Below, piece by piece: positions 1 to 64,000 of a DNA stretch of 64,000 nucleotides; the first letter of the stretch is position 1; the number at the start of each line of letters is the position of its first letter. The stretch is from Sulfurospirillum sp. Its GTDB lineage: Bacteria > Campylobacterota > Campylobacteria > Campylobacterales > Sulfurospirillaceae. The DNA is taken from contig JADGDR010000007.1 in the NCBI GenBank assembly GCA_016744795.1, forward strand, positions 1-64,000. The letters run 5' to 3'. The notes below the pieces were generated by a model. That model saw only the letters and a list, made by a program, of their open reading frames with translations. It ran no database searches and was not told the DNA's origin. Both the position numbers and the translations under genes were made by a program.

Positions 1-2
1 GT

Positions 3-527
3 AACAAAATTATACCTAAATGTACCTATTTATGGGCTTTAATACTTATATTAACTTCATGGATTTACTGGAATCTATGTGCGAAAGTTGAGTTAATAAT
101 TAACGATCATGTTAATTTAGCAAATGAAGTAGATGCCCATGGAGTTCATATAGGACAAGATGATGAAAGTTTTATAAAAACAATAGATGTAATTGGAATT
201 GATAAGATTATTGGCGTAAGTGTATTTAATGAAGTTCAAGCCTTAGAAGCACAAAAACAAGGGGCAGATTACTTGGGTGTTGGAGCAATATTTAAAACAA
301 ATTCAAAAAATGATGCAAAATATGTAACTTTGGATACACTAAAAACAATTACTCAAAAAGTATCAATCCCTGTTGTTGCAATTGGTGGAATCACCTTAAA
401 TAACATGGGAGAATTAAAAGATACGCATATTGATGGAGTTGCTTTGATTTCAGCAATTATAAATAATTATGATATAAAAAGTAGTACAAATATTTTATAC
501 AAAAAAATAAATCAAATATTGAATTAG
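3..527 (+). CDS. thiE: Thiamine-phosphate synthase, 5' partial and possibly damaged
   Basis: ThiE joins HMP-PP to THZ-P to make thiamine phosphate. The reading frame is open from base 3 to the TAG at 525-527. From base 93 on it reads as ThiE: LIINDHVNLA, then the HGVHIGQDD motif, IIGVSV, ADYLGVGAIF, and the phosphate-binding IPVVAIGGI. The roughly 30 codons before base 93 do not look like ThiE and are hydrophobic (ALILILTSW). Another frame, ending at the TGA at 89-91, reads DLLESMCES and fits better the helix that normally precedes this strand. The 5' end may thus carry a frameshift or sequence error, or be a decayed copy. It ends 11 bases before thiD, so the two are likely cotranscribed. Confidence 0.8.
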   Translation, partial: NKIIPKCTYLWALILILTSWIYWNLCAKVELIINDHVNLANEVDAHGVHIGQDDESFIKTIDVIGIDKIIGVSVFNEVQALEAQKQGADYLGVGAIFKTNSKNDAKYVTLDTLKTITQKVSIPVVAIGGITLNNMGELKDTHIDGVALISAIINNYDIKSSTNILYKKINQILN

Positions 528-538
528 AAGGATAATTT

Positions 539-1324
539 ATGAAAAAAGTTTTAAGTATTGCAGGTAGCGATTGTAGTGGCGGAGCTGGAATTCAAGCTGA
601 TTTAAAAACAATAATGTATCATAAATGTTATGGTATGAGTGTCATCACAGCCCTAACAAGCCAAAACACTTTAGGTGTTAGCAATATATTAGAAACACCA
701 TTGTCTTTCATAAGTGAACAACTAGATTCTGTATTTTCCGATATTTATCCAGATGCAATTAAAATAGGTATGCTTGCAAATGCTAAAACTGTTGAATTAA
801 TAAGTGATTATCTTTTAAAAGTAGAAGCAAAAAACATAGTTGTGGATCCCGTTATGGTTTCAACTAGTAGAAGTATATTAATAAATGATGAAGCAATCCT
901 TTTACTAAAAAGTAAACTTTTTAAAATAGCCTCCATAATTACTCCAAATATATATGAAGCTCAAATTTTATCTGAAATAAAAATACAAAACAAAGATGAT
1001 ATGAAAAAAGCAGCACAAATCATATCAGAATTTTGCAATGCGGCAGTGTTGATTAAAGGAGGTCATTTAAAGACAACTGCAAGCGATTTATTATTTATAG
1101 ATAAAAAATGTTATTGGTTTAATGAAGAGATAATAGATAATAAAAATACACATGGAACAGGATGCACACTTTCAAGTGCCATTGCTTCAAATTTAGCAAA
1201 TGGATTCAATATTATTGATAGTGTAGAAAAAGCAAAGATATATATTACAAGTGCAATCAAAATGAACTTAAATATAGGAAAAGGACGAGGTCCATTAGAT
1301 CACACTTTGACAAATTTGTCATAA
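539..1324 (+). CDS. thiD: Hydroxymethylpyrimidine/phosphomethylpyrimidine kinase
   Basis: ThiD phosphorylates HMP to HMP-P and then HMP-PP, the pyrimidine partner used by ThiE encoded just upstream; cytosolic. The 261 residues match the usual length. Ribokinase-fold signatures are visible: the N-terminal SIAGSDCSGGAGIQAD substrate loop, the ITALTSQNTLGV segment, VVDPVMVSTS, TPNIYEA, the VLIKGGH strand and the NTHGTGCTLSSAIA anion-hole/catalytic motif near residues 203-216. The ATG has a clear AGAAGGA upstream (527-533). No terminator with a T-tract follows directly. Confidence 0.96.
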   Translation: MKKVLSIAGSDCSGGAGIQADLKTIMYHKCYGMSVITALTSQNTLGVSNILETPLSFISEQLDSVFSDIYPDAIKIGMLANAKTVELISDYLLKVEAKNIVVDPVMVSTSRSILINDEAILLLKSKLFKIASIITPNIYEAQILSEIKIQNKDDMKKAAQIISEFCNAAVLIKGGHLKTTASDLLFIDKKCYWFNEEIIDNKNTHGTGCTLSSAIASNLANGFNIIDSVEKAKIYITSAIKMNLNIGKGRGPLDHTLTNLS

Positions 1325-1549
1325 AGATTTTTCAAAAAATACCAAAACAAAACAACAAGCTAAAAGAAAAAATAATCATTTCAAAAAAAAATAGAACACT
1401 ACAAGAACATTTTATATATACTTAAGATTTAATACAAAAAAATAAAGATATAATAACTAAGATAAAAAATAGATACAAACAATCAAAAATTGCAAGATAT
1501 TAAAAATATCCCCTGCTATGATTTCATAAGTATCTATAGGTATTAGGTA

Positions 1550-1571
1550 AAGGGTTGTGTCCTCGACCCTT
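1550..1571. other. Small hairpin in the thiD-hydrolase intergenic region
   Basis: The 292-base gap 1325-1616 is very AT-rich and holds no recognisable gene. Its only clear structure is a 6-bp inverted repeat, AAGGGT at 1550-1555 and ACCCTT at 1566-1571, with a 10-base loop. There is no T-tract directly after it, so it could be a weak terminator for thiD or a leader hairpin of the following gene. The role is not known. Confidence 0.35.
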
Positions 1572-1616
1572 AGTTCTTTAGTTTGCAAAAATTATTTTAT
1601 AATATAAGGAAATGAA

Positions 1617-2987
1617 ATGAAACTAGTATTCATCCATGGTTGGAGTGTTACTTCAACCGAAACTTATGGAGATTTGCCACAAGTATTAGAGCGTGAAGCG
1701 TCAGAGTCATTAAATCTAGAAATAGAAAATATTTATCTTGGAGAGTATATTAGTTTTCATGATGAAGTTACATTAGAGGACATTGCTCGTGCTTTTGAAA
1801 AAGCACGAGTTGAAAAGCTTGGAGATCTGCCTTTTGCTTGTATTACTCATTCAACTGGTGGGCCTGTTATGAGGTTATGGATTGAATTGTTTTATAAAAA
1901 CAATTTAACTGAAATTCCTTTAACACACCTTATTATGCTTGCTCCTGCAAACCACGGTTCTGCTTTAGCAATTTTGGGCAAAGAGAAAGTTGGACGAATA
2001 AACGCTTGGTGGAATGACATTGAACCAGGTGTTGGCGTTTTAAATTGGCTACAATTAGGAAGCCAAGGACAATGGAACTTGAATAGCTCTTGTTTAGATT
2101 TTTCTTATGAAAATACATTTTATCCTTTTGTATTAAGTGGTGAAAAAATAGATAAGCATTTTTATGACTTTATTAATCATTACTTAGTTGAAAAAGGTAG
2201 TGATGGTGTTGTTCGTTTATCTGGTGCCAATATGAACTATCAAAAAGTTGTATTTAAACAAGATTGTAATAATGAAATTATTGATGCAAATACTAATGGG
2301 AGAATTGTAAAAGCTTATCCTTTAAAAATAAAAGGTGAAATTAAAAAATCTACTAATTGTGCTTTTGAAGTTATAAAAGGTGCAAGTCACTCAGGTGATA
2401 AATATGGAATAATGAAAAGTGTCAAGAAAAAAAATGTTGTTAAACCTGTAGTTACTTCTATCTTAGAATCGTTACATGTAAACACGTTTAAAGAATATAA
2501 TGAATTATCAAATAATATGACAGTGAGAACAAAAAGTGCTCAAGAAAAAAGTGATAAATTCATAATGTTTGTTTTTAATGTAGAAGATAATTTTGGTAAT
2601 GAAATTCATGACTATGATATGCTTTTATTGGCTGGAAATGACTATGAACCAAGTAATTTTCCAAAAGGTTTTTTTGTAGATAGACAAAAAAATAACTTAA
2701 GTGGAAATTTAACTTACTATATAAACTACAGTAAATTAAAAGAAATTAAAGATGGAAAACTAGGTATTAGAATTGTGGCTAGACCTGATGAAGGTTTTAG
2801 TCATTATTTCCCAGCAGAGTTTAGATCAGAAAACATAGAATTAGAGCATTTGTTGATACCAAATCAAACTGTGCTGGTTAATGTTATTTTAGAACGTATA
2901 ATTGCAGAAAATACATTTGTATTAGATACAGTTAAAGATGCTACAAAAGATTTTAAAGATAGAAAACCTAGTAAGAAAAAATTATAA
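1617..2987 (+). CDS. Alpha/beta hydrolase (lipase/esterase-like) with C-terminal beta-rich domain
   Basis: The N-terminal 280 residues form an alpha/beta hydrolase: a KLVFIHGWS oxyanion segment at the start, a nucleophile elbow ITHSTGGPV near residue 80 (Ser in H-S-T-G; Thr replaces the usual first Gly), LIMLAPANHGSAL as in lipases, a likely acid residue in GSDGVVR, and a catalytic-His candidate in GASHSGD. Residues from about 290 to 430 are a separate, beta-strand-rich region without a motif I recognise. No signal peptide is seen, so it is probably cytosolic unless exported by a dedicated machine. Substrate is unknown; the resemblance is to phospholipase/lipase-type hydrolases. A TTACATGTAA palindrome lies in frame at 2472 (Leu-His-Val). 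SD is AAGGA at 1605-1610. Confidence 0.75.
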   Translation: MKLVFIHGWSVTSTETYGDLPQVLEREASESLNLEIENIYLGEYISFHDEVTLEDIARAFEKARVEKLGDLPFACITHSTGGPVMRLWIELFYKNNLTEIPLTHLIMLAPANHGSALAILGKEKVGRINAWWNDIEPGVGVLNWLQLGSQGQWNLNSSCLDFSYENTFYPFVLSGEKIDKHFYDFINHYLVEKGSDGVVRLSGANMNYQKVVFKQDCNNEIIDANTNGRIVKAYPLKIKGEIKKSTNCAFEVIKGASHSGDKYGIMKSVKKKNVVKPVVTSILESLHVNTFKEYNELSNNMTVRTKSAQEKSDKFIMFVFNVEDNFGNEIHDYDMLLLAGNDYEPSNFPKGFFVDRQKNNLSGNLTYYINYSKLKEIKDGKLGIRIVARPDEGFSHYFPAEFRSENIELEHLLIPNQTVLVNVILERIIAENTFVLDTVKDATKDFKDRKPSKKKL

Positions 2988-3103
2988 TACAAAAGGATGT
3001 AAGTTCAAGAAAAATCGACAAGAGTGATGTTAAGTATTGTAATATGCAATTTTTTTAAATATATACATTTAAAAATGTTATTATATGAAAATAGAGGATA
3101 TAC

Positions 3104-3409
3104 ATGGCAAATATAACAGTTTTAGATAAAAGTGTGTCTATTAACAAAAATGACTATATTTCACTAACTGATATTGCAAAATACAAAGAAGATAGTGAAG
3201 CCAATGATATAATCCGTAATTGGCTAAGAAACCGTAACACTATCGAATTTTTAGGTATTTGGAAGCATCTTTACAATCGTGATTTTAAACCCATCGAATT
3301 CGATGGGTTTAGAAAAGAAGCTGGGCTTAATAGTTTTACAATGAGTCCAAAGATATGGCGTGATGCTAACCCAAAACACGAAGGCAACATTAGAGATGAT
3401 GGAGATTAA
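3104..3409 (+). pseudogene. KilA-N domain protein remnant (internal deletion, truncated end)
   Basis: The first 75 residues match the start of KilA-N DNA-binding proteins of phages and prophages: an NDYISLTDIAKYK motif, then IIRNWLRNRNTIEFLGIWK and FDGFRKEAGLNSF. After SPKIW the sequence jumps to DANPKHEGNIRD, which in full-length relatives lies well over 100 residues further on, and the frame then ends. About two thirds of the protein is therefore missing by an internal deletion joined at a shared K-x-W, plus loss of the 3' end. An ORF with its own start remains (ATG after GAGGATATAC), so a short protein may be made, but the normal function is unlikely. It abuts the next gene. Confidence 0.65.
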
Positions 3410-3416
3410 TAAATCA

Positions 3417-4904
3417 ATGAACCTGTCAAAATCCCTCTACACCAGAGCCATACAATGCCCAAAGTCTTTATGGCTAAAAAAGTACAAGAAAAAAGTACTT
3501 ACTCCGCCAGACGTTTCTGCACAAGCAGTATTTGAAACAGGAAACTTAGTAGGTGATTTAGCTTGTCAACTTTTTGAAGGTGGCAAAGAAGTAGCCTATA
3601 CAAAAAACTATGATGAAATGATAACTTCAACGCAGAATTACATAGATGAAAATATACCCTACATTTACGAAGCTACATTTAACTACGAGGGTATTTTGGT
3701 TATGGTAGATGTCTTACATGTAGAGGGTAATAAAGTCTCTATTTATGAGGTTAAAAGCTCAACCTCTGTAAAAGATATATATTTGCATGATGTTTCCATA
3801 CAGTACTATGTGCTTAAAAATCTTGGGTTTAGTGTCAAGAGTGCTTTTGTTGTACATGTAAACAAATCTTATGTTCGAGGTGAAGAACTAGATTTAAAAG
3901 AGTTATTTTGTGTCGTGGACGTAAGTGAAGAAGTTTTAGCTTTGCAAGAAAATATTCCTACAGTTTTGAGCGAGTTTAATGCCTATCTTGATGACAAAGA
4001 GCATGAACCTAACATAGACATAGGAAAACATTGTAAAAAGCCTTATGAGTGTGATGCTAAAGAGTATTGCTGGAAAACTCAACGGGGTATTCCTTCGTAT
4101 AGCGTGTTTAATATTTTTAATCTTGGAAGTAAAAAGCAAGTAGAGTTGTATGAAAAAGGCATAGTTAACATAGCTGATGTACCTGATGACTTTGCTATGA
4201 CAGCTAACCAAGCTGAGGCAGTAAAAAACTACAAATCAGGTGAAACACATATACATGTAAAGCCTATAAAAGAGTTTTGTGAGAGTTTGAACTATGAGCT
4301 TTACTACTTAGACTTTGAAACATATCAACAAGCTGTACCATTGTACAAAGGCATTAGTCCGTACCAACAAATACCCTTTCAATACTCTTTACATGTAGAG
4401 CATGAAGATGGGACTTTGGCTCATTATGAGTTTTTAGCAAAAATTGGAGCTGACCCACGAAGAGCCTTAGCCGAACAACTAGTTCATGACATACCCTTAC
4501 ATGTAAACACCCTAGCCTACAACATGAGCTTTGAAAAAGGTGTCATAAAAAAACTTGCAGAACAGTTTGAAGACTTGTCGCAAAGACTTATGGATATTCA
4601 CGACAATATGAAAGACTTAATGGTTCCCTTTCAAAAAAAGCACTATGTAAGCCCAAGCATGCAAGGAAGCTACTCTATTAAGTACGTTTTACCTGCCCTA
4701 GTTCCAGAATTTGAAAAAGCATATAAAGAACTTGAAGGGATACAAAATGGAAGCCAAGCCATGAGAGCATTTGCTTCTTTACATGTAAAGAGTTTAAAAG
4801 AGCAAGAAGTAGTGAGAAAACAGTTGTTGGCTTACTGTGAACTTGACACTTTGGCGATGGTGAAGATTTTGGATATATTGAAGAACGTAAAGATTTCAAA
4901 GTAG
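3417..4904 (+). CDS. DUF2779 protein: Cas4-like nuclease plus DEDD-type exonuclease-like domains
   Basis: The protein (495 residues from this start) begins LSKSLYTRAIQCPKSLWLKKY, the usual opening of DUF2779 proteins. The N-terminal half resembles Cas4/PD-(D/E)XK nucleases: a Cys in IQCPKSLW, an IYEVKSS catalytic E-x-K, and a later Cys cluster (CKKPYECDAKEYCW) that could bind an Fe-S cluster. The C-terminal half has YYLDFETY, an RNase H/DEDD exonuclease-type acidic motif, and a late YCELDTLAMV. A role in DNA repair or processing is inferred; no function is established here. I chose ATG 3417 because GGAG lies at 3401-3404 and the family alignment starts here; the frame is open further upstream. 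Six copies of the TACATGTA-core palindrome lie inside it. Confidence 0.8.
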   Translation: MNLSKSLYTRAIQCPKSLWLKKYKKKVLTPPDVSAQAVFETGNLVGDLACQLFEGGKEVAYTKNYDEMITSTQNYIDENIPYIYEATFNYEGILVMVDVLHVEGNKVSIYEVKSSTSVKDIYLHDVSIQYYVLKNLGFSVKSAFVVHVNKSYVRGEELDLKELFCVVDVSEEVLALQENIPTVLSEFNAYLDDKEHEPNIDIGKHCKKPYECDAKEYCWKTQRGIPSYSVFNIFNLGSKKQVELYEKGIVNIADVPDDFAMTANQAEAVKNYKSGETHIHVKPIKEFCESLNYELYYLDFETYQQAVPLYKGISPYQQIPFQYSLHVEHEDGTLAHYEFLAKIGADPRRALAEQLVHDIPLHVNTLAYNMSFEKGVIKKLAEQFEDLSQRLMDIHDNMKDLMVPFQKKHYVSPSMQGSYSIKYVLPALVPEFEKAYKELEGIQNGSQAMRAFASLHVKSLKEQEVVRKQLLAYCELDTLAMVKILDILKNVKISK

Positions 4905-4957
4905 TATTTTGTTTTAAATCTGACTCTTTTCTTTATGATTTATGTTAATTTTAGAAA

Positions 4958-5011
4958 TATAATATTATACTTCCACGACGTGAAAAATCACGTTTAGACC
5001 TAAGTTTAGGT
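4958..5011 (+). promoter_or_regulatory. Candidate promoter with two inverted repeats before the sugar operon
   Basis: A TATAAT -10 candidate lies at 4958-4963. Just downstream are ACGTGA-AAAA-TCACGT (4978-4993) and ACCTAA-GT-TTAGGT (4998-5011), both perfect 6-bp inverted repeats. Their position right after the predicted start site suits a repressor operator or leader hairpins for the ABC/GH4 operon that begins at 5090. The regulator is not in the window. Confidence 0.45.
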
Positions 5012-5089
5012 ACACAATTTAGCAATCTTCTCTTCACTACTATGCTTCATTCGTGAAAAACTCAAAAAACTCATTTTAAGGATACAACT

Positions 5090-6046
5090 ATGAAAAAAAT
5101 TATTTTCTTAGTAGCTATACTTGCATCTACAATTTTTGCAAGTGATAAAATCAAAATATATTTTGATGCAGGAGGAAGTGTTGGTGGCAATTATGCCAAC
5201 ATTGTTGCGAATGGTGCTAAAATGGCAGCAAAAGATTTAGGTGTAGATTTGAGAATCTATTATTCTGATTGGTCATCTTCAAAAATGATTAATAACTTTA
5301 AAAAAGCAATTGCATCAAACGCAGATGCTGTTGCAATTATGGGACACCCAGGAGATAATGCTTTTTCTCTTCTTGTAAAAAAAGCTATTGATGATGGTAT
5401 TTTAGTTACTACTTTAGATACACCTTTACCAAAACTTCAAAGTAAATATACTGCGAATGGGTTTGGATATGTTGGAACTAACAACTATACAAGTGGTATA
5501 GCATTAGCTAAAGAAGCTGTTTTAAGAAATAAACTTAAAAAAGGTGATATTGCTATGGTTTGGGGACTTTTATCTCAACCAACAAGAGGTCTTAGAGCTA
5601 AAGGTATGATAGAAGAGCTTGAAAGAGATGGAATTAAAGTAAACTATATTGAAATTTCAAATGAGATAAATAAAGATCCTGTTTTAGGTGCTTCTGTATT
5701 TACTGCATATATTACTAAGAATCCAAAAACAAAGCTTATTTTGATTGACCATGGTGGATTAACTGCACAAATGGAAAACTTCTCAAAAATAGCAAACATT
5801 AGTGCCGATGATTATTATATTGCTGGTTATTCTTTATCGCCTGCAACAATCCATGCAGTTGAGAATAACTATGTAGATTTAATTGGTGACGGACAACCTT
5901 TTTTACAAGGATATTTATCAGTTGTACAATTAGCACTTAGTAAAAGATATGGTTTTTCAGGGCTAAATATTGACACAGGTGCAGGATTTATTGATAACAA
6001 AAACATCAACATTATTGCACCTTTAGCAAAAAAAGGTATTAGATAA
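5090..6046 (+). CDS. Periplasmic sugar-binding protein of an ABC importer (Peripla_BP_4 type)
   Basis: The 318-residue protein has a Sec signal peptide (MKKIIFLVAILASTIFAS, cleavage after FAS) followed by a two-lobed periplasmic binding protein fold. DGILVTTLDTPLP, GYVGTNNYTSG and the late LIGDGQPFLQGYLSV segments resemble ribose/xylose/rhamnose-binding proteins of the CUT2 class. It should capture a sugar in the periplasm and deliver it to the permease encoded two genes on. The order binding protein, ATPase, permease, GH4 enzyme in one tight operon suggests the ligand is a glycoside that GH4 then cleaves. ATG has TTAAGGATA upstream. The exact sugar cannot be read from sequence. Confidence 0.88.
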   Translation: MKKIIFLVAILASTIFASDKIKIYFDAGGSVGGNYANIVANGAKMAAKDLGVDLRIYYSDWSSSKMINNFKKAIASNADAVAIMGHPGDNAFSLLVKKAIDDGILVTTLDTPLPKLQSKYTANGFGYVGTNNYTSGIALAKEAVLRNKLKKGDIAMVWGLLSQPTRGLRAKGMIEELERDGIKVNYIEISNEINKDPVLGASVFTAYITKNPKTKLILIDHGGLTAQMENFSKIANISADDYYIAGYSLSPATIHAVENNYVDLIGDGQPFLQGYLSVVQLALSKRYGFSGLNIDTGAGFIDNKNINIIAPLAKKGIR

Positions 6047-6048
6047 TA

Positions 6049-6804
6049 TTGAACGAAATTTTAAATCTTAAAAATGCTTTTAAAACTTATGGAAAAACTC
6101 AAGTTTTAAAAGATATTAATTTTAAACTTAATAAAAGCGAAGTTATCTCCCTCTTGGGAGATAATGGAGCTGGTAAATCGACATTAATTAAGTGTCTTTC
6201 TGGTTTAGAGAAATTTGATAAAGCAGAACTTATTATAAATGAAAAAAAAGTAAACCTTAAAAACTACGATATAAAAAATGCAAGAGATTTAGGTTTTGAA
6301 ACTGTTTACCAAGAATCTTCTGTTGGATTAGAACAAGAGATTTTTAGAAATATTTTTTTAGGCAGAGAGATTACAAATACTTTTGGATTTATAAATATAA
6401 AAAAAGAGCAAGAAGTAAGTATGCATCTACTTCAAAACTTTTTAGGCTTAAGAGGTGTTGGAATAAATCCTAACTCAAAGGTCAGCTCTTTATCTGGTGG
6501 GGAAAGACAAGGATTGGCAATTGCGAGAGCTATTTATTTTGACTCAAAAGTAATAATACTTGATGAGCCAACAACAGCTTTGGCTATAAAAGAGGTAGGC
6601 AAAGTTTTAAATTTTATAAAAACTTTACAAGAACATGAAAAAAGTTGTATTCTGATTACTCACAATATTTCACATGCTTATGAAGTTAGCAATAGATTTA
6701 TCATACTTGAGCGAGGGGAAATTAAAGCTGATATAAAAAAAGATGATATTAGTTTAATTGAACTTCAAAGTAAACTTTTAACAATACAAAATGAGTATCA
6801 ATGA
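6049..6804 (+). CDS. Sugar ABC transporter ATPase, single nucleotide-binding domain
   Basis: ATPase subunit that powers the importer at the inner membrane. Walker A GDNGAGKST near residues 38-46, signature LSGGERQG, Walker B VIILDEPTTAL and the switch His in LITHNISH are all present. CUT2 importers of the RbsA/XylG/MglA kind normally carry two fused ATPase domains of about 500 residues; this one has a single 251-residue domain and presumably acts as a homodimer. The start is TTG, two bases after the stop of the binding-protein gene. The stop overlaps the permease start (ATGA). Confidence 0.9.
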   Translation: MNEILNLKNAFKTYGKTQVLKDINFKLNKSEVISLLGDNGAGKSTLIKCLSGLEKFDKAELIINEKKVNLKNYDIKNARDLGFETVYQESSVGLEQEIFRNIFLGREITNTFGFINIKKEQEVSMHLLQNFLGLRGVGINPNSKVSSLSGGERQGLAIARAIYFDSKVIILDEPTTALAIKEVGKVLNFIKTLQEHEKSCILITHNISHAYEVSNRFIILERGEIKADIKKDDISLIELQSKLLTIQNEYQ

Positions 6805-7751
6805 AAGAAAAATATATATACCAAATATCAATTCTTGTCATACTCTTTGTAATTTTGACACTCTTTATAACCACCGTCCCTGAAGTGTTTCTACAAAGTA
6901 GAATTTATATATCATACCTATCTATAATTCCTTTTTCAATGATTTTGGCCTTGTCTCTAACACCTTTGATTATCGCAAAAGAAATAGACCTTTCTTTTCC
7001 TTCCATTATGGCTGTAAGTGGCTATATTTTTGCGCAAAGTTATTTAAGTTTCGATAACACATTCATTGCCTTTTTCCTCTGCCTTGGATTTGGTTTTTTT
7101 GCAGGCTTATTTAATGGATTAATAGTTGTAAAAATAGGTGTTCCATCCATAATAGCAACCATTGGAAGTCAGTTTTTATTTAGAGGCTTAGCAATGATTT
7201 TAAGTGGAGGAACAGCCTTAAGTATTATGGAAATAAAAGAAAGTTTTATATCAGACCTTTTTACAGGAAGATGGTTTGGCTTTTTTCCTGCGCAAAGTTT
7301 TTGGGTAATTCTATTTGCAGTTTTAATTTGGTTTATCCTTTTTAAACATAAATTTGGAAATTCAGTTTTATTTATAGGTGACAACAAAAAAGCTGCAAAT
7401 ATGATGGGAATAAATACAGATAAAACAAGAATAATCCTTTTTATACAAATGGGAATTATGAGCTCATTTTGTGCTGTATTATTAACTTTAGAGATGGCTA
7501 ATTGGTGGCCTACAAATGGAGAAGGATATTTACTTTTAGTTTTTGCATCTATTTTTATTGGTGGTACTTCCGTATTTGGTGGAAGCGGAACGATTTTTGG
7601 TACATTTATTGGAGCAATAATAATTGGAATAATTGAATCAGGAATAATAGCCATGGGATTAGATGGTTTTTACACAAGATTTATTTATGGTGTTATAATT
7701 TTAATAGCTGTATGCGTACATGCAAAAATACTGAACAAAGGAAAAGTATGA
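6801..7751 (+). CDS. Sugar ABC transporter permease (RbsC-like)
   Basis: A 316-residue polytopic inner-membrane protein with about eight to ten hydrophobic segments, of the BPD_transp_2 family. The conserved EIDLSFPSIMAVSGY segment and the IFIGGTSVFGGSGTIFGTFIGA glycine-rich stretch near the end are typical of ribose-type permeases. It forms the channel for the importer encoded with it. The start overlaps the ATPase stop by 4 bases and its own stop overlaps the GH4 start by 4 bases, indicating translational coupling through the operon. Confidence 0.9.
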   Translation: MKEKYIYQISILVILFVILTLFITTVPEVFLQSRIYISYLSIIPFSMILALSLTPLIIAKEIDLSFPSIMAVSGYIFAQSYLSFDNTFIAFFLCLGFGFFAGLFNGLIVVKIGVPSIIATIGSQFLFRGLAMILSGGTALSIMEIKESFISDLFTGRWFGFFPAQSFWVILFAVLIWFILFKHKFGNSVLFIGDNKKAANMMGINTDKTRIILFIQMGIMSSFCAVLLTLEMANWWPTNGEGYLLLVFASIFIGGTSVFGGSGTIFGTFIGAIIIGIIESGIIAMGLDGFYTRFIYGVIILIAVCVHAKILNKGKV

Positions 7752-9091
7752 ATAAAATAGTATTAATAGGAGCAGGAAGCAGTTCTTTTGCAAGGCAACT
7801 TTTATGCGCAATGTTTTCTTATGATAAGGTGAAAGATTCAACTTTTGTTTTACATGACATTAATAAAAGCAAACTTTATTTTACATATAATTTTACACAA
7901 AAATTAATTAAACAAGAAAATACAAAAGCAAAAGTAATAAAAACACTATGTTTAGAGGAAGCTTTACGCGATGCAGATTTTGTAATAACAGCTTTTACTG
8001 TTGGAGGGATAAAAGTTTGGGAAAAGGATCTTTTAATACCTTTAAAATATGGTGTTGACCAAGATGCTGGAGATACAATGGGACCTGGAGGTATGTTTAG
8101 AGCAATGAGAGATATCCCAGTACTTGTAGATATTGCAAAAAAAATGGAAAAACTATGTCCTAATGCACTTTTGTTAAATTATTCAAATCCATTAGCACCA
8201 ATGGTTAAAGCTGTAAAAGAGACAACGTCTATAAATATTGTTGGACTTTGTTATGCAGTTCAATCTACAGTAGCACAGATTCTTGGCTTTTTAGGTGAAG
8301 ACAAGTGGATTTCTAATCCAGATGAAAATAAAAAAAGACATGACATAGTAAATTCTAAGATTAGTGAAAATGTAGAGTTTGAGTTTGCTGGAATCAATCA
8401 TATGACTTGGATTACAAAAATAAGTTTAAATGGAGAAGATTTATACCCAAAAATCAGAAAACTTGTTAATGATGAAAAAGTCAAAAAAGAAGATTTAGTA
8501 AGAGTAGAATTATTAAAAACTTTTGACTACTTTTGTACGCCAAATCATTGGCATTTAAGTGACTATCTACCATATTTTAAAAAAAATGAAAAACTTACAA
8601 AAAAATTCTTGCCAATTAGATGGAATTTGTTAAATTTAGAACGTGAAAAAGTTAAATTAATGACAAGACAAATGGAAGATGAAATAAGTGATAAAACAAC
8701 AATAACCGTAAAAGAAAATATCTTCAATGCACCAAAAATCATAAATGCAATAATGAATAATAAAAAAATAAGGGTAAATATAAATACAAATAATGACAAT
8801 TATGTTCCAAACTTACCTTTACACAGTATCGTTGAAATACCTGCTTTTGTAGATAAAAATGGGATAAAGCCTTGCCGCGTTACAAATCTCTCAAATGCTT
8901 GTGCTTCATTAAATAAAACTAATATACTTTTTCAAGAACTTTTGGTTGAAGGTGTTTTAAAAAAGGACCTGAAACTATTAAAACAAGCATTATGCTTTGA
9001 TCCTCTAACTTCGGCAGTTTGCACCCTAGATGAGATTTCTAGTATGTTTGATGAAATGTATAAGGATCAACAAGAACTTTTAAGTTTTTAA
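7748..9091 (+). CDS. Glycoside hydrolase family 4 (alpha-galactosidase/alpha-glucosidase type)
   Basis: GH4 enzymes cleave glycosides in the cytosol by an NAD+- and Mn2+-dependent oxidation/elimination route. The 447-residue protein shows the N-terminal Rossmann motif KIVLIGAGSSSFA, FVITAFTVGG, the GDTMGPGGMFRAMRDIP motif of the MelA/AglA branch, LLLNYSNPL, the metal-binding Cys in GLCYAVQ (about residue 168) and His in FAGINHMTWI (about 218). It lacks clear signs of phospho-sugar specificity, so an unphosphorylated alpha-glycoside or glucuronide is more likely, consistent with ABC rather than PTS uptake. I place the start at 7748 (ATGA overlap with the permease stop); the frame is open upstream but that would overlap more. 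No sugar kinase is encoded nearby. Confidence 0.88.
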   Translation: MNKIVLIGAGSSSFARQLLCAMFSYDKVKDSTFVLHDINKSKLYFTYNFTQKLIKQENTKAKVIKTLCLEEALRDADFVITAFTVGGIKVWEKDLLIPLKYGVDQDAGDTMGPGGMFRAMRDIPVLVDIAKKMEKLCPNALLLNYSNPLAPMVKAVKETTSINIVGLCYAVQSTVAQILGFLGEDKWISNPDENKKRHDIVNSKISENVEFEFAGINHMTWITKISLNGEDLYPKIRKLVNDEKVKKEDLVRVELLKTFDYFCTPNHWHLSDYLPYFKKNEKLTKKFLPIRWNLLNLEREKVKLMTRQMEDEISDKTTITVKENIFNAPKIINAIMNNKKIRVNINTNNDNYVPNLPLHSIVEIPAFVDKNGIKPCRVTNLSNACASLNKTNILFQELLVEGVLKKDLKLLKQALCFDPLTSAVCTLDEISSMFDEMYKDQQELLSF

Positions 9092-9163
9092 ATTCAACAT
9101 CAATTAAGATAAACTTTAAAAGACTCAAGAAAATTTAAACTAAGAAGAGCAATGTTTAAATAT

Positions 9164-10522
9164 TTAGTTTTTATCGTTTAAACGAGCAAGCTCTAATTTT
9201 TTCTTTGTATATATTTTCATAAAAATTGCCGCACTAGTCATAGTAATGAACATGCTTATCCATAAATATATAATTGATAAATGAAAAATATTTACAACTA
9301 AGAAAAACAGAATCAAAGGCATAAATATCTGTCTATAAAAACCAATATAAGGTATCATAAATGGATTTTTGATACCTTGAAGAGTAGAGTTTGATATAAA
9401 CAATGTAATGAATGAAAAGAATATAAAACTTTCAAATACTATATACGTATATGCGATATCTACTACCTCTATATCTGTATCAAATACCATAATCATATAC
9501 TTTCCAAATAGGGCAATCAAAACTACACCTATGGCACTCATTATGTAACCATATGTTGAAGCTTTATATATAACTTCATCTATCCTATCAAAGTTTTTAG
9601 CACCAAAGTTGTTTGATACGATAGATAAAACAGCTGTATTTAGACCCAACATTGGAAGCAAAATAATCTGTTCAACTCTATATCCAATTCCAAAAGCAGC
9701 AACCGCTTTAAACCCATATGTAGATATAAAGTACATAGCAATCATACTTCCAAATGACATTAAAAACATATTTAAACTAGTAGGAATAGCTTGTTTTAGT
9801 AAATGTTTATAAACTTTTATATTGGGTGTAGATTTAAAAAATAGTGATACATTAAAAAGTTTTGTTAGATAAAATCTATACATCATATAAAAAAGTGTTA
9901 TGTACTGAATCAAAACTGTTGCAATTGCAACTCCACTAATCCCAAATGCAGGGATAAAAGAAAATCCATATATAAACAATGGATCAAGGATTAGGTTTAA
10001 TATAAATCCAACTACTAAGATATTTCTATAACTTTTAGTATCGCCAAGGGCTATTAAAACCGCATTAGCTCCTAGTCCTATAAGCATTGGGAAAATGCCT
10101 AAAAGTATTATGTAAGTATATTCAAGTGCGTACTCTAGAACCTTACCAGATGCGCCTATTGAAACAAATATGAACTCCAAAAGTAAAAAGCTAATAACAG
10201 ATAAAATAAGAGAGATAAGTATAAACAAACTTATACCATTTGATGCATAAACCTGAGCCATATTTTTTTTGTGTTTCCCAAGTGCCCCACCTACGTACGC
10301 GGTAATTGCAGACGATAAACCAAAACTTATAGATAAAAGCATAAAGAAAATCATAAAGCTATAAGTAAGTGCAGAGATGGCTGCTGTTGATATTTGACCA
10401 ATATAAAATGTATCTACTACGTTATACATTGTGTTAAAAAATAGGCCTACACTTGACGGAATTGCAATTTGTACAATTAATTTTTTTATATCTTTGGTGA
10501 TGAGTTCATTTGTTTTTTTCAT
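9164..10522 (-). CDS. MATE family multidrug/cation efflux pump
   Basis: A 452-residue inner-membrane protein with about twelve hydrophobic helices in two repeats. The start (IKKLIVQIAIPSSVGLFFNTMYNVVDTFYIG) is diagnostic of the DinF/NorM-like MATE group, and the second half repeats the pattern (LKQAIPTSLNMFLMSFGSM). It should expel organic cations using an ion gradient. Transcribed alone, divergent from the ABM gene and convergent with the GH4 operon. Substrates cannot be predicted. Confidence 0.9.
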   Translation of the reverse strand: MKKTNELITKDIKKLIVQIAIPSSVGLFFNTMYNVVDTFYIGQISTAAISALTYSFMIFFMLLSISFGLSSAITAYVGGALGKHKKNMAQVYASNGISLFILISLILSVISFLLLEFIFVSIGASGKVLEYALEYTYIILLGIFPMLIGLGANAVLIALGDTKSYRNILVVGFILNLILDPLFIYGFSFIPAFGISGVAIATVLIQYITLFYMMYRFYLTKLFNVSLFFKSTPNIKVYKHLLKQAIPTSLNMFLMSFGSMIAMYFISTYGFKAVAAFGIGYRVEQIILLPMLGLNTAVLSIVSNNFGAKNFDRIDEVIYKASTYGYIMSAIGVVLIALFGKYMIMVFDTDIEVVDIAYTYIVFESFIFFSFITLFISNSTLQGIKNPFMIPYIGFYRQIFMPLILFFLVVNIFHLSIIYLWISMFITMTSAAIFMKIYTKKKLELARLNDKN

Positions 10523-10616
10523 AATGAATTATATCTAAATATAAAAAAATATTATGAAAAAATTTAAAATAATTATTTTCAATTTCTTGATTTATAATCC
10601 ATTTGAACTATTTAGT

Positions 10617-10658
10617 TATAATTTAAGACAGGAGATATATATTCTCCTAAAATATCTC
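10617..10658 (+). promoter_or_regulatory. Promoter and two mutually exclusive leader hairpins before the ABM gene
   Basis: TATAAT at 10617-10622 puts the transcript start near 10629. The transcript would then begin with AGGAGA(10630-10635)-7 bases-TCTCCT(10643-10648). An alternative pairing uses GAGATAT (10632-10638) and ATATCTC (10652-10658). The two cannot form together, and the second ends before the AAAAGGA ribosome site of the gene at 10673. Either a regulatory leader or chance in AT-rich DNA. Confidence 0.4.
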
Positions 10659-10672
10659 ATAAAAGGATTAAA

Positions 10673-10987
10673 GTGGTAATAGTTTTTACAAAATTTCCAA
10701 TCAAACTAGAGTTTAATGAGCAATACTCAGCTCATCTTAAAGTTGCAGTGACAAAACATCAAATTGAAGAGCAATCTGGTTTTATAGCCATGAAGCTTTT
10801 AGCTCCGCAACATATGCCTCATGTTTCTAAAAATAACAATTTTACAATAGAAACAACTTGGAAAGATATGAAAAGTTTTTTAGATTATACAAAAAGTGAT
10901 GTATTTGCAAAATCACACGAAAATATGCCACCAAGAGATTGGTTTAGTGGCCGTCCTGAAGTTGAAGTTTACGAAACGATAGATTAG
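10673..10987 (+). CDS. Antibiotic-biosynthesis-monooxygenase (ABM) domain protein
   Basis: A 104-residue single-domain protein of the dimeric alpha+beta barrel type. SGFIAMKLLAP, the ETTWKDMKSFLDYTKSDVF segment and the final PRDWFSGRPEVEVYE are typical of small ABM proteins in this phylum. The family includes quinol monooxygenases and heme-degrading enzymes, but the asparagine and tryptophan pattern of IsdG-type heme oxygenases is not clear, so the reaction is left open. Start is GTG with AAAAGGATTAAA before it. A strong terminator follows. Confidence 0.75.
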   Translation: MVIVFTKFPIKLEFNEQYSAHLKVAVTKHQIEEQSGFIAMKLLAPQHMPHVSKNNNFTIETTWKDMKSFLDYTKSDVFAKSHENMPPRDWFSGRPEVEVYETID

Positions 10988-10990
10988 ATT

Positions 10991-11027
10991 AAAAAAGTGA
11001 GAACTTAGACACTCTCACTTTTTTTCA
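10991..11027. terminator. Bidirectional intrinsic terminator
   Basis: A-tract, GTGAGA (10997-11002), 10-base loop, TCTCAC (11013-11018), then a T-tract. The symmetric A and T tracts extend the stem and let it serve both the ABM gene and the convergent small gene at 11038. Confidence 0.85.
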
Positions 11028-11037
11028 TTAATTCTAT

Positions 11038-11325
11038 TCAGGTTTTTAATTTTTTGTAAAAAAAATCGCCATGGACAGATTCATTTTTAATTTTTTTGAT
11101 AGCACCTTTAAGAAGTTTTTCATATCTTAAGACATCTATGTTTAAACTTTTCATCACAACTTCGGGAGTGATACATTCAACCTTAGCATTTAAAACTTCT
11201 AGCTCTTTTTTAGTCATTCTTTTTTTTAAAAGAACTGATAACTCTTCCTTACTTTTTACAAGCTCTCGTTTATCACCCAAAACCATTTTAATAATTTCGA
11301 TGGCATTTAACTCTTTTATCGTCAT
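11038..11325 (-). CDS. Conserved-looking hypothetical protein, 95 residues
   Basis: I do not recognise this family. The protein is highly charged and mostly helical, without a signal peptide or membrane segment. It is rich in Lys and Glu, with a K-S-K-E-E-L repeat-like stretch in the middle and one Cys (VECITPEV). A good SD (AAAGGAAAAC) precedes the ATG, and it lies 19 bases downstream of the DEAD-box gene on the same strand, so it is probably in that transcript. A role linked to RNA handling is only a guess from the neighbour. Confidence 0.6.
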   Translation of the reverse strand: MTIKELNAIEIIKMVLGDKRELVKSKEELSVLLKKRMTKKELEVLNAKVECITPEVVMKSLNIDVLRYEKLLKGAIKKIKNESVHGDFFYKKLKT

Positions 11326-11344
11326 TGTTTTCCTTTTAGAGTTT

Positions 11345-12676
11345 CTATTTTTTTTGAGTCGATACTTTCATTTTGCTATTTTTTCTTTTCTTCATAGTTG
11401 CTTTTTTCTGAGCATTTTTGTCATTTGCTTTTTTCTTTCTCATACCAACAACATTATTTGCAGTTTTATTTCTTTTTTCTTGGCTTCGCTCAATTTTTCC
11501 TCTGAGTGTATGTTTTCTTGCTTCTTTTTCAATCCAATCTTTAGGCTCATAACCTTCAAAAAATTCTACTTGAAGTGCATATTTCAGTAGTCTTTCAATC
11601 TCTTTTAAAACACTTTTTTCTTCTTTACAAACCAAAGAAATAGCTTCACCCTCATTTCCAGCACGTCCAGTTCTGCCAATTCTATGAATATAGTCTTCAG
11701 CGTCACCAGGAAGCTCATAGTTAATTACATGAGGAAGATCCTCAATATCGAGACCACGTGAAGCAATGTCAGTAGCCACAAGAACACGAATATTTCCAGC
11801 TTTAAAATCTTTAAGTGCTTTAGTTCGTTGAGAATGGGCTTTATCACCATGTAAAATCAATGTTTTTAAACCACTTTTTTCAAGGTATTCACCTACTTCG
11901 TCTGCACTTGCTCTGGTTTTTGTAAAAACCAATACTTGATGCCAATTGCGTGAACCAATCATAAATGACAATAGTGCTGTTTTTTTATCTTGATCACACA
12001 CATAAATGGTTTGTTTAACTTTTTTTGCCAAATCACCTTGATTGTTTATCGTAACGTTAATAGGTTTAATCGAAGTCAGCTCAGAAAATCGTTTAACAGA
12101 TTTACTCTGTTCAACAGAAAAAAGCAGTGTTTGACGTTTTTGAGGAACCATCTGTGAAATAGTGACAATTTCTTCCCAAAATCCCATATCTAAGATTCTA
12201 TCTGATTCATCAAATACAAGGATTTCTACCTTAGAAAGATTAAGATTACCTTGTTTAATATGCTCCATTAAACGCCCTGGAGTTGCCACCAAAATATCGA
12301 TGCCTCGTTCAAGTTTCTTGGTTTGTGGAGTAAATTTAACACCACCATAAATAGCACAACTCTGTAATTTAAGCTTTTTACCATAGCTTTCAATACTTTT
12401 TCCAACTTGTGCTGCAAGTTCTCTAGTTGGAACTAAAACAAGCGCTCTTATTGCTCTTTTTGTTTTCTCTTTAGTCTCTTTTTTAGCCAATAATTGTAAA
12501 ATAGGAAGTGCATATGCAGCTGTCTTTCCTGTACCTGTTTGGGCTGTTGCCATCACATCTTTACCATCTAGAACTAATGGGATAACTTTTTTTTGCACAG
12601 GTGTTGCTTTTGTATAGCCTAGTTCACCAACAGTGGTGAATAATTCAGGCACTAAGCCTAGTTTTTCAAACGACAT
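11345..12676 (-). CDS. DEAD-box RNA helicase, RhlE-like, with altered motifs II and III
   Basis: A 443-residue helicase of the RhlE group, probably for ribosome assembly or mRNA turnover. Q-motif region GYTKATPVQ, motif I ATAQTGTGKT, motif Ia PTRELAAQ, GG, TPGRL, motif V DIASRGLD and motif VI HRIGRTGRAG are intact, followed by a basic C-terminal tail for RNA binding. Motif II reads DESD instead of DEAD, and motif III reads SVE instead of SAT (codons tct gtt gaa, near 12110). I chose ATG 12676 because AAGGAA precedes it and MSFEKLGL is the family start; the open frame continues upstream through non-homologous sequence. Confidence 0.9.
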   Translation of the reverse strand: MSFEKLGLVPELFTTVGELGYTKATPVQKKVIPLVLDGKDVMATAQTGTGKTAAYALPILQLLAKKETKEKTKRAIRALVLVPTRELAAQVGKSIESYGKKLKLQSCAIYGGVKFTPQTKKLERGIDILVATPGRLMEHIKQGNLNLSKVEILVFDESDRILDMGFWEEIVTISQMVPQKRQTLLFSVEQSKSVKRFSELTSIKPINVTINNQGDLAKKVKQTIYVCDQDKKTALLSFMIGSRNWHQVLVFTKTRASADEVGEYLEKSGLKTLILHGDKAHSQRTKALKDFKAGNIRVLVATDIASRGLDIEDLPHVINYELPGDAEDYIHRIGRTGRAGNEGEAISLVCKEEKSVLKEIERLLKYALQVEFFEGYEPKDWIEKEARKHTLRGKIERSQEKRNKTANNVVGMRKKKANDKNAQKKATMKKRKNSKMKVSTQKK

Positions 12677-12883
12677 AAATATTCCTTCTTTTATTTCTTC
12701 TTTATTATATCTAAAAAACACTATATAAAAAGAAAGACTATCTATTTGAAAACTAGAAAATAAAAGTAAAATAATAGTCCTAAAACCCACCAGATAAGAC
12801 TTATAATAAAAATTAAGTTTTATTATATATTTAAAGGGGTACAATTCAAATTGAGTAAATTTATAGTAAACAGGCAATATATT

Positions 12884-14332
12884 ATGTTAGATACCAGACA
12901 TTATGTCTCCAAAATTCTCAATCATAGGTTTAAAATATCAGTCAAGAGTTCAGTAATTAAATTTATTATCTCTTTTTTAATTGCATATTTTATCGCTTTT
13001 ATTCCTGTTTATACAGGATTAAATAATCAATCTACATACATGCTTTTTATTATTGTATTTTCTGCATCTTTATGGATGAGTGAAGCTGTTCCTGCTTTTG
13101 CAGTATCATTTTTAATTATCGCTTTAGAAATCATGTTTTTAGGTTTTCACGATTTTGATTTTAGTAGTGGCTCAAAAGAGTGGATGTACTTTTTAAAACC
13201 TTGGTCTTCTCCTTTAGTATTTTTATTTGTTGCTGGTTTCATTCTAGCAATTGCCGCATCTAAAACAAAATTGGACTTGTGGCTTGCAAAAAAAATTCTT
13301 TTTTACTTTGGAAATAAACCCAAAAATGTTCTTTCAGGACTTATGCTTATTACTTTTGTTTTATCTATGTTTATTTCAAACACTGCAACTACAGCTATGA
13401 TGATGACCATGCTAATACCAATACTTAAAAATATGAGAAAAGACAATCCATTTCAAAAAGCAATTTTATTAGCCATTGTAGTTTCCGCAAATATTGGAGG
13501 AATGGGTACTATTATTGGCACACCTCCAAATGCAATTGCAGTTGGTATTTTAGGTGACAATGCTCCTTCATTTGTATCATGGATGTTTTTGGCTCTTCCT
13601 CCAGCAATATTAATTGTTCTAATTTTAAGATTTGTTATACTAAAAGCTTATCCTTCGAATGAAGATATAATAGATATTAGTCAAATGAAAAAAGTTCAGC
13701 ATTATGATGACTCTACTACAGACTTTACTCCAATTCCTACCATTCCAAGTTGGAAAAAGATTTTGGTTATAGTAATATTTGCTATGACAATTTTACTATG
13801 GCTTACTGGACCATTTCACCACATACCAACTCCTGTCGTTTCACTGCTTCCAGTAGTTATATTTAGCCTATTTGGTGTAATTGATACTGAAGATGTAAGA
13901 GAGATTAGATGGGATGTAATCATACTTATTATCGGTGGTTTGGCACTTGGCTCAGGAGTTGCAAAAACTGGACTCGACAGCTGGTTAGGTGCTCAATTTA
14001 GCCTAGATGGTTTAAGCGTTTATGTAATAGTGGCTATATTCGCTTCTATTGTTGTATTGGTTTCAAATTTCATGAGCAATACAGCTGCAACCAATATCAT
14101 GTTACCACTTGTAGTAGCTCTTGTTGGTTCTCTTGGAGATAGTGTAGTTTCATTCATAGTAATTTCAGTGGCTCTATGTGCATCTTGTGCTATGATGCTT
14201 CCTGTATCTACTCCACCAAACGCAATAGCTTTCTCTTCAGGGCAACTCTTTTCCAAAGATTTTATGCTCATAGGAGTAATATCTGCTGTTGTTGGACCTA
14301 TTATGATTTTAGGAATTTTAGGTCTACACTAA
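12884..14332 (+). CDS. DASS (SLC13-type) sodium:dicarboxylate/sulfate symporter
   Basis: A polytopic inner-membrane transporter of about 482 residues. Two copies of the SNT sodium/carboxylate-binding signature are visible: MFISNTATTAMM followed by TIIGTPPNAIAVG, and FMSNTAATNIMLP followed by PVSTPPNAIAFSSG. This is the VcINDY/CitT/SdcS family, which imports succinate, malate, citrate or sulfate with Na+. C4-dicarboxylate uptake would suit an organism living on organic acids. The start is uncertain: ATG 12884 has only a weak SD, while TTG 12851 lies 13 bases after AAAGGGG and would add 11 residues. Divergent from the DEAD-box gene. Confidence 0.88.
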   Translation: MLDTRHYVSKILNHRFKISVKSSVIKFIISFLIAYFIAFIPVYTGLNNQSTYMLFIIVFSASLWMSEAVPAFAVSFLIIALEIMFLGFHDFDFSSGSKEWMYFLKPWSSPLVFLFVAGFILAIAASKTKLDLWLAKKILFYFGNKPKNVLSGLMLITFVLSMFISNTATTAMMMTMLIPILKNMRKDNPFQKAILLAIVVSANIGGMGTIIGTPPNAIAVGILGDNAPSFVSWMFLALPPAILIVLILRFVILKAYPSNEDIIDISQMKKVQHYDDSTTDFTPIPTIPSWKKILVIVIFAMTILLWLTGPFHHIPTPVVSLLPVVIFSLFGVIDTEDVREIRWDVIILIIGGLALGSGVAKTGLDSWLGAQFSLDGLSVYVIVAIFASIVVLVSNFMSNTAATNIMLPLVVALVGSLGDSVVSFIVISVALCASCAMMLPVSTPPNAIAFSSGQLFSKDFMLIGVISAVVGPIMILGILGLH

Positions 14333-14356
14333 TTTGATGTAAAATTTCAGGAGATA

Positions 14357-15250
14357 ATGTTGGCATTACAAAATAAATTATATGCTCTATTAGAAGAGCC
14401 TGAAAAAAACAAATATTCATATGGTTTAAATATCTTTATATATGTTCTTATAATCGTCAGTATTGTCTCATTAATGATTTCTACTATAGATGAATACAAT
14501 GAAAAATATAGTTTTATTTTGTCTTCAATCAAACATATCATAATGCCTATTTTTGTATTTGAATATGGATTTCGTCTTTATGCCTCAGGAAGTTTAAAAA
14601 AATACCGTGGATTTCATGGCAAGTTAAAGTACATGACATCTGCTTATGCTATCATTGATTTAATCGTGATTATTCCATATTTTTTTATTGGTTTTGATTT
14701 TAACAGTACTTTTATTAGAAGTTTACGTTTTTTTAGGATTTTTAGACTTTTTAGGATGAAAAAACAAGCAGAATTTGTAAAAGTTATCAGTCACATACTC
14801 TCTTCAAAAAAAGAAGAATTTATTGTGCTTCTTTTTTGTACTTTTGCAATCATAATTTTCCTATCTTTTATAGTCTTTGAATCAGAACATAAGGCACAAC
14901 CAGAAGTATTTACAAACATCCCACAAACACTCTGGTGGGCTGTTGCTACATTAACAACAGTTGGTTATGGCGACATGTATCCCATAACTACCTTAGGCAA
15001 ATTCATAACAGCACTGGTTTCTATCCTAGGCATTGCCTTTATTGCGATTCCTGGAGGCATATTTGCATCAGAATTTGTAAATGTATTTTCAAAAAGAAAA
15101 CTACAAAGAAAAAATAAAAACAGGTGTTTAAAATGTGATTCAACAAATATAGAGTTGATAGACAACCCAGAACTATCTTATGATGGGAAAGTTAAAAAGT
15201 TAAAAAAATTAAGATATTGCAAAGATTGTGGACTTTACTCATTAACATAG
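14357..15250 (+). CDS. Voltage-gated K+ channel with C-terminal zinc ribbon
   Basis: A 297-residue six-helix Kv-type channel subunit. The S4 voltage sensor has regularly spaced arginines (FIRSLRFFRIFRLFRMKK, about residues 118-135). The pore has the K+ selectivity filter TLTTVGYGDMYP (about 196-207), then S6 with IAIPGGIFASEF. The last 45 residues hold two C-x2-C pairs (CLKCDS and CKDCGL) spaced like a zinc ribbon, an unusual cytoplasmic addition. It lies 24 bases after the DASS gene with a good SD (CAGGAGATA), so the two may be cotranscribed. Confidence 0.92.
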   Translation: MLALQNKLYALLEEPEKNKYSYGLNIFIYVLIIVSIVSLMISTIDEYNEKYSFILSSIKHIIMPIFVFEYGFRLYASGSLKKYRGFHGKLKYMTSAYAIIDLIVIIPYFFIGFDFNSTFIRSLRFFRIFRLFRMKKQAEFVKVISHILSSKKEEFIVLLFCTFAIIIFLSFIVFESEHKAQPEVFTNIPQTLWWAVATLTTVGYGDMYPITTLGKFITALVSILGIAFIAIPGGIFASEFVNVFSKRKLQRKNKNRCLKCDSTNIELIDNPELSYDGKVKKLKKLRYCKDCGLYSLT

Positions 15251-15258
15251 TATTGTAT

Positions 15259-15549
15259 TTAAGCGCTACTTTTAGTGCTTATTAATTCTAAATCAGAATC
15301 TAATATCCAAAATGCATTTTTTTCTTCATTGTGACAAGATAAATTGTACTTATCAACCTCATCACCAAATTTAACCAATAATTGTAATTCACTCCCATTA
15401 GAAGCAAGATGAGTAATCTCTCTTTTTCTGATAACCTTACCTGTATGACTTATTAGTTTCCAATAGTTTTGTTTTATACCCACTTCACTACAAACTTTTG
15501 TCCCAAAAAATGACTCCATCTTAACACAATCATTGAGTAAAAAATTCAT
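15259..15549 (-). CDS. Hypothetical protein, 96 residues
   Basis: Not recognised. ATG 15549 is chosen because AAAGGAATATA precedes it; the frame extends upstream to 15618 without a ribosome site. The protein is small and soluble in character, with beta-strand-like stretches (NYWKLISHTGKVIRKREI, LQLLVKFGDEVDKYNL) and no membrane segment. It stands alone, convergent with the channel gene. The 213-base gap upstream (15550-15762) carries only the dgt promoter. Confidence 0.55.
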   Translation of the reverse strand: MNFLLNDCVKMESFFGTKVCSEVGIKQNYWKLISHTGKVIRKREITHLASNGSELQLLVKFGDEVDKYNLSCHNEEKNAFWILDSDLELISTKSSA

Positions 15550-15712
15550 TATATTCCTTTTTATACACAAACAAATCTTCATAATTGAATGATTACAAAA
15601 ACCCGCTATTAATAACAAATATTATAATCTAGAAGTGTTAGTTAAGTGTAAGTTTTACGCAAAAACCACCTTACTTAAATAACATATACATATGTTACTA
15701 ATATGCTTCTGC

Positions 15713-15718
15713 TATAAT
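15713..15718 (+). promoter_or_regulatory. -10 promoter element for dgt
   Basis: GCTATAATTT with TATAAT at 15713-15718, 45 bases before the dgt ATG. The same GCTATAATT pattern occurs before uvrB in this window, as expected for sigma-70 promoters of this phylum, which rely on the -10 more than on a -35 box. Confidence 0.6.
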
Positions 15719-15762
15719 TTGTAAACAAATATACTCTACAAAAACAAAAAAGAAGGAAATAA

Positions 15763-17211
15763 ATGATTGATTACACAAAAAAATTAACCTTAGATAGAGA
15801 ATTTTACCCTTCAACAGATATTGACATTTCTATAGAAAGTGACAGAGGTCGCATACTCTCAGCTCCTGCTCTTAGACGTCTACAAAAGCGTACACAAGTA
15901 TTTGCACTTGAACTAAATGCTTCTATACGAACACGGCTTACTCATTCACTAGAAGTTTCTCAAAATGCTCGTTTTATAACAAAAACAATTTTAACTAAAC
16001 TAAAAAAACAGGGCTTAGAAAAATACAAACTTCAAGAGTTGGAGAATGCTTTTGTATCAACTGCGGAAATGACAAGCTTACTTCATGACATTGGTAATCC
16101 TCCTTTTGGGCATTTTGCAGAACAGACCATAAATAAGTGGCTAAAAAACAATGCTTTAAATATTTTAAATGGATTTACATGTAATAGTGAAAAAGTGCAA
16201 GAACTAAAAGAAAAACTAGGCAAAGATATATGCAACTACGACGGCAATGCACAAGCTCTGCGTGTCATAACCAAGCTTCAAAGATTAAACCTTTCATATA
16301 CACAAATTTTGTCAGTACTTAAGTACACTAGAGGTGCATATGAAAATATACCTTCAAAAGATGATAATTTAAATTACCTAAAGAAGAAACCAGGCTTTTA
16401 CTATAGTGAAAAAGAATTTATTCAAAAAATTCAAAAAACTTTACATGTAAAGAGTGGGCATAGGTTCCCTATAACCTATATTATGGAGGCTGCTGATGAT
16501 ATATCATATTTGACTGCTGACTTGGAAGACTCTGTAGAAAAAGGGATATTAAGCCTTGATGATGTCTACAATCTTATAAAAAAAGAGTGCGAAAAAGAAA
16601 AGGAAGACTATCTTTTAGAAGTAATTCAAAAAAGATACGACCAAGCAAAAAAAAACGATGAGCCTTATCAATTTAGCATGTTTTTTACTCTAGTAAGAGC
16701 AAAATTAGTAACTTCATTAGTTTACCATGTAGTAGATATTTATATAGACAATCATGAAGATATTTTTAATGGAAAGTTCAATTCAGCATTACTTGAATAC
16801 GATAAAAAAAGCAAATTTTATAAAGCTATTAAAATCTTACAAAACATATCGAGCAAGTATATTTATCAAGATAAAAGTGTGCAAACATTGGAACTTCAAG
16901 GTTATGCCATCATCAATGGTTTACTAGACGTATATAAGCCACTTTTAGAATTAAACTCTGATGATTTTAAAACATTATTACAAGATGATGAAATTGATTG
17001 TTTTATATCTATGCGACTAATAAAAAGAATTTCAGCAAAACAAATTGTTGCATATAGCAATGATGTTAAAAATCTTGATAAAGAAAATTTAGAGTCATTT
17101 AAAATACTTGAGTGGTATCATAGAGTCAGACTTATTGTAGATTACATAAGTGGGATGACAGATGATTTTGCATTAGAGGAGTATAAAACTTTATTATCAA
17201 TTAATAAGTGA
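15763..17211 (+). CDS. dgt: Deoxyguanosinetriphosphate triphosphohydrolase
   Basis: dGTPase, which hydrolyses dGTP to deoxyguanosine and triphosphate and so helps control dNTP pools. The 482-residue length is usual. HD-superfamily metal ligands are visible: His61 in TRLTHSLEV, His108-Asp109 in LLHDIGNPPFGHF, and a late Asp in MEAADDISYLTAD. The opening RGRILSAPALRRLQKRTQVF is characteristic of the family. SD is GAAGGAAAT. Two TTACATGTAA palindromes lie inside at 16175 (frame Thr-Cys-Asn) and 16441 (frame Leu-His-Val). Confidence 0.93.
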   Translation: MIDYTKKLTLDREFYPSTDIDISIESDRGRILSAPALRRLQKRTQVFALELNASIRTRLTHSLEVSQNARFITKTILTKLKKQGLEKYKLQELENAFVSTAEMTSLLHDIGNPPFGHFAEQTINKWLKNNALNILNGFTCNSEKVQELKEKLGKDICNYDGNAQALRVITKLQRLNLSYTQILSVLKYTRGAYENIPSKDDNLNYLKKKPGFYYSEKEFIQKIQKTLHVKSGHRFPITYIMEAADDISYLTADLEDSVEKGILSLDDVYNLIKKECEKEKEDYLLEVIQKRYDQAKKNDEPYQFSMFFTLVRAKLVTSLVYHVVDIYIDNHEDIFNGKFNSALLEYDKKSKFYKAIKILQNISSKYIYQDKSVQTLELQGYAIINGLLDVYKPLLELNSDDFKTLLQDDEIDCFISMRLIKRISAKQIVAYSNDVKNLDKENLESFKILEWYHRVRLIVDYISGMTDDFALEEYKTLLSINK

Positions 17212-17283
17212 TAAATAATAAAAAAGTTAACTTTTAGGATTAATTTGGTAAACTAATACTAGATTAAGATAAAAGGTTGGATA

Positions 17284-19263
17284 GTGTTTAGTTCTATTAG
17301 TAAAAAGATGACGTATATACAAGTTACAGTAATTATCGTGGCTATGATAGGTTTTATTACTTTCATAAGTAATTATTTGAATGGTTATATTAAAGAAGAG
17401 ACCAATTTGAAGCTCTCTTCAAGTACAAAACTTGTGGTAGAGATGATTGACACTTATAATAGTGCAATAGAAATTGGAGCTACAAAGGTACTTCATTTGT
17501 TCATAGATGACTTAGGAAGTTTTAGTATTGATTTGGAAAAAAGAGTTAATATAGCTGGTGTATCTACTCCAGTTTTGTACTCTGAGGGAAAGGTTATAAA
17601 CAACAACTTTGAAGCTGTAGATACTTTCAAAAAACAAACAAAAGATGTTGCTACAATCTTTGTAAAAGATGGTGATGATTTTGTACGTATTTCAACATCA
17701 TTACTTAAAGAAAATGGCGAAAGAGCTATTGGTACTTACCTAGGAAAATATAAAAGTGCCGCTTACAAACACATACTTAACAAAGAAATTTACACAGGAA
17801 GTGCAAAACTTTTTGGAAAAGACTACATAACTGTATATGCTCCAATAATTGACTCTAGCAATAATGTAATAGGAATATCCTTTGTAGGTTACGATTTCAC
17901 CAAAGGGTTAGAAGCCTTATCAAAAAAAATAGATAGCATTAAACTAGGTGAAAATGGTTATTTTTATACTATAAATACAAAATATAAAAAATATGATATT
18001 CACAAAAATAAAAAAGGACAAAATATTGTTTCTGATATAACAAATCAAATTATAGAAAAAAAGAATGGTTATATGGAATACAAAGAAAATGGTTTACACA
18101 AAGCGGTTCAATTTGTCACATTTGAAAAATGGAATTGGATACTTGTAGGAGAAGCAAACTTAGCTGACTTTGAAAAGGCAAATACACGATTAAGAACATA
18201 TCTTATCATAGCTGCCATAATTATAACACTGATTATAATGCTTATTACTTGGATAGTTGTTAAAAAAACAGTTTCTAATCCACTAAATGATTTGATAAAT
18301 AGAACTAGAAGTCTTTCAAGTGGTGATGGTGATCTTACAAGAAAACTAGATATTTTTAGTAAAGACGAAATTGCACAAGCTAGTGTACAAATAAATAATT
18401 TTATAGAAAAAGTAAGAATACTTATAGCTGATGCAAAAAATCTATCAAGTGAAAACTCGTCTATAGCACATGAACTTTCAACTACTTCATTAGAAGTTGG
18501 CAAACTAGTAGAAGAATCAACTTCCATAGTCAACAATACAACACAAGATGCCTGTGTAATACAAGAGGAAATGACAAGTAGTATAGATGATGCTAAATTA
18601 TCTAAAGAAGATTTAATAAAAGCAAATATATCACTAAAAGAAGCTAATGAAGCAATTTTTAGTTTGACCAAAGACATACAAGTAAGTGCAGCAACAGAGA
18701 TAGAACTAGCTGGTAAAATACAACAGCTTAGTAGCGATACTGAACAAGTAAAAGATGTACTTCTTGTTATAAGTGACATTGCAGACCAAACAAATCTTCT
18801 AGCATTAAATGCTGCAATAGAAGCCGCAAGAGCAGGAGACCATGGACGAGGGTTTGCCGTTGTTGCAGATGAAGTACGAAAACTTGCAGAAAGAACTCAA
18901 AAAAGCCTAATTGAAATAAATGCCACAATAAATGTTATAGTTCAATCAATTATGGACTCAAGTGAACAAATGACAAATAATAGTAAAAAAGTAGAAGAGT
19001 TAAGCTATACAGCTGTAAGTGTAGAAGAGAAGATAAATGGACTTTCAACAGTTATGGGAAGCGCTACACAAATGGCAGATAAAACTGTAAATAATTATGT
19101 CAAAACAGGAGATGAAATAAGCAGTATTATCAAAAGTATTGCAGATATAAACGGACTATCAACTCAAAATACAAGAAGTGTTGAAGAGATTGCAGGAGCA
19201 GCTGAACACATGAACGATATGACTGAAACACTTAACAATAAACTTTCAGAATTTAAAACTTGA
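17284..19263 (+). CDS. Methyl-accepting chemotaxis protein with double Cache sensor
   Basis: A 659-residue chemoreceptor. An N-terminal helix (about 10-30), a periplasmic region (31-300) of Cache3/Cache2 type ([15 protein letters not shown], then [16 protein letters not shown]), a second membrane helix ([20 protein letters not shown]), a HAMP domain, and the signalling hairpin tip [21 protein letters not shown]. Cache receptors of this build commonly sense small organic acids or amino acids; the ligand here is unknown. Start is GTG with AAAGGTTGGATA upstream. It is convergent with the acyl-synthase gene, separated by a long hairpin. Confidence 0.93.
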
Positions 19264-19280
19264 TTTTTATATAAAGTAAA

Positions 19281-19343
19281 AATAGTCTATGTGAAAATTT
19301 TATCCGTAAAATACATACGGATAAAAAATTTCACATCACTATT
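19281..19343. terminator. Long bidirectional hairpin between chemoreceptor and acyl-synthase genes
   Basis: TGTGAAAATTTTATCCGTA (from 19290) pairs with the complementary arm ending at about 19334, an imperfect stem near 19-20 bp with a short loop, extended by outer AATAG/CTATT. AT-rich flanks give a T-tract in either direction. Confidence 0.65.
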
Positions 19344-20083
19344 TAGTTTAAAAAAGATCTCTTAAAAAACTTAGATGCTTCATATGGATTCCAAGAGATT
19401 ATTAAAAATGGAACTTCTATATGACCATAAGAATCTAGCTCTTTTTCAATGTGGATTCCTCCAAATTTTGAGTACATTTTAAAATGCTCTTCTCTTATGC
19501 CAGAAACTACTAAATCTGCACTATTGTTAGTAGTAATCTCATGAAAAGCTCTCATTATATTTTTAAAATCAAAACTCAATTTAGTTGAATCTTTTTTTAT
19601 AGTAAATCTAGAAGTTTCACATAGTTTTATATTTTTTTTTCTAAGATAATCAAAAGAGAACTTTTCTTCACTTGGTAATTTATGCTTTGAATCAAATATA
19701 ATTCTTGAAGTACCAGTATATTCCTTGTTTTTTTTACAATAAACTATTGCAGAATTATGATCATATTTATCGAAGTTAAGTCCTTCTATAGTATCAGGAA
19801 ACTCTTCTTGATACTCTATACTTGTATACACATCACTTCTTAGTTTAAAAACTTCTATAAGATCTTCCGCGGTTGTTGTAAGTTGATAATGTGGATTTTG
19901 TCTATCCCAATCTATATTTTTATTAAAAAATATTGCTTTGTCTATAGTCTCTTCTAAAAAAACTCTTGTCGTAAAAAGTTCTAAAATCCTGTTTTGCTCT
20001 TCTACCTCTATTCTCTCATATACACTTTTTTGTATAACTCCGCGTAGTTCATTCAATGCACAATTTTTGTTTAGACTTACCAT
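19343..20083 (-). CDS. LuxI/FeeM-like N-acyl amino acid synthase (GNAT fold)
   Basis: A 246-residue protein whose middle follows the template shared by acyl-homoserine-lactone synthases and N-acyl amino acid synthases. Seen: LRSDVY (Arg82), NFDKYDHNS (Asp105, Asp108), the YTGTSRIIF strand (Arg127) and LCETSRFTI (Glu156, Arg159), the last matching the E-x-S-R-F element of LuxI-type enzymes. These enzymes move an acyl chain from ACP or CoA to an amino-acid-derived amine. About 70 extra residues precede the domain. The gene is last in a leftward operon with a histidine kinase and a response regulator (63-base gap). It may instead be one of the exosortase-associated acyltransferases, which share the fold; no exosortase is seen here. 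Confidence 0.65.
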   Translation of the reverse strand: MVSLNKNCALNELRGVIQKSVYERIEVEEQNRILELFTTRVFLEETIDKAIFFNKNIDWDRQNPHYQLTTTAEDLIEVFKLRSDVYTSIEYQEEFPDTIEGLNFDKYDHNSAIVYCKKNKEYTGTSRIIFDSKHKLPSEEKFSFDYLRKKNIKLCETSRFTIKKDSTKLSFDFKNIMRAFHEITTNNSADLVVSGIREEHFKMYSKFGGIHIEKELDSYGHIEVPFLIISWNPYEASKFFKRSFLN

Positions 20084-20146
20084 TTTTTATCCTTTGTAGG
20101 ATAAAGTTTACTCTAGCATCGTCACAGTAAGCGTCACACAATAAAA

Positions 20147-20830
20147 TCAAAAAATGGGGGTAAGTCTACATCCTAAAGTTGGTATAGTTTCTATAAGTTT
20201 ATATTCAAGTTTTGCTCTTAGTCTATAAACAAGAGTTCTTAGTGTACTGTCAGATATAAAGTTATCAAACCATATAAGAGACTCTAACTGACGAAAAGGA
20301 ACAATATTTCCATTTGCTTCTACAAGTATGCTTAAAAGCATTCTCTCTTTTTTACTCAACGATATAAGCATATTTTTATAAAAAAGAATCTCATTTTTCA
20401 AATCAAAATAATAATCAAATCCCAAACTTATGGCTTCTTTATCTATCTCTATTTTGCTGAATTGATTCATCTTATATAAGCCCAAAAAAATAGTGGATTT
20501 TAACTCTTCTCGTTTAAATGGTTTTAAAAGATACCCTATAGGGTTGGTTTCTACCGCTCTACTTATCGTCTTATTATCTGAAAAGGCCGTTAGATATATA
20601 ATGGGGATATTTGCTATTTTTTGTATTTCTTTAACTGTTTCTATGCCATCTTTACTGCCAACAAGATTTATATCTGTTAAAAGTATATCAGGTTTGCAGT
20701 TTTTTACACTATTAAGTGCTTCATCATAATTAGTGGCACTATCAGTCACTTCAAAACCAAGTTTTTCTAAGGCACTCTTTATATCAAGAGCCACTATGGT
20801 TTCATCCTCAATAATGAGTATCTTAGTCAC
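20147..20830 (-). CDS. Response regulator, REC plus winged-helix DNA-binding domain
   Basis: A 227-residue regulator. The REC domain has the acidic pair in IIEDE, phospho-acceptor Asp53 in LLTDINL, Thr in YLTAF and Lys in LLKPFKR. The C-terminal 90 residues form an OmpR-type winged helix (SKKERMLLSILVEANGNIV, then DSTLRTLVYRLRAKL and TIPTLGCRL). The start overlaps the kinase stop by 8 bases, so it is surely the partner of that kinase. It likely controls the operon itself or the acyl-synthase gene 63 bases downstream. Confidence 0.92.
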   Translation of the reverse strand: MTKILIIEDETIVALDIKSALEKLGFEVTDSATNYDEALNSVKNCKPDILLTDINLVGSKDGIETVKEIQKIANIPIIYLTAFSDNKTISRAVETNPIGYLLKPFKREELKSTIFLGLYKMNQFSKIEIDKEAISLGFDYYFDLKNEILFYKNMLISLSKKERMLLSILVEANGNIVPFRQLESLIWFDNFISDSTLRTLVYRLRAKLEYKLIETIPTLGCRLTPIF

Positions 20831-22658
20831 TTTCTTTCCAGTTAATAGTGACTCTTACACCATCTAATGAATTAACTTTGATATCTCCTTTCAACTGTCT
20901 TTTTGCTAGTGCATTGACTAAATTTAGTCCTAAAGATGTAAATTTTGCATCTGAATCATATCCTATGCCATCATCTCTAATATATAACGTATAGTTATTA
21001 TTCTCTTTTTTGAGGCTTACATTTATAGTTCCATCTTCTTTAGGAAAAGCATATTTAAAAGAGTTCGTTATAAGCTCATTTAGTATAAGCCCACAATATA
21101 TAGCCTCTTCCATCTTTAATTTTGCTTTTATATCTAAGTTTATATTTAACTCATTGTGATAACTATCTTTAATACCTTCTATTAAAAGTTCAAAATACTC
21201 ATAAGTATTTATGTGAGTAGTATTCTCTTGTTTATAAAGTAACTCATGAAGATGACTCATGGCGCTTATTCTGTTTTGAATTGTGAGTAAAACATCTTGA
21301 AGGTTAGCATCTTTTACCTTGTCTTTTTGCAATCTTATGAGAGAAACTATTGTCTGCATATTATTTTTTACTCTATGATTTAACTCTTTTAAAAGTAATT
21401 TTTTCTCCTCTAAAGCAGTATTTAAATGTTGTGTTTTTTGGCCAACTTGTACCTCTAGTCTTTTTGTCTCATTTTCTTGTTGGAGTGCAAGTTTTTTATT
21501 TACTCGCACCTTATCTTCTTGGAGTTGTTTTATTCTATATGCCAAAGCAATAGAAAATATAGTCGCTTCAAAAAGTAAAGAGCCCTCTATGTAGTATGAG
21601 ATATATGCAAATATATCGAATATTCCAGAGCTAGACAAAAACATAAATACCACTGCCATAGATATTGCCAACCAACCAAACAAAATAAAATAAGCTTGTC
21701 GATTTTTTCTTAGTGCAGCATAGATAGTTATACCTAAAAGATAAACCATAAGAATGATTGGAAGTAAATTTCTAAACTCGTTAAACCCCTCCGCAATAAT
21801 AAATATTGTCACTGAAATAGGGAGTATCAGTATAAATATATTGAGCACTTTATTGAGTTTTGTATACTGTTTCATCTGCAAAAATGTCTTTGTGAAAAGA
21901 GATAGAGCAAATATAGGAAAAGCCGCAAGAAGTGAAGCAAAGGTTATTATATAAATAATCCACGTGTAATTTAGAAAATATATATTAGCAATGCCTACGT
22001 ATATGGCATGATGAGTAGAAACTCCTACAACATATAAAAAATAAAACAGATAACTAATGTCCCTCGTAAAAAAGTATATAAATAGATTATATATTCCAAG
22101 TATCAGCATAGCTCCAAAAAAAAGTGCCAAAATAACTTGATGTTTTATCTCTTTTTTATAAAAGTTATTAATCTCCCACATATTTAGTTTAATAATAAGA
22201 GTAGTTATTTCAGAAGACGCTCGAATGTAGTATGTTTTTTTTTCATGTGGGTTTATAGTTATTTCAAAGGTAGGGCTTAGTGTTTTTCTATCTTTGTGTA
22301 CATTAAATAAGCCTTCTTTTTCAACTTTGTAGTTTTTATCTGGATTATAAAACTGAACGTCTGTTGTAAGAGTATTGTCATACTCTAAAATTTTTGAGAC
22401 AGTTTTATTAGTATCATTTGTTAAAGTAAACTTCACCCAAACAGCAAAATTAGGTGAATAGCCGTATGCTAAAAGCTTTTTGTCATTTTTTTTAAACTCT
22501 ATATTTTTTTGCAAAATATCTTCTATTTGTAGCAAACTAGTTTTATCTATATAGACTTTAGAATATTTTAATAAATCGACATGATTTTTATTATTTATGG
22601 GTTGTGCATAAATAAAAGTAGTTAATAGAATCATAAAAAGTATTTTAAAAAAATTCAT
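20823..22658 (-). CDS. 7TMR-DISM histidine kinase (HisKA_2 type)
   Basis: The product has a signal peptide, a periplasmic DISMED2 beta-sandwich (about 25-170), a seven-helix 7TMR-DISM membrane unit (about 175-380), a coiled coil, a HisKA_2 domain with the phospho-His in LKELNHRVKNNMQ (about residue 428), and a HATPase_c domain (NELITNSFKYAF N-box, DDGIGYDSD G-box). 7TMR-DISM proteins bind carbohydrates or other small molecules in the periplasm. I chose ATG 22658; the in-frame ATG at 22670 overlaps the AAAGG ribosome site. First gene of the kinase/regulator/acyl-synthase operon. Ligand unknown. Confidence 0.9.
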   Translation of the reverse strand: MNFFKILFMILLTTFIYAQPINNKNHVDLLKYSKVYIDKTSLLQIEDILQKNIEFKKNDKKLLAYGYSPNFAVWVKFTLTNDTNKTVSKILEYDNTLTTDVQFYNPDKNYKVEKEGLFNVHKDRKTLSPTFEITINPHEKKTYYIRASSEITTLIIKLNMWEINNFYKKEIKHQVILALFFGAMLILGIYNLFIYFFTRDISYLFYFLYVVGVSTHHAIYVGIANIYFLNYTWIIYIITFASLLAAFPIFALSLFTKTFLQMKQYTKLNKVLNIFILILPISVTIFIIAEGFNEFRNLLPIILMVYLLGITIYAALRKNRQAYFILFGWLAISMAVVFMFLSSSGIFDIFAYISYYIEGSLLFEATIFSIALAYRIKQLQEDKVRVNKKLALQQENETKRLEVQVGQKTQHLNTALEEKKLLLKELNHRVKNNMQTIVSLIRLQKDKVKDANLQDVLLTIQNRISAMSHLHELLYKQENTTHINTYEYFELLIEGIKDSYHNELNINLDIKAKLKMEEAIYCGLILNELITNSFKYAFPKEDGTINVSLKKENNNYTLYIRDDGIGYDSDAKFTSLGLNLVNALAKRQLKGDIKVNSLDGVRVTINWKESD

Positions 22659-22854
22659 ACACAAATCCATCCTTTCATCCGCTTTTTATTATACTCAATT
22701 TTTTGCTATTACTTTCTTTATAAACTCTACTAGTCTGTCTCCATTTTTTATACTTTTATATTCTTCAAAAAATTTACTGCTTCATATTTAAATTAATATA
22801 ATTATTTTTTTTATAAATTTTCCTTATTTAGCCTCTATTTTATCTTAAAAAAGA

Positions 22855-22860
22855 TATAAT
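22855..22860 (+). promoter_or_regulatory. -10 element for yebC
   Basis: TATAAT in AAGATATAATCACC, 30 bases before the yebC ATG. The 220-base gap 22671-22890, between the divergent kinase and yebC genes, holds no other structure I can support. Confidence 0.55.
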
Positions 22861-22890
22861 CACCATAATAAATTAACAAGGTAATATTTC

Positions 22891-23601
22891 ATGGGAAGAG
22901 CATTTGAATACAGAAAAGCAGCAAAATTAAAAAGATGGGGAGCTATGTCAAGAATATTTCCAAGACTTGGAAAATCTATAACAATGGCTGCCAAAGAGGG
23001 TGGAACTGACCCAGATAGCAACGCAAAACTTCGTACAGCGATACTAAATGCAAAAGCAGAAAATATGCCAAAAGACAATATTGAAGCTGCTATAAAAAGA
23101 GCTGATTCAAAAGACTTAGCAGATATGAAAGAAGTTAATTACGAAGGGAAAGCTCCTCATGGTGCGCTTATCTTTGTAGAAACAGCAACAGATAATGCAA
23201 CAAGAACAGTAGCAAACGTAAAAAACCATTTTAAAAAAGGTGGTGGAGAAATCTTGAACAATGGCTCTTTAGAGTTTATGTTTTCTAGAAAAGCTGTCTT
23301 TGAGTTTGAAAAAATCGAAAATATGGATTTAGAAGAGTTAGAACTTGAACTTATAGACGCTGGTCTTGAAGAAATAGAAGAAGAAAATGGCACTATTTTA
23401 GTTACTGGTGAATACACTAACTTTGGTTCTTTATCTCATGCTTTTGAAGAGTTAAATATAGAACTTAAAACCGCCACACTAAAAAGATTTGCTAATACCC
23501 CAATAGAACTTAGTGAAGAACAAATTACAGACATCTCAAATTTAATAGAACGCGTAGAAAATGACGATGATGTTCAAGCAGTATATACAAACTTTAGTTA
23601 A
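22891..23601 (+). CDS. yebC: YebC/PmpR family protein
   Basis: A 236-residue cytosolic protein of the YebC/TACO1 family. The opening [20 protein letters not shown], then [34 protein letters not shown] and [21 protein letters not shown] are family hallmarks. Members have been described as DNA-binding regulators and more recently as translation factors easing ribosome stalling at proline runs; which applies here is not decided by sequence. SD is AAGGTAAT. It ends next to a hairpin built from two copies of the TTACATGTAA palindrome. Confidence 0.95.
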
Positions 23602-23609
23602 ACTACATC

Positions 23610-23643
23610 TTTACATGTAAAGGTTTTACCCTTTACATGTAAG
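23610..23643. terminator. Hairpin made of two TTACATGTAA palindromes
   Basis: Copies at 23611 and 23633 with their flanks form a 13-bp perfect stem (arms 23611-23623 and 23630-23642, loop TTTTAC), plus a wobble pair. It lies between the convergent yebC and asparaginase-like genes and covers the last codons of the latter. No T-tract follows in either direction, so it may stall or protect RNA ends rather than act as a classic terminator. Confidence 0.6.
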
Positions 23644-24132
23644 CCTTTGAAAAACTCCAATCTCTCTATTTTTATATACTTTTTTGTATTTATCAATCAA
23701 ACCATGCATAGATATATAAATACCATATTTAGTATCGTTTAATAAATAACCAAGAGACATAGACAAATTTGAATTAGCTTCTACATTATCTATGCTATAA
23801 GGGACCATAGCCCCTGTTAAAAGTATTGTTTTATCAGCTATTTTAGTCTGTAAATACTCGGCAGTTTTATCTATAGTATCAGTGCCATGAATTATAAGTA
23901 TTTTGTTTTGTTTAGATTTCACTATAAGTTTTGCTATCTCTTTTCTGTCCTCCTCAAGCATATCTAAACTATCTTTATGAATAATATTTTTTATTTCATA
24001 TTTTAAATTATAAAAATACTTAAGTATATTTTCCACAGAGATAGAATCGTTTGGCACTTCTAACTCTCCTTTTAAAGGATTATATCTTTTATTAAAAGTT
24101 CCTCCTGTATTAATAATCAATATATCTTCCAA
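23626..24132 (-). CDS. Half-length asparaginase-like protein
   Basis: The 168-residue product matches only the N-terminal domain of L-asparaginase (families are about 330 residues). The two catalytic threonine segments are present, INTGGTFNK near residue 8 and IIHGTDTIDKTAEYL with its Thr-Asp and Lys, as is LLTGAMVP. The C-terminal domain that completes the dimeric site is missing. No remnant of it follows, and the next bases are the palindrome hairpin, which supplies the final RLTCKG. Small asparaginase-domain proteins of this size do occur, so it may be functional; amide hydrolysis is possible but unproven. Confidence 0.7.
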   Translation of the reverse strand: MEDILIINTGGTFNKRYNPLKGELEVPNDSISVENILKYFYNLKYEIKNIIHKDSLDMLEEDRKEIAKLIVKSKQNKILIIHGTDTIDKTAEYLQTKIADKTILLTGAMVPYSIDNVEANSNLSMSLGYLLNDTKYGIYISMHGLIDKYKKVYKNREIGVFQRLTCKG

Positions 24133-24186
24133 ATTTTAACCTTTCTTAATAAGTATATGATATTATACCACCTCAAAAGGATAAAA

Positions 24187-24429
24187 ATGGATATTTTTCA
24201 AATCATAGGTTTTATGGGTATGCTTTTCGTAGTATATGCCTATTTTTTACTACAAGCACAAAAAGTTCTTCATAATTCATTAAAGTTTCAAACTTTAAAT
24301 CTAATTGGTGCTATTTTACTTATTATCTCATTATTAGTTCACTTTAATCTTGGTTCATTTTTAATAGAGGTATTTTGGATTGGAATTACGATATATGGAA
24401 TAATTAAAAACAGAGTTAAAAAGGTATAA
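24187..24429 (+). CDS. Small membrane protein (CBU_0592-like)
   Basis: An 80-residue protein with three hydrophobic helices (IIGFMGMLFVVYAYFLL, LNLIGAILLIISLLVHF, FLIEVFWIGITIYGII) and a basic tail, of the kind called CBU_0592-like domain proteins. Function unknown. I take ATG 24187, preceded by AAAAGGATAAAA; the frame extends upstream to 24157 without a ribosome site. Its stop lies inside the terminator shared with acs. Confidence 0.65.
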   Translation: MDIFQIIGFMGMLFVVYAYFLLQAQKVLHNSLKFQTLNLIGAILLIISLLVHFNLGSFLIEVFWIGITIYGIIKNRVKKV

Positions 24430-24447
24430 CAACTAAGTTATACCTTT
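24420..24447. terminator. Bidirectional terminator between small membrane gene and acs
   Basis: A perfect 11-bp stem, AAAGGTATAAC (24420-24430) and GTTATACCTTT (24437-24447), with loop AACTAA. It contains the TAA of the upstream gene. A-rich and T-rich ends suit termination in both directions. Confidence 0.8.
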
Positions 24448-24453
24448 AAATGC

Positions 24454-26400
24454 TTAATTGTGAACTAAATGTTCTATTTTCCCTACTATTGAAGGATCTT
24501 CAAGAGTTGAAGTATCCTGAGTTATCTCTTCACCTTTTGCAATTGAGCGAAGAATTCTTCTCATAATTTTACCACTTCTTGTTTTAGGAAGACCTGGAAC
24601 AAAACGGATAGCATCAAGTTTGGCTATATTTCCAATCTCTTTTATAATTAACTTATTAAGTTCTTGAATCATCTCTATCTCTTCACCAATAGTATCTTCA
24701 CCTTTAATAACAATGTATGCGAATATACCTTCACCTTTAATAGGGTCCGGTCTACCAACAACAGCAACTTCAGCCACGTTACTATGGTGTCCTAATACAG
24801 CTTCAATTTCAGCAGTTCCAAGTCTATGACCAGAAACATTAATAACATCATCTGTACGTCCTGTAATGATGATATATCCATCTTCATCATACATTGCACC
24901 ATCACCAGAAAAGTAGACAGGTTTTCCATCTTTTTTGCAATCACCAAAATATGATTTCACAAATCTATCTGAATCTCCCCAAATATTTCTTATCATTGAT
25001 GGCCAAGGTTTTGTAATACATAAAAAACCTTTTTCTCCCTTTGGAGTTGGATTTCCATTTTCATCTATGATTTCAGCCATAATTCCAGGTAATGGGAATG
25101 TTGCAGATCCTGGTTTAATAGGAGTAGCTCCTGGAAGTGGAGTAATCATATGTCCACCAGTCTCTGTTTGCCACCAAGTATCAACTATAGAGCAATTTGC
25201 TCCACCTATTTCATTGTAATACCACATCCAAGCATCAGGGTTTATTGGTTCACCAACAGTTCCTAGTACTTTAAGACTACTTAAATCATACTTTTTAGGC
25301 TCATCTGCTCCTAATTTATGTAACAACCTTATAGCCGTTGGAGCAGTATAAAACTGATTTACACGATGCTCTTCTATCATTTTCCACCATCTACCAACAT
25401 CAGGAAAAGTTGGAACTCCCTCGTACATGATTGTCGTGGCACCCATAGCAAGTGGCCCATAAACAATATATGTATGTCCTGTAATCCAACCAACATCAGC
25501 TGTACACCAAAAAGTATCATTCTCTTTTACATCAAAAACATTTTCCATTGTATACTGAGCCCATAAAATATACCCAGCACTACTATGCTGAACACCCTTT
25601 GGTTTTCCTGTACTTCCTGAAGTATATAACAAGAAAAGTGGATCTTCTGCATCCATTGGTTCAGGTTCACAGTGCTGAGACTCGTTCACAATCATCTCAT
25701 TATAAACATAATCACGTCCTGGAACATAATCTATATCTTCAAAGTTTCTCTGAACTATAAGTACTTTTTTACAACACTCACAACCCTTTTTTAAAGCCTC
25801 GTCAACAACTGGTTTTAGCATATATGGGTTACCACGTCTATAAGCTCCATCAGCTGTTATAACAAGTTTTGCGTTAGCATCAATAACTCTATCCCTAAGT
25901 GCATCAGCAGAGAAACCACCAAATACTATAGAGTGAACAGCACCAATCTTAGCACAAGCAAGCATGGCAAATGCAGCTTCAGGAATCATAGGCAAATATA
26001 AAACAACTCTATCACCTTTTTTGATATCAAACTTATTTTTCATTAAGTTAGCTAATCTATTTACTCTATAATAAAGTTGAAGATACGTTATGATTCTTTT
26101 CTTTCCATCTTCACCTTCCCAAATAATAGCCGCTTTGTTTTTTCTAGTTTTTAAATGACGTCCTAAACATTGATGAGTAACATTAAGTTTTCCACCACCA
26201 AACCATTTGTAAAAAGGAGCATTACTCTCATCTAAAACAGTATCATAAGGTTCAAACCAATCAATTTTCTCTTTTGCCATTTTATCCCAATAGCCTTCAA
26301 AATCTTCCTCAGCTTGCAAACTTAACTCTTTAAATTCACACATATTTTTTATTCTAGCATCTTTACTAAATTCTCTATTTGGGTCAAAAATTTGTGACAT
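24454..26400 (-). CDS. acs: Acetyl-CoA synthetase
   Basis: AMP-forming acetate:CoA ligase, 648 residues, the usual length. The adenylation motif [55 protein letters not shown] and the C-terminal [14 protein letters not shown] with the Lys that is acetylated to switch the enzyme off are all visible. It converts imported acetate to acetyl-CoA for carbon assimilation. The acetate symporter gene lies 39 bases upstream on the same strand, with yjcH before it, so acs ends the acetate operon. Confidence 0.97.
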
Positions 26401-26439
26401 TTTTATTCCTCTCTTTCAATTTGTTTTATATTTTAATTT

Positions 26440-28011
26440 CTAACAAGTACCCTCGGCACCTATACCCGTTTGACTTCTTATATATTGGTCATCGTAAGCT
26501 TCAATCTCTCTTTTTGCACTATCACTCTTATCTGTGATAGAAAAGAACCAAATGCTAATAAAAGCAACTGTCACTGAAAACAGCGCTGGATACTTGTATG
26601 GAAATATTGCTTTACTCTCATCTCCATAAAATATCTGACCCCAAACTATTGGTCCTAAAATCACAAGTACAACTGCTGTTGCAAGACCTAAAGTTCCACC
26701 TATTACTGCTCCTCTTGTTGTTAGTTTTTTCCAATAAATAGATAAAAATAGAATTGGAAAGTTTGCTGACGCTGCTATTGCAAATGCAAGTCCAACCATA
26801 TATGCTATATTTTGATTTTCAAATGCTATTCCAAACACAATAGCCGATATACCAAGTCCAATAGTTGCATATTTAGAAACTTTCATCTCATCTACTTCAC
26901 TTGCATTTTCTTTTGCAAAAACATTCATATATAAATCATGACTAATTGCACTCGCTCCAGCCAAAGTAAGTCCTGAAACAACAGCTAAAATAGTAGCAAA
27001 TGCAACTGCACAAATAAATCCTAAGAAAAAATCGCCTCCAACTGCATGACTTAGATGAATAGCTGCCATATTATTACCACCTAAAAGTACACCTTTCGCG
27101 ATATCAAGATATTCTGGATTTTTTGAAACTAAAACAATAGCTCCAAATCCTATAATAAATGTTAAGATATAAAAATAACCGATAAAACCAGTCGCATAAA
27201 ACACAGATTTTCTAGCCTCTTTTGCATTACTAACAGTAAAAAATCTCATAAGTACATGAGGAAGTCCAGCTGTACCAAACATAAGTGCAATTCCAAGACT
27301 AATCGCAGAAATTGGGTCCCCTACTACTCCTCCTGGACTCATGATGTTAATTGAACCTCTGACGTTCACCGCACTACTAAAAAGTTTTTCAAAATCAAAT
27401 CCTACATTAACCATAACCATAAATGCCAAAAATGATGCTCCACAAAGGAGTAAAACTGCCTTTACTATTTGAACCCAAGTAGTAGCTAACATTCCACCAA
27501 AAGTTACTAAAATCATAAGGAGTAATCCTACTAAAACAATGGCGAATTCATAAGGAAGTCCAAAAAGAATCTCAATAAGTTTTCCAGAACCAACCAACTG
27601 GGCAATCAAATATAAAAGCACAGTTGCAATTGAGCCAAATGCGGCTAGTATTCTTATTGGAGCTTGTTTTAATCTATATGAAGCCACATCTGCAAAAGTA
27701 TATTTTCCAAGATTTCTCAACTGTTCTGCTATCAAAAATAAAAATATAGGCCATCCCACTAAAAAACCAACAGAGTAAATAAATCCATCAAAACCTTTTA
27801 AAAAAACTAAACCAGAAATTCCTAAAAATGAAGCCGCTGATATATAATCGCCAGAAATGGCAAGAGCATTTTGAAAACCTGTAATTCCTCCACCTGCTGT
27901 ATAAAAATCTTTTGCTGTTTTAGTTCTTTTTGCTGCCCAATAAGTAATACTAAGCGTTGCTAAAACAAATACTAAGAACATTATGATGGCTATGATATTT
28001 AAATCTTTCAT
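26440..28011 (-). CDS. actP: Cation/acetate symporter
   Basis: A 523-residue sodium:solute symporter family permease with about thirteen helices. It opens with helices and the [20 protein letters not shown] motif, followed by [14 protein letters not shown], typical of ActP. It imports acetate with Na+ or H+ to feed Acs. The start overlaps the yjcH-like stop by 4 bases. Together with acs this is the classical yjcH-actP-acs set in reordered form. Confidence 0.94.
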
Positions 28012-28322
28012 GTATCAAACCTCACATCATCTTTTATATCGTCTATTAATTTATCAAACTCGCTATTTGCTCGTTTTACATAAATGCCAGTAAGTATAAT
28101 ACAAAGTAAAATTATAGAAATTCCTACAGGAATTCCTACTGTTATAACACCATCACCAATAGCTTGCCCTAATGTTTCTGGACTAAAAGCAATAAGCAAA
28201 ATAAAAGAGTAATAAGCAATAAATATAATCGCTGAAAATTTCCAAGCTAAGCCACTTCTTTTTTTGACTAACTTGGAGAATTTTGGATTATTTCTAACTT
28301 TTTTATAAATCTCTTTATTCAC
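28008..28322 (-). CDS. yjcH: DUF485 inner-membrane protein of the acetate operon
   Basis: A 104-residue protein with two membrane helices ([17 protein letters not shown] and [17 protein letters not shown]) and charged ends, of the DUF485/YjcH family that accompanies ActP. It opens with a [12 protein letters not shown] segment, common to the family. It is thought to be an accessory of acetate transport; the exact role is unclear. SD is AAGGAGAATAA. First gene of the operon, downstream of the direct-repeat site at 28371. Confidence 0.88.
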
Positions 28323-28361
28323 TTATTCTCCTTACTTATTTAATAACAGCAACGTGATTTT

Positions 28362-28392
28362 AATATATCTACATAGCATTAACGTAGCATAT
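28362..28392 (-). promoter_or_regulatory. Tandem direct repeat and promoter upstream of yjcH-actP-acs
   Basis: Two TAGCAT hexamers (28374-28379 and 28385-28390) are exactly 11 bases apart. The 11-mers around them, ACATAGCATTA and ACGTAGCATAT, match at 8 positions. An 11-bp period is the arrangement recognised by OmpR-family regulators. On the minus strand a TATATT -10 candidate lies at 28362-28367, which puts the repeats over the -35 region, a position for direct activation. Confidence 0.5.
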
Positions 28393-28461
28393 AATCAAAA
28401 TGTCCTAAAACTACACACATTTTTTTATTTATGAGAATTTTTGTAGCAATATTACTTTATT

Positions 28462-29130
28462 TTATAGTGAGAAATATTTATCTATCTTATAACCTACCCC
28501 TTTTATGTTTGAAATAAAGTCTTCTTTAAGTGATTTTCTAAAACGACTAATCTCAGCTCTTATCGTTGCATTATCTACAGGTTCATCATTCCAAACATAA
28601 CTTCTAAACTTTTCAAAATCTACTATAACCCCTATATTTTCACAAAGTAGTGTTAATATTTGTAACTGTTTTTTAGTAAGAGTTTGTGATCTATTGTTAT
28701 AAAACAGTAGTTTTTCATCTTTTGAAAAATAGTATTTTTTACTCAAAAGCATATGAGAAGAACTTTTTATAGCCTGTTCTTTTTTGACTCTAGCTATCCT
28801 AATACCAAGCTCTTTAAGATGAAAAGGCTTTTTAAGATAATCACAAGCTCCTAAATCAAAAGCACTACTTATATCTTCTATATCTAAATTTGCACTGATA
28901 AAGATAGTTGGTGTTATAATTTCGATAGCATTTAACTCTTTTAGAAGTTCTAATCCATTTAGCTTTGGTACATTTATATCTAAAATCAATAAATCAAAGG
29001 TTTCACTCTTAAGTATCTCTAAGACTTCAAGTCCATTATTAAATCCAACTACTTGATGGCATGAGGTTTCTAGATACTCTTGTATAGAAGTTCTTAACAT
29101 TAGCTCGTCTTCTAATAACAATATTTTCAT
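28462..29130 (-). CDS. OmpR-family response regulator, likely for acetate genes
   Basis: A 222-residue regulator: REC domain with LLEDE, phospho-acceptor Asp51 in LLILDINVP and Lys in YLKKPFHL; then an OmpR-type winged helix (LTKKQLQILTLLCENIGVI, NATIRAEISRFRKSL, IKGVGYKID). It lies between the Cache kinase gene (44 bases upstream) and the yjcH-actP-acs operon (139 bases downstream), all on one strand. The inference is that it controls acetate uptake and activation, a role filled in other groups by the unrelated CrbSR system. Confidence 0.92.
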   Translation of the reverse strand: MKILLLEDELMLRTSIQEYLETSCHQVVGFNNGLEVLEILKSETFDLLILDINVPKLNGLELLKELNAIEIITPTIFISANLDIEDISSAFDLGACDYLKKPFHLKELGIRIARVKKEQAIKSSSHMLLSKKYYFSKDEKLLFYNNRSQTLTKKQLQILTLLCENIGVIVDFEKFRSYVWNDEPVDNATIRAEISRFRKSLKEDFISNIKGVGYKIDKYFSL

Positions 29131-29174
29131 ATAACTATCTCCTTTTTAGCACGAAGAATATATTTTACATATCA

Positions 29175-30734
29175 TTATACGACTATTCTACTACACTCAA
29201 ATAAATATTTAAATATAGTTTTTTTACCATCTGATTTTACTTCTACATGTACACTGTTATTCTCACATATTTCTTTTACTATGTTTAAACCCAAACCAAA
29301 TCCTCCTCTAGCGTTATCTTCACGATAGTACCTACTAAAGATATTTTGATTATCAATTATCTTTTCTCCACTGTTTTGTACCTCAAAAACAGTACACCCA
29401 TCATCTGTGTAAAGCCTTACATGTACATCTTCATTCACATAACTATATTTGATTGCGTTTGAAATATTATTATCACATAAACGCTGTAATTCAAACTCAT
29501 TAAATAAAATAAAAATATCATCTTCAACTTCACTCTTTATCTGCAACCTATTCCCAACTGCAACATCAAAAAAGTACTCTACTCTATCATTTACAAAATC
29601 AGTAAAGTTTAGCATGTCAACTCTTGGGTCTTCTTTATCTTTTTTTACTATAAAACTCAAATCCCCATAGATGTTTTCTAAAACCTTAACAGCAGCTTCA
29701 ATTTTTATAAGATATGGGTTTTTTTCAAATTTTAAATTATATAAATCTATATTTATAAGTATGATTGAAAGAGGTGTATTTATCTCATGAATTGCATTTT
29801 TAAGAAATTTATCTTGATAAGCTAAAAGTTCCCCTGCATATGCAGCAGATTTTTGTAACTCTTTTGTTTTTATTTCTACTAAACTTTCAAGATTTAAATT
29901 CATATCTTCAAGAGCACTTTTTTTCTCGTTTAGTTTTAACAGCATGTAATTTGCCTGTGAAGTAATCTCTCTAAACTCTTGAAATTTCACCCTGCTTCTA
30001 TCTATATAGGTATAACTTTTAGAAGCATTTTTCAAAGATGCGACTATAAACTTAATCTCTTTGCTTATCTTATCAGTAATATATTGATACTTCAAAATAC
30101 TTGCTAGATACAAAAATAGGGTTAAAGTAATAATTTTAAGAATAAAACTTGAGATTTTTTTTCGATGTTCTTCTGTTTTTTGAGCAAGTACTACATCTTT
30201 TTCACCTATATACATGCCACTTCCAATAATCCAACCTAACTCTTTAAATTCTCTAATAAATGCTAAATTTTCCATAGATTTATTATCTTTTTTTATTTCA
30301 AATGTTAAAAAACTACCACCATTTTTTGAAGCATCAAATAACTTATCAACAATCATATTATTATCTTTAAATAATTTTGATTTATATACAACTTCTCTAT
30401 TTTTATCATAAATAAATATATATCCACCTGTGTTGGAGTCATCTAAAACTGCATTTACTTCTTTGGAAATATGATAATTTTGTATATTTTGTTTTTCATA
30501 TTTTAAATCTGTATAACGATATTTTATAAGTCTATTGAGCCTTGAAGTTTGCTCAACTGCCCTTCGTTTTTTGTTTTGCAAATATTGTACCTCAGTAGTA
30601 ACTATATCTTTTTCAAACTCTCTATACTCATTAAATATAATCACAAAAGCAGAAGAAGCTGCGAATATACCTGCAAAAAGAATAGCAATAATATTGATTT
30701 GATTTATGCTGTGTCGCTTCCATATTTTAAACAT
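29175..30734 (-). CDS. Cache-domain sensor histidine kinase
   Basis: A 519-residue kinase. A membrane helix (about 13-34), a periplasmic single Cache domain (about 40-195, with GGYIFIYDKNREVVYKS and the LGWIIGSGMYIGEKD end typical of sCache_2), a second helix near 197-215, a coiled coil, HisKA with the phospho-His in LKNAIHEINTPLSI (His316), and HATPase_c (NNISNAIKYSY, GGFGLGLNIVKEI). sCache domains often bind small carboxylates, which fits acetate sensing given the neighbouring operon, though this is inference. Two palindrome copies fall within it (29243, 29417). Confidence 0.9.
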   Translation of the reverse strand: MFKIWKRHSINQINIIAILFAGIFAASSAFVIIFNEYREFEKDIVTTEVQYLQNKKRRAVEQTSRLNRLIKYRYTDLKYEKQNIQNYHISKEVNAVLDDSNTGGYIFIYDKNREVVYKSKLFKDNNMIVDKLFDASKNGGSFLTFEIKKDNKSMENLAFIREFKELGWIIGSGMYIGEKDVVLAQKTEEHRKKISSFILKIITLTLFLYLASILKYQYITDKISKEIKFIVASLKNASKSYTYIDRSRVKFQEFREITSQANYMLLKLNEKKSALEDMNLNLESLVEIKTKELQKSAAYAGELLAYQDKFLKNAIHEINTPLSIILINIDLYNLKFEKNPYLIKIEAAVKVLENIYGDLSFIVKKDKEDPRVDMLNFTDFVNDRVEYFFDVAVGNRLQIKSEVEDDIFILFNEFELQRLCDNNISNAIKYSYVNEDVHVRLYTDDGCTVFEVQNSGEKIIDNQNIFSRYYREDNARGGFGLGLNIVKEICENNSVHVEVKSDGKKTIFKYLFECSRIVV

Positions 30735-30742
30735 TCTATAAT

Positions 30743-30777
30743 TATATCAAATTTGATATAATTTCGTTACATGTAAA
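30743..30777 (+). promoter_or_regulatory. 18-bp palindrome, -10 element and repeat-derived SD before aguA
   Basis: TATATCAAATTTGATATA (30743-30760) is a perfect 18-bp palindrome overlapping a TATAAT at 30757-30762. It is followed by TTACATGTAA at 30767-30776, whose flank supplies the AAAGGA ribosome site for the GTG at 30787. The palindrome lies 9 bases from the divergent kinase start and could be an operator for either gene. Confidence 0.5.
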
Positions 30778-30786
30778 GGATAAATT

Positions 30787-31767
30787 GTGCAAATAAGATT
30801 ACCAGCTCAGTGGGAAAAACAAAAATCGATCATGGTTGTATTCCCAACAACACAAAAAGATTGGCAACACTCTATCAATGAAATTCAAGAAAGTTATGTT
30901 AAATTTATTAAATCAATCACTATATTTCAAAAATGTATAGTAATTTGTAATAATAAAAAAGCTCTAAGTAAATATTTTAATTCTTATAAAAACATAGAAA
31001 TTCACGAAATAAAAACAGATGACACATGGATTAGAGACTTTGGAGCAATTGACGTTTTTATAGATAAAAAACTATGCTCATATGATTTCAAATTTAATGC
31101 CTGGGGAGAAAAATTTGAATCTTCTTTGGACAACCAATTTAACCAGAGTTTTTTCAAACAAAACCTTTTACATGTAGACTTTATTTTAGAAGGTGGCAGC
31201 ATTGATTGCAATGGAGAAGGAGTAATGTTAAGCACTGTAAAATGCATATTTAATCAAAATAGAAATTCTACATGTAAAGAAGAAGAAATAACTAAAAAAC
31301 TAAAAAAACTCTTTGGCTTAAAAGAGCTTATAGTCCTAAGATATGGGGCACTTATAGGTGATGATACGGATTCACATATAGATACCTTAGCTAGATTTAT
31401 TGATAAAGAAACTATTGCTTATGTAAAATGTTATGATTCAAATGATATTCATTATGATGAATTGAACAAAATGGAAAAAGAGCTAGAAAAAACAAAGTTT
31501 AGACTCATACCTCTTCCTCTTCCAACTGCTAAAACATTTAAAAACTCTAGACTTCCTGCAACCTACCTTAATTTTGTTTTTATAAACGGAGCTTTGATAG
31601 TACCAATATATAACGATAAAAATGACAAAAAAGTAATAGAAATTTTACAAAAAGAGATAAAAAATAGAAAAATTATAGCAGTTGACGCCTCTATATTTAT
31701 AAGAGAACATGGTTCGCTTCACTGCTCTTGTATTAATCAAATGTTCGAATATAAACATATTATATAA
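30787..31767 (+). CDS. aguA: Agmatine deiminase
   Basis: A 326-residue enzyme of the peptidyl-arginine-deiminase-like family that converts agmatine to N-carbamoylputrescine. Active-site segments are visible: DDTWIRDFGA, FILEGGSIDCNGEG, IGDDTDSHIDTLARF and the catalytic Cys in HGSLHCSC near residue 317. The second enzyme of the route, N-carbamoylputrescine amidase, is encoded at 35317, separated by the CDF and Feo genes. GTG start. Palindrome copies occur in frame at 31168 (Leu-His-Val) and 31268 (Thr-Cys-Lys). Confidence 0.92.
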   Translation: MQIRLPAQWEKQKSIMVVFPTTQKDWQHSINEIQESYVKFIKSITIFQKCIVICNNKKALSKYFNSYKNIEIHEIKTDDTWIRDFGAIDVFIDKKLCSYDFKFNAWGEKFESSLDNQFNQSFFKQNLLHVDFILEGGSIDCNGEGVMLSTVKCIFNQNRNSTCKEEEITKKLKKLFGLKELIVLRYGALIGDDTDSHIDTLARFIDKETIAYVKCYDSNDIHYDELNKMEKELEKTKFRLIPLPLPTAKTFKNSRLPATYLNFVFINGALIVPIYNDKNDKKVIEILQKEIKNRKIIAVDASIFIREHGSLHCSCINQMFEYKHII

Positions 31768-31843
31768 ATTTCACTTTAATTCGTAACAATAATCTTATTT
31801 TTAGTAAAATCTGAATAAAATATCACGTAACCAACATTATAAT

Positions 31844-31897
31844 AGAGGGTAAAACGTAACAACAGCAAGCAACCTCCTCACGTTTTATCCTCTTTTT
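31844..31897 (+). terminator. Intrinsic terminator after aguA
   Basis: A 14-bp stem with one G-T wobble, AGAGGGTAAAACGT (31844-31857) with ACGTTTTATCCTCT (31880-31893), loop of 22 bases, then TTTTT. The large loop is unusual; the structure might also be the end of a small RNA. Confidence 0.7.
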
Positions 31898-31939
31898 CTA
31901 CTTTTTTTTGTATAATTTCCAAAAACATATAGGCAACCT

Positions 31940-32833
31940 ATGACACTACAAAAAAAAGCAACAATTATAGCTAGCATAACAGCTACTGTGCTCATCATTA
32001 TAAAATTAACAATAGGCATATTAAGCGGTTCTGTCGCTATTTTAGCTTCTGCTATAGACTCTGTTCTTGATCTTATCATATCTGCTTTTAATTACTTTGC
32101 AATAAATAAATCAGAACAACCAGCAAACAAAACATTTAACTATGGAAAAGGAAAAATAGAAGCACTTGCTGCAGTTATAGAAGGAACCATCATCACGATG
32201 AGTGGTCTTTTTATACTTTATCAAGCTATAAAAAAAGCTTATGCTGGAGGGGAAACAACTTTTCTTGGCTCTTCAATATTAGTTATGGCTATCTCTCTAG
32301 TTATAACTATTGCACTTGTTATATTTTTAAACTATGTTGCTAAAAAAACAAACAACATGGTTATAAAATCAGACGCATTACACTACAAAACTGACGTTCT
32401 TAGCAATGGTGGTATTTTAATTTCACTACTACTCATATACTCGACTGGTTTTCATCTTATGGATGCTATTATGGGTGTTATAATTTCTATATATATTATC
32501 TACTGTGCATATGAAATTATAAAAGAGGGGGTATATATACTTCTTGATGCCGCTTTAGATGAAAAAATAGTTAATGAAATCAAAAATATTATACGAAACG
32601 AAGAAAAAGTAAATGATTTTCATTACTTAAAAACAAGAAAATCAGCAAATACAAACTTTGTAGATGTTCATTTAGTTTTTAATAATGGAATATCTCTTTT
32701 AAAAGCTCATTCTTTAGGAGATAAAATTGAAGATAAAATAGCTTTAATAAATAAAAATGAAATATGGATTATAAATATTCACCTTGATCCATATGATGAT
32801 TCTCACATAAACGATCAAGAAAACAAAAATTAA
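31940..32833 (+). CDS. Cation diffusion facilitator (Fe/Zn efflux)
   Basis: A 297-residue CDF transporter with six membrane helices. Metal-site residues on helix 2 are seen in ASAIDSVLDLI (D-x3-D) and on helix 5 in SDALHYKTD (D-x2-H-x3-D), the pattern of FieF/YiiP. A cytoplasmic domain follows with VDVHLVF and NIHLDPYDDSH. It should export Zn2+, Fe2+ or similar ions by proton exchange; its placement against feoAB suggests iron homeostasis. Convergent with feoB. Confidence 0.92.
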   Translation: MTLQKKATIIASITATVLIIIKLTIGILSGSVAILASAIDSVLDLIISAFNYFAINKSEQPANKTFNYGKGKIEALAAVIEGTIITMSGLFILYQAIKKAYAGGETTFLGSSILVMAISLVITIALVIFLNYVAKKTNNMVIKSDALHYKTDVLSNGGILISLLLIYSTGFHLMDAIMGVIISIYIIYCAYEIIKEGVYILLDAALDEKIVNEIKNIIRNEEKVNDFHYLKTRKSANTNFVDVHLVFNNGISLLKAHSLGDKIEDKIALINKNEIWIINIHLDPYDDSHINDQENKN

Positions 32834-32856
32834 AGAGGGAGAAAAATCCTCCCTCT
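32834..32856. terminator. Terminator between CDF and feoB genes
   Basis: AGAGGGAG (32834-32841), loop of 7 bases, CTCCCTCT (32849-32856): a perfect 8-bp GC-rich stem between convergent genes. The following T-tract is weak. Confidence 0.65.
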
Positions 32857-32864
32857 ACCCTACT

Positions 32865-34964
32865 CTAGGTTAACATTAATGCTGTATGGTAACCTATAAA
32901 AGAGATTGACCATGCTACACCTGTAGTAAAAATAATCAAATAGCCTAAATATTTATACCCACCTGCCTCTTTTGTAAAAACAACTGTTGCTGCTAAACAA
33001 GGCAGATAAATCATTGCAAAAAGGATAAATGATACTGCTACAGGGAAAGTTATATTTTTAGAAATTGCTGCAATAAGTCCACTATTGCCTTCATCTACTT
33101 CATCACCAAGAGAATAAAGAACACCCATAGTTGCCACAACAACTTCTTTCGCCGCAAGTCCAGTCTCAAGTGCTACTGTTAACTTCCAATCAAATCCAAG
33201 TGGTGCAAAAAATGGTTGAGAAAATTTTCCTATAACTCCCAAATAACTATTTGTGAGTAACTCTTCTGCTAACTCATTTGATAACTCTGATTTTTTATCT
33301 TCACTTACTGCTATCTCTATTTTTTTACTAAACTGCGCTTCAATCTCTGGATGCTTTGGATAGTTACTTGCAAACCATATCAATATACTAGCTGCTAATA
33401 TAAAAGTACCTGCTTTTTTTAGATACATCATCGCTTTTGTTACAACAGTATGCCAAATAAGTTTAAATGAAGGCATACGGTATTTTGGCATCTCCATTAC
33501 AAATGGCTCATCTTTGCCTTTAAAAGCAAAAACTTTAAGAACTTTTGCAGCTACAAGTCCAAAAACAACTCCTGCTATATAGATAATAAAAAGAACATTT
33601 CCTGCTTGTTCAGGTCCAAAAAATGCTCCAGCGAAAAGAACAAATATAGGTAATTTAGCTCCACAACTCATGAAACCAATAATAAATAGTGTTAAAAGTC
33701 TATCTCTATCATTTTTAAGTGTTCTTGCACTCATATAAGCTGGAACTGAGCAACCAAAACCAGTAACTAGAGGTATAAAACTCTTTCCGTGCATACCAAA
33801 TTTATGGAAAAAACCATCTAAAAGAAAAGCAACTCTAGCCATATATCCTGTTGTTTCTAAAAGAGCAATTCCAAAGAAAAGTATGACAATATTTGGCAAA
33901 AACATCACAACAGCACCAACACCTGCTATAGCACCATCGGCTATAAGAGAGCCTAACTGACCATCACCAAAAATAGTCTTTGCATAATCTCCTAAAGAAC
34001 CAAAAAATGCATCTATCCAATCCATAGGAATTGAACCTATTTCAAATGTAAGTTGAAACAATCCCCACATAAAAAATAAAAATATTGGTAAACCAACAAC
34101 TTTATGAATCAAAATAGAATCTATTGTTTGTGTAAAACTCTTCTTTTCACTCTTTTTAAACTCTACAGTCTGCATTACAGCACCTTTTGCAAATGCCGCT
34201 TTCTCTTCTGAAAATATTTCCTCTATATCTTTTGTGTCATAATGAATATAAAGATGGTTTAGTGCTTCACGAATAATAGGTAAAAGCTCTATCCATATTG
34301 GCTCATCATGCATCTTCTTATAAGTATTAGGTTCTTCTTCTATAAGCTTGATAGCTAAAGTTCTATAATCTATTTTGTCGTTATACTTTTTTTCTTCCAA
34401 GAACATAACTAATTTTGCTATCTCCTCTTCAACAGTATCACTAAATACAAGCTTTGATTTTTCTTGTTCAAAACCACTCATATCTACTGTTCTATTTATT
34501 AATTTTCCTATACCATCTTTTGTAGCTGCTGAAACTTTTACACATGGAGCACCCAAAATAGAACTCAGTTGTTCTTCATCAATAGAAATACCCTCTTTTT
34601 TTGCTTCATCCATCATGTTAAGGGCAACTATCATCTTTTTATTGAGTCCCAATAATTGAGTTGTTAGAAAAAGATTTCTTTCAAGATTAGTTGAGTCAAC
34701 AACATTTATAATCATGTCATACTCTTCATTTTCTAAAAACTCTTTTGTAACTCTTTCATCTAAGCTATAATCATTTAATGAATAAGTTCCAGGTAAATCA
34801 ATAATACGAATAGAATAATTTTGAAAGTCAAAACTAACTTCTGCTTTTTCTACTGTAACTCCTGAAAAATTTCCAACTCTTAACCTTGAATTTGATATAG
34901 AGTTTATAAGCATACTCTTTCCAACATTTGGCTGACCAACCAATGCTATCGTTAAATTTTTCAT
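32865..34964 (-). CDS. feoB: Ferrous iron transporter B
   Basis: A 699-residue Fe2+ permease. The N-terminal G domain has G1 ALVGQPNVGKSML, G3 DLPGTYSL, G4 LNMMD, and G5 (VSAATKDG). It is followed by a membrane part with two gate domains, including FLPNIVILFFGIALLETTGYMAR and CSVPAYMSARTLK with the conserved Cys. It imports ferrous iron, suiting microaerobic or anoxic life. The start overlaps feoA by 4 bases. Confidence 0.96.
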   Translation of the reverse strand: MKNLTIALVGQPNVGKSMLINSISNSRLRVGNFSGVTVEKAEVSFDFQNYSIRIIDLPGTYSLNDYSLDERVTKEFLENEEYDMIINVVDSTNLERNLFLTTQLLGLNKKMIVALNMMDEAKKEGISIDEEQLSSILGAPCVKVSAATKDGIGKLINRTVDMSGFEQEKSKLVFSDTVEEEIAKLVMFLEEKKYNDKIDYRTLAIKLIEEEPNTYKKMHDEPIWIELLPIIREALNHLYIHYDTKDIEEIFSEEKAAFAKGAVMQTVEFKKSEKKSFTQTIDSILIHKVVGLPIFLFFMWGLFQLTFEIGSIPMDWIDAFFGSLGDYAKTIFGDGQLGSLIADGAIAGVGAVVMFLPNIVILFFGIALLETTGYMARVAFLLDGFFHKFGMHGKSFIPLVTGFGCSVPAYMSARTLKNDRDRLLTLFIIGFMSCGAKLPIFVLFAGAFFGPEQAGNVLFIIYIAGVVFGLVAAKVLKVFAFKGKDEPFVMEMPKYRMPSFKLIWHTVVTKAMMYLKKAGTFILAASILIWFASNYPKHPEIEAQFSKKIEIAVSEDKKSELSNELAEELLTNSYLGVIGKFSQPFFAPLGFDWKLTVALETGLAAKEVVVATMGVLYSLGDEVDEGNSGLIAAISKNITFPVAVSFILFAMIYLPCLAATVVFTKEAGGYKYLGYLIIFTTGVAWSISFIGYHTALMLT

Positions 34965-35188
34965 ATTTTTTTAACCTTTATTTTTTGTGCCTCTTCAAAT
35001 CTAAGAGCAATCATACTATTACCAACTTCTACTTCCATAGTCCGTTTTAATATAGTAACTAACTTAATTTTTACAAAACTATTCTTTCTCAAACCAAAAG
35101 ATGCTAATCTTTGTTTAAGTTCCCCCTCTGCATTGACCTGTAAAACTTCTGCTTTTTCATCAGTTGTTAAATCTGCTAAAAAAATCAT
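34961..35188 (-). CDS. feoA: Ferrous iron transport protein A
   Basis: A 75-residue SH3-like protein that supports FeoB. The L-x-Q-RLASFGLRKNSFVKI core and the ending IALRFEEAQKIKV are typical. SD is AAGGGGATTAA. First gene of feoAB; no clear Fur box was identified by eye in the 128-base gap before it, though the region is AT-rich and a degenerate site would be hard to see. Confidence 0.92.
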   Translation of the reverse strand: MIFLADLTTDEKAEVLQVNAEGELKQRLASFGLRKNSFVKIKLVTILKRTMEVEVGNSMIALRFEEAQKIKVKKI

Positions 35189-35316
35189 TTAATCCCCTTA
35201 TTTGCTTTTGATAATCATAACCTATATTATATTTCATATCACTTTAAACATATATTAATTCAGCTACAATACAAATATAAAATTGTGTTATAAGGAAATG
35301 CTACAAAAATGAAAAC

Positions 35317-36207
35317 ATGTTAAAAAATAAATTAGTAAAAATTGGACTTATCCAACAATCATACTCTAACTCAAAAAATGAAACTATAGAAAAAACTTTA
35401 CAAATGATAAAAAGAGCCAAAGCAAAAGGAGCTGAACTAGTACTATTACAAGAACTCCATCAAGATAAATATTTTTGTATAAATGAAGATACCTCTAACT
35501 TTGATAAAGCAGAAAATTTTAAATCTGATGTAACATTTTGGGCAAATGTGGCAAAAGAAAATGAGCTTGTACTAGTAACATCTCTTTTTGAAAAACGTAC
35601 AGCAGGTATCTACCATAATACTGCCGTTGTTTTTGACAAAGATGGAAGTATTGCAGGACAATATAGAAAAATGCACATACCAGATGACCCAGGCTTCTAT
35701 GAAAAATTCTACTTTAGTGAAGGAGATTTAGGATACGAACCAATACAAACAAGTGTGGGAAAACTTGGAGTTCTTATATGTTGGGATCAATGGTACCCAG
35801 AAGCTGCTAGACTTATGACTCTAAAAGGTGCCCAAATACTGATATATCCAACGGCAATAGGCTGGTTTGATGAAGATAGTGAAAATGAAAAAGATAAACA
35901 ACTTGATAGTTGGATAACAGTTCAGAGAGGACATGCTATAGCAAATGGAATTCCTCTTATCGCCATAAATCGAGTTGGTAAAGAGTTCGATAATCAAAAA
36001 AATATAGATGGCATAAGATTTTGGGGAAATTCATTTGTAGTTGGAGCACAAGGTGAGTTTATAACTAAAGCAAGTAGTGACAAAGATGAAGTCATAATCG
36101 TTAATATAGATTTATTAAAAAACGAAGATATTAGAAGAACATGGCCATTTTTACGAGATCGACGAATAGAGACTTATAATGAATTAAATAGAAGATTTAT
36201 TGATTAA
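35317..36207 (+). CDS. aguB: N-carbamoylputrescine amidase
   Basis: A 296-residue nitrilase-superfamily enzyme that hydrolyses N-carbamoylputrescine to putrescine, CO2 and ammonia, completing the route begun by AguA. The catalytic Glu (VLLQELHQDKYFC), Lys (YRKMHIPDDPGFYEKFYF) and Cys (VLICWDQWYPEAARLM) are present; the PDDPGFYEKFYF segment is specific to this branch. The ATG at 35317 is preceded by ATAAGGAAATG at a somewhat long distance. Confidence 0.94.
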   Translation: MLKNKLVKIGLIQQSYSNSKNETIEKTLQMIKRAKAKGAELVLLQELHQDKYFCINEDTSNFDKAENFKSDVTFWANVAKENELVLVTSLFEKRTAGIYHNTAVVFDKDGSIAGQYRKMHIPDDPGFYEKFYFSEGDLGYEPIQTSVGKLGVLICWDQWYPEAARLMTLKGAQILIYPTAIGWFDEDSENEKDKQLDSWITVQRGHAIANGIPLIAINRVGKEFDNQKNIDGIRFWGNSFVVGAQGEFITKASSDKDEVIIVNIDLLKNEDIRRTWPFLRDRRIETYNELNRRFID

Positions 36208-36211
36208 TCTT

Positions 36212-36802
36212 CTAAAAAAAATTATCTTTTGAATCTTTACATGTATAGATTTTAAAATACCACATAAGTGCGAACATTAAACCTGATGTTTTTGCTACAT
36301 TTTCATCAAACATAAAATTCATAACTTCAGATTTTTTTATATAAATCACTTCAATAAATTCATTATCAATACCACCACCTTCATTAACTTTCATACTGTC
36401 ATCAATAGTTGAAAAATACAAAGTTTGACGACCTCCTGCAAAACCTACAGCTGTGTAAAAAGAGGTTATTTTTTCTACTTTTTCTAATGGCACATCGTAA
36501 CCTGTCTCTTCTAGAATCTCTTCATAAGCTATTTCTAAAAGGCTTTTTTCTTTGTCAACTAAACCAGCACAAAGCTCATGCGTATACCCATCTTTATTTT
36601 TTAGATAAATAGATGGTCTAAACTGTTTAACAAATACAAAAGAGTCTAATTCTCTATGATACAAAAGTATTGCTACACTATCATGAGCATCGACTATATC
36701 CCAACGTTTTTTAACTCCATTTTGTATATAAAACATACTTTTGGGCTTTACATAAGCAGAATCAGTACAATCTTCTAATCTTAAAAATTTTATTTTATCC
36801 AT
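36212..36802 (-). CDS. NUDIX hydrolase, NUDT14-like (nucleoside-diphosphate-sugar type)
   Basis: A 196-residue cytosolic NUDIX enzyme. ELCAGLVDKEKSLLEIAYEE followed by ILEETGY forms the NUDIX box, with a Glu where the REUXEE motif usually has Arg. SFYTAVGFAGGRQTLYF downstream closely follows the UDP-glucose pyrophosphatase NUDT14 and ADP-ribose pyrophosphatases. It likely hydrolyses UDP- or ADP-sugars. Its start codon overlaps the mgtE stop by one base, so it is expressed with mgtE. A palindrome variant (TTACATGTAT) lies near the 3' end at 36237. Confidence 0.85.
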   Translation of the reverse strand: MDKIKFLRLEDCTDSAYVKPKSMFYIQNGVKKRWDIVDAHDSVAILLYHRELDSFVFVKQFRPSIYLKNKDGYTHELCAGLVDKEKSLLEIAYEEILEETGYDVPLEKVEKITSFYTAVGFAGGRQTLYFSTIDDSMKVNEGGGIDNEFIEVIYIKKSEVMNFMFDENVAKTSGLMFALMWYFKIYTCKDSKDNFF

Positions 36803-38169
36803 TACATTAACACCAAACTAGCTAATCCTAAAAAGCTAAAAAAACCAACTATGTCCGTTGTGGTTGTTAAAAACACACTACTTCCAACAGCTGGGTCAAT
36901 CCCCGCTCTCTTTAATCCAAGAGGAACAAGAGAGCCAACAACACCAGCAATAACAAGATTTATCATCATTGCAATTGCTATAACTATACCAATCCTAGTA
37001 TCATTAAACCAGATATAAGCAATAATACCAATACTAAGAGCAAATATAAGACCATTTGCAACTGCAATACTAAGTTCTTTTTTTATAGCTGCTTTTGCAT
37101 TTTCTCTATCTATATCACCAAGTGCGAGTTGACGCACCATAATAGTAAGTGATTGAGTTCCTGCATTCCCACCCATAGAAGCAACTATAGGCATCAAAAT
37201 AGCAAGGGCTACATAGGATTGTATAACATTCTCAAACATACCTATAACACTTGCACCTAATATTGCCGTACAAAGATTCAAAAAAAGCCATATAACACGA
37301 GCTTTACCAGCCTCAAAAGTACTCTCTTCATGCTCTATTTCATCATCTACACCAGCAAGTTTATATATCTGGTCGGTTGCTCTTTCTTGAATTATGTCAT
37401 AAATATCATCAGAGGTAATTCTTCCCAAAAGTTTGCCATGATAATCTACTATAGGCAAAGATGAGAGGTCATAATCCTCAAAAAGCTCAATTACTTTAGA
37501 AATATTTTCATTATCTCTTACATACCTTGGTTTATATTCATCTTCATTTCCTTCAATCTCTTGTGTAAAATTATTAGTAAAATTAAAGGTAATTAAATCT
37601 TCTAAAGATATGCTATAAAGAAGGCGATCGAGCTTTCCTACTATGGAAACTTGGTGAACATTTTCTAATTCACCCTCTTTTTTAAGATTTCTTAATCTAT
37701 CTACTGCTGATTGTATTTTTTCATCACATAAGGCTGTAAAAACCTCTGTTTGCATATAAGCACCAGCTTCTTCATCATCGTATCTGCTAAGACGCTTAAT
37801 CTCTTCTTGGTCCTCTTTGTCCAAACTTGAGAGAATCTCTTCTGCTTTATCTTCATCTATCTCTTCAATATCTTGAATAAGATCAGTAGCATCATCACTT
37901 TCAAGGTCTTCTATAGCTTCACTTAAGCGTTCTGATGGTATATTTTCAATAATATTTTTTAAATAATATTCTGGAAGTTCAAGCACCAAATCACCAAGAA
38001 TATCATTTGGAAATTTTTGTAAAAGAGAGATGAAAAGAGCTTCATCATCTTCTTTTATACTTTTTAAGTATTTGGCTAAGTCAGATACTGATATCTCATA
38101 GTCTATTTTACCAGATAAATATGCTTCTATTATCTCAATATTGTCTTTTATATCTCTATTCTTAGACAT
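36802..38169 (-). CDS. mgtE: Magnesium transporter MgtE
   Basis: A 455-residue Mg2+ channel. N-terminal superhelical acidic domain (many Asp/Glu, for example LESDDATDLIQDIEEIDEDKAEE), two CBS domains around residues 135-255, a plug helix, and a five-helix membrane part containing ILMPIVASMGGNAGTQSLT and VVGSLVPLGLKRAGIDPAVGS, both conserved pore segments. Mg2+ binding in the cytoplasmic part closes the channel. It is upstream of the NUDIX gene and 11 bases downstream of the M23 peptidase gene on the same strand. Confidence 0.96.
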   Translation of the reverse strand: MSKNRDIKDNIEIIEAYLSGKIDYEISVSDLAKYLKSIKEDDEALFISLLQKFPNDILGDLVLELPEYYLKNIIENIPSERLSEAIEDLESDDATDLIQDIEEIDEDKAEEILSSLDKEDQEEIKRLSRYDDEEAGAYMQTEVFTALCDEKIQSAVDRLRNLKKEGELENVHQVSIVGKLDRLLYSISLEDLITFNFTNNFTQEIEGNEDEYKPRYVRDNENISKVIELFEDYDLSSLPIVDYHGKLLGRITSDDIYDIIQERATDQIYKLAGVDDEIEHEESTFEAGKARVIWLFLNLCTAILGASVIGMFENVIQSYVALAILMPIVASMGGNAGTQSLTIMVRQLALGDIDRENAKAAIKKELSIAVANGLIFALSIGIIAYIWFNDTRIGIVIAIAMMINLVIAGVVGSLVPLGLKRAGIDPAVGSSVFLTTTTDIVGFFSFLGLASLVLM

Positions 38170-38180
38170 TTTAACTTACC

Positions 38181-39377
38181 TTATTGAATTATATCTTTTT
38201 TTCTCTCTAAACTTACAATGTAATCAAAAGACTTCTCTTTTGTTGGATTTTCATAATCATTCAATGCAACATCTATCTCTTTTTTATATTTTTTTATATA
38301 TGCAAAAAACTTTTTTCTCTTTTTCCCTATTAATTTACTCTTTGTAACCTTTACTACACTAGTCGGATTTATTGCGCGGTTATTTTTATAAAGACCAAAA
38401 TGAAGGTGAGGACCAGTACTCAAACCAGTACTTCCAACATAACCTATCACTTGTCCTTTTTTGACCCACTTTCCACGCCTCATGCCTTTTTTGTAACCCT
38501 TCATATGAGCATACAAAGTCTTGTATCCATTATTATGTCGTATGGTTATAGCTTTTCCGTAACCACCTTTTCTTCCTAATTGTACTATTCTACCATTACC
38601 CGCAGCTTTTATAGGAGTACCACGTTTAGCAGCATAGTCTATTCCTAAATGAGCTCTATATCTTTTTAGTATAGGGTGCCATCTTTTATATGTAAATCTA
38701 TCTGAAATTCTATGATATCTAACTGGACATGCTAAGAAAAAGCCCTCTACCTCTTTACCGTTTGAATCATAAAATCTACCTTTATCATAGCTAAAAACAT
38801 AATTTTTCTTCCCTCTTACTTCTACCATAGCGGCTTCTATTTTAGGTGAGCCGAATTGACGACCAAGTCTAGTTCTTTTGGTATAAAAGATAACTACTCG
38901 ATCACCTTTTCTAAGTCTTTTAAAATTTACACTATTTTTAAATGCTTGGATAAACTCATGTGCTAAAAGATAGTTATTGGTTTCATTGATTATATCTTGA
39001 TATGGGGAACTTTTAATTTCAACTGTAACACTAAGCTTCTCTTCTTGATAAGATATAGGAGTTGTTGTAAACTCATATCCATCTTTATTTTTAATAATAT
39101 GAAGTTGTAACTCTTCACCTATAGGAATCAACACTTGTTCAATAACATTATCATCATCATTTTCAAGAACTTGATATTGTATACCAGACATTATCTCAGT
39201 TGCTAACTCTCGCTCAGCACTATCTAAATCATAATATATATTAAGAGGGAGTTTATTCTTCTCCAAAAAAGTTAAAAAAGTCTCACCCTTAGCCCAATTC
39301 TCTACATGTAAAATTGAAGCACTAAGTGAAATTATCCCGACCATCAATATTAAAAAAACTCTTATCATAAAACGCAA
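38181..39377 (-). CDS. M23 peptidoglycan endopeptidase, Csd3-like
   Basis: A 398-residue periplasmic peptidase. A signal sequence (IRVFLILMVGIISLSAS) is followed by about 230 residues of N-terminal inhibitory/CsD-type region and a LytM domain with zinc ligands in HLGIDYAAKRGTPI and HLHFGLY (H-x-H). Length and layout match Csd3/HdpA of Helicobacter and Pgp3-type proteins of Campylobacter, which trim peptide crosslinks and help set cell shape. Strong Arg/Lys content. It is divergent from the PgbA_N gene. Confidence 0.85.
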   Translation of the reverse strand: MRFMIRVFLILMVGIISLSASILHVENWAKGETFLTFLEKNKLPLNIYYDLDSAERELATEIMSGIQYQVLENDDDNVIEQVLIPIGEELQLHIIKNKDGYEFTTTPISYQEEKLSVTVEIKSSPYQDIINETNNYLLAHEFIQAFKNSVNFKRLRKGDRVVIFYTKRTRLGRQFGSPKIEAAMVEVRGKKNYVFSYDKGRFYDSNGKEVEGFFLACPVRYHRISDRFTYKRWHPILKRYRAHLGIDYAAKRGTPIKAAGNGRIVQLGRKGGYGKAITIRHNNGYKTLYAHMKGYKKGMRRGKWVKKGQVIGYVGSTGLSTGPHLHFGLYKNNRAINPTSVVKVTKSKLIGKKRKKFFAYIKKYKKEIDVALNDYENPTKEKSFDYIVSLERKKDIIQ

Positions 39378-39441
39378 CCCCTTTTATTGTCAGAACATTT
39401 TACCTAAACAACTTTAAATGTTCTTTTAAAAACTGTTATAG

Positions 39442-39447
39442 TATAAT
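39442..39447 (+). promoter_or_regulatory. -10 element for the pgbA-like/glcD/yihY operon
   Basis: TATAAT in TAGTATAATCATT, 35 bases before the TTG start at 39483, in the 105-base gap between divergent genes. Confidence 0.5.
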
Positions 39448-39482
39448 CATTCTCATATTTTAGTAAAGCAAAAGGGGTTCCA

Positions 39483-40205
39483 TTGCGTAAGTTATTGCTC
39501 ATCATTAGTATATTTTTAATATCTTGTCAAAATGCAAGTGCAAAGTCAATTTTTAGTGAATTTAATACCGAGGTACTTAAAATAAACGGTAGAAATGCAA
39601 TCATCGAAAACTCCGATGATATAGTTTTAGGCTCATCTGGTATAGTTACTCATACTTTTAAAAATGGAATTTCAACTATAGTTGCACGTGCTGATGTTAT
39701 CAAAAAAGACGGTGATAAAGCTACTATTAGATTTGGCGTATATAAACTTTCCACTCAAGTGGCATTTCCTAAACCAGGGATTTTACCTGAAGTTGGCGAC
39801 AAAGTTACACTAAATTATCTATATAATAGAGCCCTTATTGTAGCACCAAATTATAAAGTATATAAAGAAGTAACTAAACACTTTAAAAAAGTTAATTGGG
39901 TTCACCCTGATATAGTTGCGGCATATTTAGCAAAAATATTTAGACCAAATCCTGATAAAAAAGTTTTTCAAAAAGTTTGTGAAGTAAACTCAACAGGACT
40001 TATCTTTTTTGCACTAAATAACAATGGTTACTTTGTAGACTGCAATAACTTCAAAACTGTAAAAGAAGTAAAAACAGGACATATCAAAAAAGCACAAGTT
40101 CCTTTTTATTCTAGAGTAAAAAACATAAGTACTAGTTGGATTAAATGGAGTAGTTCTCAGATATCAGATTACGACTCTCACTACAAAAGAGTGATAGGTA
40201 AATAG
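39483..40205 (+). CDS. PgbA_N domain (plasminogen-binding-like) protein
   Basis: A 240-residue protein with a lipoprotein-like or Sec leader (LLLIISIFLISCQNASA; Cys at position 15 may be lipidated). The body matches the N-terminal domain of PgbA/PgbB, named for host plasminogen binding in Helicobacter pylori but widespread in free-living Campylobacterota, where the role is unknown. Domain features include the VLKINGRNAIIENSDDIVLG strand-rich start and VKNISTSWIKWSSSQ. TTG start with AAAGGGG seven bases upstream; ends immediately before glcD. Confidence 0.75.
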   Translation: MRKLLLIISIFLISCQNASAKSIFSEFNTEVLKINGRNAIIENSDDIVLGSSGIVTHTFKNGISTIVARADVIKKDGDKATIRFGVYKLSTQVAFPKPGILPEVGDKVTLNYLYNRALIVAPNYKVYKEVTKHFKKVNWVHPDIVAAYLAKIFRPNPDKKVFQKVCEVNSTGLIFFALNNNGYFVDCNNFKTVKEVKTGHIKKAQVPFYSRVKNISTSWIKWSSSQISDYDSHYKRVIGK

Positions 40206-41585
40206 ATGAAAACTTTACATGTAAAATATTTTAAAAAACTACTTGGAAATGATAACGTTTATGATGATAAAGCTCACCTTATAGCATATGCCTATGATGC
40301 AACAAGAAACAGATATGAACCTGACTTAGTTATCTTTCCAAGAGATGAACAAGATGTTAGTGACATATTAAAGTACTGCAATGAACACAAAATCATCATA
40401 ACACCTCGTGGTGCTGGAAGTGGTTTTACAGGTGGAGCTCTTCCCGCTGATGGAGGCATAATTTTAGCATACGAAAAACATATGAACAAAATTATTGAAA
40501 TCGATATGGAAAACATGCTTGCAGTAGTGCAACCGGGTGTTATCAATATGGATTTACAAAATGCGGCGGAAGAAGTTGGACTTTTTTACCCTCCAGATCC
40601 TGCTAGTGAAAACTACTCTACTCTAGGCGGAAACGTAAGTGAAAATGCTGGAGGAATGAGAGCTGCAAAATATGGTATAACAAAAGACTATGTTATGGCA
40701 TTAAGAGTTGTTATTCCAAATGGAGAAATCATAAGAGCAGGCAAAAAAACCATCAAAGATGTCGCAGGATACAATATAACTGGTATTATCATAGCAAGTG
40801 AAGGAACACTTGGCTGTATCACTGAAATAACATTAAGACTAATCTCAAAACCAAAACTGTCCCAAAGTATGATGGGTGTATTTAGCAGCGTAAATGATGC
40901 AATGAATGCAGTATATAAAACAATGGCAGCAGGTGTTACACCAGTAGCAATGGAATTTTTGGATAACTTAACCATTCGTGCAGTCGAGCAAAAGTACAAC
41001 AAAGGACTTCCTACTGAAGCTGGAGCTATTTTGATAGCGACCATAGATGGTAATCTTGAAATAGAATTAGAAAATCAACTTGAGATTTTAAAAACCAAGT
41101 TCAAAGAAAATGCTTGTACAGATTTTAAAATTGCTCAAGGTGAAAAAGAGACAGCAGATTTATGGTTTGCAAGAAAAAATGCTAGCCAAAGCATAACAAT
41201 GTATGGAAGTAAAAAGCTAAATGAAGATATAACAGTTCCAAGAAATAAACTTCCAGAGCTACTTAAACAAATAAGAGAAATTTCTAAAAAATACGATGTT
41301 AAAGTACCATGTTTTGGACATACTGGTGATGGAAACGTTCACACAAATGTTATGGTAGATGGGAGTAATGAAAAACAACTTGAAATCGGATATAAAGCCA
41401 TTGAAGAGATATTTAAAGCAACAGTAGCTTTGGGTGGAACACTCAGTGGAGAACATGGAATTGGGCTTAGTAAAGCACCATACATGCACTTAGCATTTAG
41501 TGATGGAGAGATGGAACTATTTCGTTCAGTCAAAAAAGCCTTTGATCCAAACAACATACTAAATCCAAGTAAAATGGGTCTATAA
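40206..41585 (+). CDS. glcD: FAD-linked glycolate/D-lactate oxidase subunit
   Basis: A 459-residue FAD-dependent 2-hydroxyacid dehydrogenase of the GlcD/D-LDH group. The PCMH FAD domain shows PRGAGSGFTGGALP, PPDPASENYSTLGGN, ENAGGMRAAKYG and IIASEGTLGCITEI; the C-terminal domain has CFGHTGDGNVHTN and GEHGIGLSKAP. It should oxidise glycolate or D-lactate and pass electrons to quinone, perhaps with an iron-sulfur GlcF partner that is not in this window. Its first bases contain a TTACATGTAA copy (40215), giving the start MKTLHVK. The stop is next to the yihY ATG. Confidence 0.88.
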   Translation: MKTLHVKYFKKLLGNDNVYDDKAHLIAYAYDATRNRYEPDLVIFPRDEQDVSDILKYCNEHKIIITPRGAGSGFTGGALPADGGIILAYEKHMNKIIEIDMENMLAVVQPGVINMDLQNAAEEVGLFYPPDPASENYSTLGGNVSENAGGMRAAKYGITKDYVMALRVVIPNGEIIRAGKKTIKDVAGYNITGIIIASEGTLGCITEITLRLISKPKLSQSMMGVFSSVNDAMNAVYKTMAAGVTPVAMEFLDNLTIRAVEQKYNKGLPTEAGAILIATIDGNLEIELENQLEILKTKFKENACTDFKIAQGEKETADLWFARKNASQSITMYGSKKLNEDITVPRNKLPELLKQIREISKKYDVKVPCFGHTGDGNVHTNVMVDGSNEKQLEIGYKAIEEIFKATVALGGTLSGEHGIGLSKAPYMHLAFSDGEMELFRSVKKAFDPNNILNPSKMGL

Positions 41586-42425
41586 ATGCCAACTAAAGAT
41601 GAAGTTTTAAATTTCTTTAGAAGAGTAAAAGACCCTTCTATAGCTCATTATGCTTCATCTTTGAGTTTTCACACTATACTATCATTGATTCCTATTTTAC
41701 TTATATCTTTTAGTATATTTACTAAAATGCCAAGTTTTAAAGAGTACTACGAGAAAATTCAACACTTTATTTTCAACTCTCTTATGCCAGCACAACAAGA
41801 TATAGTAACTCCATATCTAAACAAATTTATGGAAAATACAGGAAGCATGGGAATTACAGGTTTCATATTTGTTCTTTATGTTTCAATGATGTTTTTTCTA
41901 GATTATGAAAAAATTATGAGTAAAATTTTTGACACAAAAAAAAGAACTCTGTGGGAATCAATTACAACTTACTGGACTATGCTTACAATGATGCCTTTAG
42001 GGCTTGGATTTTCATTTTATCTTTCTTCACTTATAAACAGTTTTTTAAGTTCTAATCAAATAACAAGCTCCATCAATCTACTTCCTTTTTTACCTTATTT
42101 TATAATCTGGTTTTTGTTCTTTATCATGTTTATAATTTCTGCAAACAAAGCACTAAAAAAGAAAAGCACTCTCTTAGCATCTTTTGTTACTTCTCTTGCT
42201 TGGTATAGTTCAAAGTCACTATTCATATACTATGTAGCTTATAATAAAACCTATCTTAGTATTTATGGTTCATTTAGCATATTGATGTTCTTTTTTCTAT
42301 GGGTTTATTTCTCTTGGGTTATCTATATCTATGGAGCAAAACTATGTTTCGTATTAGATAAACAACAAAACCAAAGAGAAAATAGGCAAGAAAAAAGCAA
42401 GCAATCTAAACCTAATAGCAATTAA
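41586..42425 (+). CDS. YihY/BrkB family inner-membrane protein
   Basis: A 279-residue protein with about six membrane helices, of the YihY/UPF0761 family once mislabelled ribonuclease BN. The start PSIAHYASSLSFHTILSLIPIL and the late SIYGSFSILMFFFLWVYFSW are conserved segments. Function is not established. Its last 72 bases overlap the convergent comEC gene. Confidence 0.9.
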   Translation: MPTKDEVLNFFRRVKDPSIAHYASSLSFHTILSLIPILLISFSIFTKMPSFKEYYEKIQHFIFNSLMPAQQDIVTPYLNKFMENTGSMGITGFIFVLYVSMMFFLDYEKIMSKIFDTKKRTLWESITTYWTMLTMMPLGLGFSFYLSSLINSFLSSNQITSSINLLPFLPYFIIWFLFFIMFIISANKALKKKSTLLASFVTSLAWYSSKSLFIYYVAYNKTYLSIYGSFSILMFFFLWVYFSWVIYIYGAKLCFVLDKQQNQRENRQEKSKQSKPNSN

Positions 42426-43586
42426 AGAGAAAAACACAAAACTTAGGAAAAACCAAAGTGGTGTTACTATTACATAAGTCTCTACATGTAAAGAAAAAAA
42501 CCAAATCAAAAAACCATCTAAAACCTCACCTACGCCAATTACATGCAAAATCAAACTAAGTGGATAAAATAGTATAAAAAGCATACTTATAAGTGGTGAA
42601 AAGAGTTGATAAAAACTAAAAATATCAAAAACAAAATGAACTACAGGAAGCATCAAAAAATAAACCCAAAAGTGAAGTAAAATAAAAATAGCAGTTTTAC
42701 TAAGAGTTGAAAAATGATATAAAAACAAAAAAATGTAAAAAACTCCCATAACTGAAAACCAAAAAGCAATAGAAAAAATCAAATGAGGAAATAAAATCAG
42801 AACTATACTAATGGTAAAAAACAAAGTAGCAAATGATATAATTTTAATATTCCTAGAAAAGAGGAAAAAACCTACCAAACTCATAATAAATGCCCTTACA
42901 ACTGATGGTGTCATATCAATAAAATATGTATAACTACCTAAAATCATAAATACTAAAATAGCCAAATCAGCATTTCTATTTCTATAAGGAAAATATTTAT
43001 CTTGAAATAAACTATAGATTGGTTTTAAAAGAAAAAAGAAAATTCCACTTAAAATACCAAGATGAAATCCACTAATAGCTACTAAGTGGGCTATACCCCA
43101 TTTTGTTATATCTTCTCTTAAATCTTTTGTAATAGGAATAGCAAAAAATAGAGCGTTATACAGTTCTTTTGCTTTTATATTTTCATGCTGATTTTCTACA
43201 AATCCTATTAGACTATTTTTCTCACTTTTTTTTATTACATGTAAAGATTTAGATGACGAATAAAAACCTTTTAAATAAGCATAAAAATCTATATTTTTTG
43301 TATAAAATATTACCTTCAATTCATCATTTCTTTTTACATGTAAAGGTTTTTTATATGTAGTATAAAATGTAAAATCTTTACTTTTTAACTTCAAAATTCT
43401 ATAATTTTTACCTTTTTTTTGATAATCACTAAGAACTTTTGCAGTCGTTACATGTAAAGAGTAAGTTGTAATTTGTTTGTATTTATAATATTCGTAAGAA
43501 AGTGAAATAAAAAAAAGAACCACTATCACTACAAGAGTATATAAAATCTCTTTTTTAGTAGTGAAAAGTGGCAAACTTTTCATCAA
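42354..43586 (-). CDS. comEC: ComEC/Rec2-type DNA-uptake channel without beta-lactamase domain
   Basis: A 410-residue protein with an OB-like N-terminal part and a membrane core of about eight to ten helices. The HLVAISGFHLGILSGIFFF signature and MTPSVVRAFIMSLVGFFL identify the competence family. The C-terminal metallo-beta-lactamase domain found in many ComEC proteins is absent, as is usual in Campylobacterota. It would carry single-stranded DNA across the inner membrane in natural transformation. Four palindrome copies lie in this gene (42482, 43235, 43334, 43448), all read as Leu-His-Val. It overlaps dnaB by 4 bases. Confidence 0.88.
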   Translation of the reverse strand: MMKSLPLFTTKKEILYTLVVIVVLFFISLSYEYYKYKQITTYSLHVTTAKVLSDYQKKGKNYRILKLKSKDFTFYTTYKKPLHVKRNDELKVIFYTKNIDFYAYLKGFYSSSKSLHVIKKSEKNSLIGFVENQHENIKAKELYNALFFAIPITKDLREDITKWGIAHLVAISGFHLGILSGIFFFLLKPIYSLFQDKYFPYRNRNADLAILVFMILGSYTYFIDMTPSVVRAFIMSLVGFFLFSRNIKIISFATLFFTISIVLILFPHLIFSIAFWFSVMGVFYIFLFLYHFSTLSKTAIFILLHFWVYFLMLPVVHFVFDIFSFYQLFSPLISMLFILFYPLSLILHVIGVGEVLDGFLIWFFSLHVETYVIVTPLWFFLSFVFFSLIAIRFRLLAFFLPIFSLVLLFI

Positions 43587-45010
43587 AGTGTAGGCATACT
43601 TATGGTCGCTTCTCTTGCATCCATATTGGACTCATCATAGACTATTTCAACAGGAATTCCTCCTGCATCTATGAACTTTGTACAAGCTTTTTGGAAGACC
43701 ATATTTACAACTCCTATGGGTCCATTTCTATTTTTTCCAATGATAAGTTCAGCATTTTCTTCTGGTTTATCAAAAAAAGTACTCTTATATTCTTTGCCTT
43801 CAATCCTTGCTTTTTGCTCCTTATCTTTCTCTTCACGCATACGATAAATATCATCACGATAAACAAACATAATTAAATCGGCATCTTGCTCAATAGCTCC
43901 AGATTCACGAATATCACTCATCATAGGACGCTTATCATTACGACTTTCAACCCCACGATTTAACTGAGAAAGTGCGATAATAGGCATCTCTAACTCACGA
44001 GCTAAAAGCTTCAATCCACGACTTATATCACTAACTTCTTGATGTCTATCTTTGTTACCAGCACCTGTCATTAACTGCAAGTAGTCAATAACACAAAGTG
44101 CTATTTCTGGATGTTGAGTTTTAAGTTTTCTTAATTTTGCTCTTACATTGTGTATATTGACATTTCCATTGTCATCAACAAAAAGTTTCCTTGTACTCAT
44201 AGTATCAGCAGCCCCGTTAAGTCTGCTCCACTGGTCATCACTCATATCACCAACTTTAAGCTTTTGCAATGGAATAGAAGTTTTGGCACTAAGCATCCTA
44301 AGCATCAACTGTTCTGCTGGCATCTCCAAAGAAAATATAGCCACACCTTTATTGTCATCAAGTGCTTGTTGAGCTAGATTTAAAGTTAGTGCAGTTTTTC
44401 CCATAGCAGGACGCGCAGCCACAATAATTAAATCGCCATCACCAAAACCAGTTGTTAGTCGATTTAATTCTGCAAATCCAGTATTAAGCCCTACTACTCC
44501 AGCGTTTCCTCTTTTTTTCATCTCTAGAATATGTTCCAAAGTTGCATTCGTCATCTCAGGTGAATCACGAAACTCTTTATTACTATTATCTGCTGTTATT
44601 TGATAAAGTTTTTGCTGAACTAAATCTACCACTTCACTTGATGGCAAATCTTTTTCAACAGCTACTTCTCGTATCTCTCCTGTAAGTTTAACTAACTCTC
44701 GTTTTATAGATTTCTCACGTATCTCTTCAATATATGCTTTTATAGATGGAAGTGGATTTGTAGATAATATTTCAAGCATTGCATCTTCATCAAAACGCTC
44801 CTCTTGATTTAGTTTCTTTTTAACAAACTCCTCATCAATAGGTAAATCATCTCTTTCGCAAGCTTCCATAGCTTCAAAAATATATTTATGTGCAGGAAGA
44901 TAAAAATCTCTTGGTTTTATAGTAGATGCAGTCTCTTCAAATGAAGCAGGATTAAAAAGAATTGAGCTTAGAACTGAACGTTCTATATTTATATTATACA
45001 AATTATCCAT
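43583..45010 (-). CDS. dnaB: Replicative DNA helicase DnaB
   Basis: A 475-residue hexameric replicative helicase. N-terminal helical domain ([12 protein letters not shown]), linker, then RecA-like domain with Walker [14 protein letters not shown], the [14 protein letters not shown] motif, Walker [11 protein letters not shown] and [14 protein letters not shown]. No intein or unusual insertion. It overlaps ispG by 8 bases and comEC by 4, in a leftward operon. Confidence 0.97.
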
Positions 45011-46061
45011 TTTTTGCTGCCTTTTGTACTTCTAACATAAATCTATCCACTAATTCATCCTCTTTTAATTTTGCCACAACTTCACCTTTTACCATCACTA
45101 AACCTTTTCCTTTTCCAAAAGCTATAGCAACATCAGCATGTTTTGCTTCACCAATAGCATTAACTACACATCCCATTACTGAAACATTTAATGGTGTTTT
45201 TATATCTTTTACTCTCTTCTCAACCTCAGCAACTGCTTTAATTAAATCAGCTTCTATTCGTCCGCAAGTTGGACAAGAAATAATATTTACTCCACTTTTA
45301 ACCACACCACTGTCTTTTAAAATAGCCCTTGCTACGTTTATCTCTTCTTCAAGTTCACCCGTTATAGAGACGCGCATAGTATCTCCAATACCCTCAAGCA
45401 AAAGTGTACCAAGTGCTATAGAAGATTTCACAGTTGAATGAAACAATGTTCCAGCTTCAGTGACACCTAAATGAAAAGGGTGATTTGTAAGAGGTCTAAG
45501 CATTCTATATGCTTCAACAGTTCTTTGAACATCACTAGCTTTTAAAGAAACTTTTATATCACTAAAACCTAAATCTTCAAGGTATTTGATGTTGTAAAGA
45601 GCAGACTCAACCATACCTTTTGCTGTTGGTCCATACTTGTTGTCAAACTCTTTTTCTAAACTTCCAGAATTAACACCAATACGAATTGGTATGTTTCTAT
45701 TTTGACAAGCTTTTACAACCTCTTTTACTCTATTTTTATTTCCAATATTTCCAGGATTAATGCGAATACAATCAACTACTTCAGCAGCTATTAGTGCCAA
45801 TCTATAGTTAAAGTGTATGTCAGCCACTAAAGGAAGTTTTATCTGCTCTTTAATAGACTTAAGAGCATTTGCATCTTCATAATCAGGCACAGCAACACGA
45901 ACAATATCGCAACCTGCAAAGTGAAGTTTTTTTATCTGTTCAACCGTAGCTTTTACATCATGAGTTTTAGAATAAGTCATAGACTGCACACTAATAGGAG
46001 CATCTCCACCAACGGCAACATCGCCTATATATATTTTGTTTGTAGGGTATCTTTTTATCAT
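45003..46061 (-). CDS. ispG: 4-hydroxy-3-methylbut-2-enyl diphosphate synthase
   Basis: A 352-residue enzyme of the MEP isoprenoid pathway, converting MEcPP to HMBPP with a [4Fe-4S] cluster. It opens with the substrate-binding [20 protein letters not shown] region and [13 protein letters not shown]. The three cluster cysteines are in ISCPTCGR and SVMGCVVN, and [16 protein letters not shown] is conserved. The length matches the bacterial one-domain-pair form. It lies between priA and dnaB. Confidence 0.97.
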
Positions 46062-46083
46062 AGGTTATTATACCTACATTAGT

Positions 46084-47916
46084 TTAAGAAAAAGATAATG
46101 GGTCTATATCAATCTCTACATGAAGATGTTTGCAAGAGTGGGCAAATCTAAGTAACTCTTTTGTGTTTGAGCTTCTTAAAAGCATATTATATCTGTATTT
46201 GTTTGCTATTTTTTCTATGTTTGCTTTACCATAACCTACAACTTCAACTTCAATAAAGTTGTGAGTTATGTGTTCAACTTCATTCATGATTTGACTTGCT
46301 TTTTCATCTTTAACATGAGAAACCAAAACTTTTAAAAGTTTTTTATAAGGAGGATAAATCTCTTTTCTATAAAACATTTCATCATTTAAAAAAGCTTCAT
46401 AATCACTAAAAAACTCTTCAAAAAACTCTCTATTTTGAGTCTGAATATAGACTTCACCTAAACCTTTTCTACCACTTCGTCCTGAAACTTGGAGTAAAAG
46501 GCTCATTGCCCTCTCTCTTGCTCTAAAATCTGGTAAATTCAAGATAGTATCAATGCCAATAATAACACTTAAACCAACACCATGATAATCATGCCCTTTT
46601 GCCAGCATTTGAGTACCTACTAAAATATCTGTCTTTTTATCATTAAAGTCTTTTAGTTTAGTATTTAACTTTTTTTGAGTTGTTATTGCATCACGATCAA
46701 ATTTTTCTACGATTTTATTTGGAAAAATTTCTTGCAATATTTTTGTAACTTCTGCTGTGCCTATGCGATTAGAACGCATGTTGGTTGAATGACAACTAGG
46801 ACACTTTTTAGGCACGGCTTGAGCAAAATTACAATAGTGACACTTAAGAGCATTTGAGTTTACATGTAGACTCATACCAACAGAGCAATATGGACACAAA
46901 ACTTTTTCACCACACTCTTGGCATGCAATGAATTTAAAGTTAGCTCTCGTAGGAAGAAAAACTATAACTTGAGAGTTTTTTACTAAATGCTCTGCTATTT
47001 TTTGTATCACTGGATTTGAAAGTTCATTATTTGCATGTTCAAAATAGATAGCTTTTGTAGATGCAAAATAAGTACCTTTCAGGCGAAATCTTGGAAGATT
47101 TTTAAAACTTCCTAAAGATGGTGTCGCACTTCCTAAAACTACTTTTGCATTTTTTCTTTTTCCAAATAAAAGTGCCAAATCACGAGCATTGTAGCGAGGT
47201 CTTTGATTTGATTTGTAACTATCATCATGCTCTTCATCTACCACTATTAAACCCAAATTTGATACTGGTAAAAAAAGTGCTGAACGAGTTCCGGCTATAA
47301 CACTAATTTCTCCCACATGTAAGGCCCTTAAAATCTCTTCTTTCTTCTTTTTAGTAACCTTAGAGTGCCAAAGTCCTACTCTGTCACCAAAGGCAGCTTT
47401 AAGACGTTTTTTTGTTTGTGGAGTTAACCCAATCTCAGGCATAAGAAAAATAGCTTTTTCCCCACTATTTATGGTCTCTTCAATGGCTTTCATATAGACT
47501 TCAGTTTTACCACTTCCTGTATCACCAAAGAGTAAAGATTTATCGTGACGTTGAATAAACTCATATGCTTTTTCTTGTTCGCTTGAAAGAGTTATGTTGG
47601 TATCTAAAGTCACCTCTACATGTAAAGAGTTTTTAGCCATCGGAACAAAAAGATTTAGAGCATCACCAAACGAACAAACATAATACTCACTAATAAACTT
47701 AGCAATACCCAAGGTATCTTCACTAAAAAATTCATCTTTTACTGAAAGTATGTCATTACATGTAAACTCTGGCTTTTGTGTCTTAGAAACCACCACACCA
47801 AAACGAGATTTTGAATTAAGAGTAACTTCTACAATATTACCTTGTTTTAACTCTTCTTCATAAATATAAGTTAAAGGAGCTAAGGGAGAATTTAAAAGTG
47901 AAACTAGGTAGTACAA
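46084..47916 (-). CDS. priA: Primosomal protein N' (replication restart helicase)
   Basis: A 610-residue 3'-5' helicase for restarting stalled forks. Walker A LLFGDTGSGKTEVY, DEEHDDSY, GSATPSL, and a zinc-binding insert with four C-x2-C pairs (CQECGEKVLCPYC ... CHYC ... CPSCHS) are present, plus QVSGRSGRKGLGEV. It starts with TTG directly after the prepilin stop. Three palindromes occur in frame (46860, 47616, 47756); the one at 46860 falls within the zinc insert, where Leu-His is normally conserved. Confidence 0.95.
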   Translation of the reverse strand: MYYLVSLLNSPLAPLTYIYEEELKQGNIVEVTLNSKSRFGVVVSKTQKPEFTCNDILSVKDEFFSEDTLGIAKFISEYYVCSFGDALNLFVPMAKNSLHVEVTLDTNITLSSEQEKAYEFIQRHDKSLLFGDTGSGKTEVYMKAIEETINSGEKAIFLMPEIGLTPQTKKRLKAAFGDRVGLWHSKVTKKKKEEILRALHVGEISVIAGTRSALFLPVSNLGLIVVDEEHDDSYKSNQRPRYNARDLALLFGKRKNAKVVLGSATPSLGSFKNLPRFRLKGTYFASTKAIYFEHANNELSNPVIQKIAEHLVKNSQVIVFLPTRANFKFIACQECGEKVLCPYCSVGMSLHVNSNALKCHYCNFAQAVPKKCPSCHSTNMRSNRIGTAEVTKILQEIFPNKIVEKFDRDAITTQKKLNTKLKDFNDKKTDILVGTQMLAKGHDYHGVGLSVIIGIDTILNLPDFRARERAMSLLLQVSGRSGRKGLGEVYIQTQNREFFEEFFSDYEAFLNDEMFYRKEIYPPYKKLLKVLVSHVKDEKASQIMNEVEHITHNFIEVEVVGYGKANIEKIANKYRYNMLLRSSNTKELLRFAHSCKHLHVEIDIDPLSFS

Positions 47917-48432
47917 TTATTGGGTCAAAGATTTACAATATTCGCTAGTACCACAACCAAAAGTACCTGTTACAGAGTTATAAGTAAAATTTATATCTTT
48001 ACCTTCTGCCCTAAAATTATAGCTATTTGCTCCTGTTTTTACCCAAGAGCCATCGTGATTTAACTTAGACAATATAGGATATGCCAAAATATTACTACTA
48101 TTACCATCAGAAAAGTTAAAAAGATTTTGGTCTTTTTTATTATAAACTGTTACTCCATCTAGATTTGCCAAAACAAATGGCGGTGTACCTTCAAGAAGTC
48201 TTTTAGATTTTTGCATAGCAATACCACTTCGTATTGCACTTATTTGTGATTTACCTTTTACTAGAATGGCATCATCACGTGAAACGGCTAGCCTAGGAAT
48301 AGCAACTGCTGCCAATATACCTAAAACAACAATAACAAAAACAAGCTCAATCATAGTAAAGGCAGGAGTAAATCCTGCCTTTATATTTAAAATTTTTTTC
48401 AAATGATTACCATTTAACGCTTGATCCACCAA
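47917..48432 (-). CDS. Type IV/II prepilin-like protein (second copy)
   Basis: A prepilin with the N-terminal helix FTMIELVFVIVVLGILAAVAIPRL, Glu at +5 and Ala rather than Gly before the probable cleavage site (PA/FTMIE). The rest is a small globular domain with two Cys near the end (FGCGTSEYC). It is likely part of a pseudopilus or competence pilus; ComEC is encoded in the same operon. The start is unclear: ATG 48432 overlaps the upstream prepilin gene, while TTG 48402 lies just after that gene's stop and gives a more usual short leader. The leader coding region contains a perfect hairpin. Confidence 0.8.
   Translation of the reverse strand: MVDQALNGNHLKKILNIKAGFTPAFTMIELVFVIVVLGILAAVAIPRLAVSRDDAILVKGKSQISAIRSGIAMQKSKRLLEGTPPFVLANLDGVTVYNKKDQNLFNFSDGNSSNILAYPILSKLNHDGSWVKTGANSYNFRAEGKDINFTYNSVTGTFGCGTSEYCKSLTQ
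48358..48382. other. Perfect 10-bp hairpin inside the prepilin leader region
   Basis: AAAGGCAGGA (48358-48367), loop GTAAA, TCCTGCCTTT (48373-48382). It lies about 25 bases after the first prepilin gene's stop and inside the leader-peptide codons of the second. It looks like an intrinsic terminator or processing site between two pilin genes that must also be translated through. Confidence 0.65.
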
Positions 48433-48868
48433 ATTGATGAACTTTTACAAGGTTTTTAACAGCACCATTAATACCTTTACAAGTTGATGTATCATTACTT
48501 TCGCTAGTTACTGTAAGATTGCCATCATTCGCACTAACTTGAAAACCTATACAAGCTTTTGCAGTACTTTTATCTGCTGAATCCATATAATACAATCGTG
48601 TAGTTAAGTTTGTACCTGCTGAATCAGCAAAACCACTTTTACTTGAAGAAAGTTTAACACTTGTCATATCTTCTACCTTAGGTGCAAATGAACCTTGTGC
48701 AGTATAATATGCACCTAAATCATTCACTGCTGTTGCAATATCTGTCGCTGCTTTTGCAACATTTGCATCATCTCTTGTAGCTGCCAATTTTGGAATGGCA
48801 ACTGCTGCCAAAATACCTAAAATAACGATTACGAAAATTAATTCGATCATAGTAAAACCTTTTTTCAT
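48407..48868 (-). CDS. Type IV/II prepilin-like protein (first copy)
   Basis: A 153-residue prepilin with a short basic leader and classical cleavage site MKKG/FTMIELIFVIVILGILAAVAIPKL, Glu at +5. The globular part includes two Cys (KACIGF and TSTCKG). I chose ATG 48868, preceded by AAGGAGTAAACC; the frame is open to 48904 without a ribosome site. First gene of the leftward run prepilin-prepilin-priA-ispG-dnaB-comEC. Possibly a major pseudopilin for secretion or DNA uptake. A TTACATGTAA copy lies upstream at 48933. Confidence 0.88.
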   Translation of the reverse strand: MKKGFTMIELIFVIVILGILAAVAIPKLAATRDDANVAKAATDIATAVNDLGAYYTAQGSFAPKVEDMTSVKLSSSKSGFADSAGTNLTTRLYYMDSADKSTAKACIGFQVSANDGNLTVTSESNDTSTCKGINGAVKNLVKVHQFGGSSVKW

Positions 48869-48950
48869 TGGTTTACTCCTTTTTTTTAAGTTTGATTGAT
48901 ACATTTATCAATCTAAGCTGTATTTTATTGTCTTACATGTAAAAAAAACC

Positions 48951-49172
48951 TTAAATTATATTATTAATCTTTTTTAGCATCTTATTGTACTCTTTTTTAC
49001 TAATAAATTCATCATAACTCTTTTGAACATATGCATACAATAGTTCTTTTGTCTCTATACTGCTTTTTTGATCAAAAGTCTCTTTAAAATCCTCTTCAAA
49101 GAACTTAGCAAATTCTTCTTCAAGCGTTATATCAAAATCTTTTGAGCCTATAGAGACAGTTAGCTTGCTCAT
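48951..49172 (-). CDS. Hypothetical acidic protein, 73 residues
   Basis: Not recognised with certainty. A short beta-like start (KLTVSIGSKDFDITLEEEF) is followed by acidic and helical stretches. It overlaps the coiled-coil gene upstream by 4 bases, so the two are translationally coupled and may work together. The general plan, a small protein with an N-terminal beta hairpin paired with a coiled-coil partner, recalls ZapA/ZapB, but I see no specific ZapA motif. Confidence 0.6.
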   Translation of the reverse strand: MSKLTVSIGSKDFDITLEEEFAKFFEEDFKETFDQKSSIETKELLYAYVQKSYDEFISKKEYNKMLKKINNII

Positions 49173-49411
49173 CTTTTGAGAACTTCCTCAATCTTGCTAA
49201 AGATATCATCAGACTCTATGTCTTTGTTCATCAAATCTTCTTCAAGCTTCTCTATTTGCATATTTTTTGCTTCATTTTGTGCTTTTATTGTAATGACTTC
49301 TTGTCTTAATGTCTCATTTTGAGATTTCATCTCTTCAAATCTCACCAATAAATCATTTACCTTGTCAGCTAACCTATTTACCGTAACTTCTTCTTGTAAT
49401 TCTTCTAACAT
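49169..49411 (-). CDS. Small coiled-coil protein, ZapB-like in form
   Basis: An 80-residue protein that is nearly all predicted coiled coil: heptad-like Leu/Ile spacing through [18 protein letters not shown] and later [13 protein letters not shown], with no membrane part. Possible roles include a cell-division accessory. It is divergent from uvrB with an 18-base gap to the first open uvrB-frame codon, and overlaps the next small gene by 4 bases. Confidence 0.6.
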
Positions 49412-49455
49412 TGTGCTTCCTTAGTTTCTATGTTTATTATAAAAATAAACTTTGC

Positions 49456-49461
49456 TATAAT
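49456..49461 (+). promoter_or_regulatory. -10 element for uvrB
   Basis: GCTATAATTG with TATAAT at 49456-49461, 22 bases before the uvrB ATG at 49484. No obvious SOS box was seen by eye. Confidence 0.6.
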
Positions 49462-49483
49462 TGTAACAAAAAAAAGTAAAAAA

Positions 49484-51460
49484 ATGGCAAACTTTCAATT
49501 AAATAGTAAATATTCACCCGCAGGTGACCAACCTCAAGCCATAGATAAGCTTACAGCTTCGATTAAAAAAGGAAATCGTTATCAAACTTTGGTAGGTGTA
49601 ACAGGAAGTGGTAAAACTTTTACTATGGCACAAATCATAGCTCGTCTTCAAATGCCAACGCTTATTATGACACATAACAAAACTTTAGCAGCTCAACTTT
49701 ATAGTGAATTTAAAGGTTTTTTTCCAAAAAATCATGTTGAATACTTCATAAGTTACTACGACTACTATCAGCCTGAAGCATATATTCCTAGAAGTGACTT
49801 GTTTATAGAAAAAGACAGCTCCATCAATGATGAATTAGAACGTTTAAGACTTTCAGCCACTACATCTTTGCTTAGTTTTGATGATGTAATCTGCGTTGCC
49901 TCTGTTTCAGCTAACTATGGTCTTGGTGACCCTGCTGAGTACAGAGAAATGGTTCAAGCAATAGAAGTAGGACAAGAGATAAACCAAAAAACCCTACTTT
50001 TACAACTTGTAGACATGGGATACAAAAGAAATGATAATTTTTTTGATAGAGGTTGCTTTAGAGTTAGTGGAGATGTAATCGATATTCATCCAGCTTACAA
50101 CGAAGAAGAAGCAGTTAGAATCGAGTTTTTTGGTGATGAAGTTGAGAGTATCTATTACTTTGAAACCCTAAATAACAAAAAACTTGAAGATTTAAAAAAA
50201 GTAGTTATTTATGCAACAAATCAGTTCATAGTTGGGCAAACTCGTCTTACAGAATCAATTAAATATATAGAAGATGAACTTGGAAAAAGGTTAGCGTTTC
50301 TGCAAAAAGAAGATAAACTTGTAGAGTATCAACGACTAAAAAGTAGAGTAGAGTTTGATTTAGAAATGATGCAAGCGACCGGGGCTTGTAAAGGTGTGGA
50401 GAACTACTCTAGGTACCTTACTGGTAAAAAAGAGGGAGAAACACCATACTGTATGTTTGATTACTTTGAGGCTATTGGTAAAGAGTACCTTGTCATAGTT
50501 GATGAATCTCACGTTAGTCTTCCTCAATTTCGTGGAATGTTTGCAGGTGATAGAAGTAGAAAAGAGGTTTTAGTAGAGTATGGTTTTAGGCTTCCAAGTG
50601 CTTTGGACAACAGACCTTTAATGTTTGATGAATTTATAAACAAAGCTCCAAACTATCTTTTTGTTTCAGCAACCCCAAGTCCAATAGAACTTGAACTTAG
50701 TGGAGAAAACACAGCAGAGCAAATCATAAGACCAACGGGACTTCTTGACCCAAAAGTAGAAATACTAGATTCAGAATTTCAAGTAGAAACACTCTTTGAT
50801 GAAATCAAAAAAACAATAGCAAAAAATGAAAGAATTTTAGTAACCACGTTAACCAAAAAAATGAGCGAAGAGCTATGTCGTTACTACGCGGAACTTGGTT
50901 TAAAAGTCAAATACATGCACTCAGATACGGACGCAATTGAAAGAAATCAAATCATAAGAGCTTTAAGGCTTGGTGAGTTTGATGTTCTAATTGGAATTAA
51001 TCTTTTAAGAGAAGGCTTAGACTTACCAGAAGTCTCCTTAGTTGCCATTCTTGATGCCGATAAAGAAGGCTTTTTAAGAAGCAGAACAAGCCTAGTTCAA
51101 ACCATGGGAAGAGCCGCAAGAAATCTAAATGGTAGAGTAATTATGTTTGCAAAACGCATAACAGATTCCATGAAATATGCCATTGAATTAACCGAAGAAA
51201 GAAGAAAAGTACAAGAAGAATTTAACAAAAAAAACAATATAACACCACAATCAACCCTACGACAACTAGATGCAAATCTTAAGGTGGAAGATGTGGGTGA
51301 ACTTTTTAATAAAATGGATAAAAAAGATAAAATTCCACCTAGTGAAAAGAAAAAAATTCTAAAAGAGATGACAAAAGCAATGCATGAAGCAGCCAAATCA
51401 TTAGAGTTTGAAAAAGCTGCAAAACTAAGAGATGACATAGTAAAATTACGCAAATTGTAG
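49484..51460 (+). CDS. uvrB: Excinuclease ABC subunit B
   Basis: A 658-residue damage-verification subunit of nucleotide excision repair. Motif [13 protein letters not shown], the beta-hairpin region [12 protein letters not shown], helicase motifs LVIVDESHV and TMGRAARN, and a C-terminal UVR domain ([15 protein letters not shown]) for UvrC contact are present. ATG 49484 ([20 protein letters not shown]) is the family start; the frame is open upstream to 49430. UvrA and UvrC are outside the window; mfd, which recruits them, is at the far end. Confidence 0.97.
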
Positions 51461-51605
51461 TGCAATATAATATAAGAAAACTAATATAAAAACAGTTAAT
51501 AATACGTATCAATATGCTAATAATGAAGAGAGTGAATCTAATTTTTCTATCTATGCTTAATCTTTTTTGTGATAAAATAAGTAAAAACTCATAAAAGGAT
51601 GCGTA

Positions 51606-53705
51606 TTGTCTAGTATTAATGACCCAAAAAACTTCATCAATAGAGAGCTATCTTGGTTAAGATTTAACACAAGAGTTCTTAATGAATCTACAAAAAAAGA
51701 GTTACCACTTTTAGAGCGTCTAAAATTTTTGGCTATTTATGCAACTAACTTAGATGAGTTTTATATGATAAGAGTAGCAGGATTAAAACAACTTTTTTCT
51801 GCAGGTGTTATAGTCACAGGTAATGACGAAATAACCCCCTTACAACAATTAAGAGAGATTAGACACTATCTTTCAGATGAAAAAGATACCCTTCAAAATA
51901 ACTACAAGGCAATAGTACAAAAACTCGAAGAGGAAAATCTTTTTATTACTAACTATGACGAGTTAAGTAAAGATCATAAAAAGATTGCAGATGAGTATTT
52001 TTTCTCAAATATACTTCCCGTCTCAGTTCCAATAGCAGTCAATGCTACACATCCGTTTCCGCATTTAAACAATCTTAGTTTTTCACTAGCCGTTAAACTC
52101 CAAGATGAAAAAGGCTCAGGAAACTTCAAATATGGCATGATAAGAATTCCTAGAGTTCTTCCTCGTTTTTATCAGGTTTCAGACAACGTATATATCCCTA
52201 TTGAGAGTATAGTTAAACGCCATGCAGAAGAGATATTCCCAGGTTATAAACTTATATCTTCTGCTGCTTTTAGAGTTACTAGAAATGCTGATATGATTAT
52301 TGAAGAAGAAGAAGCTGATGACTTTATGATGATTATGGAACAAGGCTTAAAACTACGTCGGCGTGGTGCTTTTGTTCGACTTGAGATAGAAGAAAATGCA
52401 GATGAAGATTTAATGGAATTCCTTAACTCACATATGCAGATTTTCGTAAAAGACATATACGAATACAAAATTCCTTTAAACCTAGGAGCACTTTGGCAAA
52501 TAATCAATAATAAAGATTTTTCATATCTAACCTTACAACCACACAATCCTAAAATATTGCCTCCATTTAGCAAAAATGAGTCCATTTTTAAGATTATATC
52601 TAAACAAGATTCTATTTTGCTTCATCCGTATGAGAGTTTTGATACCGTAACAAAACTCCTAAAAGAAGCATCAAAAGACCCAAATGTTGTCTCAATAAGA
52701 ACTACCCTTTACAGAGTAGAAAAAAACTCACAAATTATTCAAGCTTTAATTGATGCTGCAAGTGATGGAAAACAAGTAACTGTTATGGTTGAACTTAAGG
52801 CTAGGTTTGATGAAGAGAACAATCTACACTGGGCAAAAGCACTAGAGCAAGCTGGTGCTCACGTTGTATATGGAATCACAGGTTTTAAAATACATGCAAA
52901 AGTAACCCAAGTTATACGTCAAGAAGCTGGTGTATTAAAATTCTATATGCACTTAGGAACAGGAAATTACAATGCTTCAACAGCAAAGATATATACTGAT
53001 GTAAGCCTTCTTACATGTAGAGATACTTTTGCCAAAGATACTACTACATTTTTCCATATACTCTCAGGTTTTTCCAAAAACAGAAAACTTACAGATCTAA
53101 AAATGTCGCCAACACAGATAAAACCAAAAATTATCTCACTCATCAATGCAGAAGCAAAAGCGGGAACTAATGGATACATAATACTAAAAATGAATGCTTT
53201 AGTTGATACAGACGTCATAAAAGCTCTATACAATGCTTCTAAAGCTGGTACAAAAATAGACTTGATAGTTAGAGGTATATGTTGTCTACGTCCAAATATA
53301 AAAGGCCTTAGTGAAACAATAAAAGTCAAAAGCATAATTGGCAAATACCTAGAACATGCTAGAGTCTTTTACTTTAAAAACTCAGAACCTACACTTTTTA
53401 TTGCTAGTGCTGATTGTATGCCAAGAAACTTAGAGAGAAGATTAGAACTCATGACTCCTATCTATGAAAAATCTCCTCAAGAAAAACTCTTTGAAATGCT
53501 CCAACTTCAAATCACAGATAATACACTTAGTTGGAACCTAAATTTTCAGGGTGAATATGAAAAAGTTGAAAAAGGCAAAGATAAACCAATTAATAACCAT
53601 ATAATACTTGAAGAGTATATAAATAAAATATACAAAACTATGAAAAAAGACACCACTTCAAGTAAAGCTGAACACTTAGCAAGAAAACTGTTTAAGGAGA
53701 GTTAA
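51606..53705 (+). CDS. ppk: Polyphosphate kinase 1
   Basis: A 699-residue enzyme that makes polyphosphate from ATP. The opening [20 protein letters not shown] and [16 protein letters not shown] are the PPK1 N domain; the phospho-histidine region is [15 protein letters not shown], with a second His domain at later residues ([10 protein letters not shown]). TTG start after AAAAGGATGCGTA. Its stop overlaps by one base the ATG of a 16-codon ORF. Palindrome variant at 53011. Confidence 0.96.
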
Positions 53706-53755
53706 TGAAAAATACAAACCTTATTTCATACTTATTTGAAAAAGGAGACATTTAA
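53705..53755 (+). CDS. Candidate 16-residue coupled small ORF
   Basis: ATG at 53705-53707 overlaps the ppk stop (TAATG) and the ORF's own TAA overlaps the carbonic anhydrase ATG in the same way. A strong AAGGAG lies at 53694-53699 with good spacing. It would encode [16 protein letters not shown]. The double stop-start overlap looks like translational coupling between ppk and the next gene. It could also be a chance ORF; short length prevents a firm call. Confidence 0.4.
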   Translation: MKNTNLISYLFEKGDI

Positions 53756-54279
53756 TGATGAAATTTGAAGGAAAATCACCAAATATAGATAAAAGCGTTT
53801 TTTTAGCACCTAGTGCTGACATTATTGGCGAGGTAGAAATTGGAGCTGATAGTTCAGTTTGGTTTGGTTGCGTTATTAGAGGAGATGTTCACTTTATAAA
53901 AATAGGCAAACGAACAAATATTCAAGATTTGAGTATGATTCATGTAACTCACTTTACAAAAGAGGACAAAAGTGATGGAAACCCTACTATCATAGGAGAT
54001 GACGTAACTATAGGTCACAGAGTTATGCTTCATGGTTGCCAAATAAAAAACACTTGTTTGATTGGTATGAGTGCTACTATTTTAGATGGTGCTGTTATTG
54101 GAGAAGAGTCTATAGTAGGAGCAAACTCACTTATTACAAAAGGTAAAAAATTTCCTCCTCGCTCACTCATAGTAGGAAGTCCTGCCAAACGTATAAGAGA
54201 ATTGAGCGATGAAGAAGTTAGTTTTCTATATAAATCGTCTCAAAATTATGTAAACTATAAAAATAGATATATGGTATAA
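53755..54279 (+). CDS. Gamma-carbonic anhydrase family protein
   Basis: A 174-residue left-handed beta-helix (hexapeptide repeat) protein. The three zinc-ligand His of gamma-class enzymes are visible: HVTHF, and TIGHRVMLHGC. RGDVHFIKIGKRTNIQD and the ending LIVGSPAKRIRELSDEE are typical of the YrdA/CaiE-like branch, many members of which have no proven carbonic anhydrase activity. SD is AAAGGAGACATTTA. Start overlaps the small ORF stop. Confidence 0.88.
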   Translation: MMKFEGKSPNIDKSVFLAPSADIIGEVEIGADSSVWFGCVIRGDVHFIKIGKRTNIQDLSMIHVTHFTKEDKSDGNPTIIGDDVTIGHRVMLHGCQIKNTCLIGMSATILDGAVIGEESIVGANSLITKGKKFPPRSLIVGSPAKRIRELSDEEVSFLYKSSQNYVNYKNRYMV

Positions 54280-54304
54280 TGATTTTTTTAAATAGGAGAA
54301 GCTG

Positions 54305-54727
54305 GTGATTAAACGTATAATGTTGGTTTTAACGCTTGTTTCAATTTCACTTCAAGCAAATAACTTTCGTGATGGTATGAAAGCTTATATAAAAGGTGAT
54401 TTTGTTAAGGCAAAGGTTCTGTTTGAGTTATCAATGACAAAAGACAAAGCCATTCATGGTGAATACATGCTTGGAAGAATGTATCTAAGAGGTCAAGGGA
54501 TAGACAAAAATATTGAAAAATCTATAAGGTTCTTGAAGAATGCATATTTATCTGGAAATATACCTGCTGGATGCTATTTGGCTGAAGCATATATGCTCAA
54601 TAATAGTAGTAATTTAGCTTTAGGAGAAGGCATAATGGGAGGTCTTATTAGGAGAGTCCCTAGGTGTAAACAGACTTTAATTCTATATAAAAACTACGTT
54701 TTCCCTAAATTCAAAAATATAGATTAA
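54305..54727 (+). CDS. Small Sel1-repeat periplasmic protein
   Basis: A 140-residue protein with a Sec signal peptide (IMLVLTLVSISLQA) and tandem Sel1-like helical repeats (ERALL-type pattern in GEYMLGRMYLRGQGIDKNIEKS then AFL-type in AGCYLAEAYML, here in shorter form). Sel1 repeats bind other proteins. One or two Cys may form a disulfide. Function unknown. GTG start with AGGAG upstream; its end overlaps the convergent exonuclease gene by 4 bases. Confidence 0.75.
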   Translation: MIKRIMLVLTLVSISLQANNFRDGMKAYIKGDFVKAKVLFELSMTKDKAIHGEYMLGRMYLRGQGIDKNIEKSIRFLKNAYLSGNIPAGCYLAEAYMLNNSSNLALGEGIMGGLIRRVPRCKQTLILYKNYVFPKFKNID

Positions 54728-55515
54728 CTAGCTTTTTTCTTTTTTCTTTTTTTAAGAGTTGGTTTTGCAAACTTGACCAAATCTTCTGTGCTTATAACAA
54801 AGTCTGGAATATTTTGTAAACTTTTTTGAAAGACTTCATTAGCTGCATAAGCATCTGAATATGCTCTATGATGTTGCAATACATCTATATTAAACTCTTT
54901 TATAAGAAATCCAAGTCCATAACGTTCTGCTTTTATGGTCTTTTTTGCTAAATCTATAGTACACATTTTTCTATTAAGAAGTGGACCAAAACCTGCTTCT
55001 TCCATAGAGTATGAAATAAAATTATAATCAAAATTAACATTATGCGCTACAAAAACAGCATCTTGTAAAAAAAGTCTAAATTTTTCTAATATTGATTTTA
55101 AAGAAGGAGCATCTTTTACATCTTCAAGAGTTATATTGGTAAGTCGAACTATGTTTTCAGGTATCTCGTCTGCTTTTACAAAACTCTCAAACTTGGCTAT
55201 AACTTTACCACCTTGAACCATAGCCGCACCTACTTCTATAATCTGTGCATTTTGTGGTTTACTTCCATTTGTTTCTATATCTACTATACAAAATTTCTGC
55301 TTTTCTATAGGACAAAAAGTTGTTTCAAGTGCAATTTCATTATTGTTTAGCTCAACCAAAGGAACACCAAGAAGTCTTAAATTTGCTAAGCTATCTTCTA
55401 TGGTATCAAATTCATAATTTTCTAACTCTTTTATGTTCTTAAACTTTGCTCTACACTCGTTAAATGGTTGGGGAGTTATAGTCATCTTCTGTATCAGTTT
55501 ATCAAAATTTCTCAA
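54724..55515 (-). CDS. DnaQ-like 3'-5' exonuclease
   Basis: A 263-residue DEDDh exonuclease. ExoI FCIVDIETNG, ExoII VFVAHNVNFDYNFI and ExoIII HRAYSDAYAANEV are present, from about residue 75 to 240, preceded by a 70-residue N-terminal helical region and followed by a Lys-rich tail. It may be the proofreading epsilon subunit of DNA polymerase III or a related nuclease. The start overlaps trpF by 4 bases in the leftward rpe-trpF-exonuclease unit. Confidence 0.88.
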   Translation of the reverse strand: MRNFDKLIQKMTITPQPFNECRAKFKNIKELENYEFDTIEDSLANLRLLGVPLVELNNNEIALETTFCPIEKQKFCIVDIETNGSKPQNAQIIEVGAAMVQGGKVIAKFESFVKADEIPENIVRLTNITLEDVKDAPSLKSILEKFRLFLQDAVFVAHNVNFDYNFISYSMEEAGFGPLLNRKMCTIDLAKKTIKAERYGLGFLIKEFNIDVLQHHRAYSDAYAANEVFQKSLQNIPDFVISTEDLVKFAKPTLKKRKKKKAS

Positions 55516-56102
55516 TTTTTTGCTCTTTTCATGAACTCTTTTATTTTAGTGGCATCTTTTTTTCCTTTTGAAAACTCTACTCCACTACTAACATCTAATC
55601 CATAAAAACCTAAACTTTCAACTTCTTTTACATTCTCACAGTTTAAACCACCTGCTAATATGATACGTGAACAATCAACCGAATCAAACCAAGAGATATC
55701 AACTCTCTTCCCTTCTCCTCCATAACTCTCAACATAGGCATCTACAATTACATATTCATCTTGATATAATTTTATATCTTCTTTACATGAAGCTCTTATA
55801 ACACGAAGATAAGGTAAATCAAGGTTAGCAAGTAAAACCTTATCTGCTTCAAAATGAATCTGTGCCAAGCTCATTTGTGACTCTTTACATGTAGAGTTAA
55901 TCTCTCTACATGTAGCATTAACAAATAGCCCTACTCGTTCAACAAATGGAGGTAACTTTTTTACTATCTCTAAAGCTTTTTTTGGACTTATATATCGAGG
56001 AGATTTTTCATAAAAGACAAATCCCAAAGCATCTGCACCAGCTTCAATAGCTCGTAAAGCATCTTCAAGATTTGTTATGCCACAGATTTTAACTCGTGTC
56101 AT
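55512..56102 (-). CDS. trpF: Phosphoribosylanthranilate isomerase
   Basis: A 196-residue TIM-barrel enzyme of tryptophan synthesis. VKICGITNLEDAL with its catalytic Cys, DALGFVFYEKSPRYIS, the Asp of IVDAY and the ending LAGGLNCENV and GLDVSSGVEFSKGKKD are all typical. It is separate from the other trp genes. Two palindrome copies sit 21 bases apart inside it (55885, 55906), giving the repeated NATCREINSTCKES stretch. Confidence 0.95.
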   Translation of the reverse strand: MTRVKICGITNLEDALRAIEAGADALGFVFYEKSPRYISPKKALEIVKKLPPFVERVGLFVNATCREINSTCKESQMSLAQIHFEADKVLLANLDLPYLRVIRASCKEDIKLYQDEYVIVDAYVESYGGEGKRVDISWFDSVDCSRIILAGGLNCENVKEVESLGFYGLDVSSGVEFSKGKKDATKIKEFMKRAKN

Positions 56103-56103
56103 A

Positions 56104-56742
56104 CTACTTTAAACTACTTATTGCTTCTTTGTATGAAGGATTTGAGAAAACATAGTTTCCAGCAACTACTATATCTACTCCAGCATACTCTAAATCTTTT
56201 ACATTTTTGTCATTTACTCCACCGTCAACTTCTATTAGAGTTTTTAAACCTTTTGCATTTATCATTGCTTTTAGTTTTCTAGATTTTTCTATAATAGAAG
56301 AAATGAATTTTTGTCCACCAAAACCAGGGTTTACACTCATAAGAAGAACCATATCTAAATCTTCAAGAAGATATTCAATTGCTTCAGGAGGTGTATGCGG
56401 ATTTAAAACAATAGCTGGTTTAATGCCATAATCACGTATTTTTTGTATAAGTCTATGAGGGTGTTTTTCCTCTTCAATATGAAATGATATATATTCTGGT
56501 TTAAATGGTGCAAACAAATCAACAAAAAATGTATTGTTTTGAACCATTAAGTGAATATCAAGTGGTTTTGTAGCAACTTTTGCGACTGATTTTACTACTA
56601 CAGGTCCTATTGTATGATTTGGCACAAAATGACCATCCATAACATCAACGTGAACAAAGTCACAACCACCATCACAGATGGCTTTTATCTCTTCATTTAA
56701 TATACCAAAATCAGCAGAAAGTATACTTGGTGCAATTTTCAT
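56104..56742 (-). CDS. rpe: Ribulose-phosphate 3-epimerase
   Basis: A 212-residue TIM-barrel enzyme interconverting ribulose-5-phosphate and xylulose-5-phosphate. The start KIAPSILSADFGILNEEI, DFVHVDVMDGHFVPN (metal His and Asp), LLMSVNPGFGGQKFI and IEVDGGVNDKN are diagnostic. It serves the pentose phosphate pathway and, if present, CO2 fixation. It lies 1 base upstream of trpF on the same strand. Confidence 0.97.
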   Translation of the reverse strand: MKIAPSILSADFGILNEEIKAICDGGCDFVHVDVMDGHFVPNHTIGPVVVKSVAKVATKPLDIHLMVQNNTFFVDLFAPFKPEYISFHIEEEKHPHRLIQKIRDYGIKPAIVLNPHTPPEAIEYLLEDLDMVLLMSVNPGFGGQKFISSIIEKSRKLKAMINAKGLKTLIEVDGGVNDKNVKDLEYAGVDIVVAGNYVFSNPSYKEAISSLK

Positions 56743-56755
56743 TTTTTTCCTTAAA

Positions 56756-58141
56756 TTATCTTGTTAAAAACAGTGTTAACTCTCGTCCATCAATATTTAA
56801 ATCAACTTGTGCTCCACGACTATTTTTTTGAGATAATAGAACATCCTTAACTAAGTCAAAAGTTCTAGGCATAGTTATATCTATTTTTATACCTCTCTTA
56901 AGCAATTGCTGAGAAATTTTTCCTCCAATTATATGAGTAAACTCTCCCAGTGCTTCTACAACATCATCTTCGCTACAATCTTCTTCAAGTAAGATTTTAC
57001 AAGCCTCTTTAGCAATACTTCTTTCAAAAATTAAAATTAAAATACAATTTATATCTCCATAAAAACCGATTGAAACACTTAACAGTGATCTAGCCTCTTT
57101 TAAGTCTAACTCTTGTACCTTAATAAGTTTTTTCTGGGCATTATATCCAGAAAGTACTTCAATTGTCTTTACAGATGATTCTATTATAGTTGGTAAAATA
57201 GAAATAAGTTTTTTTGTTATTCCAGAGCTTTTTTTAACTACACTTGAACTCTCATATGCCTCTTTAATTATCTGACCATCTTCAAATAACTCTTTCATAC
57301 TAGAATATATAAGCACACCAGCATCTTCTAAATCATTTGTTAATTTTTTAGTTATATTTCTATCATTCAAACCACTAATAACTATAAGAACACCATATTC
57401 AGCCCCTGCTATAGAGAGTTTAGAAATAAAATTTACCCCATGTATATTTATGGAAGAGACATCATCTGAATCAAAAAGAAAAAGTTTAAATCCAACACGC
57501 AGTGAATTATTATGATAAATCATATCAAATTTTTTTGCTATATCAGAATCTACAAACCCCTTAAGTGTATATACTATAACATTGTCTTTTATGAATACTA
57601 TCGGAGTCTTATCAATCTTTCCTAGATATGAATTTTCTATTATAAACTCAGCATCTTTCCTTTTTTCTAAAAAATCATTTTCATCTTTCGCAATGGTTGG
57701 TAAAAATCCTCTTTCATAAAGTTCCATCGCGAGTTGGTTTTTTTGTTCACTTTTATCGACATAAACTATAATTTTTTTATCTTTTACATTTTTAAAATCA
57801 GTACCCACAAAAAGAGTTGCTATTTCTGCTGTATCAAAAAGAGAAAAATTCAAACTTTCAGGGAACATATCTAAAACCATATTATACTTTTTTAGATCAT
57901 AGTCACAAAAACCTACTATTGTTCCACATTTAGCTCTTACTCTTATTAAAGATTCAATAAGTACGGTAATACCTTTTTTATTAAAAAAAATAACTTTTTT
58001 AAGGGATATAAATGCTCCTTCTGGTTTTACACTCATAAGATAATCAATATCAAAAGGAGAAATTATGTCACTTGCATTTTCACCATCCAAAAAACCAACA
58101 GGCGTAAAAAGAGCAACCTTTTGTTTGATAACTGGTTTCAT
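56756..58141 (-). CDS. STAS-like/CheX-domain protein
   Basis: A 461-residue cytosolic protein. The N-terminal 300 residues seem to hold two STAS-like alpha/beta units (for example VALFTPVGFLDGENA near the start and VIVYTLKGFVDSDIA near 190). The last 150 residues resemble CheX phosphatases of chemotaxis: EALGEFTHIIGGKISQQLL follows the E-x2-N helix, but His stands where CheX has the catalytic Asn. It could be a chemotaxis-related or regulator-binding protein rather than an active phosphatase. It begins immediately after the HDOD gene (TAGATG), so the two are coupled. Confidence 0.7.
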   Translation of the reverse strand: MKPVIKQKVALFTPVGFLDGENASDIISPFDIDYLMSVKPEGAFISLKKVIFFNKKGITVLIESLIRVRAKCGTIVGFCDYDLKKYNMVLDMFPESLNFSLFDTAEIATLFVGTDFKNVKDKKIIVYVDKSEQKNQLAMELYERGFLPTIAKDENDFLEKRKDAEFIIENSYLGKIDKTPIVFIKDNVIVYTLKGFVDSDIAKKFDMIYHNNSLRVGFKLFLFDSDDVSSINIHGVNFISKLSIAGAEYGVLIVISGLNDRNITKKLTNDLEDAGVLIYSSMKELFEDGQIIKEAYESSSVVKKSSGITKKLISILPTIIESSVKTIEVLSGYNAQKKLIKVQELDLKEARSLLSVSIGFYGDINCILILIFERSIAKEACKILLEEDCSEDDVVEALGEFTHIIGGKISQQLLKRGIKIDITMPRTFDLVKDVLLSQKNSRGAQVDLNIDGRELTLFLTR

Positions 58142-58939
58142 CTATTCTTCTTGTATTATTTTATAAAAATCATTCATGATAATATCATCAAGAATAAGAT
58201 CTAAATTAAAAAAATCATTTAGTCCACTTTGTACCATCATTGGTCTACTCATTTCGTAAATAAGAAGCAATCTTAAATACGTAATTTCTAAAGCATTATT
58301 TCCAAAATTACCAACATTCGTATCTCCTATTTTTTTTATCAATTCTACTATTTCTTCTGAAAAATTCCATTTTTTTGCAATCATGGCTGAAATTTCAAAA
58401 AATGTTCTATCCGTCATCTTACAAAGTATGCTCTCATAACTTAACTGTTTTTTATCTCTTAAAAGTTTTACAGTACTGTTAATATTAAAAAAAAGCATTT
58501 CACATACTATTAAAGAGGCTGGAATGATACTAATTGCTGGAATAATTTCACTATCTTCTCGACCTAAAAACTTTACAATTTTTCCCCAATTGTGTATAAG
58601 CCTTGCTTGAAAATCCTGAAACTTACTTGCATTAAAATCAAATACTTCCCATTTTTTTGGGAGTATTAAAAGAAGGTAATAACCATATATAAGCTGTTTT
58701 GCCTTAGACAATCCAAGTATGCCAAAAATCTGTCTTACATTTTTGACTTCATCTCTAAAACCAAAAATAGGTTTGTTTACAATATTTTGAAGATAATTAA
58801 TAAGTGCTCTATCTTCATGAGCCTTATCAGCTGCGCCAACTAAATCAGCATTTTCTAAAAGAGAAACACACTCTTTTACTATCTTTGGTATGGGAGGAAT
58901 TGTTTCTATGTAGTTATGTATCGTAGTATCTGAAAGCAT
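58142..58939 (-). CDS. HDOD domain protein
   Basis: A 265-residue HDOD-family protein: IETIPPIPKIVKECVSLLEN opens the domain, and LPKKWEVF, LIHNWGKIVKFLG and MIAKKWNFSEEIVELI follow the usual helical pattern without intact HD metal ligands. HDOD proteins act in signalling and motility in this phylum (Cj0248 of Campylobacter jejuni is an example from literature). I chose ATG 58939 because GAGG lies just before it; the in-frame ATG at 58951 would overlap that ribosome site. Confidence 0.8.
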   Translation of the reverse strand: MLSDTTIHNYIETIPPIPKIVKECVSLLENADLVGAADKAHEDRALINYLQNIVNKPIFGFRDEVKNVRQIFGILGLSKAKQLIYGYYLLLILPKKWEVFDFNASKFQDFQARLIHNWGKIVKFLGREDSEIIPAISIIPASLIVCEMLFFNINSTVKLLRDKKQLSYESILCKMTDRTFFEISAMIAKKWNFSEEIVELIKKIGDTNVGNFGNNALEITYLRLLLIYEMSRPMMVQSGLNDFFNLDLILDDIIMNDFYKIIQEE

Positions 58940-59010
58940 ATTACACCTCATATTTAGTTACATACTATGATTGTATCTTTAATTTCATAAAACATTTATA
59001 AATCTTATGG

Positions 59011-59016
59011 TATAAT
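59011..59016 (+). promoter_or_regulatory. -10 element for rpmB
   Basis: TATAAT in GGTATAATTTTC, about 80 bases before the rpmB ATG, in the gap divergent from the HDOD gene. Confidence 0.5.
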
Positions 59017-59097
59017 TTTCAATTACATACTGCACAGTTTAAGTAGATATTTTGCTTATTTTGTGTAAAATTCCAAAAAATTTTAAGGAAATTAATT

Positions 59098-59286
59098 ATG
59101 GCAAGAAAATGTGCTATTACGGGCAAAGGCCCTATGAGTGGAAATAACGTGAGCCACGCTAAAAACAGAACGAAAAGAAGATTCCTTCCAAACCTAAGAA
59201 CTGTAAGAGTTACTTTAGAAGATGGAACTACTAGAAAAATCAGAGTTGCGGCTTCAACACTAAGAACTATGAAGAAGAACGCTTAA
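59098..59286 (+). CDS. rpmB: 50S ribosomal protein L28
   Basis: A 62-residue basic ribosomal protein. [20 protein letters not shown] and [17 protein letters not shown] are the L28 signature. It has the Cys of the zinc-containing type near the start but lacks the full set of four Cys. AAGGAAATTA precedes the ATG. It is followed 32 bases later by the potassium channel gene. Confidence 0.97.
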
Positions 59287-59318
59287 TCCCAAAAATATAT
59301 CTTTTATAAGGGATTTAA

Positions 59319-60449
59319 GTGACATTTATTCAAAAGGTAAAAAAACTTCTAAATTGGTCTACCAGATCAAGCCCTCATATAGACTTAAACACTGAACTGT
59401 ATCAACAGTTAAAACCATTTCGTCTTCCTATCATACTCGTAGTTTTTATGATTATGGTAGGAACTCTTGGTTATGTCATCATAGATGACTTTACTCTACT
59501 TGATGCAGTATACCAAGCAGGTATTACCTTTACAACTGTAGGTTTTGGAGAGATTTCTCCTATTTCACCAGCTGGAAGAATATTCACTATAACTCTTATT
59601 ATCTTAGGATTTGGACTCTTTTCATTTTCCATAGGTATATTAGTTGAAGTTCTAAATAAAGGTCAACTTGTAAACATTATCAAGGAGCGACAGATGTTAT
59701 ATAAAATCGCTAGATTAAAAAATCACTTTGTTATTTGTCATCATAATGAAATTACAATAGAATTATCTAAACAATTTCGTGAGAATCATATCCCTTTTGT
59801 TGTTATAGATCCAAGAGCTGACATAGCAAAAATTGCATTAGAATGTAAGTATCCCTATTTTATACAAGAAGACCCACATACAGAAGCTGCTCTTCTAAAA
59901 TCATACCTTTCAAGTGCAAAAGGTCTTATTACTCTTAGTGAGAACACTGCTGATAATATTGCTCAAATTGCTTCTACAAGATTATATGAAAAAGAGATTG
60001 GACTTAAACGCCCATACTATATAATAACAAGTGCTACAAGTAATAACGATATGACAAAACTTAAAAAGCTTGGTGCTGACAGAGTTATAAGTGCCACAAA
60101 ACTTATGGCTGAAAGACTTAGAGCAATGAGTCTTAGACCTGATATGGAAAATATGCTTGAAAAACTTCTTTACAGAAAAGATGCTCCAATAGATATGGAA
60201 GAGATCAAAATTCCTGACCACTCTTGGATGAGATTTAAAAAACTAAAAGAAGCACGTTTAAGAGATATAACAAACGTAAGTATAGTTGGTATTAGAGATG
60301 CTAAAGAGATATTTTTACCTATGCCAAAAGGTGATGTACTAGTGGGAACTGGTTCAAAATTACTTGTTATTGGAACGGCTGAAAGTATACGAGCAACTAA
60401 AAGAATTATAAGAAAAAAACAAAAACCCGAAGAGTTACGATATGTTTAA
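59319..60449 (+). CDS. Two-helix potassium channel with RCK (TrkA-N/C) domains
   Basis: A 376-residue MthK-like channel subunit: helix 1 near 34-55, a pore loop with selectivity filter TFTTVGFGEI (about 67-76), helix 2 near 85-110, then an RCK N and RCK C domain. The RCK N domain lacks the glycine-rich nucleotide motif: where GxGxxG is usual it reads ICHHNEITIE. The C part has IKIPDHSWMRFKKLKEARL and VLVGTGSKLLVIG. GTG start. Overlaps argJ by 8 bases. Confidence 0.9.
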   Translation: MTFIQKVKKLLNWSTRSSPHIDLNTELYQQLKPFRLPIILVVFMIMVGTLGYVIIDDFTLLDAVYQAGITFTTVGFGEISPISPAGRIFTITLIILGFGLFSFSIGILVEVLNKGQLVNIIKERQMLYKIARLKNHFVICHHNEITIELSKQFRENHIPFVVIDPRADIAKIALECKYPYFIQEDPHTEAALLKSYLSSAKGLITLSENTADNIAQIASTRLYEKEIGLKRPYYIITSATSNNDMTKLKKLGADRVISATKLMAERLRAMSLRPDMENMLEKLLYRKDAPIDMEEIKIPDHSWMRFKKLKEARLRDITNVSIVGIRDAKEIFLPMPKGDVLVGTGSKLLVIGTAESIRATKRIIRKKQKPEELRYV

Positions 60450-61632
60450 TATATTTCCCCTAAAAAATGGACTTGAAAATGTAAAAGGCTTCTTTTGTGG
60501 AGGAGTTAGTTCAGGTATAAAAGCAAATAAGCAAAATGATTTAGGCTTTATAAGAAGCGATGAATTATGTGAAGTAAGTGCTGTTTTTACACAAAACAGA
60601 TTTAAAGCTGCTCCAATTTGCCACTTTTTAAACTATAAAGAAAACTTTAAAACTAATTTTATTTTAATGAACTCCAAAAATGCAAATGCGATGACAGGAG
60701 AAAAAGGCATTGAAGATATAAATACTATTTTTGATAAACTAAAAGCTAAATTACCAAATATACAAAATCCTATTATGAGTTCAACTGGAGTTATAGGGTA
60801 TAGACTAAATACAGACAAAATATGTAGTGCTTTTGACAAATTTAATTTCAACTCTAACAATTCAGATAAAACTGCTCACTCTATAATGACGACAGATAGT
60901 TTCAAAAAAGAGTTATGTTTTAAGGTAGAATTACCAAATGGTGATTTCTTTCATATAGCTGCAATTTGTAAAGGTGCAGGTATGATAAATCCATCTATGG
61001 CGACTATGCTTTGCTTTATTCTAACAGATGCAAAAATACCAAAAAAAGATATGAATGAACTTTTAAAAAATACTATAGAACAATCTTTTAATACAATAAG
61101 CGTAGATGGAGATACATCAACAAATGACACAGTTATGTTTCTCTCTTCAGCTAAAAGTGGAGCTTATAATAAAGAAGCATTTAGTGAAGCTCTTAATCGT
61201 TTGACAAAACACCTTAGCCAAGAAATTCTTAGAGATGGAGAAGGCTCAAATAAAGTAGTAGCTTTTGAAGTTAAAAATGCTCTAAATATTGAAGAAGCAA
61301 AAAAAGCAAGCATGGCTCTAAGTAACTCTCTTTTAGTAAAAACTGCTCTGTTTGGAGAAGACCCAAACTGGGGAAGAATAGCTTCAACTATTGGAGCAAG
61401 TAGAGTTACATGTAAAGAAGAAGATTTAATTATATCTTACGATAACATTGTAGTCTACTCAAAACAGAACCCAAGTCTTGATAACGAAACAGAACAAAAA
61501 GCAGTTAAGGTGATGAGACAAGACTCTTATAGAGTTATATGTAACTTAAATGCTGGTAACTCAGATTTTACATCTTATGGCTGTGATCTTAGTTATGAAT
61601 ATGTTAAAATTAATGCGGATTACAGGACTTAA
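60442..61632 (+). CDS. argJ: Bifunctional ornithine acetyltransferase/N-acetylglutamate synthase
   Basis: A 396-residue arginine-pathway enzyme that recycles the acetyl group from N-acetylornithine to glutamate. The self-cleavage site is in KGAGMINPSMATML (Ala-Thr bond, Thr as nucleophile). SVDGDTSTNDTV and FGEDPNWGRIASTIGAS are further family motifs. A TTACATGTAA copy at 61406 encodes Thr-Cys-Lys. The start overlaps the channel gene by 8 bases. Confidence 0.96.
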   Translation: MFNIFPLKNGLENVKGFFCGGVSSGIKANKQNDLGFIRSDELCEVSAVFTQNRFKAAPICHFLNYKENFKTNFILMNSKNANAMTGEKGIEDINTIFDKLKAKLPNIQNPIMSSTGVIGYRLNTDKICSAFDKFNFNSNNSDKTAHSIMTTDSFKKELCFKVELPNGDFFHIAAICKGAGMINPSMATMLCFILTDAKIPKKDMNELLKNTIEQSFNTISVDGDTSTNDTVMFLSSAKSGAYNKEAFSEALNRLTKHLSQEILRDGEGSNKVVAFEVKNALNIEEAKKASMALSNSLLVKTALFGEDPNWGRIASTIGASRVTCKEEDLIISYDNIVVYSKQNPSLDNETEQKAVKVMRQDSYRVICNLNAGNSDFTSYGCDLSYEYVKINADYRT

Positions 61633-61692
61633 TTTACCTTTGGTTAACCACTTTTTTGTTACAATATAGTTATATTTATAAAAGGAGATTAA

Positions 61693-61920
61693 ATGTTACA
61701 TGAGTATAGAGACATTATTTCAGATATAAAAGTGAGCAACGCTCATTTTTCCAAGATTTTTGAAAAACACAATGACTTAGACCAACAAATAACTGATGTT
61801 GAAGAAGGTCGTGAGCATATGGATAAATTAGCTCTTGAAGGGTTAAAAAAAGAAAAATTAAAACTAAAAGATCAAGCCTATTCAATGATAATGGCATATA
61901 AAAAAGAGCAAGAAGCTTAA
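61693..61920 (+). CDS. YdcH family (DUF465) small coiled-coil protein
   Basis: A 75-residue helical hairpin protein. HEYRDIISDIKVSNAHFSKI followed by FEKHNDLDQQITDVEEG and LKKEKLKLKDQAY is the DUF465/YdcH pattern. Function unknown. SD is AAAGGAGATTAA. It is convergent with magIII and shares a terminator with it. Confidence 0.9.
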   Translation: MLHEYRDIISDIKVSNAHFSKIFEKHNDLDQQITDVEEGREHMDKLALEGLKKEKLKLKDQAYSMIMAYKKEQEA

Positions 61921-61927
61921 TATAAAT

Positions 61928-61949
61928 GTAGCCTAGATATCTAGGCTAC
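61928..61949. terminator. 22-bp perfect dyad terminator between YdcH and magIII genes
   Basis: GTAGCCTAGAT directly followed by its complement ATCTAGGCTAC, a perfect 22-bp palindrome that overlaps the last codons and stop of the convergent magIII gene. Its T-tract is modest on the plus strand side (a CTAGGTTTTT run begins about 15 bases later). Confidence 0.65.
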
Positions 61950-62595
61950 TAATATCTAGGTTTTTCCCAGTTGAATTTGCCTTACAAAACTCCACAATTT
62001 TTCCATGAAATCTTGCATATATAGTATTTAAAGATATCTCTTTCCCATAAAGTTTATTTACTTTTTCCAAGTTACTCTGTATACCACTAATCAACCACTC
62101 TTGGAGTTGGCTATAACTCTCAAACTCATACCCTAACTTCATAATTAGTCTATTGGTATAACTATCAACAACCATGGCTTCACGAAAACAAGCATAACAT
62201 AAGATACAATCAGCACTCTCTTCACCAATACCTTTTTGGGACAATAACCAATCTCGGTTTACATGTAAAGAGAAGTTTTCAAAACTTTCAAACTCTTCAA
62301 ATATATTTTGACATAACTTTTTTAAATTTTTTGCTTTTGTATTGTAAAATCCACTTGGTTTAATAAGAAGTGATAACTCTGTAACATCTAACTTTGCTAT
62401 AGACTCTAAATTTAACAGATTTTGCTCTCTAAGATTTTCTAAACTTTTTTCAACCTTAATCCACTTTGCTTGTTGAGTTAAAATTGTACCAACGACAACT
62501 TCAAAAGTCCCACTTTTAGGCCACCAAAGTTCTTCTCTTTCTTCTTTTATGTGTCCACTATTTTTCAGTGCGACAAGAAGTTCAAAGCTATCCAT
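61933..62595 (-). CDS. magIII: 3-methyladenine DNA glycosylase, MagIII type
   Basis: A 220-residue HhH-GPD base-excision glycosylase that removes alkylated purines. It follows Helicobacter pylori MagIII closely in layout: DSFELLVALKNSG start, TILTQQAKW, LLIKPSGFYNTKAK, helix-hairpin-helix WLLSQKGIGEESADCILCYAC, then VVDSYTNRL and YARFHGKIVEF at the end. No iron-sulfur Cys cluster, as expected. A palindrome at 62259 encodes Leu-His-Val. It overlaps the mfd stop by 8 bases. Confidence 0.93.
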   Translation of the reverse strand: MDSFELLVALKNSGHIKEEREELWWPKSGTFEVVVGTILTQQAKWIKVEKSLENLREQNLLNLESIAKLDVTELSLLIKPSGFYNTKAKNLKKLCQNIFEEFESFENFSLHVNRDWLLSQKGIGEESADCILCYACFREAMVVDSYTNRLIMKLGYEFESYSQLQEWLISGIQSNLEKVNKLYGKEISLNTIYARFHGKIVEFCKANSTGKNLDISSLDI

Positions 62596-64000
62596 TTCTT
62601 ACCTTTTTTCTTAAATGAGACAATACTGTCGCTATCACATCATCATCATCTTTACTTCTCGATTTTAAATAACTTTTCTGCTCATTTTTATCTTTTAAAG
62701 TTATATTTTGTCCAAAATTAGAGATGCTTACTATGTCTATATTGGCTGAGAGAATTTTTATGGTAATAACATCTAAGAACTGTTTTGTATAAATATCAAG
62801 CTTACCAAATCTGTCTACCATCTCTTCTTCCATATCAAGCACATCTCTAACACTCTCACATTTACTAAGACGACGATATAGCTCTAATCTAACTCTATCT
62901 TCACTAACACAATCACTACTTATGAAGGCATTTATAGAGAGTTTTATCTCTACCTCTTTTTTCTTCACTGGAGTATTGTTCAAAAGCATGTTAATAGCAT
63001 CTTCAAGCATTCTCAAATAGAGTGAATACCCTATGTTTTTTATATGTCCACTTTGTGCCTCACCAATTAGATTCCCTCCTCCTCGTATCTCTAAATCATG
63101 ATAAGCCAAAACTGAGCCACTTCCTAAAAATGAGTTAGCTTCAAGTGCAATAAGTCTCTTTTTAGATTGCTCTGTTAATTGAGATTTATCTTTAACTAAA
63201 AAGTAACAATAACCTTGACGCTTACCACGGCCTACACGTCCTCTCATCTGATGAAGATCTGCTATACCAAAGTTATCACTTCCATCAATAATGATAGTAT
63301 TTACATTTGGTATATGAATGCCAGATTCAATTATTGAAGTTGAAAGTAATAAGTCATACTCTTTATTTTCAAAATTTATCATCTCTTTTTCTGTAACAGT
63401 TGCACTTATCTTTGAATGAAGTATTAAGATTTTAAGTCCTGGAAGAAGTTCTTGAAGCTCTTTTTTCTTATTATCTATACTTGCAATTCTATTATGTACA
63501 AAAAATACTTGTCCACCACGTCTAAATTCTCTACTTATTGCTTCTTTTAAAGATTTTTCTTCATACTCCTTTACAAAAGTTCTTATATCTTCTCTCTCGC
63601 TTGGAGGAGTTAATATCTGAGAATACTGCTTAATAGAGCTCAGAGCCATATTTAGACTTCTAGGAATTGGGGTTGCACTCATGCTCAATATATGAACGTC
63701 TTCTCTCATAAGTTTTAGTTTCTCTTTTTGTTTTACACCAAACTTATGTTCTTCATCAAGTATAATCAAAGCTGGATTTTTAAGCTCAACTCCTAGTAAA
63801 GAGTGCGTTCCAACACAAATTTTAAGCTCTCCACTTCTAAGGTCAGCCAAAATTTTACTTTTTTCTCTTGCCGTTGTAAAACGATCGAGCTTCTCAACTC
63901 TTATATCGTACTTCTTAAATCTCTCATTAAGCGATTTAAAATGCTGAGCACTAAGAAGTGTAGTTGGAGCCAACATAATGCTCTGATAGCCATTTATGGC
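62588..64000 (-). CDS. mfd: Transcription-repair coupling factor, C-terminal part (window ends inside gene)
   Basis: Mfd removes stalled RNA polymerase and recruits UvrA. The visible part runs from helicase motif Ia (LAPTTLLSAQH) to the stop: IILDEEHKFGV, LSMSATPIPRSLNMAL, MRGRVGRGKRQGYCYF, and the TRCF domain start LEIRGGGNLIGEAQSGH that separates Mfd from RecG. The frame continues upstream without a stop to base 64000, so the N-terminal UvrB-like half lies outside the window. Confidence 0.95.
   Translation of the reverse strand, partial: AINGYQSIMLAPTTLLSAQHFKSLNERFKKYDIRVEKLDRFTTAREKSKILADLRSGELKICVGTHSLLGVELKNPALIILDEEHKFGVKQKEKLKLMREDVHILSMSATPIPRSLNMALSSIKQYSQILTPPSEREDIRTFVKEYEEKSLKEAISREFRRGGQVFFVHNRIASIDNKKKELQELLPGLKILILHSKISATVTEKEMINFENKEYDLLLSTSIIESGIHIPNVNTIIIDGSDNFGIADLHQMRGRVGRGKRQGYCYFLVKDKSQLTEQSKKRLIALEANSFLGSGSVLAYHDLEIRGGGNLIGEAQSGHIKNIGYSLYLRMLEDAINMLLNNTPVKKKEVEIKLSINAFISSDCVSEDRVRLELYRRLSKCESVRDVLDMEEEMVDRFGKLDIYTKQFLDVITIKILSANIDIVSISNFGQNITLKDKNEQKSYLKSRSKDDDDVIATVLSHLRKKVRNG

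Follow-up and report, generated by a model that had tools for sequence, protein, structure and literature searches.

Judged by genome comparison, a three-gene unit encoding a 7TMR-DISM sensor histidine kinase, a response regulator and an acyl synthase is conserved in many Campylobacterota, Arcobacter relatives and others. The synthase belongs by its sequence profile to the Pfam FeeM family rather than to LuxI, and its gene is preceded by a predicted direct-repeat operator, new here, through which the kinase/regulator pair very probably activates it. This shared DNA switch points to a circuit of chemical signalling not described before. The evidence comes from sequence (the family of the enzyme, the linkage of the genes, the operator, genome-wide co-occurrence and a wider set of targets), and we infer from it that control is by activation rather than repression, what the product is likely to be, and that the product feeds back on the kinase.

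Organization of the locus

The locus lies in a window of 64,000 nt (the whole stretch of DNA that was analysed) from Sulfurospirillum sp., assembly GCA_016744795.1, contig JADGDR010000007.1, positions 1-64,000 of the forward strand, and comprises the following features.

20823..22670, minus strand: 7TMR-DISM sensor histidine kinase, 615 aa; DISMED2, 7TM, HisKA_2/HWE and HATPase_c domains
20147..20830, minus strand: response regulator, 227 aa, GTG start; receiver and OmpR/PhoB-type winged helix
20120..20138, minus strand: putative binding site of the regulator, TGTGACGCTTACTGTGACG; a period-12 direct repeat whose end lies 36 nt upstream of the synthase ATG
20086..20105, minus strand: leader hairpin TTTATCCT-ACAA-AGGATAAA, predicted by folding to cover the Shine-Dalgarno sequence of the synthase
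19343..20083, minus strand: FeeM-family acyl synthase, 246 aa; N-terminal extension and GNAT-like core

The layout described in the original prediction agrees with this map: the kinase and regulator genes overlap by 8 bp (20823-20830), 63 bases (20084-20146) separate the regulator from the synthase, and the third gene (19343-20083, minus strand) encodes 246 residues. Only the extent of the kinase changes, its earlier limit of 22658 being an alternative ATG and the longer start lying at 22670. The first gene had been read as a 7TM-DISM histidine kinase and the second as a winged-helix response regulator, and both readings held, with 7TMR-DISMED2, 7TMR-DISM_7TM, HisKA_2/HWE and HATPase_c domains found in the one and Response_reg and Trans_reg_C domains in the other. 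The H-box and ATP-binding motifs of the kinase are intact, and the receiver residues D53 and K103 of the regulator are invariant. Neither an exporter nor a dedicated ACP was seen at the window's locus.

Conserved linkage of synthase, kinase and regulator

Across a sample of 397 genomes the synthase is present in 23, and all 23 of these also possess the regulator clade (Fisher p = 2e-34). The three-gene linkage is likewise conserved, kinase and regulator adjoining 23 of the 25 synthase genes in Campylobacterota; seen from the other side, the kinases form a clade of 27 (support 97/95), 23 of which adjoin the synthase. The loci display at least five gene arrangements, with shuffled order and unrelated flanks, and in one genome (G036) ~32 kb separates the kinase and regulator from the synthase, and still the single operator of that genome precedes the synthase.

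The three genes had been proposed to form one operon. Because the synthase gene is preceded by an operator of its own and, in other genomes, runs convergently or divergently to the kinase and regulator, the single operon is not a conserved feature. A Cache chemoreceptor at 17284 had been considered as a possible further member; it is absent from every other synthase locus, and is therefore not part of the module.

The synthase is a FeeM-family enzyme

The window synthase matches Pfam FeeM (PF21926) with 77.2 bits against a cut-off of 27 (E = 1.6e-21), the same family matches all 23 synthase relatives (E down to 2.6e-24), and the only significant solved relative among PDB sequences is FeeM itself (2g0b; sequence profile, E = 7e-4). 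For LuxI (PF00765) the window protein gave no match at E ≤ 10, and 7 of the 23 relatives matched, at best with E = 0.0047. The initial description of a LuxI/FeeM-like enzyme thus stands for FeeM and falls for LuxI membership. The six residues singled out in that description (R82, D105, D108, R127, E156 and R159) are indeed invariant among 23 aligned relatives, as is S158; the full R/DxxD/R/ExxR set, however, is LuxI-like, and in solved FeeM a Ser and a Gln align with R127 and R159.

The core of the synthase, approximately residues 77-228, is GNAT-like and is preceded by a conserved N-terminal extension; an AlphaFold model computed from two sequences (the window protein and L001) had a pLDDT of 34.5, too low to be of use. 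With FeeM the enzyme has in common the Pfam family, the active-site Glu and the overall core, but it differs in the N-terminal extension, in the replacement of FeeM's Ser and Gln by Arg127 and Arg159, and in its setting, where a sensor kinase, a regulator and an operator of its own are found instead of the fee biosynthetic cluster. Its product is likely to be an N-acyl amino acid. A search of viral contigs found no relative.

A direct repeat upstream of the synthase gene

The 63-base gap before the window synthase holds TGTGACG-N5-TGTGACG. This direct repeat occurs upstream of 19 of 21 synthase genes (0.03 in shuffles), and its end lies 36-45 bases from the synthase start, with a single exception. 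Genome-wide, 104 repeat sites were found in 27 genomes, against 1 for the reversed-pattern control, and the repeat is nearly confined to genomes with the regulator clade (p = 3e-24); in 371 genomes outside that clade the count was 23 sites against 16, and roughly half of those 23 lay in genomes with a sister kinase/regulator. The change in the period of the repeat, 12 to 11, coincides exactly with one regulator subclade (G302, G344 and G349), and in sister-clade loci without a synthase the repeat adjoins the kinase. It had been suggested that the regulator controls synthase output, and from the conservation of the repeat before the synthase genes we now consider it highly probable that it does so, through this predicted operator.

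Within the genome of the window the repeat has a single consensus target, the synthase, and therefore no downstream response genes were identified there. The same genome contains exact repeat matches without the usual spacer at C7:117550 and 117797 (prophage-like), which we treated as doubtful.

Most synthase leaders are also predicted to fold across the ribosome site, a statement limited to per-sequence folding because MAFFT could not align the shifting leader stems. The leader hairpin has a mean energy of -8.2 versus -2.7 kcal/mol (p = 2.5e-9), and the mean z over 20 leaders is -3.3, with the window leader at z -2.1 (MFE -7.4); five of the 20 (L001, L008, L010, L011 and L055) fold no better than shuffles.

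Other targets and loss of the synthase

In other genomes the repeat is also present upstream of competition, secretion and anti-phage genes, the named targets being OLD, SIR2, TIR, GmrSD, Gabija, Tle1 and two-partner secretion, a purely descriptive listing. These non-synthase targets differ from genome to genome. Three Aliarcobacter genomes (G073, G349 and G371) have lost the synthase and kept the kinase and regulator along with the operator and other targets; in a fourth (G397) the synthase is frameshifted and the pair is kept. Among the sister-clade kinase/regulator pairs an intact synthase was never found. Given that pairs within the clade persist with no synthase or a frameshifted one, and sister pairs with no intact one, the kinase is probably useful without the product. 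Because these four Aliarcobacter keep the pair in this state, we can only infer that the linked kinase senses the product as a signal, an idea that we find plausible at somewhat under even chances.

Proposed mechanism

We propose that the 7TMR-DISM/HisKA_2 kinase would detect an envelope or periplasmic ligand and phosphorylate the PhoB-type regulator, which would then bind the TGTGACR-N5-TGTGACR direct repeat just upstream of the FeeM-family gene and turn on an N-acyl synthase that depends on acyl-ACP; the hairpin over the ribosome-binding site may further damp translation of the synthase. The synthase would most likely produce an N-acyl amino acid, and the linked kinase would sense this acyl product once it is released, by a direct or an indirect route, which would amount to positive feedback. 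The regulator may, in certain lineages, also drive genes for competition, secretion and phage defence. Taken whole, as a mobile three-component module, likely density- or neighbour-sensing, with product feedback on the kinase, we consider the proposal evenly balanced between right and wrong. A tentative extension, which we think possible rather than probable, is that Campylobacterota have a class of chemical communication not described before, in which the 7TMR-DISM kinase has as its cognate ligand an N-acyl amino acid, or a related amide, made by the FeeM-type enzyme, that the circuit, carried partly on Aliarcobacter plasmids, coordinates interbacterial weapons, secretion and anti-phage defence via TGTGAC repeats, and that the synthase-less strains are frequent "listen-only" forms.

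Alternative explanations

A quorum system built on a kinase, with a LuxI-type synthase of N-acyl-homoserine lactones, as a functional analogue of Vibrio LuxM-LuxN, would fit the invariance of the six LuxI-type catalytic residues and the Ser of E-x-S-R, given that FeeM lacks two of the six, and LuxM/LuxN likewise pairs an acyl synthase with a kinase. We nevertheless judge it improbable: PF00765 misses the window protein and reaches a best E of 0.005 in its relatives against 2.6e-24 for FeeM; no Trp stands at equal spacing after the first Arg, the LuxI site (~10 residues past that Arg) falling, as judged by spacing only, on Q92 beside an invariant Y91; and a LuxR-type receptor (PF03472) is absent from the whole genome, with the control positive. 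An acyltransferase of a PEP-CTERM/exosortase surface-protein sorting system has scarcely any credibility, since the similarity to TIGR03694 is distant, its 30.2 bits are far under the curated cut-off of 112, and exosortase (PF09721) was not found in the genome. It is also very unlikely that a different regulator, such as one of the Crp/Fnr family, binds the repeat and that the two-component linkage is incidental. Crp/Fnr-family sites do begin TGTGA, as in the CRP-type half-site, but here the repeat is direct and not inverted, is nearly restricted to regulator-clade genomes, adjoins the kinase in sister-clade loci, and has a period that follows regulator phylogeny.

The strongest competitor grants the regulation and takes the synthase as an output enzyme: the kinase would sense neighbours or stress on the envelope, and the regulator would induce, along with competition and defence genes, an N-acyl amino acid that is secreted or resides in the membrane (a surfactant, antibiotic or aminolipid), kinase feedback being absent. 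The survival of the operator and other targets after synthase loss and in the sister clade is consistent with this, as is the character of those targets (effectors, secretion and defence genes), and FeeM products in other systems include antibacterial N-acyl tyrosines (review, PMC8762209). However, synthase-sensor linkage in 23 of 25 loci while other targets vary would be uncommon were the synthase just one of many outputs, the low-basal control by operator and hairpin together looks like a feedback loop, and beside the synthase no other biosynthetic gene is conserved. We regard an output enzyme as quite possible, if short of probable.

Relation to known systems and significance

The proposed kinase-feedback circuit resembles LuxI/LuxR in the R/DxxD/R/ExSR residue spacing and in placing the synthase gene under the system's own regulator, and differs in that the enzyme falls outside PF00765, a LuxR receptor is lacking, and a membrane kinase would do the sensing. 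Vibrio LuxM-LuxN and CqsA-CqsS and Legionella Lqs likewise encode an autoinducer synthase beside a membrane histidine kinase, the arrangement found at 23 of our 25 loci, whereas the window has another synthase family, a 7TMR-DISM and HisKA_2 kinase, and a DNA-binding regulator predicted to act directly on the synthase promoter. The Campylobacterota include food-borne Aliarcobacter as well as many bacteria of vents and sediments; to our knowledge acyl signalling is not established in the phylum, and a literature search turned up no paper that deals with signalling of the FeeM or LuxI type in it.

The result is a testable circuit of sensor, regulator, 19-bp predicted operator, enzyme and predicted regulon. 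Should the product prove to be the ligand, 7TMR-DISM kinases would gain a ligand class, and an acyl signal would be tied to genes of defence and competition; should it have no signalling role, the result still defines a family of regulator and operator that predicts targets across the phylum.

The kinase-regulator-synthase locus

The kinase, regulator and synthase genes lie as the original prediction had placed them, in overlap, spacing and length. The features considered here are:

20823-22670, minus strand: kinase, with 7TMR-DISMED2, 7TMR-DISM_7TM, HisKA_2/HWE and HATPase_c domains
20147-20830, minus strand: regulator, Response_reg plus Trans_reg_C; 8 bp overlap with the kinase
20120-20138, minus strand: predicted operator TGTGACGCTTACTGTGACG, 5' of the synthase
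19343-20083, minus strand: synthase, 246 codons, 63 bases 3' of the regulator
17284-19263, plus strand: Cache_3-Cache_2 chemoreceptor, convergent with the synthase

The chemoreceptor, which had been thought possibly to belong to the module, was found beside no other synthase locus examined, and we therefore consider it a local neighbour only. In several genera a dGTPase-like gene (dgt) repeatedly adjoins the kinase/regulator locus or lies close to it (window 15763-17211; loci L040, L041, L059, L060 and L061). At 23626-24132 (minus strand) a short ORF of 168 aa resembles, by eye, an asparaginase apparently cut short to its N-terminal part.

Enzyme family and active site

The synthase had been described as LuxI/FeeM-like, and of this the FeeM part stood: PF21926 (Pfam FeeM) scored 77.2 bits on the window protein (E=1.6e-21; cut-off 27 bits) and also matched all 23 relatives (best 2.6e-24), while PF00765 (LuxI) reached at best E=0.005, in 7 of the 23. 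Identity with the exosortase-associated acyltransferases (TIGR03694) was rejected, the score falling far under the cut-off. FeeM 2g0b was the sole significant match among all PDB sequences in a profile search (E=7e-4).

When the 23 relatives, which are 36-75% identical to the window protein, were aligned, the six residues singled out beforehand (R82, D105, D108, R127, E156 and R159) proved invariant, as did S158, Y91 and the GG at 208-209; the C-terminal end is also conserved, and the N-terminal extension is kept in nearly all relatives. A published comparison pairs FeeM Glu94/Val95/Val96/Gln97 with LasI Glu101/Leu102/Ser103/Arg104 (PMC9654057). In our profile alignment the Glu is common to FeeM 2g0b and the synthase family, whereas FeeM has Ser and Gln at the positions of R127 and R159. 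Given these differences and the PF21926 match, the synthase is, judged by sequence, a FeeM-family member with an active-site motif closer to LuxI than FeeM's own is. It is reasonable to infer that it is an acyl-ACP-dependent N-acyl transferase, with an amino acid the most likely acceptor.

Conservation of the linkage

Of the 397 sampled Campylobacterota genomes, 31 have FeeM-family genes; in 23 these are of the window's type, and the remaining matches are weak or from other lineages (e.g. loci L039 and L057). We examined 25 loci, comprising the window-type set, L001 (Arcobacter sp. 31_11_sub10_T18) and genome G041. The window's kinase and regulator families adjoin the synthase in 23 of them, bearing out the conserved synteny for which a search had been proposed, in several orders:

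Kinase>regulator>synthase: window and most of family f7 (Arcobacteraceae)
The same, then one or two extra regulator copies: L045, L046, L047, L049, L050, L051
Regulator>synthase>kinase: L001
Kinase>regulator convergent with synthase: genomes G029, G012, G019, G372, G387
Synthase divergent from kinase: G417, G397

The proposed single operon is not a conserved feature, since the synthase has its own predicted operator and some genomes have the convergent or divergent arrangements. The exceptions to adjacency are G036, where the synthase is intact and the kinase and regulator lie ~32 kb off on the same contig, and G041, where the regulator alone is kept and the synthase has an in-frame stop. The flanks vary, and no neighbour besides the kinase and regulator is widely conserved. 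The synthase-locus kinases belong to one clade (27 rows, 97/95 support) in which the only four other kinases are that of G036 and those of three Aliarcobacter without synthase. The regulator clade is present in all 23 synthase genomes (Fisher 2e-34), and a stringent kinase search was concordant with this co-occurrence.

A predicted operator and leader hairpin

Aligning the sequences 5' of the synthase start revealed a direct repeat, TGTGACR-N(4-5)-TGTGACR, which (≤2 mismatches allowed) precedes 19 of 21 synthase genes versus 0.03 expected from shuffles. It ends 36-45 nt 5' of the ATG in all but one of the 19, L001, where the copy with the highest score ends 139 nt before the start and a second copy lies nearer. 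The exact 12-bp pattern gave 104 sites across 27 clade genomes, and its reversed form gave 1; outside the clade there were 23 sites in 371 genomes, close to the control level (16). About half of these 23 are in genomes carrying a sister kinase/regulator, several of them intergenic beside the sister kinase. Across the phylum sample, motif and regulator clade coincide (p=3e-24). The 12-bp form is missing from three clade genomes, G302, G344 and G349, whose regulators form one subclade (100/100 support) and which carry instead a period-11 repeat (8 sites, control 0). That operator period and regulator subclade change together argues that the clade regulator is the binder.

The synthase promoter has the sole consensus site in the window's genome, and likewise in G036, where the synthase would be regulated in trans if this reading is right. 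The operator at 19 of 21 genes and its shift with the regulator make a strong case, from sequence, for the predicted control of synthase output by the regulator. Elsewhere in the window's genome, a prophage-like region (G000:C7:117550-117815, L164) has two further exact repeats, divergent and ~230 bp apart, with a spacer unlike the consensus.

The window's synthase leader may fold into a hairpin, TTTATCCT-ACAA-AGGATAAA, covering the Shine-Dalgarno sequence, and such a hairpin is predicted in most synthase leaders (mean energy -8.2 kcal/mol, versus -2.7 in a control set of 487 leaders that have a Shine-Dalgarno sequence; p=2.5e-9; mean z against shuffles -3.3, 5 of 20 not significant). The stem sequences vary from lineage to lineage. 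The hairpin suggests translational damping of the synthase.

Gain, loss and mobility

Kinase, regulator and operators are kept and the synthase is absent in G073, G349 and G371; in G397 (L048) the synthase is frameshifted with kinase, regulator and operators retained, and the regulator is intact beside the interrupted synthase of G041 (L009). Among the 397 sampled Campylobacterota genomes, those lacking the kinase and regulator yielded no intact synthase. There are two readings: an older regulator may have the synthase as one of its outputs, or the synthase-less strains may be "listen-only", like LuxR solos. The sister clade, which has no intact synthase, suggests that the kinase and regulator came first and recruited the synthase later. 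One sister-clade locus (L169, G293:C61:1-3608, family f8) has, near the contig end, an N-terminal synthase remnant that a perfect operator precedes by 43 nt.

Plasmids of Aliarcobacter cryaerophilus and A. faecis also carry the module, with the synthase labelled "hypothetical protein" in their annotation; on pACRY43158 (L073) and pCNAC48 (L074), both from A. cryaerophilus, the entire unit is present. Just downstream of it on pCNAC48 are the macrolide-resistance genes mef(A), msr(D) and ere(B), and transposases.

Other predicted targets and a possible signal

The firmest level of this account comprises the synthase family, the linkage, the operator and the co-occurrence. We hold it possible, at somewhat under an even chance, that the product is a signal sensed by the window-type kinase. 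Our literature search found no description of such a system in Campylobacterota, and an epsilonproteobacterial vent epibiont community is reported to have no luxI and no AHL (PMC5362221).

In other genomes the repeats are nearly always intergenic, commonly 20-110 nt 5' of a gene on the sense strand. Genes so preceded include, by annotation, SIR2-TPR, TIR, an AbiZ-like protein, GmrSD, OLD, a Gabija GajA whose partner gene is helicase-like, a Tle1-type phospholipase, two-partner secretion FhaC/FhaB-like proteins, a Hint-domain protein, a LapG-type protease and, by inspection, SbcD/SbcC-like nucleases and pseudopilin operons. In G029 and G012 a biosynthesis-like operon diverges from the synthase (L010:2755-8204, L011:8582-13991), and the intergenic region between the two has operators on either strand; the operon encodes a protein without clear family, an Asp/Glu-racemase-like protein and, by inspection only, AMP-ligase-like, ATP-grasp-like and glycosyltransferase-like proteins. 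G356 alone has 24 sites (L105-L124), at SIR2, TIR, AbiZ-like, Tle1 and pseudopilin genes among others, and at a stand-alone 101-residue winged-helix protein (L111:6717-7019). Taken as a descriptive list and not an enrichment, these predicted targets appear to be of the kind controlled by population- or danger-sensing systems.
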